Part shown: positions 1 to 47,087 of the stretch, one piece after another | Layout: each line of letters starts with the position of its first letter | Numbering within the stretch: the first letter of the stretch is position 1 | Virus record (IMG/VR): IMGVR_UViG_3300027779_000046 | Location: 1-47,087 of that record | DNA: 47,087 bases | Source: a virus | Reading direction: 5' to 3' (one strand) | Notes under the pieces: generated by a model | The model's input: the letters and a program-made list of their open reading frames with translations, nothing else | Told to the model about the DNA's origin: nothing | Database searches by the model: none | Program-made: the position numbers and the translations under genes

Positions 1-63
1 ATCTACAATCATTATCCAGAATATCCATGCCAAACAAGCAATAGTTTTTCCAAAGAATATCAT
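1..63 (-). CDS. Partial small membrane protein, N-terminus only
   Basis: An ATG at 63-61 overlaps the TGA of the cytochrome-like gene (ATGA, 4-base overlap), so translation is probably coupled. Only 21 codons are visible before the left edge of the window. They are strongly hydrophobic (begins MIFFGKTIACLAWIFWIMIV), with a single Lys at residue 6, which fits an uncleaved signal anchor or the first membrane helix. The function is unknown. Its place directly behind two other membrane proteins suggests a common membrane or envelope role, but that is inference from position. The terminase large subunit gp17, which follows gp16 in T4, would be expected further to the left. Confidence 0.55.
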   Translation of the reverse strand, partial: MIFFGKTIACLAWIFWIMIVD

Positions 64-530
64 TGCAACGCCCGATAAATGTATTGTAATTCTGCATCAG
101 GTATTGGAGTAGTCATGGTATAATATCGTTGATGTCCAACAGACATGAAGGATTTAACATCAGAGAAACTTGGATACTTAGTAAGTAAGTTGTGGAGTAG
201 ATAATCTGGTGCCATATGGCATGATGCACATTGGTGATCCTTCGTAAATACTCTAGTTGATTTTTTGTATCGTTCTGATTGAACTAGAATAGAATTGAGA
301 TCCTTTTCCATATATGTAACTTTTTCATCTATATCTGGTATAACCATAAAGATTAAGTATATTAGAAGGGCAATAATAACATAGATAAATGATTTACTCG
401 CAACTATTTGATCTTTTTCTGCAAGTTCCAGCTGTACGACATCTTCAATCTTTTTGTCTAGTTCTTCAATATCATGCTGTAGTATTTTTTGGTCTTTTCC
501 GTTTGCAACGGGTTTTTCTTTTTCAGCCAT
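60..530 (-). CDS. Membrane-anchored c-type cytochrome-like protein
   Basis: 156 residues. Residues 1-46 are charged and Lys-rich, residues 47-65 form one hydrophobic helix, and the rest should face the periplasm by the positive-inside rule. A haem c attachment motif CASCH lies at 101-105. The C-terminal stretch TPIPDAELQYIYRAL (141-155) resembles the last helix of small class I cytochromes, which often follows the Met ligand; Met139 is a candidate for it. The length after the anchor (about 90 residues) suits a monohaem domain. The start at 530 has GAGGT about 5 bases upstream. It follows the membrane protein gene by 7 bases and overlaps the next gene. Host haem-lyase or Ccm maturation would be needed. 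A single CxxCH could also bind metal other than haem, but motif plus topology favour haem. Confidence 0.75.
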   Translation of the reverse strand: MAEKEKPVANGKDQKILQHDIEELDKKIEDVVQLELAEKDQIVASKSFIYVIIALLIYLIFMVIPDIDEKVTYMEKDLNSILVQSERYKKSTRVFTKDHQCASCHMAPDYLLHNLLTKYPSFSDVKSFMSVGHQRYYTMTTPIPDAELQYIYRALQ

Positions 531-537
531 AATTACC

Positions 538-882
538 TCACTTCTTTCCTGCTTCGTTTAACTTTTTGGTGATTTGAACTTGAAACCATTTGAGAACAAT
601 TGGTATGCTCACATTGGAAGTCAATCCAAAAAGATAACCGATGGGATAACGGTAACTTTCATAGGCCGCGAGTTGTGGAACGTTTGTAAATACAATGGAA
701 ATCAACAAATATCCAGTTGATGACATTCCCATATTAATTACTAAATCAAGTAAAATCAACCATCCATGACCGCTATACTTATCCTTATTATCCTGTCTGT
801 AATTAAACAGAAATATCCAAAATGATGAAAATAATACTAATCCAAGCATCATCATTTCAGAAGTATTAAATAAATCAATCAT
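538..882 (-). CDS. Small three-helix membrane protein, holin candidate
   Basis: 114 residues with three predicted membrane segments at about 9-28, 41-66 and 79-97, and a basic C-terminal tail ending NEAGKK. Size and topology match class I holins, and no other holin is visible in the window. It starts 6 bases after the gp16 stop codon and is followed 7 bases later by the cytochrome-like gene, so the three are likely cotranscribed. No family-specific motif was recognised. It could equally be a partner of the cytochrome-like protein rather than a lysis protein; the holin reading rests on size, topology and charge only. Confidence 0.6.
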   Translation of the reverse strand: MIDLFNTSEMMMLGLVLFSSFWIFLFNYRQDNKDKYSGHGWLILLDLVINMGMSSTGYLLISIVFTNVPQLAAYESYRYPIGYLFGLTSNVSIPIVLKWFQVQITKKLNEAGKK

Positions 883-888
883 AAAGCA

Positions 889-1341
889 TCACTTTTCCTT
901 ATCTTTAGTTTGTTTTAAAAGTTTTTGAAGATCTGCGGTGCTTCCAACAAATAAAGCATTTGTTACATGTTGTGGAGACTTCCCCTGGCCGTCTTCATTC
1001 ATAGATTGCATTGTTTTATGCAAGCCAATAAGTTCTTTATTTGCATTAGTTAACTTATCTATTAATTGGCCTACTACTTCATATGCTCTGGGATGTTCTG
1101 TCTCCCTAGCGATCTCCATTAAACCGTCCATGGCATCAGAACCCCTTTCTATAATATTATAAAGATTCTCTCGCGAATATTGAAAATCTGTATCTGAATC
1201 ATCTTTAGCACTTTTTTGAGGTATAACTTTTGCAACCGGTAATTTTTCTACCGTTGGAGTTATTTCAAAAACTTCGTTTAATTTGTCATCTACGTTTTTT
1301 GTTGATAATGGCTTATCAATTGGTTCACGATCTTTCATCAT
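889..1341 (-). CDS. gp16: Terminase small subunit (T4 gp16 family)
   Basis: 150 residues, close to the 164 of T4 gp16. This protein recognises the DNA concatemer and stimulates the gp17 motor and nuclease during headful packaging. The diagnostic central block is at about 54-100: a YSRENLYNIIERG segment, then ETEHPRAYEVVGQLIDKL (80-97), which predicts the helical oligomerisation core. The N-terminal 50 residues are Pro/Lys-rich and probably disordered. Two adjacent Met codons begin the frame; AAAGGT just upstream spaces better to the second (1338). It lies 6 bases after gp15, in T4 order 13-14-15-16. The expected gp17 partner does not follow directly; membrane-protein genes do. Confidence 0.9.
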   Translation of the reverse strand: MMKDREPIDKPLSTKNVDDKLNEVFEITPTVEKLPVAKVIPQKSAKDDSDTDFQYSRENLYNIIERGSDAMDGLMEIARETEHPRAYEVVGQLIDKLTNANKELIGLHKTMQSMNEDGQGKSPQHVTNALFVGSTADLQKLLKQTKDKEK

Positions 1342-1347
1342 CTACCT

Positions 1348-2340
1348 TTATAAGTTTTTATTACCGAGCGCTTGTACATCTAAACTTGGAGAACGCTCGT
1401 CCAATCCTGTAACAGGATCAAATTCTATTCCTTCAGCAAAAAAGTCTCTTGTTTCAGTTACATCATAATCGGCAGAAGTGGGGTCCGCATCTCCCACTGT
1501 TTGGATTATTCGAGATTTTACTAATGATCTATTTCTATCCCCTCTTGTTGATTCTGAAAGAAATTTAGATCCATCTTCATTTATAAAATAACTTCTTTGT
1601 GCTCCAAAAACATTATCAGATTCTAATACGATATATTCTGGTTCAGATAGTGCTACCGCCGCATGAGGTATTACATGAAAATTTATAATAGACGTTCTAA
1701 TAAGTTTAGTTGATTCATTATCACTTCCGTCACCAAATCCTTTTCCTTTAATATTTGGATACAGAAATCCTTTAAGAGTAAAATCTAAAGTCCATATTAA
1801 AGCTCTTCGAGATAAAAAATCACCTTCATATGAATCTTCAACATTAACACCGCCTAAAACAATTGGTAAATCTATTTTTATACCCATTGTTGGAAGAGCA
1901 TGAATTGTAACGGTAAAATCTGGTTGAAAAAATGGTAAAATTTGTTCTATAATTTGTGTACCGTCATCAGCATTTTTTACATAAACAGCTAAAGCAAATG
2001 CAAAATCATATGGTACTGGACTTTTAACTACCCCAGTTTCTCCTTTATGTTTACTCGTCCTATTATGGAGGGGATGCAACATTCTCTCGGGACTATATGA
2101 CATTGAGGTCATATCGAAACCCATCCTCGGCAATTGCATCCCCACTTTTTTATCTAGATTTGCATCGCCGGAAATCCTTGTCAAAAATTTCTGTTTGGGT
2201 CCATAGGCTAAAGGTACTTTTATTGTCTCTGTTACATTGCCAGAACTGTTTCTTCTTTGAATATTAATGTCATTAAAAAGTGTTCCGAACACAGCTACAT
2301 ATTTTCTTACCAAGCCATGATACCAATATTGTCCTATCAT
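1348..2340 (-). CDS. gp15: Tail sheath stabiliser and completion protein gp15
   Basis: 330 residues; T4 gp15 has 272. In T4 a gp15 hexamer caps the tail tube and last sheath ring and forms the joint with the neck. Recognised by the N-terminal block MIGQYWYHGLVRKYVAVFG, a following strand on interaction with the tube end (PLAYGPKQKFL), and the segment RRALIWTLDFTLKGFLYP near residues 195-212. The extra length is in the C-terminal 90 residues, which continue past the family core. Start and gp14 stop overlap as TAATG at 2340. The order gp16-gp15-gp14-gp13 matches T4, which supports the assignment. Confidence 0.92.
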   Translation of the reverse strand: MIGQYWYHGLVRKYVAVFGTLFNDINIQRRNSSGNVTETIKVPLAYGPKQKFLTRISGDANLDKKVGMQLPRMGFDMTSMSYSPERMLHPLHNRTSKHKGETGVVKSPVPYDFAFALAVYVKNADDGTQIIEQILPFFQPDFTVTIHALPTMGIKIDLPIVLGGVNVEDSYEGDFLSRRALIWTLDFTLKGFLYPNIKGKGFGDGSDNESTKLIRTSIINFHVIPHAAVALSEPEYIVLESDNVFGAQRSYFINEDGSKFLSESTRGDRNRSLVKSRIIQTVGDADPTSADYDVTETRDFFAEGIEFDPVTGLDERSPSLDVQALGNKNL

Positions 2341-3182
2341 TAAAATGATCCTTCACTAAATGGATTTCCTTCGGTAAAATCAATAATTCCATTCGCTGTT
2401 GTTTGAATTACTTCGTTCTTTGCTTGATCATTAGTTTGAGCAAATTCTTTTATTAGACTGCTCATTGTCGCTGTTACACCAGATGTTTGACCCGTTATAG
2501 TTTCACCGTTTGTAAATGATCCTACTATGTTTGTAACCTTTATAATATAATTATCATCTTGTATTGATAATTTTAATACTTTAGCTGTCGCACCTGATTG
2601 AGCTCCAATTATAAATTCCTCCGAAGTAAATGTTCCCGAAGCGGAAGTATAAAAATAATCTACTGAATATGCGTTTTCAACTTCCACAGCATCTATTGCT
2701 TCGATACCTGTATCAATATCTTCACTACTATATTCAAAGAATTCACAAGATAAATCATAAACGGGTAATTTACCTAGTTGATAAAAAATTGCCTGATGTT
2801 CAACAAATTGTATTTCAAACAGTTTCTGGGCCAAACCAAACCAAATTAAATCACCTTCAAGAGGTCTTGCTGTAAGGCCCAATCCTTTCCAGGTACGCTG
2901 TGCAATAGAAAAGGTAATTTGTTCTCTAATTTCTAATCCAAATCTACCAACAAAAGCTCCTTCACCCTCAAAACCATCAGTAGTTTTAATATACATTTCT
3001 ATTGGATATGCTGATTCAAAAGATGATGTAGGATCTTCTCCAAAAATATTATCTACATTATTTTGAGTTCTTGGTAGATAAGTATTCTCATGTCCAAAAG
3101 CTTGTATAGATTCAACTACTAAATCTTCTAGAAGATTTTGTTCATTCGGATTATATTTTTGGAAATAATTACTTACTGGCAT
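2340..3182 (-). CDS. gp14: Neck protein gp14 with an inserted SGA-type module
   Basis: 280 residues (T4 gp14: 256). Together with gp13 it forms the neck that closes the packaged head and attaches the tail. The N-terminal 165 residues match the family: NYFQKYNPNEQNLLEDLVVE, FGEDPTSSFESAYPIEMY and a Trp/Phe-rich central part ending with CEFFEYSSEDIDTG. Residues about 180-240 are different: they hold two copies of a GE-x-I-x-G-x-x-SGA-x-A-x-V pattern (IIGAQSGATAKV and ETITGQTSGVTATM) that also occurs in the gp8, gp7-position and DUF4815 proteins of this window. The family C-terminus (VIDFTEGNPFSEGSF type) follows. Overlaps the 67-residue gene upstream by 14 bases. Confidence 0.9.
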   Translation of the reverse strand: MPVSNYFQKYNPNEQNLLEDLVVESIQAFGHENTYLPRTQNNVDNIFGEDPTSSFESAYPIEMYIKTTDGFEGEGAFVGRFGLEIREQITFSIAQRTWKGLGLTARPLEGDLIWFGLAQKLFEIQFVEHQAIFYQLGKLPVYDLSCEFFEYSSEDIDTGIEAIDAVEVENAYSVDYFYTSASGTFTSEEFIIGAQSGATAKVLKLSIQDDNYIIKVTNIVGSFTNGETITGQTSGVTATMSSLIKEFAQTNDQAKNEVIQTTANGIIDFTEGNPFSEGSF

Positions 3183-3372
3183 CGTCAGCCTTTTCGTCCG
3201 TCACTCTAACTCTTAGAATCGATTTTCCATTAATGGTAATATCACCCTTTTCATTTTTACCAATTTCTTTTACTTCTATTCTTCTATTTTTAAATTTACC
3301 ACCAAGAACAATATCTCCAACCTCTATAGGTAATTTAATTTCTTCTTCTATAAATTCTCGAAATGACTTCAT
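3169..3372 (-). CDS. Small conserved protein between gp13 and gp14
   Basis: 67 residues. The sequence has a helical start (MKSFREFIEEEIKL) and a compact beta-rich core, VGDIVLGGKFKNRRIEVKEI then GDITINGKSILRVRV, resembling a small SH3/KOW-like barrel. Similar small proteins are familiar from marine T4-like phage contigs, but I do not know a function. Its start codon is 1 base past the gp13 stop and AGGATG precedes it; it overlaps the gp14 start by 14 bases, so it is translated with the neck genes. A virion-assembly or head-associated role is plausible only from position. Confidence 0.75.
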   Translation of the reverse strand: MKSFREFIEEEIKLPIEVGDIVLGGKFKNRRIEVKEIGKNEKGDITINGKSILRVRVTDEKADDASK

Positions 3373-3373
3373 A

Positions 3374-4117
3374 TCATCCTGTCATAAAGTCATCAGGCAA
3401 TTGATATTTTGTAAAGATTTCATCATCCAACATTTGCAATTCTGTTGTTGCATCATCAAAAATTTGCCTGCCATTTAAAGTAGTGCCGCCGGGTAATTGT
3501 AAGCCTTCGAATTTTAATAAATTAGATCCCCATTGTCTTTTAAATAAAGATGTTGTGTATTTTTTTAGCCATAAGTCATTATAAGCATCTGTATTGGATT
3601 CTGGATCTAATCTTCTATAAGTTTCAAACATCAAAAATTTTCCAACCTTTAATTCTCTCTCCCATTCAATATCGAGAAATAATTTATTTGTATGTCTATT
3701 AAATCTAAATGAAGGAGCTTGGTTAAAAAGATTTTCTATTAAATCCAAATGCTGCATTGCTATAGTATATCCTGAAAGCTGCTGCTTACTTAAATCAAAC
3801 ATATCATTTAGTCTTAATTGGTATCTTACATCGAACATACCAATACTTCCAGTTGTTGAATCTATAGGAAATACTTTAATAATGCTAATAGTTTCATCTC
3901 CAACAGTAAGATACTTATTAGTAATATCTTCTTCAGTAATTACGTGTTTTAAATATATTTTTTCGGAACCATCATAATGATAATCATTATAGAGTTGAAT
4001 AGATTCATCAATTCTATCTTCTAATTGATCATCGTCTACGTTGATTTCAATGACCGGATGGCCTAAGGTTCTAAGACAATATTCTTTAAGTTGTTGCCGT
4101 GTTTGGGGTTTTGCCAT
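3374..4117 (-). CDS. gp13: Neck protein gp13
   Basis: 247 residues (T4 gp13: 309). It forms the ring that binds the portal after packaging and works with gp14. The N-terminal motif RQQLKEYCLRTLGHPVIEIN, followed by DDQLEDRIDESIQLYNDYHY, is the clear family signature; the C-terminal half has FETYRRLDPESNTDAYND and LWLKKYTTSLFKRQWGSNL, a helix pair also typical of the family. A GATAAATA late-promoter-like element lies 37 bases upstream (4155-4162). This is the first gene of the neck block in transcription order after the oxygenase genes. Confidence 0.92.
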   Translation of the reverse strand: MAKPQTRQQLKEYCLRTLGHPVIEINVDDDQLEDRIDESIQLYNDYHYDGSEKIYLKHVITEEDITNKYLTVGDETISIIKVFPIDSTTGSIGMFDVRYQLRLNDMFDLSKQQLSGYTIAMQHLDLIENLFNQAPSFRFNRHTNKLFLDIEWERELKVGKFLMFETYRRLDPESNTDAYNDLWLKKYTTSLFKRQWGSNLLKFEGLQLPGGTTLNGRQIFDDATTELQMLDDEIFTKYQLPDDFMTG

Positions 4118-4154
4118 AATGAGATTCCTACATATAGATTGCTTTTATATAATG

Positions 4155-4162
4155 TATTTATC
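4155..4162 (-). promoter_or_regulatory. Late promoter element GATAAATA before gp13
   Basis: On the minus strand this octamer reads GATAAATA, one base from the T4 late-promoter consensus TATAAATA. It overlaps the end of the oxygenase gene and ends 37 bases before the gp13 ATG. The same variant occurs at 7004-7011 and 38337-38344. Confidence 0.5.
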
Positions 4163-4763
4163 TCCATACAGGTCCTGACACCCAGGACACTAGCGAATAT
4201 CTAGTACCTTTAGTAATTGGGGTAACTTGGTGTTGTGTGAAGCTGGGAAATATTAATGCGTCTCCAAACTCTAAACGCATTGTTCGAGGGTCCTTTTGAT
4301 TATTTAGAAGTAATTGTAAATCTCCTCCTTTATAAGATCCCGCATTTAGTGATATAGTTATACTTAATTTTCTTACATTTTGATGTTTTTTATAGGTTGA
4401 TGTAAAATCATCATCGGCATGCCACGAATAAAAATCTCCTTTTTGATATTTTGTATATTGGACATTAATGGATGAATAATCTAAATCAAATCGATATTTT
4501 TTATTTTCTTCTATATAAATTTCTTTTAATTTATAAATTATTACTTTTTGAAAATCTGTTAAATCTGTTTTCCAAATATCCCATAAAAAAACTTCAGATT
4601 TTCTAGCTTCGGAGTTATTATTTACAGTTTCTCCGGGTTTTGTTCTATCATCTAATTTATTAATAATATCTTCAGCATTTATTTTAAACCATTTTGAAGG
4701 AATTCTAATATATGACGGAGATCTAACAATTGGATAATTAGAATGGTTGGGAGTTTTTGACAC
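4158..4763 (-). CDS. 2-oxoglutarate/Fe(II) oxygenase
   Basis: 201 residues with the complete double-stranded beta-helix catalytic set. Fe ligands are H115 and D117 (SWHADDDF, HxD) and H178 (FTQHQV), and R188 (KGTRYSLVSWV) is positioned to bind the 2-oxoglutarate carboxylate. The C-terminal half resembles prolyl-4-hydroxylase-like/PKHD enzymes common in marine T4-like phages. The substrate is unknown; hydroxylation of a protein or of a modified nucleotide are both possible. It sits in the neck-gene operon next to a second oxygenase-fold protein and a glycosyltransferase. The start at 4763 overlaps the preceding gene by 26 bases. Confidence 0.88.
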   Translation of the reverse strand: MSKTPNHSNYPIVRSPSYIRIPSKWFKINAEDIINKLDDRTKPGETVNNNSEARKSEVFLWDIWKTDLTDFQKVIIYKLKEIYIEENKKYRFDLDYSSINVQYTKYQKGDFYSWHADDDFTSTYKKHQNVRKLSITISLNAGSYKGGDLQLLLNNQKDPRTMRLEFGDALIFPSFTQHQVTPITKGTRYSLVSWVSGPVWR

Positions 4764-5550
4764 CGGTAGGCCCTATTGCGATATTATCTTTAATTTCTGG
4801 TCTGACTTTCATTGTTGTAATTTCTTCTTTATTTTTTTTCCACCACTCAGAACTATTTTGAGAATCATCTTCGCTTATAAAACATCCATCGCTCCAAGAA
4901 TGAAGATTAAAATCTTCCTCTAAAAGCATATCAGACATTGGATTACTATGAATTACAAACGCAAGAGTACATCGGAGATCTTCAGTTCCTGCAGTATGCC
5001 AAGTATATCCGGTATGATTTATTACTTTATGACCGAACCAATCAAATGATTTTACATTCCAACCAACTTGATCTGATATATCATAATTTAATGACGCTTT
5101 TCCTGGAACATCTCTTTTATATCTAAAAATTCCCTTACCTGTTTTGGACCAAGTAAATATTAAATTTCTTCCGGGAACATCAGCATTGTGATGCCATGCC
5201 AAAAAACCTCCTGGGGGATATATAGAACTTAAAGCCTGTTTCCGTGCCCCTATTCTTTTACCTAAATCTGCACATAATTTAACAACTTCTATATGTCTAT
5301 TTCTTGTTTCTAAATCTAATAATAAATCATATATTTTTTGATGCCATGGTGGTCCAGGTCTAATTGACTTTTTATATTCTATTAAATAATCTTCACAAAT
5401 AGCCTCTTTCCAACTAGGTTTATTTTCTCTTCTATGTTCTATCCTTATTTTATTTTCATCTAAATTGTCAAGATACTCTCCTAATTTTTGAAGAATACTT
5501 AATATTTCATCATCATTACAATATTTTGAAATGTGTTCTATATGATTCAT
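4738..5550 (-). CDS. Oxygenase-fold protein with atypical metal site
   Basis: 270 residues. The part from about 105 to 202 looks like a double-stranded beta-helix oxygenase: PPGGFLAWHHNADVPGRNL (112-130) stands where the first metal motif is expected, and GYTWHTAGTEDLRCTLAF (181-198) supplies the distal His (H185) and Arg (R193). The usual HxD is not present: the sequence is H120-H121-N122-A123-D124, giving HxN or HxxD. Related proteins in marine phages, as I recall them, also show an HxN-type motif, so this may be a family trait and not damage. Residues 1-100 are a charged helical region without recognisable domain. It overlaps the glycosyltransferase stop by ATGA and the next oxygenase by 26 bases. 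Enzymatic activity is uncertain. Confidence 0.65.
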   Translation of the reverse strand: MNHIEHISKYCNDDEILSILQKLGEYLDNLDENKIRIEHRRENKPSWKEAICEDYLIEYKKSIRPGPPWHQKIYDLLLDLETRNRHIEVVKLCADLGKRIGARKQALSSIYPPGGFLAWHHNADVPGRNLIFTWSKTGKGIFRYKRDVPGKASLNYDISDQVGWNVKSFDWFGHKVINHTGYTWHTAGTEDLRCTLAFVIHSNPMSDMLLEEDFNLHSWSDGCFISEDDSQNSSEWWKKNKEEITTMKVRPEIKDNIAIGPTGVKNSQPF

Positions 5551-6404
5551 ATTCTTCCGTTTAGATATTGACTTTTAAATAGTAAGCAAGAATAATCATG
5601 GAATACTATTTCATCTCTACCTACACCTTCTTTTTCTGGATCATACCCAATTATCCAATTCCATTTCGCATCTTCACCAGTATTCCAATCATCTGTTTCG
5701 GGAGTACATGGAGGATCTCCTCCAAATACCCAATGCCATTTTATATCTGGACGATACCATGGATCATCCTGTCTTATAACTCCCAGCATTAGATGTAAAG
5801 GGAACTGGTCCCATCCTCGGGTTTCCCAATAAGGATATTTACCATCCCATCTTGAATCCCAATCATGTTGCCTTTTCCATGACCAATTTTCCCACCATTG
5901 TTGCATAAAAGAAATCATCCTTTCGGACTTTCTATATAAACACATTCCGCCATGAGGAACTTTTAAATTTTTCTTATCCCACCATGTTTGTGCAGCAGCA
6001 TATGTTCTGATTTTAGTCCACGCCATATCATATCCATCCCTTATTCCATTAAATACTTCTGCAGCCTTAGGATTAATACATACCATATCAGAATCAAGAT
6101 AGCATGTTAGATCAAAGGGAGAATGTTGTAGGGCTAATAATTTGGCTCTATTGGAGGGAGGCATGCCTCCGTGAACCTCATCGAATATATGATTGCCTGG
6201 ATCTGATATCCATTTATTTTCGGTATATAAAACTACGGGGTGGTTTGGAGCAAATTCTTTTAAACTATCTGCTAATTGTTGCGCGGCGGTGAGGTATGGT
6301 TTAAAATTGGTTGCACATAATAAAAATCCTTCATCACTTCTCATCCCCAATTTCCTTATCTGCTGAATTTTCAATTGTTGTTGTATTAGACGAAGGTTCT
6401 TCAT
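5547..6404 (-). CDS. Glycosyltransferase, GT-A fold
   Basis: 285 residues from the first Met, or 265 from the Met at 6344. The core matches GT-A glycosyltransferases: a first beta strand GFLLCATNFKPY, a nucleotide-sugar part VVLYTENKW, and the metal-binding DxD as DSD at 104-106 (CYLDSDMVCI). The acceptor half is rich in Trp (QQWWENWSW, WHWVFGGDPP) and ends in a HDYSCLLFKS segment, where the His could be a late metal ligand. It probably glycosylates a virion protein, modified DNA base or host surface; nothing in the sequence decides. The first start overlaps the upstream gene by 71 bases and the second by 11; both have good ribosome sites (GGAAGGA and AAGGAA). The downstream start fits the fold better. 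Confidence 0.8.
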   Translation of the reverse strand: MKNLRLIQQQLKIQQIRKLGMRSDEGFLLCATNFKPYLTAAQQLADSLKEFAPNHPVVLYTENKWISDPGNHIFDEVHGGMPPSNRAKLLALQHSPFDLTCYLDSDMVCINPKAAEVFNGIRDGYDMAWTKIRTYAAAQTWWDKKNLKVPHGGMCLYRKSERMISFMQQWWENWSWKRQHDWDSRWDGKYPYWETRGWDQFPLHLMLGVIRQDDPWYRPDIKWHWVFGGDPPCTPETDDWNTGEDAKWNWIIGYDPEKEGVGRDEIVFHDYSCLLFKSQYLNGRI

Positions 6405-6972
6405 CTAAAAGTCCTTCCGGACGTAGAGTTATTCTAATTATAGATAAAGTTATAAGAGATGCAACGAGCGCGGAAATTTCTGTTAATGATTTAGATTTTC
6501 TAATTCGAGATCTTAATTCTCTGTTTTCACTATCCCTAACTTCTGGAATTTCAAAAGCTTCTAATTTTGCTCGAAATAAAGTTTCTAACTCATCTGCAGC
6601 GTTCCTTCTTTCAGTTTTCTGTTTTTCTACTTTTGCTACCTGTTCTTTTGGAACCCTAAAACCCCTACCCTTATTTTGTATTTCGCGTTGAAGTCTGCTG
6701 GCTTCAGAAAATTGATCAACTTGTTCCGGGGTAAATTTAATAAAAAAATCTTTCCATTTGCGGGAATCTTTTAGCGCTTGTCCGGAATATCTAGATTTAT
6801 CTTCTCTTTCGTAAAGGATAGAAAGTTCTTTTTTCTCTGGCGAGCGCCAAAGTGCTTCGATCATTGTATCGTGTGTCCACTCTACTTTTTCTACGACAGA
6901 TTCTACTGGCAGAGACGCGACATCTTCTATCGGCGCCGTATTGGCTTTTAAGACTTTAATTTCTTTCGCCAT
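6334..6972 (-). CDS. Unknown, mostly helical protein
   Basis: 212 residues, not recognised. Residues 1-30 form a Lys/Glu/Val-rich tail. About 32-75 is a charged block (WTHDTMIEALWRSPEKKELS). About 75-155 is a long charged helical or coiled-coil region (SEASRLQREIQNKGRGFRV, KQKTERRNAADELETLFRAK). Residues 165-180 (SLTEISALVASLITLSIIRI) are hydrophobic enough for one membrane helix, and the acidic tail is disordered. A GATAAATA element 31 bases upstream suggests late expression with the neck genes. Position between the fibre genes and a glycosyltransferase gives no firm role. Confidence 0.7.
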   Translation of the reverse strand: MAKEIKVLKANTAPIEDVASLPVESVVEKVEWTHDTMIEALWRSPEKKELSILYEREDKSRYSGQALKDSRKWKDFFIKFTPEQVDQFSEASRLQREIQNKGRGFRVPKEQVAKVEKQKTERRNAADELETLFRAKLEAFEIPEVRDSENRELRSRIRKSKSLTEISALVASLITLSIIRITLRPEGLLDEEPSSNTTTIENSADKEIGDEK

Positions 6973-7003
6973 TTTTTCCTTTCATAATATTGTATTATAT
7001 ATA

Positions 7004-7011
7004 TATTTATC
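7004..7011 (-). promoter_or_regulatory. Late promoter element GATAAATA
   Basis: Reads GATAAATA on the minus strand, overlapping the stop codon of the first repeat-fibre gene and followed by an AT-alternating stretch. It lies 31 bases before the ATG of the 212-residue gene at 6972, whose ribosome site is AAAGGA. Confidence 0.5.
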
Positions 7012-8716
7012 CTATTCTTTTCCAAAGAGAATAAGTATCTGTATCTAGAGCACTAAAAATTGTGGCACCCGTATATTGATTACTATAGAATCCGGAAAAT
7101 CCCGAAGAATATATTCCTACATAGTTAGAAGAATAAATTCCTGTAAAGCCCTGAGAATAAATTCCAGAATATGTAGGCCCCTCTGAAGAAGCTTGAGGGT
7201 TGGGAGATTCTCCTCCAGACCCATACGTAAAAGTATATCCGCCTTGGAATCCTTGAGAATAGATGCCTTCATATGCTGCGGAGTAGATGCCTTCAAACCC
7301 TGCAGAATAAATGCCCTCATATCCTTGAGAGTATATTGTATCAACCCATTGTGTTAATCTATCATAGCAAAGTCCACAGGCTAGCCATGTACCTGTTCCA
7401 GGCGCGGAAGATCCGGCTATAAATGAATAAGTACCTACTGTTTTTGAAAGAACATCTCTTAATAAACGTTTAATCCAATATAAATGCATTCCTGCATCAA
7501 GATCGGTATCTGTTAAAGTTGAGGAAACACCAGCAACTCCATGCGTTGTTTCTTTTATACTAGAAGTAGTATCTTGATATAAAGGTTTATAAATTTCTTC
7601 ATCTGTTGCGGCCCGCGGATAACTTCCAACGGCAATATAATCAGCATTAGCCCCAGACCAATGAGTGACAGAATTTGCAGCTCTTGCCTCTGTATTAGCA
7701 TTTGATAATAATCTACTACCACTCCACCCTCTTGCTATGCCAGATTCTTTTCTATAGAGATTATAAGTAGTATTTGCCGCACCAGAAGATACTATAACTG
7801 TATCTTCATAAAATGTTTCGCCATGCCAAGAACCAGTATCACTATCACCCGGCGATGTTCCAATATGATAAGAACCTACTGTATTAGCTGCACTAATATA
7901 ATATTGAACACATCTTTCGGCTACAGAATCTGCACTATCTTCCATTTCTGATTCAGTCATAACCTGAACATTTCCAGAGCCGCTCGATTTAATAAAATTA
8001 ACAACACTATCTGTATCATCAACATGCGATTCATTAAAACTGGTTCCATTATATGGATCAGTTCCAGCATTATATTCTAATAACGTACTGGTTATAGTTA
8101 CATTATTCGCAACTGGGTGATCTCCTACAACGTCCGGGCTTCTATATTTTTCACCAATATTTCCAGCTGAATCGAAACCAGCTGTATTAGTAGTTCCAGC
8201 CAGCGGTCGAAGATGACCTTTCCAGAAGTCATTGCCTGCCGTACCTTTAGTAAATCCTCCCCATCTTTCAAAAATAGGAACAACACATGAATCATCGATT
8301 TGGTCCAAGGTCATTTCCTGTACGCCCCAACCTTCTACCTTTTCAAAAACAACTCCAACGCTAGTTTGCCCGGTTGCGTTTGATCCGGAAGCATTTAAAT
8401 AACTATAAAATTCAGCAGTATCATCTTCTAATGTTAATTCCGCAGCTGCGCCCGTTCCAGAAACAGATTCAACTTTAATCCACTGCCCGACTGATAGCAT
8501 TCCATATTGTTGATATCTTATTACTAAGTAATCCCCTGCTGCAAATACATCATCATATGTACCTGATGGAGATATTGTTATAGTTGTTATTTTTCCAATA
8601 TTTGCAGAAGCACCGGATCCAGTTTCTGTTACGGATCCAATATATAAATTACCGGATGTACTAGATCCGAGTCCGGTGTTTGCTCCAAATGGTAATATTC
8701 GACAAGGTGCACTCAT
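7007..8716 (-). CDS. Tyr/Gly octapeptide-repeat virion protein A
   Basis: 569 residues from the Met at 8716; the open frame extends 6 codons further to 8734, but 8716 forms a TAATG junction with the preceding gene and has AGGA 9 bases upstream. The C-terminus holds two blocks of an octapeptide of form [IFG]-Y-S-x-x-[YF]-x-G (about 4-5 plus 4 units), split by a spacer that includes SPNPQASSEGPTY, and ends in NQYTGATIFSALDTDTYSLWKRIG-type sequence. The N-terminal part contains modules with a VQEMTLDQIDD or VQVMTESEMEDS helix, followed by VGSYHIGTSPGDSDTGSW-like strands. It is a paralogue of the next gene upstream. Fibre or adhesin-like decoration of the baseplate is the likely role. It is inferred from position beside fibre genes and repeat architecture. 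Confidence 0.75.
   Translation of the reverse strand: MSAPCRILPFGANTGLGSSTSGNLYIGSVTETGSGASANIGKITTITISPSGTYDDVFAAGDYLVIRYQQYGMLSVGQWIKVESVSGTGAAAELTLEDDTAEFYSYLNASGSNATGQTSVGVVFEKVEGWGVQEMTLDQIDDSCVVPIFERWGGFTKGTAGNDFWKGHLRPLAGTTNTAGFDSAGNIGEKYRSPDVVGDHPVANNVTITSTLLEYNAGTDPYNGTSFNESHVDDTDSVVNFIKSSGSGNVQVMTESEMEDSADSVAERCVQYYISAANTVGSYHIGTSPGDSDTGSWHGETFYEDTVIVSSGAANTTYNLYRKESGIARGWSGSRLLSNANTEARAANSVTHWSGANADYIAVGSYPRAATDEEIYKPLYQDTTSSIKETTHGVAGVSSTLTDTDLDAGMHLYWIKRLLRDVLSKTVGTYSFIAGSSAPGTGTWLACGLCYDRLTQWVDTIYSQGYEGIYSAGFEGIYSAAYEGIYSQGFQGGYTFTYGSGGESPNPQASSEGPTYSGIYSQGFTGIYSSNYVGIYSSGFSGFYSNQYTGATIFSALDTDTYSLWKRIG
7085..7345 (-). repeat. Octapeptide-coding repeat region in virion protein A
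   Basis: Encodes about eight copies of a 24-base unit translating to IYS-x-x-[YF]-x-G (for example IYSQGYEG, IYSAGFEG, IYSQGFTG, IYSSNYVG). The blocks are interrupted by a spacer that is almost the same as in the paralogue at 8716-10119. Confidence 0.8.
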
Positions 8717-10119
8717 TAGGCTGTCCTTTTCCAAAAAGTATAATCGCCTGCATCTAAAGAAGCTAACACTGTTTTTCCTGTATATTGATTACTATAAAAA
8801 CCTGAATATTGGCCTGAATATATTCCTACATACATTTGAGAATAATACCCTTCAAATCCGGAGGAATAAAAACCTTCAAAACCGGTTGAATATATTCCTT
8901 GAAATCCCATTGAATAAATTCCTTCAAATTGATTGGAATAAAAACCAGCGTATTGATTAGAATATTGTCCGGAATATGTGCCTGAATAAATTCCAGAATA
9001 TACTCCGGAATATATATGCATATATGTAGGCCCTTCTGAACTCGTCTGTGGATTGGGAACTTCACTTCCAGACCCATACGTTTGCGTAAAGCCTGTTTCA
9101 TATCCACCCATATAGGGCCCTTGATATCCGCCAGCATATCCGCCGGAATATCCTTGTGAATAGAACCCCTCATAACCACGCGAAAAAAGACCTATAAATT
9201 GTCCAGAATATATACCTGTAAACTGTCCGGAATATATACCTGTAAACTGTCCTGAATATAATCCTAAATATTGCCCCGAATATATTCCTTCATACATTTG
9301 AGAATATATTCCTTCATATCCTTGAGAATATATTACATCGGCTGTATCTGTTAAATAATCTGTATATGCGCCGGCTTGAACCCATGTTCCGATAGCCGGA
9401 GCTGAGACGCCAGTTACTAATTCATAATAACCTATATCTTCCCCAACACCACTATTCATTAAATAGTTTCTCCACTCCGCTGCTAATGATTTAATATCTG
9501 CATCGGACATTTCCTGGACGCCGTCGTTACCTGACCTATTATAAACTGGTCGGCTTCCGGAAGTTGTATTGGGGGCTGTTTTTCTCCATAACCTATAAAC
9601 AATAGCACTATCGTCTCCTACCTGTCTATAAGTTTCTGTTAAAGCATCACCGGCATAAATCCATGTATCTGCATCAGGCGCAGCAGTTCCAAAATAATAA
9701 CCTCCTACAGGATATAAAGTGGTTTTCCAATAATTAGAAACTCTAGCTAGAATAGTAGCTGTTAAATCAGCAGTAGACATTTGCTGAAGTTTATTACCTG
9801 AAGAAATATATTTTGTTGGATATACTACGCTGGCTGTACTAGAGATATTAGTTTGTTCTTGAAATAATGACCATGTTGTGGTGGTAAAATTTGCTGCAGA
9901 AATTGGATGGTCACCTACATCATCGTTTCTAAATCTATTATCAAAAGAACCGATGTTACCATCATTATTGGCATATGCGGTACAATTTCCTCTTACATTA
10001 TAAACATTATTAGATGCAAACTCTTGCAAAACAAGAGGTACTATCATACTGTCTATTTCTGTGGCGGTCATTTCTTGAAGATCCGCCCCAGAATTGTAAA
10101 CTTTTAATGGTGATGCCAT
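8716..10119 (-). CDS. Tyr/Gly octapeptide-repeat virion protein B
   Basis: 467 residues. The N-terminal 240 residues contain three helix-strand modules, each opening with a [VL]Q-[EQ]-M-[ST] helix (LQEMTATEIDSMIV, LQQMSTADLTATIL, VQEMSDADIKSLAA), two of them followed by G-x-Y-x-x-G/T-x-x-x-P-x-x-x-TW strands. The C-terminal half has two blocks of ten octapeptides, [IFLY]-[YF]-S-x-x-[YF]-x-G, around a spacer with PNPQTSSEGPTY. It ends in NQYTGKTVLASLDAGDYTFWKRTA-like sequence shared with protein A. Regular aromatic and Gly spacing suggests an extended beta structure such as a beta-solenoid or triple-stranded shaft. No catalytic motif is seen. Structural/fibre-like role inferred; host receptor binding is possible. 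Confidence 0.75.
   Translation of the reverse strand: MASPLKVYNSGADLQEMTATEIDSMIVPLVLQEFASNNVYNVRGNCTAYANNDGNIGSFDNRFRNDDVGDHPISAANFTTTTWSLFQEQTNISSTASVVYPTKYISSGNKLQQMSTADLTATILARVSNYWKTTLYPVGGYYFGTAAPDADTWIYAGDALTETYRQVGDDSAIVYRLWRKTAPNTTSGSRPVYNRSGNDGVQEMSDADIKSLAAEWRNYLMNSGVGEDIGYYELVTGVSAPAIGTWVQAGAYTDYLTDTADVIYSQGYEGIYSQMYEGIYSGQYLGLYSGQFTGIYSGQFTGIYSGQFIGLFSRGYEGFYSQGYSGGYAGGYQGPYMGGYETGFTQTYGSGSEVPNPQTSSEGPTYMHIYSGVYSGIYSGTYSGQYSNQYAGFYSNQFEGIYSMGFQGIYSTGFEGFYSSGFEGYYSQMYVGIYSGQYSGFYSNQYTGKTVLASLDAGDYTFWKRTA
8780..9340 (-). repeat. Octapeptide-coding repeat region in virion protein B
   Basis: Two blocks (about 8780-9020 and 9095-9340) each encode ten 8-residue units. Some adjacent units are near identical in DNA (around 9200-9260, unit GQFTGIYS), pointing to recent tandem duplication by slippage or recombination. 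Others have drifted. Confidence 0.85.
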
Positions 10120-10138
10120 TTGTTTTCATCGTTTTTAA

Positions 10139-11674
10139 TTAGGGTCCGAGTCTTGTTCCGGCGGAGTTGTAAATTCCAAATGCTACCCAAGAACTTGTTC
10201 CAGCAGCATCTGCACTCTTCAAAAAATAGTTAGTAGCGGCGGTTGCACCTGCAGTAGTTTTAAATGCACCTGAATGAGTAAGAGCTCCATCGTGAACAAC
10301 ATCTGCATCTATATCTAAATCTCCATCAAAATCTGAAGTGCCTGTTACTTGAAAAGCTCCATTGACTTTTCCTCCATCCGATATTAACCAGGCGCTAAGA
10401 GAACTTTCGTATGTAAGTTGATGTTTGGTTGTAGCTGGTAAAACTAATCCACCACCACTTGCTTGTGCATCTGTATGACACTTGGCCCAGTCAAATGTGC
10501 CGGTCCCTGAATAGCCTGTTAATGTAAATGTTGTAACCGTTGGTACTGTAGCGACTACATAAATTGCTTCATCTGTTAATCCGGATGTTCCGGCGCGAGC
10601 AATAAAAACTTTATCCGCAGCAGCTAATCCGTGATTTTCAGTAGCATTATTTCTTTGCGAAGTAATGGTACCGGAAGAGGCATCACTGTCACTATAAACG
10701 TTCCCGGCTAAACCTATAATAAAAGTTTTATCTTCAGTAACTGAAACTGTTGTATCATTATAAGTTCTGGTTCCTTGAACGACTAAATTACCGGTAATAA
10801 TAACGGTATTAGAATCGATAGTAGTATCTGGTGTGTGTATATGAAGCCAACTAGAAGGAGAAACATTACACCATTCAGCTGTCTCATAAAGATAAGTATT
10901 TCCTCTTAAATTAACCCTATTTGCGAAATTTGTAGTTCCACCGACATTTACGGTGCCCTGGACCTGAAGTTGCGCATCACCAAGTGTAGAACCCGTTCCA
11001 ATAGCTAGGTTACCTGAAGTACCTAGATTCATTCGTTCGGTAGATTCAGTTATAGAGTTCCCGGTAAAAAATCTAATTATATCTTCATCGCTTGCATTAT
11101 CTGTAGTGATTTTTGTGTCGGCATCTTGGTCTGCTGGAGAAGCTAAAGGATAAAAATGAGTTCCGGTATTTCCTTCAAATCTACCTAATGTTGTATTCCA
11201 TCTAATTGAACCAGTCCCACCTGCTCTTTCCGCACTTGTTCCTACTGGTATGTGTAATGAAGCAGATGAATTTGATCCCGCAATGCCGCTTACATGAGCA
11301 GTTGCCCAGCGCCAAGTACTATTACCAAAATTTCTAGCATCATCGGTATAAGGATTTAAATCGGCATCTACTCTTGCGGTAATGGTGACTGTATCACTTG
11401 CCGTGTCGCCAATATCTGTATTTCCCTTAAGACTTGTATCTGTGTCTACAGTTAAATTTGTGTTTATGGTAACACTACCGCCAATAACCGCCGATTCCAA
11501 AATTCCAATACCACCGTTTGAAGTTATCGCGCCCGTCGTAGTTGTTGTTGCATTACTAGTATTAGAGATGTGTAATTCATCTTTACCACCCGGAGTTTGG
11601 GTGTACATCAATAGTTGATTAGTACGAGTTCTCCATAAATCAAACGTATCTGATAAAGCTACGTTAGCTGCCAT
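10139..11674 (-). CDS. Tail-fibre-like virion protein
   Basis: 511 residues. The N-terminus NVALSDTFDLWRTRTNQLL is a recurrent start of fibre proteins in marine T4-like phages and probably forms the virion attachment part. The rest is Thr/Ser/Asn/Gly-rich and made of short beta repeats (GGSVTINTNLTVDTDTSLKG, GNLAIGTGSTLGDAQLQVQG), typical of trimeric fibres. A segment around 290-370, VIITGNLVVQGTRTYNDTTV then VSVTEDKTFIIGLAGN, is a block I know from such fibres. No chaperone/peptidase domain is seen at the C-terminus, which ends abruptly with GTRLGP. Likely a fibre or fibre connector. It follows the coiled-coil gene with an 11-base overlap. Confidence 0.78.
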   Translation of the reverse strand: MAANVALSDTFDLWRTRTNQLLMYTQTPGGKDELHISNTSNATTTTTGAITSNGGIGILESAVIGGSVTINTNLTVDTDTSLKGNTDIGDTASDTVTITARVDADLNPYTDDARNFGNSTWRWATAHVSGIAGSNSSASLHIPVGTSAERAGGTGSIRWNTTLGRFEGNTGTHFYPLASPADQDADTKITTDNASDEDIIRFFTGNSITESTERMNLGTSGNLAIGTGSTLGDAQLQVQGTVNVGGTTNFANRVNLRGNTYLYETAEWCNVSPSSWLHIHTPDTTIDSNTVIITGNLVVQGTRTYNDTTVSVTEDKTFIIGLAGNVYSDSDASSGTITSQRNNATENHGLAAADKVFIARAGTSGLTDEAIYVVATVPTVTTFTLTGYSGTGTFDWAKCHTDAQASGGGLVLPATTKHQLTYESSLSAWLISDGGKVNGAFQVTGTSDFDGDLDIDADVVHDGALTHSGAFKTTAGATAATNYFLKSADAAGTSSWVAFGIYNSAGTRLGP

Positions 11675-11918
11675 TGTTATCCTTTTCTAAAACTTTATAT
11701 ATTAATTTTTCAATTTTGTCCACAGTAGACTTTAATTGTTGGAGCTGATCATGATGTTCGGCTTGAGTTGCTCGGCTTTCATCTACCTCTGCTTGGCGCT
11801 TGGTTGCGGCCATGCGTTCTCTTCTATGTCTATTTAGAGCATCTTTATCAGTGCTTAATAGAGCTTTGGAATGCATATCTCTAACAAATCTTGGATCTTC
11901 TGTTTGTATTTTACTCAT
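11664..11918 (-). CDS. Small coiled-coil protein
   Basis: 84 residues. The first 45 are basic (TEDPRFVRDMHSKALLST, then RHRRERMAATKRQ) and the rest forms a predicted coiled coil (LQQLKSTVDKIEKLIYKVL). It overlaps the DUF4815 gene by 8 bases and the fibre gene by 11, so it is firmly embedded in the structural operon. Function unknown; an adaptor or assembly factor for the neighbouring fibre is a guess from size, charge and position. Confidence 0.7.
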   Translation of the reverse strand: MSKIQTEDPRFVRDMHSKALLSTDKDALNRHRRERMAATKRQAEVDESRATQAEHHDQLQQLKSTVDKIEKLIYKVLEKDNNGS

Positions 11919-14900
11919 CTAATGCTATTGCTCTTAAATCTTTCACTCTCGGTACATCTAATGTACTAGATGAAAGTAAACATAATTTTATTGCGAAAGT
12001 TTTAAACTTCTTATAGTTCGTTCCATTAGCATCTACATAATCAATTGAATCGCCAGGAGATCTATATAAAAATTCTTTATAATCATCCTCATTTAATGAA
12101 TTAACAGAAGTCGCAGTTTCTTGTTGTAATTGTATATACCCTCTATCATCAAATGATTCTGTATCGTCAGGACTCAATACCTTTGCATATACGTGTATTG
12201 TAGCACTTTCGGGTTTATAGGCATTAACTATAACTTTTAAATCTTCGGCTTCAAACCCGTCTTCAAGATTAACCTTTCTTGTTATATATTTAGCATTGAT
12301 TGGGCCACCTTGGCTATCTAATTCACTGCTTACAACTATTTTACAAAGATTAGTTCCTGTATGTGCAGCATCTGTTACAGTTACTATCGGAGTTGCTGTA
12401 TAACCGGAACCGCCTTCTGTTATAATTCCTGCGGTAATCTCACCATTTACAATTGTTAAATCTATCGTCGCGCCTGTTCCATTTCCTCCATCTACTGTTG
12501 CAACTGCTGAAGATGTATAATTAGATCCAGCATTAATTACGTATACTTGAGAATTTGCAATTGCCGCATTATCTACATCATTTTCAGTAGTTATTAAGTT
12601 AAATCTTGTAATATCAATTACTGGCGAAACAAATTTTGAAGTTGATCTAATCGCAACACGAGTACTAAATGAATTAGCTGTATTATACTGCATCATCATA
12701 CGTTCTGTAGGATAAACATTTTTATCTCTTTCACCTTGAACATAATCAGTTGTGATATAACTTCCGGCTGTATTCGAAGTCTTATAAGAAAAAGCAACTG
12801 ATGAACTATCAAATTGCATTATTGATGTATTAAGTTTATATACATCGGCAAATACATTAGAAGTCGCGGCTGATTGACTTGAAGAATTAGACATCAAGAT
12901 TATGTTACCTTCATTTATTGTTGTAAAATGGCATCTCTTGATTCTCATCATTAAAGATTCACCTGGAGATTTATTTACAGCGCCCGCATTGGTGGGCAAA
13001 TATAATTCTTCCACGTTCGGTTGTTTAGGTATTCTAAAATTAGGACTAATAGCTGCCGTACTTAAAGGGTTTAGACCCTGTATAGCTGTCCATAATTGAT
13101 ATTCACTGCTATTAGAAATAATTACTAATGCATATTCATCACCGGTTAAATAAACAGGAGCGGGAAATACAAATGTAGTAGAATGAGATGTATTTGATGC
13201 CTCCGGTGGATTGACAGTAGTATTAATTGAATCTGGCTTTAAAGATGCCTCAGCAAATGGTAGAATTGTTCCGCAACTTGGTAATCCATTAACTAGAGGC
13301 CTAATTTGAACAGTAACGGGCAATTGAGGTGTAGAACTATTAGCGGTTGCTTTTTGTCTAAAAAATAAATCAACCTCTTTAACAAAAACACCTTCTACAT
13401 AATTACTCTTATTAACAATAAATGTTTGTGTCAGTGGATCCATCCAACCCAGAGATCCCTCGACTCTACTAGTAGCACTTGTTATAACATTTTCATTAGT
13501 GACATCTTCTCTTCGTGAAGTGGATGGTCTTACTGAAAGCGAAGTAGCTTCCCTACCATCTATTAATCCTCTCACATGAAAAGTACATTCGGCGGCCATA
13601 GTAGAATCCGCAACCTTATCATTTACCTCATCAGTAACTCTTAATAATCTTTCCCCGGTTTTATGCGCGGTTTTAGGTAAGCTAAGAACTCCAGCAAAAT
13701 CTCCTGCTAAATTAGTTGCCATATAAGAAGCCTGTCCTTTTGTTGGAACAGTTCTATTGGAAATAACAGCAGAAATTCCACTATTGGAAGATAAAATAGT
13801 TGTTGAACTTGGACTAAATGATTGATCTATATCAGCATTATCACCATTTTGATCATGTGCTTTAATTACTTTAATGTAACCAGTTGCAGTTCCACCCGCA
13901 GTAGTTTTTTCTGGCATAATTACCTGACACACATTAGCACCTTCAGAAAGAGTTTCTCCCTGAATTAAGTGCTTAGTAGTAGTCACGCCATTAAGAACAA
14001 CAAAAGGCATTGGATATACATTAGCTGTAACATTCGTGCCGTCAAAAAATATTGCTACATTTGTTGCTGGCTTCATTCCTTTAGCAACAAAATAAATTCT
14101 ATCGTCGTCGGGAGCAAATTGAGATTTAAGTAAATGTGGTTTCATCCAAAAAGTCATAGAAATATCCGCGACTTTATTACCTAAACTTCTTTTAATTGAA
14201 TCTGGAATGTTCTTTGAAGTAATACCTCTTCTAGTTTGGCCTTGAGAAATTAGAGTTGCTTTTCTTATTCCTCCTGAGGTTGCCCCAGCATCTTTTACAC
14301 TTATTTCTGGTTCTGGGTTAATTTGCTCGCCAGTCCAAATTTTTGTCCAATCATCCCATTGAGATCCGTGCCCACCACTTACAGCTCCGAATTGCCAATT
14401 ATCATTAACCCCTTCTAAATTAACTAACACTTCTGGCCTTATGGTGGAATCATACCATAAATCAGAATCTGGAAATGTTTTTATACCTCCAGAAAATTGA
14501 GCTAACGCATAAGGATTAATTGCTTTATAAGAACTAGCTAATGGTTGATTAACTAAATTAGCTGTTGTAAATGGTAAAGTAGCTAATTCCGGGCCCGGTA
14601 AATGATATGAAATATTATTACTAGTTCCTTTTGATAGTTGAAAACCATAAGCATCTGATTTAAACGGAGGTCTTAATTCATTTTTTTCTATGTCTATGGA
14701 ACATAAATAATCTTTATTTATTACGTCGCCTATAGAATGTCCTTTGAATCCATCTACAAGAATACCATTCTTAAATCTATCGCCAGCTGGATTAAAAAGA
14801 GAATCTTTTGTTGATCCGCCCGATATTGATGTTGCAGCGGCCTCTTTTTCGAGCATTGATAATGCTGTATAATACTCAAGATTTTCAATTCTTTTTTCTA

Positions 14901-17900
14901 ACTTGCCAATATCTCTCATTGTATATCGTCTATTATCAATATACTTAGTTTTAATATCATCTGTACTAAAAGTATAAGGAGGAATAGTTAGAGTATATAA
15001 TGTTATAGAATCATCATCATCTGGCGGAGTAATTGGATCTCGGGCTGCTACACCTTTAAGAACTCTAAAAACCCTATCTTTAGATAAAATTAGTTTATCT
15101 TTTCGACCCAAATAATAATTTGTATTAAATTGTAATGTATATTCGGGATCTGGAGTACCGCCGGCTGCTCCTAATTGAGATGATGGAAAAGCAGCATTAT
15201 TAGATGTAATATCATTTGTTGTATTAGAACCTTTATCATTATTTGCAGAATATCGTGAAGGTCTAAAATCTATACTGTCTCTTAATTGAATTTCTTCGCC
15301 TGTTGTAGGGCTTGTAAATGATGGAATTTTTTCAAAATTAAGCCCTGATCTCTTTAGACCATCTAAATCATAATGATAACCAGTGTTAGCACCCACATCA
15401 GCATACGATTGAACTGAAAAGTATCCTGCTAGAGCATCTTGTATAGGTGGTTCTAGAGCGGGGTTACTAAAATGGTCAACAATTACTAACAATTGGCCTT
15501 TCGGAGCCGGAGCACCAGGTTTTAAAACAATACCTGCATGATCATAAAAATTGTCTCTTTGACCATTATCTAATTCATAATTTGATGTAACATCTACCGC
15601 AGTTGTTGATGTTGTATTTTTAAGAGCCGTTAAATGTGTTGAACTAACAGGTTCTGCTTTATCTCCAGAATCAATAACATATACTAAATTAAATACATCA
15701 GAAATCATTAAGTTATCTTTTTTACCAACCTGTTTATTAGGTAATATAAAATGAACTTGTCCTTTTGATATATCTGAATCAGATGACAAATTTGTAGTAT
15801 TTCCAATTGTTAAAGTTTTAGATCTTGGAGTTGCATTTGCTGTTCTAATAGTTGAAATAATTTCAACTTGATATGCACCATTTTTTGAATTTAAATTTAA
15901 AGTAGTTTGAGATGCACTATCAATGCTTGCCGATCTTCCGGTTGCTGAAGAAAATTCTAATATTTGTCCCTCAGTTAACTCTTCTCCCGTAACATTATCT
16001 ATGGGAGGATTATTGACGTCATCAATTGTTTTAACAGCTACCGAATATAATTCTTTTGCAGTAGAAGATGGTAGACTTCCTGTTCCTATAAAAGATCCTG
16101 TTGCAGTTGAAACAGTTGTTGTTCCGGCAATAGGTACAGATACAGATTGAAATGTTTTATAAGTATAAGTTATTCCATCCGGAATAGATGCTAAAGGGGA
16201 AAATGGTAATTGAAAAATTAAATTATTTTTACTTGTACCAGCCAAAAAGGCCGTACCTTCAGGATCATTATTAAATCTTGATAATTTATCTATGTCAGCT
16301 TGAGTTGTTTTAACCACATATGAAGAATTGGCTTCATTTAATTGATTTTTAGCTGCATGCTTAACTACTAAAGAACCTAAATCTTGAAATTTAAAAGAGA
16401 TAGAAAACGTTGAATTAGATTGAACTTTTTGTGATAGTGCGGTATTACATACTGCTTTATGTTGAGAACCAATAGCTATATATTCTGCAATAGTAACAAC
16501 ATCACTAGTAAAAGTTCCGGCTAATGTAGTATTAACTGTGAGAGTGGCTCCCTTATATGCTCCGTTAGCAAAAGATGTTGAGCCGGCCGGCATTCCAACT
16601 GTTATAAGGTCGTCGCCTTCTCCAGAAACTTCTGAGTTAATAGTTTTATTTAAACGTATATCATATATACGTGTTGAATATACTGAATGAAAATGCGTGG
16701 TATTGGATGTGGCTAGATCCGCCTGTTCCCAATCAAACGATCTTACTCTGGCAGTTCCCATCTTCGTTTGATTATATTTTGTTAATGCATCAGCATCGTT
16801 GCTCAAAGCATTAACAGTTGCAGCGCTGCAACAATGGAGATCCACAAGTTCATGTTTAGAAATATCAAACGTTCCTAAAACATTGTTGAGATATAAAGAA
16901 TTTCCATAATCAGCCGCAATTATATAATCCGAAATATTTGCAGTATCTCTTCCTTTTTCGACATCAACATATCGAGTAGCTATACTTTCATATTCATAAC
17001 CCTTTACATACGCCTTACCTGCTTCTAATCCAGCGGAAACTAAAGAATTATTACCGGTTATATGATTTTTTAATTGAATTCCAAATGGTCGAACAGTATA
17101 ACTTCCGCTTTCATCAAAAGTTCTGCGCGCCATTGTTTTTTCAATTTCTGCATACAGAGGATATTTCGTTTCTGTTGTTTTAACACCCAATTCAACTCTG
17201 GATAATTCTATAAATTTTTCACCGGCAAATTCTGAGATAGTAGAACTAGTTTTGACTTTTATTCCATCAGAACCAGTTGTTTCTGTTACTATATCTAAGG
17301 CTGCTAATGTTAAAGTTATACTAAATCTATCAGCACCGGGCGCGGCATAGTTAGCAGTTCCCTGAGCATTATCTAAAATAGACGTATCATCATCCGTTTG
17401 AACAATTGCTTCAGTAGCAAGTACCCCCACTCTCTTAGTAGGACTACTGCTATATTTGTCTAATGCAATAGTTTGATCTTGAACTAGTACAAAATAACCA
17501 CTAATATAGAAACATCCCTCAGAAATACTTGCAATAGATGAAGTATTTTGAGCTGCGGCAATTCCGGCAACTCCACTTAAACTAACTGTATTAGCTTGAT
17601 AAGGAACCGCCTCTAAAGTAGCAATTGTTTCGCCATCTATAAAATCACCACCACCTAATTTTGAAAAAATTAATGTTGGTTGATCTGAAACAGTTGTAGG
17701 CTCGGCTTTAACAACTAAACCTTTGGCTCCAGATGTTGCACCAGAAACAGTTTTACCAGCAAAATTAGATATAACAACATCTGCATTATCAAATGCTGCT
17801 TCTAATTTTAAAGAATTAACTTGATTATTAAGGGTAACATCGCCACCAAAAACTTTACTACCTTCTTTGAAGATATTATCACCAAACCTAGTTACCTGTT

Positions 17901-18042
17901 CTTGTAAGATCGTTTGTAATTGAGTTAACTCTCTTGCTTGAACCGCAAAACCAGGCCTGAATAAAACCCTATGAAAGTTTTTATCTTTATCATAGTCATC
18001 ATAGTATGGTGCGATGTTAAAATTTGTTTTTACTCCAGACAC
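11911..18042 (-). CDS. Giant baseplate/fibre structural protein, DUF4815 family
   Basis: 2043 residues. The N-terminus FNIAPYYDDYDKDKNFHRVL, followed by FRPGFAVQARELTQLQTILQ (31-50), is the hallmark of DUF4815 proteins, which are large virion proteins of marine T4-like phages encoded near baseplate genes. An SGATSGAKGLVV module is near residue 90-100. A helical RRYTMRDIGKLEKRIENLEY segment near 1040 and a beta-rich C-terminus with GSNYTSSAVATVDGG/GGSGYTATPIVTV repeats (about 1832-1898) follow. Start is GTG at 18042, with AAAGAGAT upstream. It occupies the place where T4 has genes 9-11, between gp8 and the fibres, and so may replace that fibre-connecting function. No enzymatic motif was seen. 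Confidence 0.88.
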   Translation of the reverse strand: MSGVKTNFNIAPYYDDYDKDKNFHRVLFRPGFAVQARELTQLQTILQEQVTRFGDNIFKEGSKVFGGDVTLNNQVNSLKLEAAFDNADVVISNFAGKTVSGATSGAKGLVVKAEPTTVSDQPTLIFSKLGGGDFIDGETIATLEAVPYQANTVSLSGVAGIAAAQNTSSIASISEGCFYISGYFVLVQDQTIALDKYSSSPTKRVGVLATEAIVQTDDDTSILDNAQGTANYAAPGADRFSITLTLAALDIVTETTGSDGIKVKTSSTISEFAGEKFIELSRVELGVKTTETKYPLYAEIEKTMARRTFDESGSYTVRPFGIQLKNHITGNNSLVSAGLEAGKAYVKGYEYESIATRYVDVEKGRDTANISDYIIAADYGNSLYLNNVLGTFDISKHELVDLHCCSAATVNALSNDADALTKYNQTKMGTARVRSFDWEQADLATSNTTHFHSVYSTRIYDIRLNKTINSEVSGEGDDLITVGMPAGSTSFANGAYKGATLTVNTTLAGTFTSDVVTIAEYIAIGSQHKAVCNTALSQKVQSNSTFSISFKFQDLGSLVVKHAAKNQLNEANSSYVVKTTQADIDKLSRFNNDPEGTAFLAGTSKNNLIFQLPFSPLASIPDGITYTYKTFQSVSVPIAGTTTVSTATGSFIGTGSLPSSTAKELYSVAVKTIDDVNNPPIDNVTGEELTEGQILEFSSATGRSASIDSASQTTLNLNSKNGAYQVEIISTIRTANATPRSKTLTIGNTTNLSSDSDISKGQVHFILPNKQVGKKDNLMISDVFNLVYVIDSGDKAEPVSSTHLTALKNTTSTTAVDVTSNYELDNGQRDNFYDHAGIVLKPGAPAPKGQLLVIVDHFSNPALEPPIQDALAGYFSVQSYADVGANTGYHYDLDGLKRSGLNFEKIPSFTSPTTGEEIQLRDSIDFRPSRYSANNDKGSNTTNDITSNNAAFPSSQLGAAGGTPDPEYTLQFNTNYYLGRKDKLILSKDRVFRVLKGVAARDPITPPDDDDSITLYTLTIPPYTFSTDDIKTKYIDNRRYTMRDIGKLEKRIENLEYYTALSMLEKEAAATSISGGSTKDSLFNPAGDRFKNGILVDGFKGHSIGDVINKDYLCSIDIEKNELRPPFKSDAYGFQLSKGTSNNISYHLPGPELATLPFTTANLVNQPLASSYKAINPYALAQFSGGIKTFPDSDLWYDSTIRPEVLVNLEGVNDNWQFGAVSGGHGSQWDDWTKIWTGEQINPEPEISVKDAGATSGGIRKATLISQGQTRRGITSKNIPDSIKRSLGNKVADISMTFWMKPHLLKSQFAPDDDRIYFVAKGMKPATNVAIFFDGTNVTANVYPMPFVVLNGVTTTKHLIQGETLSEGANVCQVIMPEKTTAGGTATGYIKVIKAHDQNGDNADIDQSFSPSSTTILSSNSGISAVISNRTVPTKGQASYMATNLAGDFAGVLSLPKTAHKTGERLLRVTDEVNDKVADSTMAAECTFHVRGLIDGREATSLSVRPSTSRREDVTNENVITSATSRVEGSLGWMDPLTQTFIVNKSNYVEGVFVKEVDLFFRQKATANSSTPQLPVTVQIRPLVNGLPSCGTILPFAEASLKPDSINTTVNPPEASNTSHSTTFVFPAPVYLTGDEYALVIISNSSEYQLWTAIQGLNPLSTAAISPNFRIPKQPNVEELYLPTNAGAVNKSPGESLMMRIKRCHFTTINEGNIILMSNSSSQSAATSNVFADVYKLNTSIMQFDSSSVAFSYKTSNTAGSYITTDYVQGERDKNVYPTERMMMQYNTANSFSTRVAIRSTSKFVSPVIDITRFNLITTENDVDNAAIANSQVYVINAGSNYTSSAVATVDGGNGTGATIDLTIVNGEITAGIITEGGSGYTATPIVTVTDAAHTGTNLCKIVVSSELDSQGGPINAKYITRKVNLEDGFEAEDLKVIVNAYKPESATIHVYAKVLSPDDTESFDDRGYIQLQQETATSVNSLNEDDYKEFLYRSPGDSIDYVDANGTNYKKFKTFAIKLCLLSSSTLDVPRVKDLRAIALDE

Positions 18043-18065
18043 TTATATCTCTTTCGTCAAAGAAT

Positions 18066-19793
18066 TTAGAAGTTTATAATTAATTTCACATCTTCAATTT
18101 GGTCACTAGCTCTAGAGATAGGTGATCTATTTTCAACATAAAGAATATCTCCAGTATATGCTTTTAGATCTGGCCCTTCAATAACACTTGAGTTAGCCGT
18201 AGTTCCGGCTCCAGCGATTGTTAAAGCTTCGTTAGCTTGAAAAGATCCGACTGTTGTATCCCAACCTGCGGTTGTATTGGATCCTTTTGTAATCTGTGTT
18301 ATTCTTAACTTACTCGTACCAGATGCCCAGTCAACAACTCTTCCTGTAGCTCCTGATAGCGCTCCTGTTACTAAATCATCTGCTGCATAAGCTGCACCAG
18401 AAAAGGATTGCACTGTAATTCTAAGAGCTTGATCGCCTAAAGAAATTGTAGCTGGTATTCCAAGATCCACACCACTTGTAGTATTAGCAGCATTTGGATG
18501 AGAAATTAAACCAATTTTTCTAAAATCGTTTGCAACTGTAAATTCGCCGGACTCGTCATTTTCAAGTCTAACGTTGACCATTATATTAAATCCGCCTAAT
18601 TCTTCAACGGCATCAAAACCGTGTCCGCCTTTAGGTTCAATTGTAGCAACTACCGTGGCATCATCTAAGTTCCAAGAAGTATTTGCTAAAACATTAACAA
18701 CTGCATTTGTATAACCTGAACCAGCGGCAATTGTTACAACATCAGTTAAACCAGCAGCATTAGTTCCGTTAGATCTACAATTTGCTCCTGCACCATCCCC
18801 TAAAATTTGTAATCTGGGGGCGATTTGAAAATTATCTCCTTGAGCAGGCGCGGATGCTAAAGCCGGTGCAAAAGTTATAACTTTAGTAGATTGAGCATAA
18901 TCCGTAATGGTTCCACCTTTACCTTCAGAAGTTCCCGAAGTAAAGAAAATATCTGAACCAACATAAACGTCATCTGTAGCTGCAGCTGTACTATGAATTC
19001 TAACAGAAGTCGTAGTATGAGCATATGCTCCTCCGAAACCATTATCTAATGTGTTGGTTTCAAAAATTAAATATTCTGCTCCGCCAACGGTACCATTAGC
19101 TGTTTTTCTATAGATATTAATTGCACCATCTACGGCTCCGTTCTCAACATCTCTTTGCAGAGTATTTTCTTGAGTAGCAGTTGCCATGGTTACATTTGAA
19201 TATCTAACTTGTTGTACTGGAACATAATTTGTTGTTACAAATTTTAATGCGGATGCCGCGGAAATTGTAAACATATATTTCCACTTATATCCATCAGATC
19301 CAGGAGTAACAAGAGATGTTGTTTGCCCGGTAGGTTTAGCTACGCTATTACCTGAACTGTTGTTGTTTGCTAAACACTTATAAACATTATAATCATCTGT
19401 TAATACATAGAATGATTGCGCTAGCATATTCGTTTCTGTATTATCATAGGCAAAATAAGGTGTGTTATTTGACCAATTATATCTGGGAATACAATGTGTT
19501 ACATCGGTAGATATGACCTTTTTGGCTGCAATCATATCTTTCCAGTGATTATAATAAGTATTTGATACATCGTCGGTAGGGGTCGGGGGTGTAGTGTCTG
19601 AATCCGCCGCGGCAGCACCTGCTACATTAGCCCAGTTCTGGACACCACCGATAAAAAGATACATATTAGATTCTAAGTATGTATCGCCCGCGATTGTGTT
19701 CGCAAAAGTAGTCATTCCGAAATCTTCGTCAAAAGATTCCCGGAATTGCTTTGCATTGAACATTCTGAATTTGTTTGTTACTAAGGCCGGCAT
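18066..19793 (-). CDS. gp8: Baseplate wedge protein gp8
   Basis: 575 residues, much longer than T4 gp8 (334) but like marine homologues. The N-terminus PALVTNKFRMFNAKQFRESF and the blocks YLFIGGVQNWAN, PTPTDDVSNTYYNHWKDMIA and FYVLTDDYNVYKCLANN are the family signature. The C-terminal half is enlarged with beta modules: GSGYTNAVVNVLAN near 355-370 and GALSGATGRVVDW near 476-490. gp8 dimers in T4 join gp6/gp7 and gp10 in the wedge. Gene order gp6, gp7-position, gp8 agrees with T4. Ribosome site GGAG lies 8-9 bases before the ATG. Confidence 0.9.
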   Translation of the reverse strand: MPALVTNKFRMFNAKQFRESFDEDFGMTTFANTIAGDTYLESNMYLFIGGVQNWANVAGAAAADSDTTPPTPTDDVSNTYYNHWKDMIAAKKVISTDVTHCIPRYNWSNNTPYFAYDNTETNMLAQSFYVLTDDYNVYKCLANNNSSGNSVAKPTGQTTSLVTPGSDGYKWKYMFTISAASALKFVTTNYVPVQQVRYSNVTMATATQENTLQRDVENGAVDGAINIYRKTANGTVGGAEYLIFETNTLDNGFGGAYAHTTTSVRIHSTAAATDDVYVGSDIFFTSGTSEGKGGTITDYAQSTKVITFAPALASAPAQGDNFQIAPRLQILGDGAGANCRSNGTNAAGLTDVVTIAAGSGYTNAVVNVLANTSWNLDDATVVATIEPKGGHGFDAVEELGGFNIMVNVRLENDESGEFTVANDFRKIGLISHPNAANTTSGVDLGIPATISLGDQALRITVQSFSGAAYAADDLVTGALSGATGRVVDWASGTSKLRITQITKGSNTTAGWDTTVGSFQANEALTIAGAGTTANSSVIEGPDLKAYTGDILYVENRSPISRASDQIEDVKLIINF

Positions 19794-19825
19794 GTCGATA
19801 ACTCCAATTTATATTTTTTAATTTA

Positions 19826-22800
19826 TTACTCTAAAACAATTTGTTGAGCAACGGCATCTGATATTCCTTCTGGGAAATATTTATTACCGCGATTGTGAAT
19901 GTTAAAAGTCTCTGTGGTAAAATCGCCCACGATATATTTAGCATCATGGCGACTATAAATGTTAATTTTATGTCCTATTCCTGTATTTATGTGATCTTCA
20001 TATAGTAAAAATTCAGATTCAATTATTATCTTACCAATCGCAGAATCCGCAGCGCTTGTGCCATCTTCTGCTAATAAATCATCTCCATCTTCCAACAAAA
20101 ACCCATCGGACTCTTCTAATATTATATTTATATCATCAAAATAAACGGTTGAGCCCTGTTCTATATTTTTAACTGGGGTTACATTTGAAATCACTAAACT
20201 GTTAATTACTTGACCATCATATTGTGCAGCGGCATCATATGTTTCATGTGCGCTGAAATATTCATCCGGATTAGGTGAAGTTCTAACCGGACAATATGTT
20301 GGATATGGATATTCTATGTTTGCCAAATCCCATTGAGGTGAATATGTTTGATGATTTGGTAGCTTAGCTGTTATTAAAATTTCATCTACCATAACACCAA
20401 CTCCAATAATATTATCAGGATGATTACTATAAGTTCCAAACTCTTTTATTGTGGCATCTCTATAGTCAACATAATAACTTGTATCTTTTGATAATCCGGA
20501 GGCCAATGGATTATAAGCGCCAGTTGGAAAATCTTCCATTATTAAGCGTTTGTCTACTGTAACAACTTCGCCATAGTCACCTTCTAATATATCTGTTTTT
20601 GCTAATCCTAATAATGAATGAACACCATCTAATTGAGGTTTAGCAGTACCATCTGCTTCGCAAAATACTAGTTGTATTTTTCCATTAGACATTAAACCAA
20701 CTACTTGACCTTTACTAATATCTTCATGGGCTCGATATTCATACATTTTCCATGTAGGAAAGGATAAATCTAATTTATCTTTAGTTGCTGCTTTTCCTAA
20801 TTTAATTCTATCCAATTCATCCGCAGATGTTATTGTAGGGGGTGTAGTGGTAATCCAACGTTCGTGATCACTACCTTTAATCATGGTTGGAGCATAATTG
20901 GGATAATATTCTGCGCCCGGTATTAAATCATAAACACGTTCTTCTACAGAATCCGTAGCTCTTATTGTTACGGCTTCTCCCACTTCAGCTGTTTCGTTAA
21001 CTATTCCTAACAATGAATGAACATAATTAATTCTTGGAAAACAAACATTTCCTGTTTGATATACTCTTTCTACTTTTCCATCAGGTCTTAATCCTACAGC
21101 CATTCCACCATATACTTTTGCACCTGCTACTATAAATGTTGCTGGATTTCTTAATTTTTTATCTTTTGGTCTTGCATACGATTGTCCGGGCATATGTGCA
21201 AGCCCCCAGTAAGCGGTTGATGCAAGCGGATCTGGAATTCCCGCAATCGGTGAGTGTATTTCCACTTCTCTGTTAACCACTGGCATATTAACATATGTGG
21301 GTATGCCTGTTAAAGCTGGAAGATCAAGTTTAATCCGCTGTAAGCCCCAACGATCAAAAATTTCATATTCCGACTCAACAGAGAATGTTCGTTCTATTAC
21401 CTTTATGATTTCTTCATGGCCGTAAGTAGAATCGGTAGTAAGTGCCGGCAGTGTTAAGAGTGCCGGAGGCAAGTTGATCTGCCACCACGATGAAAGTACT
21501 GATTTATGTTCTGTCTGTATTGGGCCGCCCATATCAGAGTGAGTATCACAGTATGCAAAGTGATTTACGCGTGTATAGTCATCTTTCCAATCAGCGCCGG
21601 CACCAGGACTATCAAATCTCAATGATTTATAAGTATGATCTGGGACTTTAAAATCTACATATGCGCCGCCGGTTCCAGGAGTTCCTACGGCAGTTGAGGA
21701 ATATTCCATACCTGATACCCAACCCGCATTGTGATCCCCGTCAAGCACACTAGCAAATTTTAATAGATGATTTGTATTAGAACTGTCGCTTAGATTAAAA
21801 CGATATGTAACCCCTTTAATAAGTTTTCTTGCCCAATTACTATTGATGAAAACATCATAATCATTAATGTTTATACCATCAAAATAGAAATCAGTATTAA
21901 CAACCGTTACCACTATTTCAGGATTATCCTGAGACCATGCTGTAGCATTTGGCTTTGCCACCATGCCCCAGTGTAACCCAAGTTCTAAAGTGGGTTCTAA
22001 ATCAGCAACTTTTGAACCTACATAAGTAGTTATACCTGATAAAGTTGGAAGATCTAGTTGTATTCGTTGTAAGCCCCAACGATCAAAAATTTCAAAAAAT
22101 GATTCAACACCGAGAGTGTGAGGCGCGAATATTTCGATTTCTTCTTCACCGTAAGTCCAGTAGGCCTCAATCAGCGGCATTGTATGTACGCCATCCGGAG
22201 AACGATACTTTCCTAATATCCCTATCTCCGGCCAGTATTCTATACCACCTTTACGTTCTAAATTTGGATTTCCGTCTAGTCCACCTAGAGTACCCCAATT
22301 TCCAGGTCTTTGTGCTCCTGCAGTCGCACCCCATTCATTTGTCGTATGTTGCGGATTAAAATATAGATCCCATGATGTATGGCCCAGACATGCCCATCCT
22401 TCATAGTGACCAGGAATGATTAATTCTAGATATACATTTGGATACCAAGGAACAATTTTCACACTAGAATTAAGAAGCGCTTTATCATGATGTGCGAAAT
22501 GATGAGGAATTTCCACTCTTCCTGTGCGATTTGCATCATACAAATCATTTGACGGATCAAATTGTCCGGCCAGGCCTCGATTGTAGGGTTCATAATCCCA
22601 CCCTTGACCGACTAACCAATCTACTCGTCCACCATGAAATGCGAAATTTATATCATCTGTTGTGATTCCGAATCCGATGCACCGCGGATCCAAAAATTCA
22701 ACATGCATTTTATGAATATACGGTGTAAGGAAATTAATTTGTCCGTAAATACTAGTATAAGGTTCCATACTGGTACTATTATGAATGACAGGAACACCAT

Positions 22801-25800
22801 CTGCCCGGCCTCTCATAATAGAAGTGATTGGACCGTATGTAGGAACAAATGATGGTGTTCTATCAACAAATATTTCAATTTTCTTAGTAGTATCAGTTTC
22901 AACATCTACGTTTACATTTAATAGAAGTAATATACCAATCTCACCAAAAACATTCCAGCCCGCAGGATGAACAAAAGATCTAACTAAATCTCTAAATTCA
23001 TTAATTTGAATATCTGATCTTAAAACGTACGAAAAATCTTGATAATAGTAGGAATCTTGAATCCTGATAATATCACTAACCATTCCAAGTTTATCTGTGA
23101 ACTTGCCAGGATAATTTGTTATAGAAGTTCGCTTAGCTAAAAATGTAGCATTACCATCTCCGGAAGGAGCAGTTACATCGGGTGTTATATTATAATTAAT
23201 ACCTGCTGAGGAAATCGCGAGTGATTTAATAGAACCAGTTTTTAAAGCTCCTGCTTTTAAAATAGCATTGTTACCATAACCAGAATTTTTTTCCAGAGTA
23301 ACAGTATTTGAAGTTGCTAAAGTTGATGTTCTGGCACCCTTGGTAGAAACAATTACTTCGCCTGGAGTAAAATCTCCGGGTTCTAACATCATGAATGAAT
23401 CTATAGTATCAGCGGTATTAAATCCTTCATATTGAATTTTGCCGCGAGATGATATATCTGAGATTGATATATTATCTATATGCAAATCATATGATGTAGA
23501 GGTCGTTGTATTTGCAAATAAATAGACGGCGTGATATCGGTCCGAACTTGCTACAAATTTTCCTTCAAAAGTATAAATTTGATCCGCATTAGTTGTTTCT
23601 CCATGCGTATATACAACTGCTTCTGTTAATCCTACCGCAGGGCCACTTGGTTCGTAATCTGCATCAGTATCTGAATGGCCATATCTTAATTCAATAAACC
23701 TGAGACTGATGCTGCCCCTGAAAGAAATTTTGGCATTATATTGATTTCCAGGAATAATAAGATTTTCATACGCTTGATCAACCTCGCTATCTATTGAACG
23801 CAAACCAATATAAGTATCTAGCTGATCATTAACCGCTATCTTACCACTATGTGAACCAGATATAGTATTAGATGATTCTACTGAAAGTGTATGGCTGCCC
23901 GTATCTACAGCTGTTCTTTTTGAAGTGAAAGCTGAAAGGCCCGAAATACTACCATTTTCAAAGTCTCCAATATTACCTAAAAGAACATTTTCATCTTCAA
24001 GAGAAAAAGTAGTTTCTTCCGGAAGAACTTTCATGGTACTAAAAGTAGAATTTGATGTAGAGTTAACAACTGGTAATATTACCTTTGCCTTCGTGCCCGA
24101 TGTTACTCCTATAATGGATTCACCATATCGATATCTTCCATAAATATTTTCTGCAAAATTTAAAAATGATAAGCGTCCGGTATTTTTTCCTGTTATAGGA
24201 TCTTCAAATCTCCATTGCTCTAAACCTAAAGTAGATTCATTTTTTGCTTCATATTTGGGGGCTCTTATATAATCAATTCCTGTAGTTATTACCTGTGTTT
24301 CAGAAATGGATCCAAAACCTGTATAGGTATAAACCGTTCCTCCGTAATAATCAGAAACTGATTTTGAACCGTCTCCTAACTGATTTGTATATACTCCCTC
24401 ATCATCTTTAATTTCATAATAACCAGTAGGCTGAATCGTACTAATGGTAAACATATTAGTTTTACCGGGAACAATAGATCCATTTGCACTGTAATAAAGA
24501 TCACATGCAGAACCTTCAACAAAATTAGGTTCGGTTGGGCTTTCTATTGCATATATAAATGTTGAATTATTTACTGAAGGCCCTGCAATTGTTCCTTTGG
24601 TCCCCGTTTTAGAATCATATACATAATAACCTGGTTGAATATCATCTTCAAAGGCCTTGGTGTGGCAAAGAATATTATCTCCAGCATCGGCACTTCCATC
24701 TGTACTATCAATAAGAATTGTACCAGTTCCTTCTTCTAATAAGATATTTGCACCGCCATCAGCAGTATCTTGATTCGCTACTTGTGCAACAAACGTAACT
24801 GTATTACTTGAACTGAAGTGTGTATTAATATTTTCTGGATATTTAACTCCTTCTTGTTCAATTGAAAAGGAAGCTGAATTTAATAATATTCCATTAGTCG
24901 CAGTTCCGCCGTCGGCGGTTGATATGGCAGCGCTGACCAAGGTATTAGAACTTCTATACAATCCTGTGGGAAGAACTTTGCTAATTGCGCCAGTATGACC
25001 TGTTCCCAATGTCCCAGCATTATTAATCGCTAACGTTTCGCCACCTATATAACCATTTCCTCCATCATCAATGATAATTTCATCAATAGCACCATTAGCA
25101 GTGGTTGCAACACGAGCTATAGCCCCCTGTCCTGCTCCACCGGTAAGAACAAGTTGATCATTAATATCATAACCAGTTCCATTACTTATAATATCAATTT
25201 CCCCAATAACCGCAATACATGTTCCTTGAGCAGATGCTGACGGAAAGGTCATTGCTTTAACCTCATCTCCTGCAAGCTTTCCACCCATTAATTCTGTATC
25301 GGCAAACGCTTCAATTGTTGCTACCGCTTCGTCTGCTCTAAAATCAGAATAGGCATCAAAACGAATATCATATCCTTTAACATAATCGGTCAAAAATAAT
25401 TCTGTTACACCCGTTGATCCTTCAAAATATGAAATTGAATTATCAACGGTAGCTGTTGCTTGAGATTGTTCACCTTTGATAACTCTACTATTAAACATAT
25501 CTGCATTTATAGCACTTCCACTAAAAATTTTAATAGATTTTAGTGATCTCCAGGTACCATCAGATGGTCTTAATAATCTTTCTTTTGGGTATATAAAGGA
25601 AAGTTGTTCCGAACCATAAACAGTTCTCCATAACCATAAAAATGAATCCTCTGTTCCTCTTGCTCTATAAATTTCTTTCGCTGTTTTAACTGCTTGTCTT
25701 ATATCCCCAATAGAGTCCATAGGAATATTTGTTAGAAAATCATCCCTAAATCGCGCCAAGTACATATTATCAGTTTCATCAATGTCATTGACTAAATCTA

Positions 25801-26641
25801 AATCAGCAGCTCCTCGAAGAGGATTTCTTTTAATATCATTATCGGTTCGGCCAACATATGCTTTTGCTCTGGACCTTTTCCCAATTATTGTTTCACCGTG
25901 GCGAAAAGCTTTAGAATTTATAGGCCGGGCAAATAATACATGAGGATCAGTTTTATAATTTGCACTAGTAGTATCTGTAGATAGATATTTCCCGGCAGGG
26001 TAAACTCCGTGATTTTGAACACCGGTAATTATTGCTTCAACACCAGATACGGAACCAACAATTAATTCACCTAATGAAAATGTTGCTGTAGTTGGGTCTC
26101 TATCTGATTCAACTAATAATTCATTATTATGTATTGCGTCTTCCGGTGTGTCTTCTAATACAAATATACCGGAAGAATCATATTGGGTAAGTGTTGTTGT
26201 AGGTGGATCGTTTTCAAATACTCCGAAGTTGACGCCGCTTTCTCCTCCTTTTTGAGGCATATAAAATGTACGTCCGGCGAATTCTTCTAAGTGTAATTCA
26301 TAAACTATATCCGGATCATCGGAAACTGCTATGGCGTCTTTCTTGTTACCATATATTGGAAAATAATAACCTGTTTGTAATCCTACATCATATTCAATAC
26401 CTTCATCAGATGAAGTGTATATTAATCCGTCATCTAAGGCTGTTCCGTAAATATAATAGGCTTTTTCGTCGTCTTCGAGAACCATATTATATTCATCTAA
26501 AATTAAATCAGTATATTCTATTTGATAGGATTCTAGAAATTCAAAATACTTAGTAAGAAAGAGAGGGAGATTGGAGCCTTCTTCTGTGAAAAAAGAAGGT
26601 AATTGATTTTGTATAATCTCAGAAATTCTATTATCAGCCAT
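19826..26641 (-). CDS. Giant baseplate wedge protein in gp7 position
   Basis: 2271 residues; T4 gp7 has 1032. The N-terminus (ISEIIQNQLPSFFTEEGSNL, then FLTKYFEFLESYQIEYTD) and the part LWRTVYGSEQLSFIYPKERL near 340 are shared with large marine-phage baseplate proteins that follow gp6. The piece FRDLVRSFVHPAGWNVFGEI (about 1215-1235) looks like the end of the common core. Beyond that lies an unusual C-terminal extension of about 1000 residues, with two copies of an FDRWGLQRI-x-LDLP unit, a cupredoxin-like module with H1625, C1698, H1701 and M1704, and His/Trp-rich stretches. The start makes a TAATG junction with gp6. Its name as gp7 rests on synteny; structural role is firm, exact homology is not. 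Confidence 0.75.
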   Translation of the reverse strand: MADNRISEIIQNQLPSFFTEEGSNLPLFLTKYFEFLESYQIEYTDLILDEYNMVLEDDEKAYYIYGTALDDGLIYTSSDEGIEYDVGLQTGYYFPIYGNKKDAIAVSDDPDIVYELHLEEFAGRTFYMPQKGGESGVNFGVFENDPPTTTLTQYDSSGIFVLEDTPEDAIHNNELLVESDRDPTTATFSLGELIVGSVSGVEAIITGVQNHGVYPAGKYLSTDTTSANYKTDPHVLFARPINSKAFRHGETIIGKRSRAKAYVGRTDNDIKRNPLRGAADLDLVNDIDETDNMYLARFRDDFLTNIPMDSIGDIRQAVKTAKEIYRARGTEDSFLWLWRTVYGSEQLSFIYPKERLLRPSDGTWRSLKSIKIFSGSAINADMFNSRVIKGEQSQATATVDNSISYFEGSTGVTELFLTDYVKGYDIRFDAYSDFRADEAVATIEAFADTELMGGKLAGDEVKAMTFPSASAQGTCIAVIGEIDIISNGTGYDINDQLVLTGGAGQGAIARVATTANGAIDEIIIDDGGNGYIGGETLAINNAGTLGTGHTGAISKVLPTGLYRSSNTLVSAAISTADGGTATNGILLNSASFSIEQEGVKYPENINTHFSSSNTVTFVAQVANQDTADGGANILLEEGTGTILIDSTDGSADAGDNILCHTKAFEDDIQPGYYVYDSKTGTKGTIAGPSVNNSTFIYAIESPTEPNFVEGSACDLYYSANGSIVPGKTNMFTISTIQPTGYYEIKDDEGVYTNQLGDGSKSVSDYYGGTVYTYTGFGSISETQVITTGIDYIRAPKYEAKNESTLGLEQWRFEDPITGKNTGRLSFLNFAENIYGRYRYGESIIGVTSGTKAKVILPVVNSTSNSTFSTMKVLPEETTFSLEDENVLLGNIGDFENGSISGLSAFTSKRTAVDTGSHTLSVESSNTISGSHSGKIAVNDQLDTYIGLRSIDSEVDQAYENLIIPGNQYNAKISFRGSISLRFIELRYGHSDTDADYEPSGPAVGLTEAVVYTHGETTNADQIYTFEGKFVASSDRYHAVYLFANTTTSTSYDLHIDNISISDISSRGKIQYEGFNTADTIDSFMMLEPGDFTPGEVIVSTKGARTSTLATSNTVTLEKNSGYGNNAILKAGALKTGSIKSLAISSAGINYNITPDVTAPSGDGNATFLAKRTSITNYPGKFTDKLGMVSDIIRIQDSYYYQDFSYVLRSDIQINEFRDLVRSFVHPAGWNVFGEIGILLLLNVNVDVETDTTKKIEIFVDRTPSFVPTYGPITSIMRGRADGVPVIHNSTSMEPYTSIYGQINFLTPYIHKMHVEFLDPRCIGFGITTDDINFAFHGGRVDWLVGQGWDYEPYNRGLAGQFDPSNDLYDANRTGRVEIPHHFAHHDKALLNSSVKIVPWYPNVYLELIIPGHYEGWACLGHTSWDLYFNPQHTTNEWGATAGAQRPGNWGTLGGLDGNPNLERKGGIEYWPEIGILGKYRSPDGVHTMPLIEAYWTYGEEEIEIFAPHTLGVESFFEIFDRWGLQRIQLDLPTLSGITTYVGSKVADLEPTLELGLHWGMVAKPNATAWSQDNPEIVVTVVNTDFYFDGININDYDVFINSNWARKLIKGVTYRFNLSDSSNTNHLLKFASVLDGDHNAGWVSGMEYSSTAVGTPGTGGAYVDFKVPDHTYKSLRFDSPGAGADWKDDYTRVNHFAYCDTHSDMGGPIQTEHKSVLSSWWQINLPPALLTLPALTTDSTYGHEEIIKVIERTFSVESEYEIFDRWGLQRIKLDLPALTGIPTYVNMPVVNREVEIHSPIAGIPDPLASTAYWGLAHMPGQSYARPKDKKLRNPATFIVAGAKVYGGMAVGLRPDGKVERVYQTGNVCFPRINYVHSLLGIVNETAEVGEAVTIRATDSVEERVYDLIPGAEYYPNYAPTMIKGSDHERWITTTPPTITSADELDRIKLGKAATKDKLDLSFPTWKMYEYRAHEDISKGQVVGLMSNGKIQLVFCEADGTAKPQLDGVHSLLGLAKTDILEGDYGEVVTVDKRLIMEDFPTGAYNPLASGLSKDTSYYVDYRDATIKEFGTYSNHPDNIIGVGVMVDEILITAKLPNHQTYSPQWDLANIEYPYPTYCPVRTSPNPDEYFSAHETYDAAAQYDGQVINSLVISNVTPVKNIEQGSTVYFDDINIILEESDGFLLEDGDDLLAEDGTSAADSAIGKIIIESEFLLYEDHINTGIGHKINIYSRHDAKYIVGDFTTETFNIHNRGNKYFPEGISDAVAQQIVLE
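21339..22094 (-). repeat. Duplicated module in the giant wedge protein
   Basis: A 27-base sequence is identical at 21339-21365 and 22068-22094. It encodes the middle of the unit EIFDRWGLQRI-[QK]-LDLP-[TA]-L-[ST]-G-I; the protein similarity runs on both sides (VESFFEIFDRWGLQ and VESEYEIFDRWGLQ; SGITTYV and TGIPTYV). The two copies flank the cupredoxin-like module. Confidence 0.8.
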
Positions 26642-28527
26642 TATGCGGTATTAGCTCCATATACTACCAAAGCGGGTGTTTCATTAGCCGTCGCCGGTGC
26701 AAAATCGCCAGTTACTAATGATGTATCTACTATCATATTAACTACTACATCTTTCTTATTAATTAATATAACTTGTTCTCTTATAGGAGTAACATCTTGA
26801 ACATTTGTTTCAACATATAATTCAATAGTATTTGTATTTACTACCTGCTCAACAGCATAAGGTATAAATCCAACTAATGTCATTTTACCTGTTTCATAAT
26901 CTATTGTTCCTACATTAGAATTAACAATTGCTACCGCCCCAGCTTCTTCTTTTACAACCTGAAGGATACCATCAGCATCATTTATTAAAGCATTTGTTTC
27001 TAATACATTAGTATTTTCATTAATGTAGTCAAATTTTGAAGATGTTACAGCCCCCTTATATCCAATATAAGGAAATTTTATCTGATTAGAAAAATTTTGA
27101 GAATAGTTAAATGCTTGGCCGAGCTCTACTACTAAACGTTTAAATAATAAAACAGTGGTTTGATTATTTAAAATTGCTGGGTCAGAGTTATCGATTAAAG
27201 TTGTTAATCGTGAATACCTAAATCTCAAGTCAAATTTTCCTAGTTCTCCGGTATTATAATTTAAAGTAGTTGCGATAATCCTTTCACCTATTTCTTGAGG
27301 TGCTTCTATAGTTTTATTTGGATCAAATCGAACGTTAGCAGTAATTTTCATGTATAGATAATCCGGTGCCACAATTTCTGGCGTAACAGATACCATATTC
27401 TTTGATGCTAAAATATCTTTTTTAATAAATTCTTTATCTTTTGATGTTAAAAATAATCCGCTTTTGGGTCTAACGGCAATATAAGCTTTTCCATATCTCG
27501 GAGGATCATTTTGTTCTCCGCCCCAGCACGTTACGGATTCAGCATTAACCCATTCTTTTTCCACAACTCTTTTATAATCATTTAAAGTTACACATCTATT
27601 TTGTGTTTCATATAATTTTGGCGCGTTATACTTAATTTCAGTAATAGATTCCCTAGGTGCTCCTCCGTATCCAACCGTTGTAGTCGATACAGATACATTA
27701 GAAAATCCGCCTATAGGGTCTATGGCTTTAAATACCGAAGCTTTATTAGTAGCTATTCCATCAGATATATTTGCACCTAAAATAACTTGGCTTCCATCCG
27801 CCGGTCGATAACCAACTTTATTGTCCCCGAATTGAACCTCAAATTTATTTTCAAAACCTTCATACAAAAAATATACATTAGATGTAGGTGTAACCTTAAC
27901 CGTATCTGTTATTTTTTGATAGGCGTGTGTTTCAGTTGAAGAGGGTGATGTTTTTATAATAACAGAAAGAGTTGATACATCAGTATTAGAATTTGGTAAT
28001 ATAAATTGTTGTTCTTTATTGGCATAATCAACTGTATATGTGTGCGTTAATCTAATCCCCTGATTTAATTGGACATCAGGAATTACAAAAGTTCCACTAT
28101 CTCCCATTGTCCCGGCATAGGAATTAGCTGTTGTAAATATATATTTTTGTTCATCAATAGTTGATACAAATCTTTTATTTTTTTCAACCACCATAGTTGT
28201 TGCAGAATTATTCGGAACTATGGTTAATGTAACCAATGCTTTAGTTCCTTGGACGGATCGTGGAGTATAACCTATTTGTTTGGCTTTTTGTACAACAGAA
28301 TTTCTGAGTTCCGCAGTATCTAAAAACATTTCATTTGCTAACATATTTAAATAAAAAGAATTATAATATGTATTGTATGAAAGCAAATCCATTATAACAT
28401 CTAAGCCGGATCCAGCAAAATCAAAATTTGCAAATTCAGATTGGCTTTTTAAAAATGCTATTAAATTTGATTTAATTCCAGTATAATCTAATTCAGATAC
28501 TTGTAATTTTGCCGATTGTTCTGCCAC
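26641..28527 (-). CDS. gp6: Baseplate wedge protein gp6 (baseplate J-like)
   Basis: 628 residues (T4 gp6: 660). gp6 forms the iris ring that links wedges around the hub. The N-terminal block is diagnostic: SNLIAFLKSQSEFANFDFAG, LDVIMDLLSYNTYYNSFYLN, MLANEMFLDTAELRNSVVQK and AKQIGYTPRSVQG. The central part has YGGAPRESITEIKYNAPKLY and RCVTLNDYKRVVEKEW, typical of baseplate J family proteins. Order gp25-gp6-gp7 position-gp8 matches the wedge cluster. It is 8 bases after the gp25 stop and overlaps the following gene as TAATG. Confidence 0.95.
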   Translation of the reverse strand: MAEQSAKLQVSELDYTGIKSNLIAFLKSQSEFANFDFAGSGLDVIMDLLSYNTYYNSFYLNMLANEMFLDTAELRNSVVQKAKQIGYTPRSVQGTKALVTLTIVPNNSATTMVVEKNKRFVSTIDEQKYIFTTANSYAGTMGDSGTFVIPDVQLNQGIRLTHTYTVDYANKEQQFILPNSNTDVSTLSVIIKTSPSSTETHAYQKITDTVKVTPTSNVYFLYEGFENKFEVQFGDNKVGYRPADGSQVILGANISDGIATNKASVFKAIDPIGGFSNVSVSTTTVGYGGAPRESITEIKYNAPKLYETQNRCVTLNDYKRVVEKEWVNAESVTCWGGEQNDPPRYGKAYIAVRPKSGLFLTSKDKEFIKKDILASKNMVSVTPEIVAPDYLYMKITANVRFDPNKTIEAPQEIGERIIATTLNYNTGELGKFDLRFRYSRLTTLIDNSDPAILNNQTTVLLFKRLVVELGQAFNYSQNFSNQIKFPYIGYKGAVTSSKFDYINENTNVLETNALINDADGILQVVKEEAGAVAIVNSNVGTIDYETGKMTLVGFIPYAVEQVVNTNTIELYVETNVQDVTPIREQVILINKKDVVVNMIVDTSLVTGDFAPATANETPALVVYGANTA

Positions 28528-28535
28528 AGTATTTC

Positions 28536-28958
28536 CTATCTATATAAAAATTGTTCGAAAGTTTCTGAGGATTGTTGTCCCATCATAGTGAATACTATTT
28601 TTACTCTATATCTGTTATTATTATCTTCACCAATAACCTGAATTCCTCTAATTATTGCGCGCGGTTCTAGTTTTTGCATAGTTACTTCAATACTTTGTTT
28701 TAACCGGGCTTCTGTAATTGTATTCATAGGTTCAAATAACAGAGTTTGTAAATTTGATCCAATTTCAGGATGTCCAATTCTTTCGAATTCTCTAGTTTGT
28801 AAGACACTACGCATAGACTGTTTTATAACAGTAGAGTTCTTTGTTTTAATAAGATCTCCGGTGGTGGGATGAACTTTGAATGATAAATCTACATCAGAAT
28901 ATACTGCTGCTCCCGTATCTTTATCATATTCAAGTTCTGTATATTTTGCGTCTGCCAT
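28536..28958 (-). CDS. gp25: Baseplate wedge protein gp25 (GPW/gp25 family)
   Basis: 140 residues (T4 gp25: 132). The family pattern is plain: DVDLSFKVHPTTGDLIK near 22-38, VLQTREFERIGHPEIGSNLQ (52-71) with the EFER-type sheath-initiating motif, then LLFEPMNTITEARLKQSIEV. gp25 primes sheath polymerisation and joins the gp6-gp53 core bundle. A perfect TATAAATA late promoter is 21 bases upstream of the start codon, so gp25, gp6, the gp7-position gene and gp8 may form one late unit. Confidence 0.95.
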   Translation of the reverse strand: MADAKYTELEYDKDTGAAVYSDVDLSFKVHPTTGDLIKTKNSTVIKQSMRSVLQTREFERIGHPEIGSNLQTLLFEPMNTITEARLKQSIEVTMQKLEPRAIIRGIQVIGEDNNNRYRVKIVFTMMGQQSSETFEQFLYR

Positions 28959-28979
28959 TTATATTTTCTCCGATTTCTT

Positions 28980-28987
28980 TATTTATA
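28980..28987 (-). promoter_or_regulatory. Late promoter TATAAATA before gp25
   Basis: Exact match to the T4 late-promoter octamer on the minus strand, in the 30-base gap between the 1185-residue gene and gp25, 21 bases before the gp25 ATG. A late activator protein (gp33) is encoded in the window, consistent with this use. Confidence 0.7.
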
Positions 28988-28988
28988 C

Positions 28989-31900
28989 CTACCAGCCCTC
29001 TTTGTCTAAAGTAGAGAGATCTTTATAGACCGTATCTGCGTATTCATTAATAGTTTCTAAATATTTTAGAAATTTATTTCTGCTCTGCTGTATCTTATTC
29101 TTTTTGTTCATCACTGCTTTTGAAAGAGATGATATTTCAAATTTCCAATCTTCGTGATATAAAAATTGTTCGAAAGGGTTCGTTCCAAATTGAAAAGGGG
29201 CAGTTACGGCCAAATATTCGTCTCCGATTGTTTCTTGAACTACTTTCGAGTTGTTTCCTTTCTCGGTGCCAAAATTAACTATTAGTTGATCATCTGTAGA
29301 TACACCTAGACCCCTCCATGTCGCAGCCGTATCTAACTCTGTACCAAGAACCTCTACGCCATCGCCGGTGGCGTCTGTCACATAACCTTCTGAAACTGGC
29401 ATAGTTCCGTTTAATTTTATTATAGTACCATCCGGATAAAAACTAGAGGTTCGAATTGCACCTTGTGGGCCCGCCTGTCCCGCTTGCCATCTCGGCAATG
29501 TTGGATATTCACCAGAACTAGCATCTGGCATAATTACCGAAATAGTATTAGCTTTGGCAGAAAATTCTCTTAATCTATAGCCCGGATGGTAATAGTGGGT
29601 ATTATTTGCTCTATTTGTTTCATCGTTTGCATACTCTGAGGCCGTTTGATCATAACGTAAAGCTACGTCAAAAGATAATGCAGTATCTATATCAACAGAA
29701 AATGGTTCATTAAGAATTGCCACGGTTGTATTAGATATCTTTTCAACAGATCTTGTTTCACTAGACATATCCAGTAGAGGATTCAATATAGTGATTGTTG
29801 TATTCTGTCTGATTTTACGTTGACCAGAATCAAAATCATCAACATAATCTACAAATTCACCATTTATCATTAATAATGATTTTCCTTTAGTTCTTAAACT
29901 TCCACTGCCGGCATCTTTATCTGGAGATGCTTGAATTAAGGATATTTCAATTGCTGATAATAATTCTTCAATTCTTAAGACTAATAATTCTAATTCATTT
30001 AAATCACTATCTCTCAACTGTTTTAATTCTATGTAAACATTTTTATTTTCCCCCGTAAATACTTCCGTTACGGCATCTACAGACCCAAAAAGAGAAACTT
30101 GATTTATTTTTTTTCTTAAATTCATACCGCCGGATTCACCGATCAATACAATTAAAATATCTCCTAATCGTACTTTAGCGCTCTTCAACCAAGCGCTTTT
30201 TGCTAACATGATTGCCGCCGGCGTTCTATCATCTCCAACGTCTACTGTTTCGTCCGCACCAACGGCCGCATCAGATTTTTTCCAATATTGTGCATTAAGA
30301 ATTAAATCACCGGAACCCAATCCGGTATCCGGGTTTACTATAGGATCTTTAATTACCGGTAATTCACCTGAAACGTTCGTGCCAATACATACATAATTAG
30401 AACCTTTATAAAATATTTCATCTCCAGACTGATAAACTGTATCTCCGCTAAATGGTGGAGTAGCTATAACTTTCATATCAGCATTTGTAGCAGTTTCTTC
30501 TTCTGTCATTTTCCTTAAACCCAATAATAAAGATAACATATCTATGGATTTTAGAAGTGGGTTTCCGTCTGGTCCTCCTCCTAAAAAACAGACACCGGCA
30601 CAAAATTTTAAATCTTCCGGGGGCTTATCTGGACCGCCGGCTGCCAACATTCTTTCTCTAAATTTAGCTACACCTCCAGCTCTTGGTTCTAAGTATAGAG
30701 TGTACATGCCTGCTGCTGGAATACCATTAGCAAATAAATCTAATATTTTTTCAATATCTGCCGCGAAGAGCATAACATCATCTATTTTTTCATCGAGCCA
30801 TTTTATAATCGGATCTATAGTTGTTCTAGCATTTGCAACAGTTGCTTTTACCCCTCTTACCTCTGATTCAACTTTATTAAGTAGCGGCCCCAACTGTGGA
30901 AATAATTGTTCTAAACTTTTACCATACCAATTGGGAGGATTTGCTTTCCCTTTTGAATCAAAAGCAGAAACTACTCTACCTGCCACACATTTTCCAGGTT
31001 TAACTTGTCCGTACATTTTTCCTACGGGAGAACTTTCTGCAGCCTTTTTTTCCGAGGTTAATTCCACCATCTCTCCGGATTTTGACATTCCGGATATTTT
31101 CGTCTCATTTATGGGTACGCATTCCCATATTATATCATTCCTCTCAAATACTCCACCAGGAGTTTCATATATTACTTCTAATATTTGTTGTTGATATGGC
31201 AATGTATTTTTATTTTTCTTTATGGTTTTATTTCTCATCCTCAATCTACTTTCCGTCATCTCTTCACCCTGGCCCTGCCCGGCCCTAACCGCTAGCGGCT
31301 CATAATGTTCTATCAACATGTTTTTTGATTCCTTAACATTTACTACTCGTGCTACAACCTGGGTAGCCGCACACATAATCCTTCTGGGTTGATCTACTTT
31401 TTGTTTACGAAATGACCCAACAGCTGTTTCGCCCTTTGTGAAAGGTGCAGTTGCATCAGATGTTACCGCCGACGCGTCAAAACCAGCAGCCGCTTTTTTC
31501 GATATAACAGTGGCAACATGTTTTACTAATACTTCATGTGCTGCCATTTGAGGATCCCATAATTTTTTAACATCGTCTAATAAAGTACTAAAATCCTTTA
31601 TATCTATAAAATTATTAAAACTTTCTAAAATTGTTGTAAATTTATTAAAATCCGGCATACCAAGTATAAAAATAATACCACCAACCGTGGATGAACTGGA
31701 CATAATTGGTCTACCTGATTGATAATAAGATGGATCTATAAATTTATCAAATACAGAAATATCCTTATCAGCCCCATACTCTTCTAGTGACGCAGCTGAA
31801 CCGTTGGCAGAAGCAGCTTTAATATGTTTTGGAACATCATGTTGATCGTCAAAAGAATCATCTATGGTTTGTAAAATCCCTCCGGGAGTTAGTGACACCA

Positions 31901-32546
31901 TGCCAGTCCACTTATTCATCTGTACAAAATACTTGTCGATTGCTCCACCAACATCTTGTTCAGGATCATCGAGGTCTTTAAAAATTGTTTGTTCGACATA
32001 ATTTATCTCTCCGGAGATTGGATCAAGTGCAACTTTATCTCCCTTAGTAATATCAGCCGGATATAGTTCACCACCTACGCGCTTTGCTTGAACCCAAGTC
32101 TTGCCGCCATAAAATAGCGAACCGGTCATAGGATTTCGTTCTACATTTGGAGAAACACTCTGGGCATGAACCGGAAGCATATAAAAACCAAGGCCTCGTA
32201 AATCTTTTAATAATTTTAAAATTTCATCAAGAATCGCTTGAATTGCTGCAAATATAGGATCTATAGTAGCCAGCATTAGAGCTTTGTTTATTTCATATAT
32301 TTCTTTAATAAATGCCGCGTTTTGTTTATGAAGTTCTAGGCCCTTTTTTGAAGCTTCAAAAAAAGGTTTTAAAAATCCTAAATCTCCTAAATTAGCTGAT
32401 TTCCAGAGATCCGGATCTTCATCTGCCGCGGAGTTAAAATCAGTTCCAAAAATCGTTCCGGTTGCTTCAGTTCCATCTGCATTAGTAGTTGTTCCTATTA
32501 AACTTGTATCTAATGTTACACCAAAAGGTAAATCTGTTTCAGCCAT
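28989..32546 (-). CDS. Large unknown virion/baseplate protein
   Basis: 1185 residues. Not matched to a T4 protein. It lies between gp5 and gp25, where marine T4-like phages carry a large structural protein. Residues about 45-125 are helical (FFEASKKGLELHKQNAAFIK, IFAAIQAILDEILKLLKDLR). The central part has mixed charge and a Cys pair in KFCAGVCFLGGGPDGNP near 665-680. The sequence GDTVYQSGDEIFYKGSNYVC near 715-735 looks like a small carbohydrate-binding-type or beta module. The last 80 residues are again helical (KAVMNKKNKIQQSRNKFLKY), possibly a coiled coil. No nuclease, lysozyme or protease motif was found. Start shares one base with the upstream stop (TAATG). Confidence 0.75.
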   Translation of the reverse strand: MAETDLPFGVTLDTSLIGTTTNADGTEATGTIFGTDFNSAADEDPDLWKSANLGDLGFLKPFFEASKKGLELHKQNAAFIKEIYEINKALMLATIDPIFAAIQAILDEILKLLKDLRGLGFYMLPVHAQSVSPNVERNPMTGSLFYGGKTWVQAKRVGGELYPADITKGDKVALDPISGEINYVEQTIFKDLDDPEQDVGGAIDKYFVQMNKWTGMVSLTPGGILQTIDDSFDDQHDVPKHIKAASANGSAASLEEYGADKDISVFDKFIDPSYYQSGRPIMSSSSTVGGIIFILGMPDFNKFTTILESFNNFIDIKDFSTLLDDVKKLWDPQMAAHEVLVKHVATVISKKAAAGFDASAVTSDATAPFTKGETAVGSFRKQKVDQPRRIMCAATQVVARVVNVKESKNMLIEHYEPLAVRAGQGQGEEMTESRLRMRNKTIKKNKNTLPYQQQILEVIYETPGGVFERNDIIWECVPINETKISGMSKSGEMVELTSEKKAAESSPVGKMYGQVKPGKCVAGRVVSAFDSKGKANPPNWYGKSLEQLFPQLGPLLNKVESEVRGVKATVANARTTIDPIIKWLDEKIDDVMLFAADIEKILDLFANGIPAAGMYTLYLEPRAGGVAKFRERMLAAGGPDKPPEDLKFCAGVCFLGGGPDGNPLLKSIDMLSLLLGLRKMTEEETATNADMKVIATPPFSGDTVYQSGDEIFYKGSNYVCIGTNVSGELPVIKDPIVNPDTGLGSGDLILNAQYWKKSDAAVGADETVDVGDDRTPAAIMLAKSAWLKSAKVRLGDILIVLIGESGGMNLRKKINQVSLFGSVDAVTEVFTGENKNVYIELKQLRDSDLNELELLVLRIEELLSAIEISLIQASPDKDAGSGSLRTKGKSLLMINGEFVDYVDDFDSGQRKIRQNTTITILNPLLDMSSETRSVEKISNTTVAILNEPFSVDIDTALSFDVALRYDQTASEYANDETNRANNTHYYHPGYRLREFSAKANTISVIMPDASSGEYPTLPRWQAGQAGPQGAIRTSSFYPDGTIIKLNGTMPVSEGYVTDATGDGVEVLGTELDTAATWRGLGVSTDDQLIVNFGTEKGNNSKVVQETIGDEYLAVTAPFQFGTNPFEQFLYHEDWKFEISSLSKAVMNKKNKIQQSRNKFLKYLETINEYADTVYKDLSTLDKEGW

Positions 32547-32725
32547 TATTGTTTCCCCTTGTTCGCTTCTTTTTCATTATAGGCTTCTACTTCTGATTTT
32601 ACCGTAATTAATAAAAGATTTTCTAATTCTATTAATTTTTTAGTTTTTTCAGCCAATTTAACTAGTGTAGGATGAATTCCGATTACTTCCGGTTTTACCC
32701 ATTCATCATTTTTCTTTTTTGTCAT
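32546..32725 (-). CDS. Small 59-residue charged protein
   Basis: An open frame that fills the otherwise empty space between gp5 and the 1185-residue gene. It starts with ATG at 32725 one base after the gp5 stop codon region and ends with TAA sharing a base with the next ATG (TAATG at 32546). The protein starts MTKKKNDEWVKPEVIGIHPT and continues with a Leu/Lys/Glu helix (LAEKTKKLIELENLLLITV), ending basic with NKGKQ. Perfect fit into the operon, with stop-start coupling, supports translation. Function unknown; it may be a chaperone or connector of the neighbouring structural protein. Confidence 0.65.
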   Translation of the reverse strand: MTKKKNDEWVKPEVIGIHPTLVKLAEKTKKLIELENLLLITVKSEVEAYNEKEANKGKQ

Positions 32726-32726
32726 A

Positions 32727-34856
32727 TTAATCCGATAATAAAGTATTAAGAGCCATTTGAGACTGTACAGTCATTTGTCCTGCTTTTCCGGGAATAAACG
32801 GTAATGCCTGACCCCCAGGAAGAATAGAACCTCCAGTAGTAGCCCCTACCAGATCATGGGAATGTTGTAAATATTCTGTAAAAAAATCATCTAAAATTTT
32901 TCTTAAAGAAGCCACTTCATTTTTAATTGTTATTATACCTTGGCCGTCAATTCCTACTTGAGCCAGTGATGTTCGTAACGTTGCCTCTCCTCCCGGACCG
33001 GTAGTAGATACTAAAACACTCCCTTGAGTTTTTCCTTGGATAGATATTTCTCCAAAAGAATTTTTCATTGTTACGGGAGCATATTTGGAAGCCAATGTTA
33101 CTTCAGAAGATGCAGGATCGCGTATTCCTAGTGGTTCAATAGCAAGATACCCTCCTGCAGATCTTTCTGCTCCTTTAGCAGTTGTTGAAGGAAGTTCATT
33201 TACCTGTAATAATATCCCTCCGGAACCAAGTTTTGCATCGGCACTTCTTATATTAATAATTCCATTTTGAACCGTAATACCTTTTCCTATGGTACTGCCA
33301 GTTAATATATGCATTCCTTGAATAACCTCTTCACTGCCATGAGTAATATTTGTTACGCAACTTTGTGCAGAAATACCCATTCCGCCCATAGTACTAGAAA
33401 TCATTGATCCGGCGGTTACAGCATGCGCTCCTGTTATATGCGTCAACATATCACCTTTTCTTTTAATTGTTGTTCCAACATTAACAAAATCGGGTGCCCG
33501 AGGACCTTGGGGACCGCCGTGAAGAGACGGTTCATCTTGAGGGAAATCCGATGAATAAAACAAAGGAGCATTAAAAATCATTTCGTTTTTTGCATTAAAT
33601 TCAATACTCCGCGCATTGATAAAAGCAATACCGTCCTTACAATATACTTCAACATTGCCTCCCTCTGTTTCCAGATGCACATCGCCAGGCCCTCTAACCC
33701 GTAGCCAATAGTCTTCGCTGCCACCTAATTCATTTACACATAATTCATACCCATGCTTTACAGTTGTTATTTTTTTACCATGAACTTGTTCGAAGGAATC
33801 TCTTAAAACACATGAATAATAATCTTCATTAGTTTTATCAACCACTTTTCCTGCTGGCCACATTTCTCTATATGAACCAGAGCGGTGATACCAATGCAAT
33901 CTTTCGCGTCCGGGAGTATCATCAATTTCTGTAACATGTCCGCTTTCTGATTGATGTACATGATTGTACGGATAAGATGCTTTATAAGGAGATTGCGGTT
34001 CACGAAAGGTTGGTGGCCCGTCGCCAACGGCCTTCGCTCTGAATACGGGCTGCAACCTCAAATTTTCTTTTATTTGAATTATAGAATTAGTGTCCCCTGT
34101 TTGTTTTGCTACTAATTCGTTGTCAGCATTTGTGTCCAAAGTGGTACTAAGGTGTGTACTCAGATCTTCTTCTCCTCTGGCTAATCTAGGAGTCGTTGGT
34201 TCACCCAAAAATCTAAAAAGTGGATAATTATAATTATATTCAAAATTTGGTATTTGTTCCGCTGTTGCTGCCGGCGGCCCTTCAGCTTTTACTAAATTTG
34301 TTGGCGCACCGGTTTCGTCTTGCTGACCTTCAGAGATAGTAGGTATATCGGATCTTTCAACTATTTTAATTTCCAAACCACTGGGCTTATCCGGGTCTAT
34401 TTTTACCTCTATGGGATGTTGGGGAACATCTTGAAAGTGGCCTGGAGGCGTCTCTTGTATGGTTCCAGTAGCAGGGTCGACTTGCCAATATTCTGGAAAA
34501 TAATCTCTTGGGTCGTTAAAGCCTTCATCCGGATTACAAGGTTTATCCGGCCGGCCTCCTAATGTTCCTAACATAATGGGATCACTAGCATTTTCTCCAT
34601 CTCTAAAAAATCCTAGTACCCAAGAACCTTCTACCGGTCCGGTTGGACTAAATCCTACTCCTGTTTGAGAAGCAGAAGTAATTGGCATTAAGGGAAAAGC
34701 CCAAGGCAAAGCCGATGTAGGAAGATCCGATTTATCTTTGGTATGCCACCCTAACCATCTTACTCGGCACCTTCCCAGAAATAAAGGATCAAATCTATTT
34801 TCAACAACACCGACGGCCCAAGTAAAGCCCTCTTTTCCCATAAAATCTGGTTCCAT
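32727..34856 (-). CDS. gp5: Baseplate hub/central spike protein gp5, no lysozyme domain
   Basis: 709 residues (T4 gp5: 575). Residues 1-105 are the gp5 OB-fold: FTWAVGVVENRFDPLFLGRC, VRWLGWHT, LPWAFPLMPITSASQTGVGF, and DPIMLGTLGG. A long linker follows to about 290. Then VgrG-like strands begin: HVTEIDDTPGRERLHWYHRS and EGGNVEVYCKDGIAFINARS, and a C-terminal shaft with repeated short strands and a basic KRKGDMLTHITG loop. The T4 muramidase domain is missing: no lysozyme-type segment is seen between OB-fold and shaft. The C-terminal FFTEYLQHSHDLVGATTGG is common in VgrG-like spikes. AAAGGATAAA precedes the ATG. Confidence 0.9.
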   Translation of the reverse strand: MEPDFMGKEGFTWAVGVVENRFDPLFLGRCRVRWLGWHTKDKSDLPTSALPWAFPLMPITSASQTGVGFSPTGPVEGSWVLGFFRDGENASDPIMLGTLGGRPDKPCNPDEGFNDPRDYFPEYWQVDPATGTIQETPPGHFQDVPQHPIEVKIDPDKPSGLEIKIVERSDIPTISEGQQDETGAPTNLVKAEGPPAATAEQIPNFEYNYNYPLFRFLGEPTTPRLARGEEDLSTHLSTTLDTNADNELVAKQTGDTNSIIQIKENLRLQPVFRAKAVGDGPPTFREPQSPYKASYPYNHVHQSESGHVTEIDDTPGRERLHWYHRSGSYREMWPAGKVVDKTNEDYYSCVLRDSFEQVHGKKITTVKHGYELCVNELGGSEDYWLRVRGPGDVHLETEGGNVEVYCKDGIAFINARSIEFNAKNEMIFNAPLFYSSDFPQDEPSLHGGPQGPRAPDFVNVGTTIKRKGDMLTHITGAHAVTAGSMISSTMGGMGISAQSCVTNITHGSEEVIQGMHILTGSTIGKGITVQNGIINIRSADAKLGSGGILLQVNELPSTTAKGAERSAGGYLAIEPLGIRDPASSEVTLASKYAPVTMKNSFGEISIQGKTQGSVLVSTTGPGGEATLRTSLAQVGIDGQGIITIKNEVASLRKILDDFFTEYLQHSHDLVGATTGGSILPGGQALPFIPGKAGQMTVQSQMALNTLLSD

Positions 34857-34890
34857 TTTATCCTTTTATCTTTCTCATCATTTTTTAATC

Positions 34891-36849
34891 TTAATTGCCC
34901 GGAAGGGTCCCACCACCAGCTCCTTGTGGAGTGGTATACCAATCTGTGCCGGAAGGTGGACCGCCATCGCTTCCTCCGGGAATTGGCTTACCTATTGAAT
35001 TATAATATATTGTGGACGGGGCCATCTCGGTATCTCCGGAGTTAATATTTTTGAGAGCTCCTGTAATTCTTCCCTCCGGAGTAGTTGCAGTTTGAACAAT
35101 CGCGGCTGCTTCATCAGAAACTCCCTCTCCGCTGCTCCTGCCGCTCAAATCTTCAGCCCCTGTAAGTAAATTGGGGTCGGTACCTGGTAACCAATTCTCT
35201 AAGGAATCTTTTCTAATTTGTACTTCCTGGTAATATCTCTCCATCGTAAATACATGTTTTATTTTTGTCATAATATATTTACCACTTAAAAAAGGATCTT
35301 CTCCTTGGGAATGATATTTATCGTCTACCTGTGATGGTGCATGATAATAAATAATATCTCCAACTCTTAAAGACGAATCCCCATTTATTTTAAGAGTTAT
35401 TTTTATATTATCAAGTTGTTGAAATTGAGAATCTCTTTTTTGAATTCTTTGTTCTTTATTCGCTTCATTAATACCTGGCTCTGCGCCGGCGCCACCCGGG
35501 CCTTTTCTATTTGAACCCAAAAAATATCCATGATTCATATTTGTTCCCGTAAATTTTATACGAGAACCTTCTCCACCGTCATCATCAAGTAAGCAATCAT
35601 GATTATATGAACAAAGCTTACCCACTCCGAGTTGTCGGGTTAAATCCGGTATCTTTGTGATTGACAAATCTGCGGAAGGAAATCCACTTGCCATGGCTGA
35701 TTGTTCTATATCTTGCCGGTCATCTTTTTTCTCAATATATCTGTATCCTAACATATTATATCTCATTCGAACCATATCATGAGTTATTAATTTAGAGGCA
35801 TACATTCCTTCTTTCATATTATCAATAACATTAAAAAGACTATCGATACTAACTTCTTCTGTATTATTAAATGCCATTCCGGCCTGGCCGCGACCGAGAA
35901 AATTATCTTTCGGGTCTAGCACAGAATCTATTTTTGATACAAAATGTCGTTTGGGTTTCCTTTTAAAACTAGTTTCTAAGCTCTCAAACTTAAAATGCGA
36001 TAAAGTTTCGTAAAACATGTATAAAGCACCGGTTGCTGGTAGATTTTCTTCCTCGTCGACTCCAGACTCCGGCCCTTCTAACGCGGAAATATTTCTCATA
36101 TCTATTTCTGGTGCAACAGTTGCTTTTTCCGCCAAATCTTTAATAATATCAAATGGGCTTTTAAAAGGAAAACAAAAATTATATATATCTTCTGTTGGTT
36201 CAATTATAAGCCGCTTAGGATCAGTATCTAACTTAAATGATCTATAGAAATTATCCATTGGCTTTGCGATATAATTTTCGTAAATATCCTTAACAACCCA
36301 TTCTATTTTTGTATCTTGGTACCCTTTACTTATTTTCTTTTTTTCACTAACAATAGCTTCTATTGAAATACAATGAAGAACATATAATTTCATCCTTTCC
36401 GAAGAATTAACTATAGGAGATACTTCATATACTCTGAAAACCTTTTTGACAATATTATCGAGAGGATTAGCGCCGGGGCCCGTAGGTGGTGAAAAAGTTT
36501 TTGTTGCAACTTCTATAGAAATAAATTCTTCACCTACAATCGGAACTTGTTCTCTGAGCCCACGAGCATCTCTTATCGAAATATCACAATATAGATAAGG
36601 TTTAGAAATATCTTCATGTATAGTTACCGTGTCAATCATTGGTATAATATTTATTCCTCTTTTTCGCTCTTCTTCTCCTTGCCCTGCATTCGGTGACAAC
36701 AAATCACACTTGCTCATTAAATATGCGCCTGGTTGCTCTTGACTTCTTTCCCTATCTTCCGCGTTGGGAGTTTCCGGGCCAATTGGGGAAACACATTGAG
36801 GTACCTTTTCGACTATTGTAATTTGTTCATGACTTAGATGGCTGCCCAT
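34891..36849 (-). CDS. gp27: Baseplate hub protein, gp27-like
   Basis: 652 residues (T4 gp27: 391). Located between gp5 and gp53, it carries the hub pattern: INIIPMIDTVTIHEDISKPY, YCDISIRDARGLREQVPIVG, then FRVYEVSPIVNSSERMKLYV and SKGYQDTKIEWVVKDIYENY. These match the tube-to-spike adaptor seen in gp27/gpD-like hubs. A later region (VGDIIYYHAPSQ, SGKYIMTKIKHVFTMERYYQ) is the usual end of such hubs. The last 100 residues are Gly/Pro/Thr-rich and probably flexible. The identification rests on pattern and on position next to gp5. The gene ends 34 bases before gp5; only the gp5 ribosome site is visible in that gap. Confidence 0.72.
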   Translation of the reverse strand: MGSHLSHEQITIVEKVPQCVSPIGPETPNAEDRERSQEQPGAYLMSKCDLLSPNAGQGEEERKRGINIIPMIDTVTIHEDISKPYLYCDISIRDARGLREQVPIVGEEFISIEVATKTFSPPTGPGANPLDNIVKKVFRVYEVSPIVNSSERMKLYVLHCISIEAIVSEKKKISKGYQDTKIEWVVKDIYENYIAKPMDNFYRSFKLDTDPKRLIIEPTEDIYNFCFPFKSPFDIIKDLAEKATVAPEIDMRNISALEGPESGVDEEENLPATGALYMFYETLSHFKFESLETSFKRKPKRHFVSKIDSVLDPKDNFLGRGQAGMAFNNTEEVSIDSLFNVIDNMKEGMYASKLITHDMVRMRYNMLGYRYIEKKDDRQDIEQSAMASGFPSADLSITKIPDLTRQLGVGKLCSYNHDCLLDDDGGEGSRIKFTGTNMNHGYFLGSNRKGPGGAGAEPGINEANKEQRIQKRDSQFQQLDNIKITLKINGDSSLRVGDIIYYHAPSQVDDKYHSQGEDPFLSGKYIMTKIKHVFTMERYYQEVQIRKDSLENWLPGTDPNLLTGAEDLSGRSSGEGVSDEAAAIVQTATTPEGRITGALKNINSGDTEMAPSTIYYNSIGKPIPGGSDGGPPSGTDWYTTPQGAGGGTLPGN

Positions 36850-36854
36850 TTTTA

Positions 36855-37427
36855 TTACCTATATCTTTTAGTTTGTGCTTCTTTTAAAATATCTTCCACA
36901 TATTGTGGATCAATTATTTTGATCACCCTATTTGCTTCGTTTCTTTTAAATTCAATATCATATTTGGTTATTCTTTTCCGCTCCGGAGCAGGCAGAGCAT
37001 TATATGCGTCTTTATCTATTATAACCTCCATTAAATTTTTTACTTGTCGGTCTGGCGTGTAGTCTGCTTCTTGTAAAATTTGTCTATATTCAAAAATTTG
37101 TTTTTTAGCCCGTTCAACAGAACCGTATTTTCCTTTTATCATTTTTGTAAAATCTTGAGAACTCAGGGGCCAATCAAAATAGGGATTCATCATTTTATTG
37201 GTTAAAAATATTACCCAATCATATTTAACATCACCATATACAAGGTAGGATGTTGTATCAGGCCGCTCTGCTTCTCCTATGGTATGTTTTTCAAAATTTA
37301 AACCCTTATCGAGTACATTTTGTTTTATCAAATTCCGAATAAATATATCTCTGGCGGTAACTGTCTCGTTATATTTATTTCCGGTTATATTATATTGAAT
37401 TTCTGGTAAATATGAAAAATATGACAT
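36855..37427 (-). CDS. gp53: Baseplate wedge protein gp53
   Basis: 190 residues (T4 gp53: 196). Diagnostic parts are the N-terminal MSYFSYLPEIQYNI, the DIFIRNLIKQNVL segment (28-40), and KYDWVIFLTNKMMNPYFDWP (68-87). The Arg/Tyr-rich region KKQIFEYRQILQEADYTP and a C-terminal LysM-like-to-helix part follow. gp53 binds gp6 and gp25 in the wedge core. It overlaps gp48 as TAATG and ends 5 bases before the hub gene start. T4 has gp53 next to gp5, as here with the hub between them. Confidence 0.93.
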   Translation of the reverse strand: MSYFSYLPEIQYNITGNKYNETVTARDIFIRNLIKQNVLDKGLNFEKHTIGEAERPDTTSYLVYGDVKYDWVIFLTNKMMNPYFDWPLSSQDFTKMIKGKYGSVERAKKQIFEYRQILQEADYTPDRQVKNLMEVIIDKDAYNALPAPERKRITKYDIEFKRNEANRVIKIIDPQYVEDILKEAQTKRYR

Positions 37428-38302
37428 TAATATCCGTTCTCAACTAGGTCTCTGGTGATAATAACTGTCTCTGTAAAAGAAACGGTTAATTTTACTTCGA
37501 ATGGTTCGCCGTCATTAAAAAAGAATGGAACACCGGCTGCGGCGTAATTGGCTATAACACTATTACAAACACATCTTGCTATTTTAAATGGAATTTCTTC
37601 ACCTCCTCCTTGAATGGCATTATGGCCGAATCTAATATCCCAGGTACTCGGGAAAGTAAAAAAGTTCGTTCCGGAACCTTTTTGGCGTGTAGATCCGCCA
37701 GACCCACCGGCGGGAGCAAAATCATTCGCAACACCGAATTTTTTATAACCAGGCAAAGTTGAACTTCTAAATTGCTTTATGATTGTTTTTATTGTATTTG
37801 ATTCAGTTTTGCTTTTCGCAATCATGGGAAATTCAAATACAAATTTTCTAAATTTTCCAGGGCCCTGATACAATAAGGACATTTTGGGGTTTACGGCTAG
37901 ATTTGCTCCGCCTAATGCCTTTTTCAGCAAATCAGACTTTCCTAGGAAAGTTGCCGCCAGATGTTCTCCTACGTCCTCGCCAGAGTTGAGCAACTTCTCT
38001 ACTCCACCCGTTTTAAAAGCCCCAATCAGGCCCTCAACGGTGCCCTTGGATTGAACATAGTCTTCTATTCCAACCGCAATTTTTTTAGACGCTTCTGTAA
38101 TAATTGTTCCTAGGCCTTCTTGTTCCCCATATACAGCTTCTGCTGTTGAAATTAATGCTTGCGCACCCATAGGAAGGACGATGTTAAATTGGGCATCGCC
38201 TGTGTCTTCCGCAAAGAGCTGGGGATAGGATTGAAACATTACCCAATGCCCCTCTTCATCTTTTTGTAAGTTTTCCGGGTACGTCTCATACTTATTGGCC
38301 AC
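37427..38302 (-). CDS. gp48: Baseplate tail-tube cap protein gp48
   Basis: 291 residues (T4 gp48: 364; gp54: 320). The central PKMSLLYQGPGKFRKFVFEF, followed by IIKQFRSSTLPGY and FFTFPSTWDIRF, is the gp48/gp54 pattern; the C-terminal PFFFNDGEPFEVKLTVSFTE is likewise typical. gp48 sits on the hub and starts tube polymerisation. gp48 and gp54 are related to each other, so the number is inferred from the order next to gp53. The start is GTG at 38302, with GGAG 7 bases upstream. It is the first gene of the leftward late transcription unit from the divergent promoter region 38303-38356. Confidence 0.8.
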   Translation of the reverse strand: MANKYETYPENLQKDEEGHWVMFQSYPQLFAEDTGDAQFNIVLPMGAQALISTAEAVYGEQEGLGTIITEASKKIAVGIEDYVQSKGTVEGLIGAFKTGGVEKLLNSGEDVGEHLAATFLGKSDLLKKALGGANLAVNPKMSLLYQGPGKFRKFVFEFPMIAKSKTESNTIKTIIKQFRSSTLPGYKKFGVANDFAPAGGSGGSTRQKGSGTNFFTFPSTWDIRFGHNAIQGGGEEIPFKIARCVCNSVIANYAAAGVPFFFNDGEPFEVKLTVSFTETVIITRDLVENGY

Positions 38303-38313
38303 GCAATTCTCCT

Positions 38314-38321
38314 TATAAATA
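38314..38321 (+). promoter_or_regulatory. Late promoter TATAAATA for the rightward gene block
   Basis: Exact T4 late octamer on the plus strand, 35 bases before the gp4 ATG. It serves the gp4 to tape measure block. Confidence 0.7.
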
Positions 38322-38336
38322 GTTTATATATCTAAT

Positions 38337-38344
38337 TATTTATC
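38337..38344 (-). promoter_or_regulatory. Late promoter element GATAAATA for the leftward gene block
   Basis: Reads GATAAATA on the minus strand, 34 bases before the gp48 GTG. With the plus-strand element at 38314-38321 it makes a divergent pair whose transcripts would overlap: each starts inside the 54-base gap. Confidence 0.5.
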
Positions 38345-38356
38345 ATTATATTTATT

Positions 38357-38800
38357 ATGGCTTACAAGGGAAAATATAAACCAAAACATCGCGATAAATA
38401 TAAAGGAAACCCCACTAAGATAATTTATAGAAGCTTGTGGGAAAGGCGTTTCATGGTGTATTGTGATTCTAATACAAACGTTGTTAAGTGGTCTAGTGAG
38501 GAAATATTTATACCATATAGATCGCCTTTTGATAGAAAAATACACAAATATTATCCTGATTTTTGGGTTAAAATAAAAAAACATGATGGAACTTTTGAAA
38601 CATCTATTATTGAGGTAAAACCTAAATCTCAAACAGTTCCACCTAAACCGCGTTTGAATAAAAGAAAAAGTGGTAGATATATATTAGAAATGAAAAGATA
38701 TGGAGTTAATGAGGCTAAATGGAAGGCTGCTATCACATATTGTGAATATAAAAATTGGAAATTTAAAATTATAACAGAAGATCAATTACTCTCTAAATAA
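38357..38800 (+). CDS. gp4: Head completion nuclease-like protein gp4
   Basis: 147 residues (T4 gp4/50: 150). The fold is of TnsA/PD-(D/E)xK type. Candidate catalytic residues are E29 (YRSLWERRF), D68 (YYPDF) and E86-x-K88 (IIEVKP). The basic N-terminus KGKYKPKHRDKYKGNP and KPKSQTVPPKPRLNKRK segment fit DNA contact. In T4, gp4 acts on packaged DNA or heads before tail joining. It is the first gene of the rightward operon, and the following gene starts 3 bases after its stop. Assignment is confident by signature and by its adjacency to gp48/gp53. Confidence 0.9.
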   Translation: MAYKGKYKPKHRDKYKGNPTKIIYRSLWERRFMVYCDSNTNVVKWSSEEIFIPYRSPFDRKIHKYYPDFWVKIKKHDGTFETSIIEVKPKSQTVPPKPRLNKRKSGRYILEMKRYGVNEAKWKAAITYCEYKNWKFKIITEDQLLSK

Positions 38801-38803
38801 TAT

Positions 38804-39421
38804 ATGGCACTTCAAAAACTTTCACACATAGAAGATGACGCGGTTAAATGGCTTAGGGAAAAGTATGATCGGCTCCGGCACTCATTAATAATTGGAAGAG
38901 TAGGTTCACTTAGAAATCCTTATAGTATTATAAGTGAAGGCAATAGAGAAAAAACACTTAAATTGGGAAGAATGTATTTTTTTCATTATCAACCCAAATT
39001 AAAAGAGCAATTGCCTTATTATGATGTATTTCCTCTAGTTATTCCAATAATGCCTTATTCCAAAGGTGTGTTAGGAATGAATTTTCATTATCTCCCTTAT
39101 AGATTAAGAGAAGTATTAATGAAAAAACTAATTGGATTTTTAAATGAGGAAGATTTGGAAGCTTATTTAAATGTTTCATATAATGATATTAAGGGGTTTG
39201 CTAGGTTTAAAGAAGCTAAGCCTACCCTTCATAAATATGATTTAACACCGGGTGCATATGTTCGTTCACAATTTATTCATGTTGAACCCAATGAATGGAC
39301 CACTGCATTACATTTACCAGTAGAAGAATTTAGATCTCGTGGTGGAGGCACCGGCGTTACAAAAGCAAGAGTTTGGGGTGATAGTAAAGAAATAATTGAA
39401 CATCATTCTTATAAAATATAG
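38804..39421 (+). CDS. Conserved T4-like phage protein, function unknown
   Basis: 205 residues. The parts LKLGRMYFFHYQPKLKEQLP, YYDVFPLVIPIMPYSKGVLG and MNFHYLPYRLREVLMKKLIG form a compact pattern that I recall from marine T4-like phages without an assigned role. The segment LHKYDLTPGAYVRSQFIHVE and a C-terminal Gly/Arg-rich RSRGGGTGVTKARVWGDSK loop follow. In T4, genes 2 and 3 lie next to 4, so a gp2-like DNA end protector is a possibility, but I cannot show homology. It is flanked by gp4 and the tail tube gene in one operon and is most likely virion-associated. Confidence 0.7.
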   Translation: MALQKLSHIEDDAVKWLREKYDRLRHSLIIGRVGSLRNPYSIISEGNREKTLKLGRMYFFHYQPKLKEQLPYYDVFPLVIPIMPYSKGVLGMNFHYLPYRLREVLMKKLIGFLNEEDLEAYLNVSYNDIKGFARFKEAKPTLHKYDLTPGAYVRSQFIHVEPNEWTTALHLPVEEFRSRGGGTGVTKARVWGDSKEIIEHHSYKI

Positions 39422-39430
39422 CGGAGTTTT

Positions 39431-40033
39431 ATGGATCCTACAAGTTTTATATCAAAATTAGATTTACATAGGGGTTTAGCTCCTTTAAACAAATTTATAG
39501 CTAGGGTTAAGTTTCCTGATGCCCTTTCAGGATTTGGCAATGTCAAGGGCGCCGCCGATACAGCCGAATATTTTTGTGATACTGCACCGATGCCAGGAAA
39601 AACAATAGCGACTTCGGAGTTAAGACATTATGGTCCGACCCGCAAACTGGGAAGAGAACAAACTTATGGAGATCTTCAATTAAGTTTTATAATGGCAAAC
39701 TCTCATATAGTAAGAAATGCATTTTTAGAATGGATGGATTATATAATTGATCCTGTAACGGCAAATATAAGATATCAAAATCAATACATAGGAACGGTTA
39801 AGGTCTTCATGTTTGATCAAATGGCGACATCAACTGCAGTAAACAGCGCTACCGTCGGTGCTGAATATCAACAAGCTTTCCCAACTAATGTTGATGCTGT
39901 TAACTTAGGTTGGGACCAATTAAATCAAGTAGGAAAATTTAGCGTGAATTTCCAATACAAAAAATGGGTTCCCATAAATGGCGCAGGGCACAATAACCCA
40001 AATAAAAGAGCACCGGGAGGCCCACCACAGTGA
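39431..40033 (+). CDS. gp19: Tail tube-family protein (gp19-like)
   Basis: 200 residues. Family blocks: DLHRGLAPLNKFIARVKFP (11-29), CDTAPMPGKTIATSELRHYG (49-68), REQTYGDLQLSFIMANSHIV and FLEWMDYIIDPV, ending GKFSVNFQYKKW. These are the strands of the gp19/T4-gp54-type tube fold. T4 gp19 has 163 residues; this one is longer by a Pro/Gly-rich C-terminus. The T4 tube gene proper lies beside the sheath gene gp18, which is outside this window, so this may be a tube-initiator paralogue and not the main tube subunit. GGAG precedes the ATG by 4-5 bases. Confidence 0.78.
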   Translation: MDPTSFISKLDLHRGLAPLNKFIARVKFPDALSGFGNVKGAADTAEYFCDTAPMPGKTIATSELRHYGPTRKLGREQTYGDLQLSFIMANSHIVRNAFLEWMDYIIDPVTANIRYQNQYIGTVKVFMFDQMATSTAVNSATVGAEYQQAFPTNVDAVNLGWDQLNQVGKFSVNFQYKKWVPINGAGHNNPNKRAPGGPPQ

Positions 40034-40081
40034 GCCGAGAACAAGAAAATAATACATAATAAATTTTAATATGGAGATATA

Positions 40082-40792
40082 ATGGCTTTACCAGTCGTGA
40101 ACAATCCTACCTATGAACTTAAATTACATAGTGTGGACCACAAAATAAAATATAGACCTTTTTTAGTTAAAGAAGAAAAGATCTTACTAACAGCTCTTGA
40201 AGGCGGTGAAACAGCAGACATCGTAAGAGCTACAAAAGAAATTATCAGTAATTGTTGTCTTGATGATAGTGTTGATATTGAAAAACTTCCCGCCTTTGAT
40301 GTAGAATTATTTTTTCTAAATCTAAGAGCTCGTTCAGTTGGCGAAAGTGTTGAAATCGGCATGAAATGTCAAACCAAAGATTGCGATGAATCAGTTGCAG
40401 TTATAATTAATCTCGAAAAAATTGGTTTAGAGATTAACAAAGATCATCAGGATTTAATAAGTCTAACTAATAAAGTAAAAGTTAAATTAAAATATCCAGA
40501 TATTGATAGAATGACAAGGCCTCCGGAAGAATCACAAATGGATTCTATCTTCGCAATTACCAAAGCTTGCATAGAAGGAATTTGGGAAGGTGAAGATTAT
40601 CATGATATAAAAGATTATACGGAACAGGAATTAGAAGAATTTATTATGTCTTTAAATCAACAACAATTCGGAAAGCTTATTGCTTATTTTAATACCATGC
40701 CTAAGTTAAAGCATAAGGTATTATTTACTTGTCCAAAGTGTAATAGTAAGCAAGAATCAGTCTTGGAGGGGCTGCAGAGTTTTTTCGGTTAG
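40082..40792 (+). CDS. gp26: Baseplate hub assembly protein gp26, tape-measure chaperone candidate
   Basis: 236 residues (T4 gp26: 208). The family pattern is YELKLHSVDHKIKYRPFLVK, EEKILLTALE and FFLNLRARSVGESV. A likely zinc ribbon is formed by C96/C101 and C217/C220 (KCQTKDC and CPKC). Zero-frame translation stops at TAG 40790-40792, ending LQSFFG. A TTTTTTC heptamer at 40780-40786 lies in the phase needed for -1 slippage, so a longer 301-residue product is expected. GGAG lies about 6 bases before the ATG. It immediately precedes the tape measure gene, as genes G/GT do in many tailed phages. Confidence 0.88.
   Translation: MALPVVNNPTYELKLHSVDHKIKYRPFLVKEEKILLTALEGGETADIVRATKEIISNCCLDDSVDIEKLPAFDVELFFLNLRARSVGESVEIGMKCQTKDCDESVAVIINLEKIGLEINKDHQDLISLTNKVKVKLKYPDIDRMTRPPEESQMDSIFAITKACIEGIWEGEDYHDIKDYTEQELEEFIMSLNQQQFGKLIAYFNTMPKLKHKVLFTCPKCNSKQESVLEGLQSFFG
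40765..40786 (+). promoter_or_regulatory. Programmed -1 frameshift signal
   Basis: The heptamer T-TTT-TTC (40780-40786) is in the X-XXY-YYZ phase of the gp26 reading frame. A Shine-Dalgarno-like GGAGGGG at 40765-40771 is 8 bases upstream, similar to the stimulator of the dnaX frameshift. The -1 frame is then open for 66 codons. I see no strong downstream hairpin. Confidence 0.75.
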
Positions 40793-40986
40793 TACTCGGA
40801 CATAATACTTTACATAATTATTATAGAACTCTATTCGCAGTTGTACAAGGTCATAATTGGAGTTTGTCCGAGTTAGAAAATTTAATGTGTTATGAAAGAG
40901 AAATATATCTTACATTGCTAATAGAGCATATTGAAGAAGAGAATGATAGAATGGAACAAGAAGCAGCAAAAATGAAAAATCAATAA
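40781..40986 (+). CDS. Frameshift extension of gp26 (gp51/T-like domain)
   Basis: In the -1 frame after the slippery site the reading continues RLVLGHNTLHNYYRTLFAVV and SLSELENLMCYEREIYLTLL to a TAA at 40984-40986. There is no suitable ATG with a ribosome site before the conserved part, which argues for frameshift expression. The acidic helix and the order gp26, extension, tape measure parallel G/GT of lambda-like phages, where the T part binds the tape measure. In T4, genes 26 and 51 are adjacent; this 66-residue segment may stand in for gp51. The full product would have 301 residues. The tape measure ATG is 10 bases after the stop. Confidence 0.72.
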
Positions 40987-40996
40987 AGGAAGCTAA

Positions 40997-43285
40997 ATGG
41001 CTGAAGAAAAAGTAACAGTGACAGGAACCACTAAATCGGATCCGTCTGAAGTATCTGCGCGCAGAAAATGGCAGGAAGATGTTTCCAGTCAATTAGGTGC
41101 AGATGCTATAGCTAGCGGAATGTTTGTAAATCAAATGAAAGATTCTTTTGATAAGCAGTCTCAATTTTGGACAAACACACTTCGCCATGGCGATATGAGA
41201 AATCTCTTACTTGAAAAAATTGAAGGACATACGTATAGAAGTTCTCAAATTTTAGAGGGATACGTTGATTTTATAAAAGATGCTGAGCGTAAGAAACTAG
41301 AAGCCGCCATGGAAGCTGCGCGCCTAAAAGGTAAAGATAAAGATAAAGGTCCAGAAAATCAGAAAACCAAAGAACTCGAATTCAGTTGGGGTGGAATTGC
41401 TGCTGGAATGGCTGGTGCATTAGGTGCAGGACTTCTTGCATTTAAAGATAAATGGGGTACCATGTTTACTGGTTTTACCTCTGAACTTGATGAGTTCGGT
41501 AAGCCAAAAGTAGGTTTTTTTGCCGGCCTGAAAAAATGGCTAGGTTTTGGAGATGAAGCCCCGGCCATTAAAGAACTTGGTAAAGCTAAAAGTGGATTCT
41601 TTTTTAATTTGAAAAAGTACTTCGGATTTGAACAAAAATTTCCAGATGAACTCTCAAAAAATAAAGCTGGATATTTTGATGATCTTAAAAAGTTTTTAAA
41701 ATTTGATACTACTCAGGCTACTGCAAAAAATTGGAAAGGTGGTTTTACTAAAGATTTGAATAAAATGTTAGAGTGGAGTGGTGATCAAGGTAAATTCACC
41801 GATGCCGCTAAGAAGAAGTTTTTTCAAACACAAAATAATATGTTGAAGTGGATGGATAAAGCTGAGGATTTATCCGCCGCAGATAAAGCCGGCTTCTTGA
41901 AGAAGCAATCAAAAATGTTAGAGTGGATGGCTAAACATACTGATGGTATGGATAAGTCTAAGATAAAATTCCTAAAAGATCAATCAAAATTTTTAAAATT
42001 TGCTGAAGGAGCAGAAGGTTTATCCGATGCAGCAAAGATAAAATTCTTGAAAAAACATGCTAACATATTAGCTATTGCCGATGATGTAGTTGATGCAAGT
42101 CATGCAGCTAAAAACTCTTTCTTTGCAAAACAATTAAAAATGTTGGGTCTAGAACCAAAAGATGTTGAGGGAATTCAATTTAAAAAAGAAGGTATGTTTT
42201 CTAAATTGAAAACTAAAATTTTTCACATAGGTGACGATGTTTCAGAAACTATTAGTAAGTCTAAAACTAGTTTCACCGCGAGAATGTCCAAATTTTTAAC
42301 ATTTCCAGCGCTCGATGAAACCAGTAAATTAGGACAAGTTAAAACCGGTTTCCTAACTGCGATGGATAATATGTTAGGAACATTACTAAAAATTACAAAA
42401 GGCTTTTTTAAATTAGTAAACGTACTTAACTTTAATGCTCTTGGATTTTTAAATGCAGAGGCTCTGGCACATCCAATAAAAACATTTGAATCTTTTAAAG
42501 CCTCAATAGGTAAATCATTTGGTCCAGAAGGAGCATTCACTAAAATCTCTAATACATTTAAAGCTATAATGGCTCCTTTCGAGACTTGGATGAAACCTAT
42601 AAAAGGTATATTAAAATATGTGAAAATAATCGGAAAACTTATAGGTAAGATTTTTATTCCTATTGGTTTCTTATTTGCCGCGTTTGATGTTATAACAAAC
42701 GTTATGAAGGGTTATGAAGAGGGTGGCATTACAGGCGCAATAGGGTCGGGTATAGAGTCTATATTCGATGATGTATTGTTCGCTATCCCAAATCTTTTGG
42801 GTGAGGCAGTTGCTTGGATATTAAAGAAATTTGATTTTAATAATGCGGTAGAATTTATTGATAAAAATTTAAGAGATGCCGACGGTAATTTTTCTTTATT
42901 TACCGGCATTAAAAAAATATTTACTATGGCAGTTGATGCTCTTACGGAACACCTTATAGACCCAGTATTCCTATTCTTTCAAAACCTCCCCCAATATATT
43001 GCGGGAATGTTAATGGATATGGGTAAAATGGGTAGATTTGCCGCAGATCGATTGTTTTCGGATGAAACTGTAGCACGTGCTGAAATGGAAAGAAATGATC
43101 CCGCCGCTTACCGAAAAATGATAGAAGCTGAAAAAAAACAACGAGAATTAATAGAAGCGAAGGAAAATAAAGGTGGGGGGGCTACGTTAAATAATGTGGA
43201 TTCCAGTTCAGTTAATTCATCTACTGTTTATACACAAGTAACTAAACCGGATGCGGGCAGAAAGAGCAAAGATCCTTTGAAATAA
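40997..43285 (+). CDS. Tape measure protein (gp29 position) with 25-residue repeats
   Basis: 762 residues. It carries typical tape measure features: a charged N-terminal helical head, a Gly/Ala-rich segment (GGIAAGMAGALGAGLLAFKD, 131-150), a long helical repeat zone (about 169-470), and a hydrophobic region near 535-570 (IIGKLIGKIFIPIGFLFAAF) plus another near 590-620. About 12 repeats of near 25 residues have the form K-x-K-x-F-x-x-x-x-x-x-[ML]-L-x-[WF]. The length would predict a tail of about 110 nm at roughly 1.5 angstrom per residue. AAGGA is 6 bases upstream of the ATG. Position after gp26/extension supports the assignment. The sequence is not close to T4 gp29. Confidence 0.82.
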   Translation: MAEEKVTVTGTTKSDPSEVSARRKWQEDVSSQLGADAIASGMFVNQMKDSFDKQSQFWTNTLRHGDMRNLLLEKIEGHTYRSSQILEGYVDFIKDAERKKLEAAMEAARLKGKDKDKGPENQKTKELEFSWGGIAAGMAGALGAGLLAFKDKWGTMFTGFTSELDEFGKPKVGFFAGLKKWLGFGDEAPAIKELGKAKSGFFFNLKKYFGFEQKFPDELSKNKAGYFDDLKKFLKFDTTQATAKNWKGGFTKDLNKMLEWSGDQGKFTDAAKKKFFQTQNNMLKWMDKAEDLSAADKAGFLKKQSKMLEWMAKHTDGMDKSKIKFLKDQSKFLKFAEGAEGLSDAAKIKFLKKHANILAIADDVVDASHAAKNSFFAKQLKMLGLEPKDVEGIQFKKEGMFSKLKTKIFHIGDDVSETISKSKTSFTARMSKFLTFPALDETSKLGQVKTGFLTAMDNMLGTLLKITKGFFKLVNVLNFNALGFLNAEALAHPIKTFESFKASIGKSFGPEGAFTKISNTFKAIMAPFETWMKPIKGILKYVKIIGKLIGKIFIPIGFLFAAFDVITNVMKGYEEGGITGAIGSGIESIFDDVLFAIPNLLGEAVAWILKKFDFNNAVEFIDKNLRDADGNFSLFTGIKKIFTMAVDALTEHLIDPVFLFFQNLPQYIAGMLMDMGKMGRFAADRLFSDETVARAEMERNDPAAYRKMIEAEKKQRELIEAKENKGGGATLNNVDSSSVNSSTVYTQVTKPDAGRKSKDPLK
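41500..42390 (+). repeat. Tape measure repeat zone
   Basis: Codes about twelve repeats; four consecutive ones are exactly 25 residues long, each beginning with KKKFFQTQ, KAGFLKKQ, KIKFLKDQ and KIKFLKKH. Flanking copies are 24-27 residues and more diverged (KAKSGFFFNLKKYFGF, KNKAGYFDDLKKFLKF). Confidence 0.75.
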
Positions 43286-43310
43286 GAATAGCCCTTTCTG
43301 CTTTTTAATT

Positions 43311-44228
43311 TTATTCTTCGTCTGCTAATTTGGCGAAGTAGGAAAGGCTGCTAGCATCTCCTTCTTTGGATGATCCTTCATCCGAATTACCACTTTGAGT
43401 TGGCTGAGGAGTAGGCCTATGAGGAACCCCATCAAAAGGCATTGAGTCAACTGGTCCAATTACAGTTTCCGCTGCTCTTTGCATATTAGGATCAACTCCA
43501 CTACCAAGAACCTTATTAAGTCTTGCTTTAAGATCCTCATAAGATTTAAAATTATCTGGCTTGAGAAAGTCTTGGAGAGAATATTGCTGTTTCCATGCAG
43601 TTTCTAATTTTTCATCATCTTCAAATAATGGTGTTGGAGCCGCAAATTCAGCTTTATCGTAATTAGTAAAACCTTCTACCTTACGAATTTTTAATTTAAA
43701 ATTTGCACCTTCCCAAAAATCAAATGGATTAACAGAAGTTTCATCTTCGAATTGAGGATTCATTTGATCATTAATCTTATCAAATATTTTCTTTCCGAAC
43801 TTGAACAAAAACGTTTTACCTTCATTTTCAGGACGTTTTGAATCTTCAATGACCATAATATTAGTATAATAAGTCAAACGTCTTTTTTGTTTACGAACAA
43901 TATCTCTATTAGCTTCGAGACCGGTATCCCAAAGTTTAGAATTATATTCAGAAACTGGATCTTTATTACCATTAGTAGTAAGACTATTTTCAATATACCA
44001 TCCACCTGGTCCTTGAAAACCATGATTGAAAACGCGTACCCATGGAAGATCTTCTCCCTCAACAGGAGGAAGAAATCTAATAACAGCATAACCGTTACCA
44101 GCTTTATCTAGATCTGCTTTCCAGAATCTATCATCTACTCCAATTTGGGGACTGTTAATTTTATTAAGCTCTTCGGAGAGGCGGCTTAATGAGGAACCTC
44201 TTTTCTTTTTCATATCTGCAAACGACAT
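43311..44228 (-). CDS. gp32: Single-stranded DNA-binding protein gp32, zinc site lost
   Basis: 305 residues (T4 gp32: 301). It coats single-stranded DNA and organises replication and recombination. The N-terminal basic KKKRGSS (7-13) corresponds to the LAST cooperativity motif of T4. The core has DDRFWKADLDKAGNGYAVIR, FLPPVEGEDLPWVRVFNHGF and GGWYIENSLTTNGNKDP. The C-terminal acidic tail ends SLSYFAKLADEE, the interaction tail. Of the T4 zinc ligands H64, C77, C87 and C90, only a His (H69) is preserved: Ser82 stands for the first Cys, one is deleted and Ser93 replaces the last. The start has AAGGAG upstream, and a sigma70-like promoter is at 44295-44323. It converges with the tape measure gene, 25 bases apart. 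Confidence 0.95.
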   Translation of the reverse strand: MSFADMKKKRGSSLSRLSEELNKINSPQIGVDDRFWKADLDKAGNGYAVIRFLPPVEGEDLPWVRVFNHGFQGPGGWYIENSLTTNGNKDPVSEYNSKLWDTGLEANRDIVRKQKRRLTYYTNIMVIEDSKRPENEGKTFLFKFGKKIFDKINDQMNPQFEDETSVNPFDFWEGANFKLKIRKVEGFTNYDKAEFAAPTPLFEDDEKLETAWKQQYSLQDFLKPDNFKSYEDLKARLNKVLGSGVDPNMQRAAETVIGPVDSMPFDGVPHRPTPQPTQSGNSDEGSSKEGDASSLSYFAKLADEE

Positions 44229-44294
44229 ATTTCTCCTTGTATCTGCTTTGTTTCGATTTTTTCGTTATATCCACGCTGTCATAATATAACTATT

Positions 44295-44323
44295 ATTATA
44301 ACCTAAATCTTACTGAATTTCAA
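44295..44323 (-). promoter_or_regulatory. Sigma70-like promoter of gp32
   Basis: On the minus strand TTGAAA (44318-44323) and TATAAT (44295-44300) are separated by 17 bases, an excellent host-type promoter. The -35 lies inside the end of gp59. It leaves a 5' leader of about 60 bases before the gp32 ATG, in a window otherwise marked by late promoters. Confidence 0.6.
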
Positions 44324-44906
44324 GTACTTTTTTCAAAGTATCTTTACTACTATTAAGATCATGGTTAAAGAAAGGTTTATACTTCATACACATCTTGAAG
44401 TAGTCCGGCCACACTATTGTATCCTGCAACTCTTCATTAAATTTTGGTATAAAGTTCAAAATATCATCCAATATAATAAATGTTTCAATATTTATTTTTT
44501 TCGCTAAAACATAACGAAATATTGGAGGATGTTGTCCATCGATTATTTCAAACAAACTGTCGAAATTTTCTGGGTTATCATCCATGATACTTGTACAATC
44601 GGAACGGAAGTTGTATTGTAAACTCTCAATACGTTTTTTCCATTCCAGATAAGTTGATACACACCTTTCGCCAAATGCATCACCTATCCACATATTTATA
44701 TTACTTGAAAAATTAGATACTAAAAAATCTACTAATTCTCCGCTATTATATTCTCGAGATAATTTCTTAAAGAAAAATCTTTCTTTTCGCTTATTAAAAG
44801 ACGATAAAGTTACATTACATTTTCCATTATATTTAAAATAATCATACTCTGATGTAAAGTGTAATTTTAAAGCTGTGTAAGTACTATAACATTCAAAATC
44901 ATTCAT
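44310..44906 (-). CDS. gp59: Helicase loader gp59
   Basis: 198 residues (T4 gp59: 217). The N-terminal FECYSTYTALKLHFTSEYDY then FKYNGKCNV is the family signature; the LEWKKRIESLQYNF and HPPIFRYVLAKKINIETFII parts are in the C-terminal domain. gp59 places the gp41 helicase on gp32-coated forks. Start overlaps the small membrane gene by ATGA. In T4, genes 59, 32 and 33 are also neighbours (59-32-33 region), consistent with this replication block. Confidence 0.93.
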   Translation of the reverse strand: MNDFECYSTYTALKLHFTSEYDYFKYNGKCNVTLSSFNKRKERFFFKKLSREYNSGELVDFLVSNFSSNINMWIGDAFGERCVSTYLEWKKRIESLQYNFRSDCTSIMDDNPENFDSLFEIIDGQHPPIFRYVLAKKINIETFIILDDILNFIPKFNEELQDTIVWPDYFKMCMKYKPFFNHDLNSSKDTLKKVLEIQ

Positions 44907-45088
44907 AATTTAATTGCAATATAAAGCAGGAGTAAATTGGCTACAGCTAATTCAATCACGAGAAGAGTATGATACCAAACCCATCTAGATTCATATGTTT
45001 TATCTCTTTCCAATTCGACTTTTGTTTTACCATCTTGTAATTTAGGTAGCCAAATATTTTCCCAACTTTGTTTAATTTTTTTAAACAT
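44903..45088 (-). CDS. Small single-helix membrane protein
   Basis: 61 residues. Residues 1-35 are charged and amphipathic (FKKIKQSWENIWLPKLQDGK) and 38-60 form one hydrophobic helix (WYHTLLVIELAVANLLLLYI), followed by a Lys-Leu end. N-in topology is likely. It is embedded between gp33 and gp59 with a 4-base overlap, so it is probably made early or middle with them. Function unknown; anchoring a replication component at the membrane or a superinfection role are guesses. Confidence 0.65.
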   Translation of the reverse strand: MFKKIKQSWENIWLPKLQDGKTKVELERDKTYESRWVWYHTLLVIELAVANLLLLYIAIKL

Positions 45089-45098
45089 TTGTTGTCTC

Positions 45099-45359
45099 TC
45101 ATATTGGTAATTTTGATGTTGCTCGAATAAAATTTAAATCTTCTGCTTCTTTTCTTAATGATCTTTTAAGATCTGTTGAAATTAAAGAAGCCGCCGTTTC
45201 ATATTCTAATGTATGTTTCTCACAATAATATAATATAGCATCCATTATAGGCATTTTATCAGATAAAGTTTTTACCTCTATATTAAATTTTTCAGGTGTT
45301 AACATCTTAATCAAATTTTTCTTATCTAGTTCAACCTTTTTCGCCATAGTCCCCATCAT
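45099..45359 (-). CDS. gp33: Late transcription co-activator gp33
   Basis: 86 residues from the first Met, or 82 from the Met at 45347. The block NLIKMLTPEKFNIEVKTLSD, followed by MPIMDAILYYCEKHTLEYET and LISTDLKRSLRKEAEDLNFI, is the gp33 family pattern; T4 gp33 has 112 residues. gp33 binds the RNA polymerase beta flap and couples the gp55 sigma factor to the sliding clamp. Its presence agrees with the TATAAATA-type elements ahead of virion genes. Overlaps the preceding gene by 17 or 29 bases, depending on the start. Neither start has a strong ribosome site. Confidence 0.85.
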   Translation of the reverse strand: MMGTMAKKVELDKKNLIKMLTPEKFNIEVKTLSDKMPIMDAILYYCEKHTLEYETAASLISTDLKRSLRKEAEDLNFIRATSKLPI

Positions 45360-45801
45360 ATTTGTGTAGTGTTTCAGCCTTAGCTATAATTAAATGAGCA
45401 AACCGTGTATTTGGTTTTACTGTAGTTTCGCCAGTAGGATTATACAAAGTAGCACCGGCGTAATCTTTAAATCCTGAATCATATATTGAACTTATAATTA
45501 AAACACCGTTTCTATTAAAAGAACTTCTGCCAAGAAGAATTGCAATTTCTCCTTCTGCTATATCAACATGTTGTTTAGATTGAATTTGATAAGTGGCGCC
45601 ATGGTCTAAAGTAAAATTGCCATTTCCATCAACCTTTTGTTCTATTAATTTTCTATGTTCTTTTTTGTCTTCATCCATGTGCATTGGACCAGCGCCAACT
45701 CGATAAACCTTATCGATTCGTAAATCAATAGTATTAGGTTGTATCATTGTTTCATCTATATTCGTTACCTCAGTAGAGGCATTCACAGGATGTACAAACA
45801 T
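45331..45801 (-). CDS. dCTP deaminase/dUTPase-fold nucleotidohydrolase
   Basis: 156 residues (E. coli Dcd: 193). Family motifs: QPNTIDLRID (21-30), GRSSFNRNGV (91-100) and IYDSGFKDYAGATLYNPTG (106-124). In dCTP deaminases the last motif carries a catalytic Glu just before the YN pair; here Thr118 is in that place. The dUTPase catalytic Asp is preserved as D108. So the protein may hydrolyse dUTP (or a modified dNTP) and not deaminate. It ends KYDGDYGEKG, like the C-terminal tail of Dcd. It follows the amidotransferase by a TAATG junction, in a nucleotide-metabolism cluster. Confidence 0.8.
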   Translation of the reverse strand: MFVHPVNASTEVTNIDETMIQPNTIDLRIDKVYRVGAGPMHMDEDKKEHRKLIEQKVDGNGNFTLDHGATYQIQSKQHVDIAEGEIAILLGRSSFNRNGVLIISSIYDSGFKDYAGATLYNPTGETTVKPNTRFAHLIIAKAETLHKYDGDYGEKG

Positions 45802-46412
45802 TATTCTCCAAAATGATAGGGATTTTCTTTAGTTTTAAATTTCCACTTTTCTTCTAAAACACCAGTTCCATAATCTAACTTCCACATTATATTTGGTACT
45901 GCCGGTGTTGATCCTTCAAACTTAGTTGAAGAAAAAGAAGCACTGTCTTTAAACAAAGGACTGATTTCGTTACGAAAAACATATATTTGATTTTCATGAT
46001 ATAACATGCAAGCAAAAGTTCCATCTACTTCATTTAGATCTTCATTTAATGCTTGATCAAATAACCATTCCGTATCCCAATCACCTTCAAATTTTCCTTC
46101 TTTAATAATACCATTATGCCACAAATATGATTTGTCTTTTTCAGCGGGATGAATAAATCTACCTGTTGCTAAATCAGTATTATTAACTTCTTTTGATGTT
46201 GGTGCTTGTTGATGCACTACACAATAATCCCAATTTCCATCTAATAAATCTAAATCTAAAGGCCCGTAAGATTTTGTTTGAGATTTAAGGTCTAGGCCAT
46301 CATCAGTATACAAAAACTGAGAAACAGAATGTGATTCTTCCCCGCGGTATCTATTTAGGTCAACTAATTTAAGTAAAAGCTTTTTATCTTTACTTGCTGA
46401 AATACTACACAT
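45801..46412 (-). CDS. Class II glutamine amidotransferase, partner of QueC
   Basis: 203 residues. Ntn-hydrolase features: Cys2 directly after the start Met (MCSISA) as nucleophile once Met is removed; RYRGEESHS (21-29) as the Arg-Gly loop; VVHQQAPTS (65-73); the oxyanion pair N100-G101 (WHNGIIKEG); DTEWLFDQA (113-121); and DGTFACMLYH (130-139) with R147. So it can release ammonia from glutamine, but no synthetase domain is fused. It overlaps QueC by 8 bases. Fused GAT-QueC proteins are known in archaea and some phages, converting preQ0 to archaeosine. A two-gene version of this is the best reading. An AsnB-like fragment is the alternative. Confidence 0.82.
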   Translation of the reverse strand: MCSISASKDKKLLLKLVDLNRYRGEESHSVSQFLYTDDGLDLKSQTKSYGPLDLDLLDGNWDYCVVHQQAPTSKEVNNTDLATGRFIHPAEKDKSYLWHNGIIKEGKFEGDWDTEWLFDQALNEDLNEVDGTFACMLYHENQIYVFRNEISPLFKDSASFSSTKFEGSTPAVPNIMWKLDYGTGVLEEKWKFKTKENPYHFGE

Positions 46413-47087
46413 GCCAGTCTATCTCTTTTTGATATGGAATTGGATCCGGATCACCAATATTCATAAATGCCTTAATACGTTCACTACATGATGGACATGT
46501 ACCACAACTTTTTCCCTCTGCATCCGGATCATAACAAGTTAAAGTATGTTGTAATAAATTGTATGTTCTCAATTCTTTACAAATTTTAAGTTCTTCTGTT
46601 TTGCTCAATAAAGAAAACGGTGCAATAATTTTTGTTTTAAATGTTCTATTTAAAACTGTGATCCCATTAAGTGCATCAACAAAAGCTTGACTAGTATCCC
46701 AATAACCATATTCATCATGAACTTGAAGACCACAAAAAATATATTCCGCCTTTACCACTTCTGCAAAAGCACAAGCGTTACTCAATAACATCATATTTCT
46801 AAATGGAACATATGTTACGGGTTGAGGATCTCCTAATACTTCTTTAATGTCGGGCATATCAATATCAGTACCAGATATATTTGCACTAATAGGTTGAACC
46901 AATTCTCCAAAATAACCAATATCTAATTGTTTATGTGCCACACCTAATTCTTTACATAAGTCTCTTGCTTTTCCACATTCAGCTACTTGTTTTTGTCCGT
47001 AATTAAATGTTAAAGCAAATACTTTTTCTGGTCCATAATGACGAGCCAACATCATTGTAACAATAGAACTATCCATGCCGCCTGATA
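46405..47087 (-). CDS. queC: 7-cyano-7-deazaguanine synthase QueC (partial)
   Basis: Cut at its N-terminus by the right edge. The visible part begins with the PPi-binding motif SGGMDSS (SGG encoded at 47077-47085, continuing from outside the window), so the annotated start lies further right. Other features are LTFNYGQKQ, YVPFRN (89-94 from the first visible Met), CGLQVHDEYGYWDTSQAFVD and the zinc site C181, C191, C194, C197 (CGTCPSC). QueC makes preQ0 from 7-carboxy-7-deazaguanine, ammonia and ATP. It is part of the queuosine/archaeosine pathway; in phages it usually serves 7-deazaguanine DNA modification, or host tRNA queuosine. QueD, QueE and FolE are not in the window. Confidence 0.92.
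   Translation of the reverse strand, partial: SGGMDSSIVTMMLARHYGPEKVFALTFNYGQKQVAECGKARDLCKELGVAHKQLDIGYFGELVQPISANISGTDIDMPDIKEVLGDPQPVTYVPFRNMMLLSNACAFAEVVKAEYIFCGLQVHDEYGYWDTSQAFVDALNGITVLNRTFKTKIIAPFSLLSKTEELKICKELRTYNLLQHTLTCYDPDAEGKSCGTCPSCSERIKAFMNIGDPDPIPYQKEIDWHV

Follow-up and report, generated by a model that had tools for sequence, protein, structure and literature searches.

A conserved poly-T slip site predicted to join gp26 and gp51 of T4-like phages into a frameshift-made pair of tail assembly chaperones

Whether the gp26-like gene of a T4-like virus and the gp51-like frame that overlaps its 3' end are translated as two separate proteins, or by a -1 ribosomal frameshift as a short and a long form of one tail assembly chaperone, is the question raised by the locus described here. 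It lies on a virus record of 47,087 bases, which was analysed over its whole length (the window) and holds genes for a T4-like neck, tail and baseplate, among them those for head closure, the DNA end protector, the tail tube, the baseplate wedge and hub, the tail sheath stabiliser and a single-strand binding protein. The features of the window given below are on the plus strand. The comparisons make it highly probable that the locus encodes a frameshift-made tail assembly chaperone pair (gp26 and gp26-gp51) of a T4-like myovirus; the frameshifting and its rate, the chaperone function and the binding of partners are inferred.

The gp26-like ORF, the putative short form ("G"-type tail assembly chaperone, 236 aa, 40082-40792), was assigned from its matches to PF12322 (T4_baseplate, E 4.7e-59) and phrog_150 (baseplate hub, E 3.7e-63). 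Its 3' end reads TTG GAG GGG CTG CAG AGT TTT TTC GGT TAG. The slippery heptamer T_TTT_TTC (40780-40786) is placed in the phase required for a -1 shift (frame 0: AGT TTT TTC GGT TAG), and the frame-0 stop TAG (40790-40792) is the second codon after it. Upstream, the SD-like stretch GGAGGGG (40765-40771, codons GAG GGG), a putative frameshift stimulator, is separated from the heptamer by a spacer of 8 nt (CTGCAGAG). The -1 frame (40786-40986) is open from CGG (40786-40788) to TAA (40984-40986), that is, for 66 codons followed by the stop, and is translated as RLVLGHNTLHNYYRTLFAVVQGHNWSLSELENLMCYEREIYLTLLIEHIEEENDRMEQEAAKMKNQ. It matches phrog_634 (E 6.8e-24), labelled "baseplate hub assembly catalyst" (gp51), and constitutes the candidate "T"-type domain. 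No start codon precedes it, the earliest ATG, GTG or TTG of the frame being a TTG (40864) that already lies midway through the conserved domain. The phase of the heptamer, the SD-like stretch at 8 bases, the stop two codons on and the startless frame of 66 codons had all been described in a first-pass annotation of this DNA, and each of these details was confirmed in the sequence; the resemblance of the second frame to gp51, also proposed there, is borne out by the phrog_634 match.

Relatives were collected in several ways. A tblastn search with the extension returned 568 phage records, mostly from cyanophages, with some from Vibrio, Aeromonas, Rhizobium and Sinorhizobium phages, and distant relatives from several lineages were gathered by single-protein queries of viral contigs. 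Scanning of 207 sequences with profiles of the G and T domains found both domains adjacent in 201; the remaining six were T4, in which the domains are on opposite strands, and five contigs without a match to the extension, all of which are short after gp26 or end within it. Sampling was by similarity to gp26 and hence was unbiased towards the slip site. In all of the 201 loci with both domains, many of which are cyanophage-like, so that they do not represent 201 independent events, the extension occupied the -1 frame, and the gp26 stop was preceded, at 7-13 nt, by an in-phase TTTTTTN; the T run was closed by C in 136 of them. When the loci were reduced to 83 representatives (<80% identical), the six T's were invariant in every one, as against 93 of 883 control Phe-Phe pairs (10.5%) from the same loci.

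Heptamer, stop and -1 frame were kept in 20 of 20 close viral contigs, and the same site was present in cultured cyanophages and other cultured phages (P-SSM2, syn9, S-SSM7, Melnitz, ValKK3, Cronobacter LPCS28 and S13, Aeromonas AsFcp_1, Rhizobium AF3, Sinorhizobium phiM19, Agrobacterium Atu_ph04, Nitratidesulfovibrio SRB7757 and C48C1). The lineages covered are Kyanoviridae, Schizotequatrovirus, Nanhuvirus, Angelvirus, Pootjesviridae, Emdodecavirus and a Nitratidesulfovibrio phage. An alignment of T4-like relatives had been suggested as a check for a conserved heptamer and -1 frame, and both are found, together with the phase and the lack of a start, across several phage families. The gp26/gp51 region of the Kyanoviridae cyanophages P-SSM2, syn9 and S-SSM7 shares with the window the gene order, the -1 frame and TTTTTTC itself, whereas amino-acid identity is at most 42-44% and annotation treats their gp51 as an ORF of its own with an arbitrarily chosen start.

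Selection on the extension was assessed from 1,803 ungapped pairs of 150 loci. The pN/pS ratio was 0.21 in the -1 frame, compared with 1.05 and 2.5 when the same region was read in the other frames, and substitutions were concentrated at third positions of the -1 frame. Stop codons, of which the other frames contained means of 6.7 and 5.9, were absent from the -1 frame in all relatives. The -1 frame is therefore under selection as a protein-coding sequence.

Codon usage upstream of the slip site was also constrained. A conserved Glu-Gly pair is encoded there with GAG in 64% of cases (28% background) and with GGG in 28% (6% background), and the predicted anti-SD pairing at these codons exceeded that obtained by synonymous resampling (Wilcoxon p 6.5e-6, 83 representatives). 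SD-like codons are favoured beyond what the amino acids need.

Downstream, the 60 nt after the heptamer were slightly more stable than shuffled sequences (mean z -0.97, control -0.34). A hairpin or pseudoknot acting as a universal stimulator was rejected, since none was common to all loci and such hairpins as were found were lineage-specific. The P-SSM2-like subset (e.g., L022:3007-3037) forms a strong hairpin of 11 bp (z -3.25) that begins some 5 nt past the heptamer and is likely to be a lineage-specific frameshift stimulator. The window, unlike this subset, showed no local structure in its 60 nt downstream of the heptamer (z +1.85). A possible long-range helix of 9 bp, with its 5' arm at 40794-40802, starting 7 nt after the heptamer, and a perfectly complementary 3' arm at 40865-40873, can be drawn; among ten close relatives, three of its pairs were changed on both sides, and at three positions three to five of the ten were unpaired, which leaves this helix suggestive only as a real structure.

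Other ways of producing the second frame were weighed against these data. The gp51 part might be a separate small protein made by termination and reinitiation (translational coupling) at the gp26 stop, with no frameshift. In about a third of the loci an ATG does occur at position +2 or +5 relative to the stop (e.g., TAATG in ValKK3 and TGATG in Atu_ph04), and databases list gp51 as a separate ORF in such loci. Against this, 123 of the 201 loci, the window included, have no ATG, GTG or TTG in the -1 frame near the junction; where an ATG does follow within a few bases of the stop (70 loci), a properly placed SD-like 4-mer was present in none, and the heptamer is no less strictly conserved in ATG-bearing loci than elsewhere. 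A normal start codon with a ribosome site for the second frame, which the first-pass annotation had named as evidence to the contrary, was not encountered among these 70 loci. The extension of T4 gp51, moreover, is fused to a gp26-like domain. The missing starts and missing SD sites rule out reinitiation as the general mechanism, and as an explanation of the locus it is improbable; in some lineages it might add free gp51.

Slippage of RNA polymerase on the T run, by which a fraction of the mRNAs would carry an extra U, appears marginally less probable still. It would agree with the invariance of a run of at least six T's, but six T's are short for efficient polymerase slippage in bacteria, the run is ended by C in 136 of 201 loci rather than lengthened, and the bias towards SD-like codons, held at a constant distance upstream, implicates the ribosome. 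That one true gene has been broken by a single-base indel, as an assembly error or a pseudogene, has in its favour that homopolymer runs are a usual place of such errors, and no other support for it was found; it is refuted by the recurrence of the arrangement, with a conserved -1 frame, in 201 loci that come from many assemblies and from cultured phage genomes, and its probability is negligible. A -1 ribosomal frameshift at the heptamer is thus preferred and, judged from the comparative data, is very probably real, strongly conserved and functional.

According to the mechanism proposed, most ribosomes would stop at TAG and release gp26, the short form. A minority would slip by -1 on T_TTT_TTC, where tRNA-Phe in both the P and the A site can re-pair on TTT TTT, aided by the upstream SD-like stretch and perhaps by downstream structure. 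The slipped ribosomes would enter the gp51 frame and yield a gp26-gp51 fusion of about 301 aa, the long form. The lambda gpG/gpGT system suggests a division of roles: gp26 alone may coat the tape measure protein, whose gene follows, and the fusion may recruit tail tube subunits through its extension.

The likeness to lambda gpG/gpGT (and to P2 E/E+E' and the HK97 gp13 type) begins with gene order, a short chaperone ORF being placed between the tail tube gene and a probable tape measure gene. It extends to a -1 heptamer near the 3' end, a startless overlapping frame and a long fusion product, here predicted. The earlier claim of a G/GT-like order before the tape measure was supported on its upstream side by the tail tube gene (39431-40033; phrog_45, E 2.2e-35), and on its downstream side stands as a probable assignment. 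The ORF concerned (762 aa, 40997-43285) has Phe/Lys-rich repeats of about 25 residues and gave no family match in domain and phrog profile searches; its counterparts in ValKK3 and phiM19 gave weak tape-measure matches (E 1.6e-6 and 1.8e-5, respectively). Position, composition and these matches in relatives suggest a divergent tape measure protein. In three close relatives (L007-L009) the next gene after the -1 frame stop starts with MASVFRTL instead of MAEEKV as in the window, and the gene after the chaperone may have been exchanged, or preceded by an insertion, in these loci.

The two systems differ in that no sequence homology was detected and in the heptamer, which is GGGAAAG in lambda G/GT. 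The gp26-like protein is also longer than the lambda-type chaperones, and the match of its fold to HK97 gp13 is partial and weak. Its AlphaFold2 model (pLDDT 93.7) gave no significant match to PDB structures, and the gp26 profile found nothing relevant among PDB sequences; the viral predicted structures matched by the model were gp26-type hub proteins. In the structure comparison with lambda-type chaperones proposed earlier, the PDB match of by far the highest probability was the HK97 tail assembly chaperone gp13 (2ob9; probability 0.63, TM 0.44 by target length), which at E 1.7 over 62 columns of 236 residues is not significant.

For a long time the only description of T4 gp51 and gp26 was as assembly factors of the baseplate hub, with an unclear role. 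In T4 gp51 (249 aa), PF12322 was matched over residues 1-201 (E 4e-52) and phrog_634 over residues 147-246 (E 1e-23). Because T4 gp51 thus holds a gp26-like domain and the homologous extension in one frame, the view that T4 gp26 and gp51 represent the short and the long form as two genes is supported by sequence. In the window a -1 shift would join a single gene pair; T4 instead has two separate genes that are divergent and on opposite strands, and gene 26 reads GAG TTC TTT GAG at the corresponding place, with no heptamer. The extension was in frame in the duplicated gp51 of five Straboviridae (T4, Aeromonas 31, a Krischvirus, RB43 and Acinetobacter Berthold). The first-pass suggestion that T4-type gp26 and gp51 are one chaperone pair accordingly gains support from the domain content of T4 gp51 and from these five proteins. 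No second gp26 copy was found in the window's own record, which is a 47-kb fragment.

In a tree of gp26 domains, all duplicated gp26 and gp51 proteins formed one group (99/99); the frameshift forms, among them those of three Straboviridae genera, fell outside it. A single duplication inside Straboviridae is a possible reading of this tree, whose branches are long and whose root is arbitrary. In T4 and its near relatives, gene 26 would then have lost its slip site (now TTC TTT), and gene 51 would have gained the extension as an in-frame fusion. In RB43 (L215:2501-3794) an in-frame gp51 is directly followed by a gp26-like ORF on the same strand, a tandem that looks like the product of duplication. 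Ackermannviridae-type loci (L207-L210, L219-L233; e.g., L207:3215-3402) have a gp51-like extension in the -1 frame without the T6 heptamer; their junction reads GAR ATT TTC ATT TAA, and that of Vibrio K441 reads TCA CTT TTC AAG TAA. These loci probably use a different shift site or some other mechanism. Tentatively, in a scenario that falls just short of an even chance, frameshifting would be ancestral in the T4-like assemblage, and would have been lost once in Straboviridae, when a duplication (still tandem in RB43) gave rise to genes 26 and 51 for the two forms. In the same scenario Ackermannviridae would have kept the -1 extension but exchanged the TTTTTTN heptamer for an invariant shift site, GAR ATT TTC ATT TAA, as a non-canonical frameshift signal.

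That gp26 and gp51 are tail assembly chaperones of T4-like phages was reported by Vladimirov, Gautam and Davidson (2022, Virology 566:9-15), as cited in PMC10885494 and PMC12846349, and PMC12846349 refers to that work in connection with poly-T slippery sequences found in the TAC-N genes of T4-like phages. As far as these citations convey, frameshifting was apparently noted there, and the core idea is therefore already known. The present analysis adds the survey, the constraint on SD-like codons, the missing starts and the distribution over lineages.

The frameshift arrangement in relatives supports the reading of T4 gp26 and gp51 as tail chaperones, and two genetic solutions, recoding and duplication, would serve to make two forms of one protein. 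The gp51 ORFs to which arbitrary starts have been given in many cyanophage, Vibrio phage and Rhizobium phage genomes should be re-annotated as joined frameshift products.
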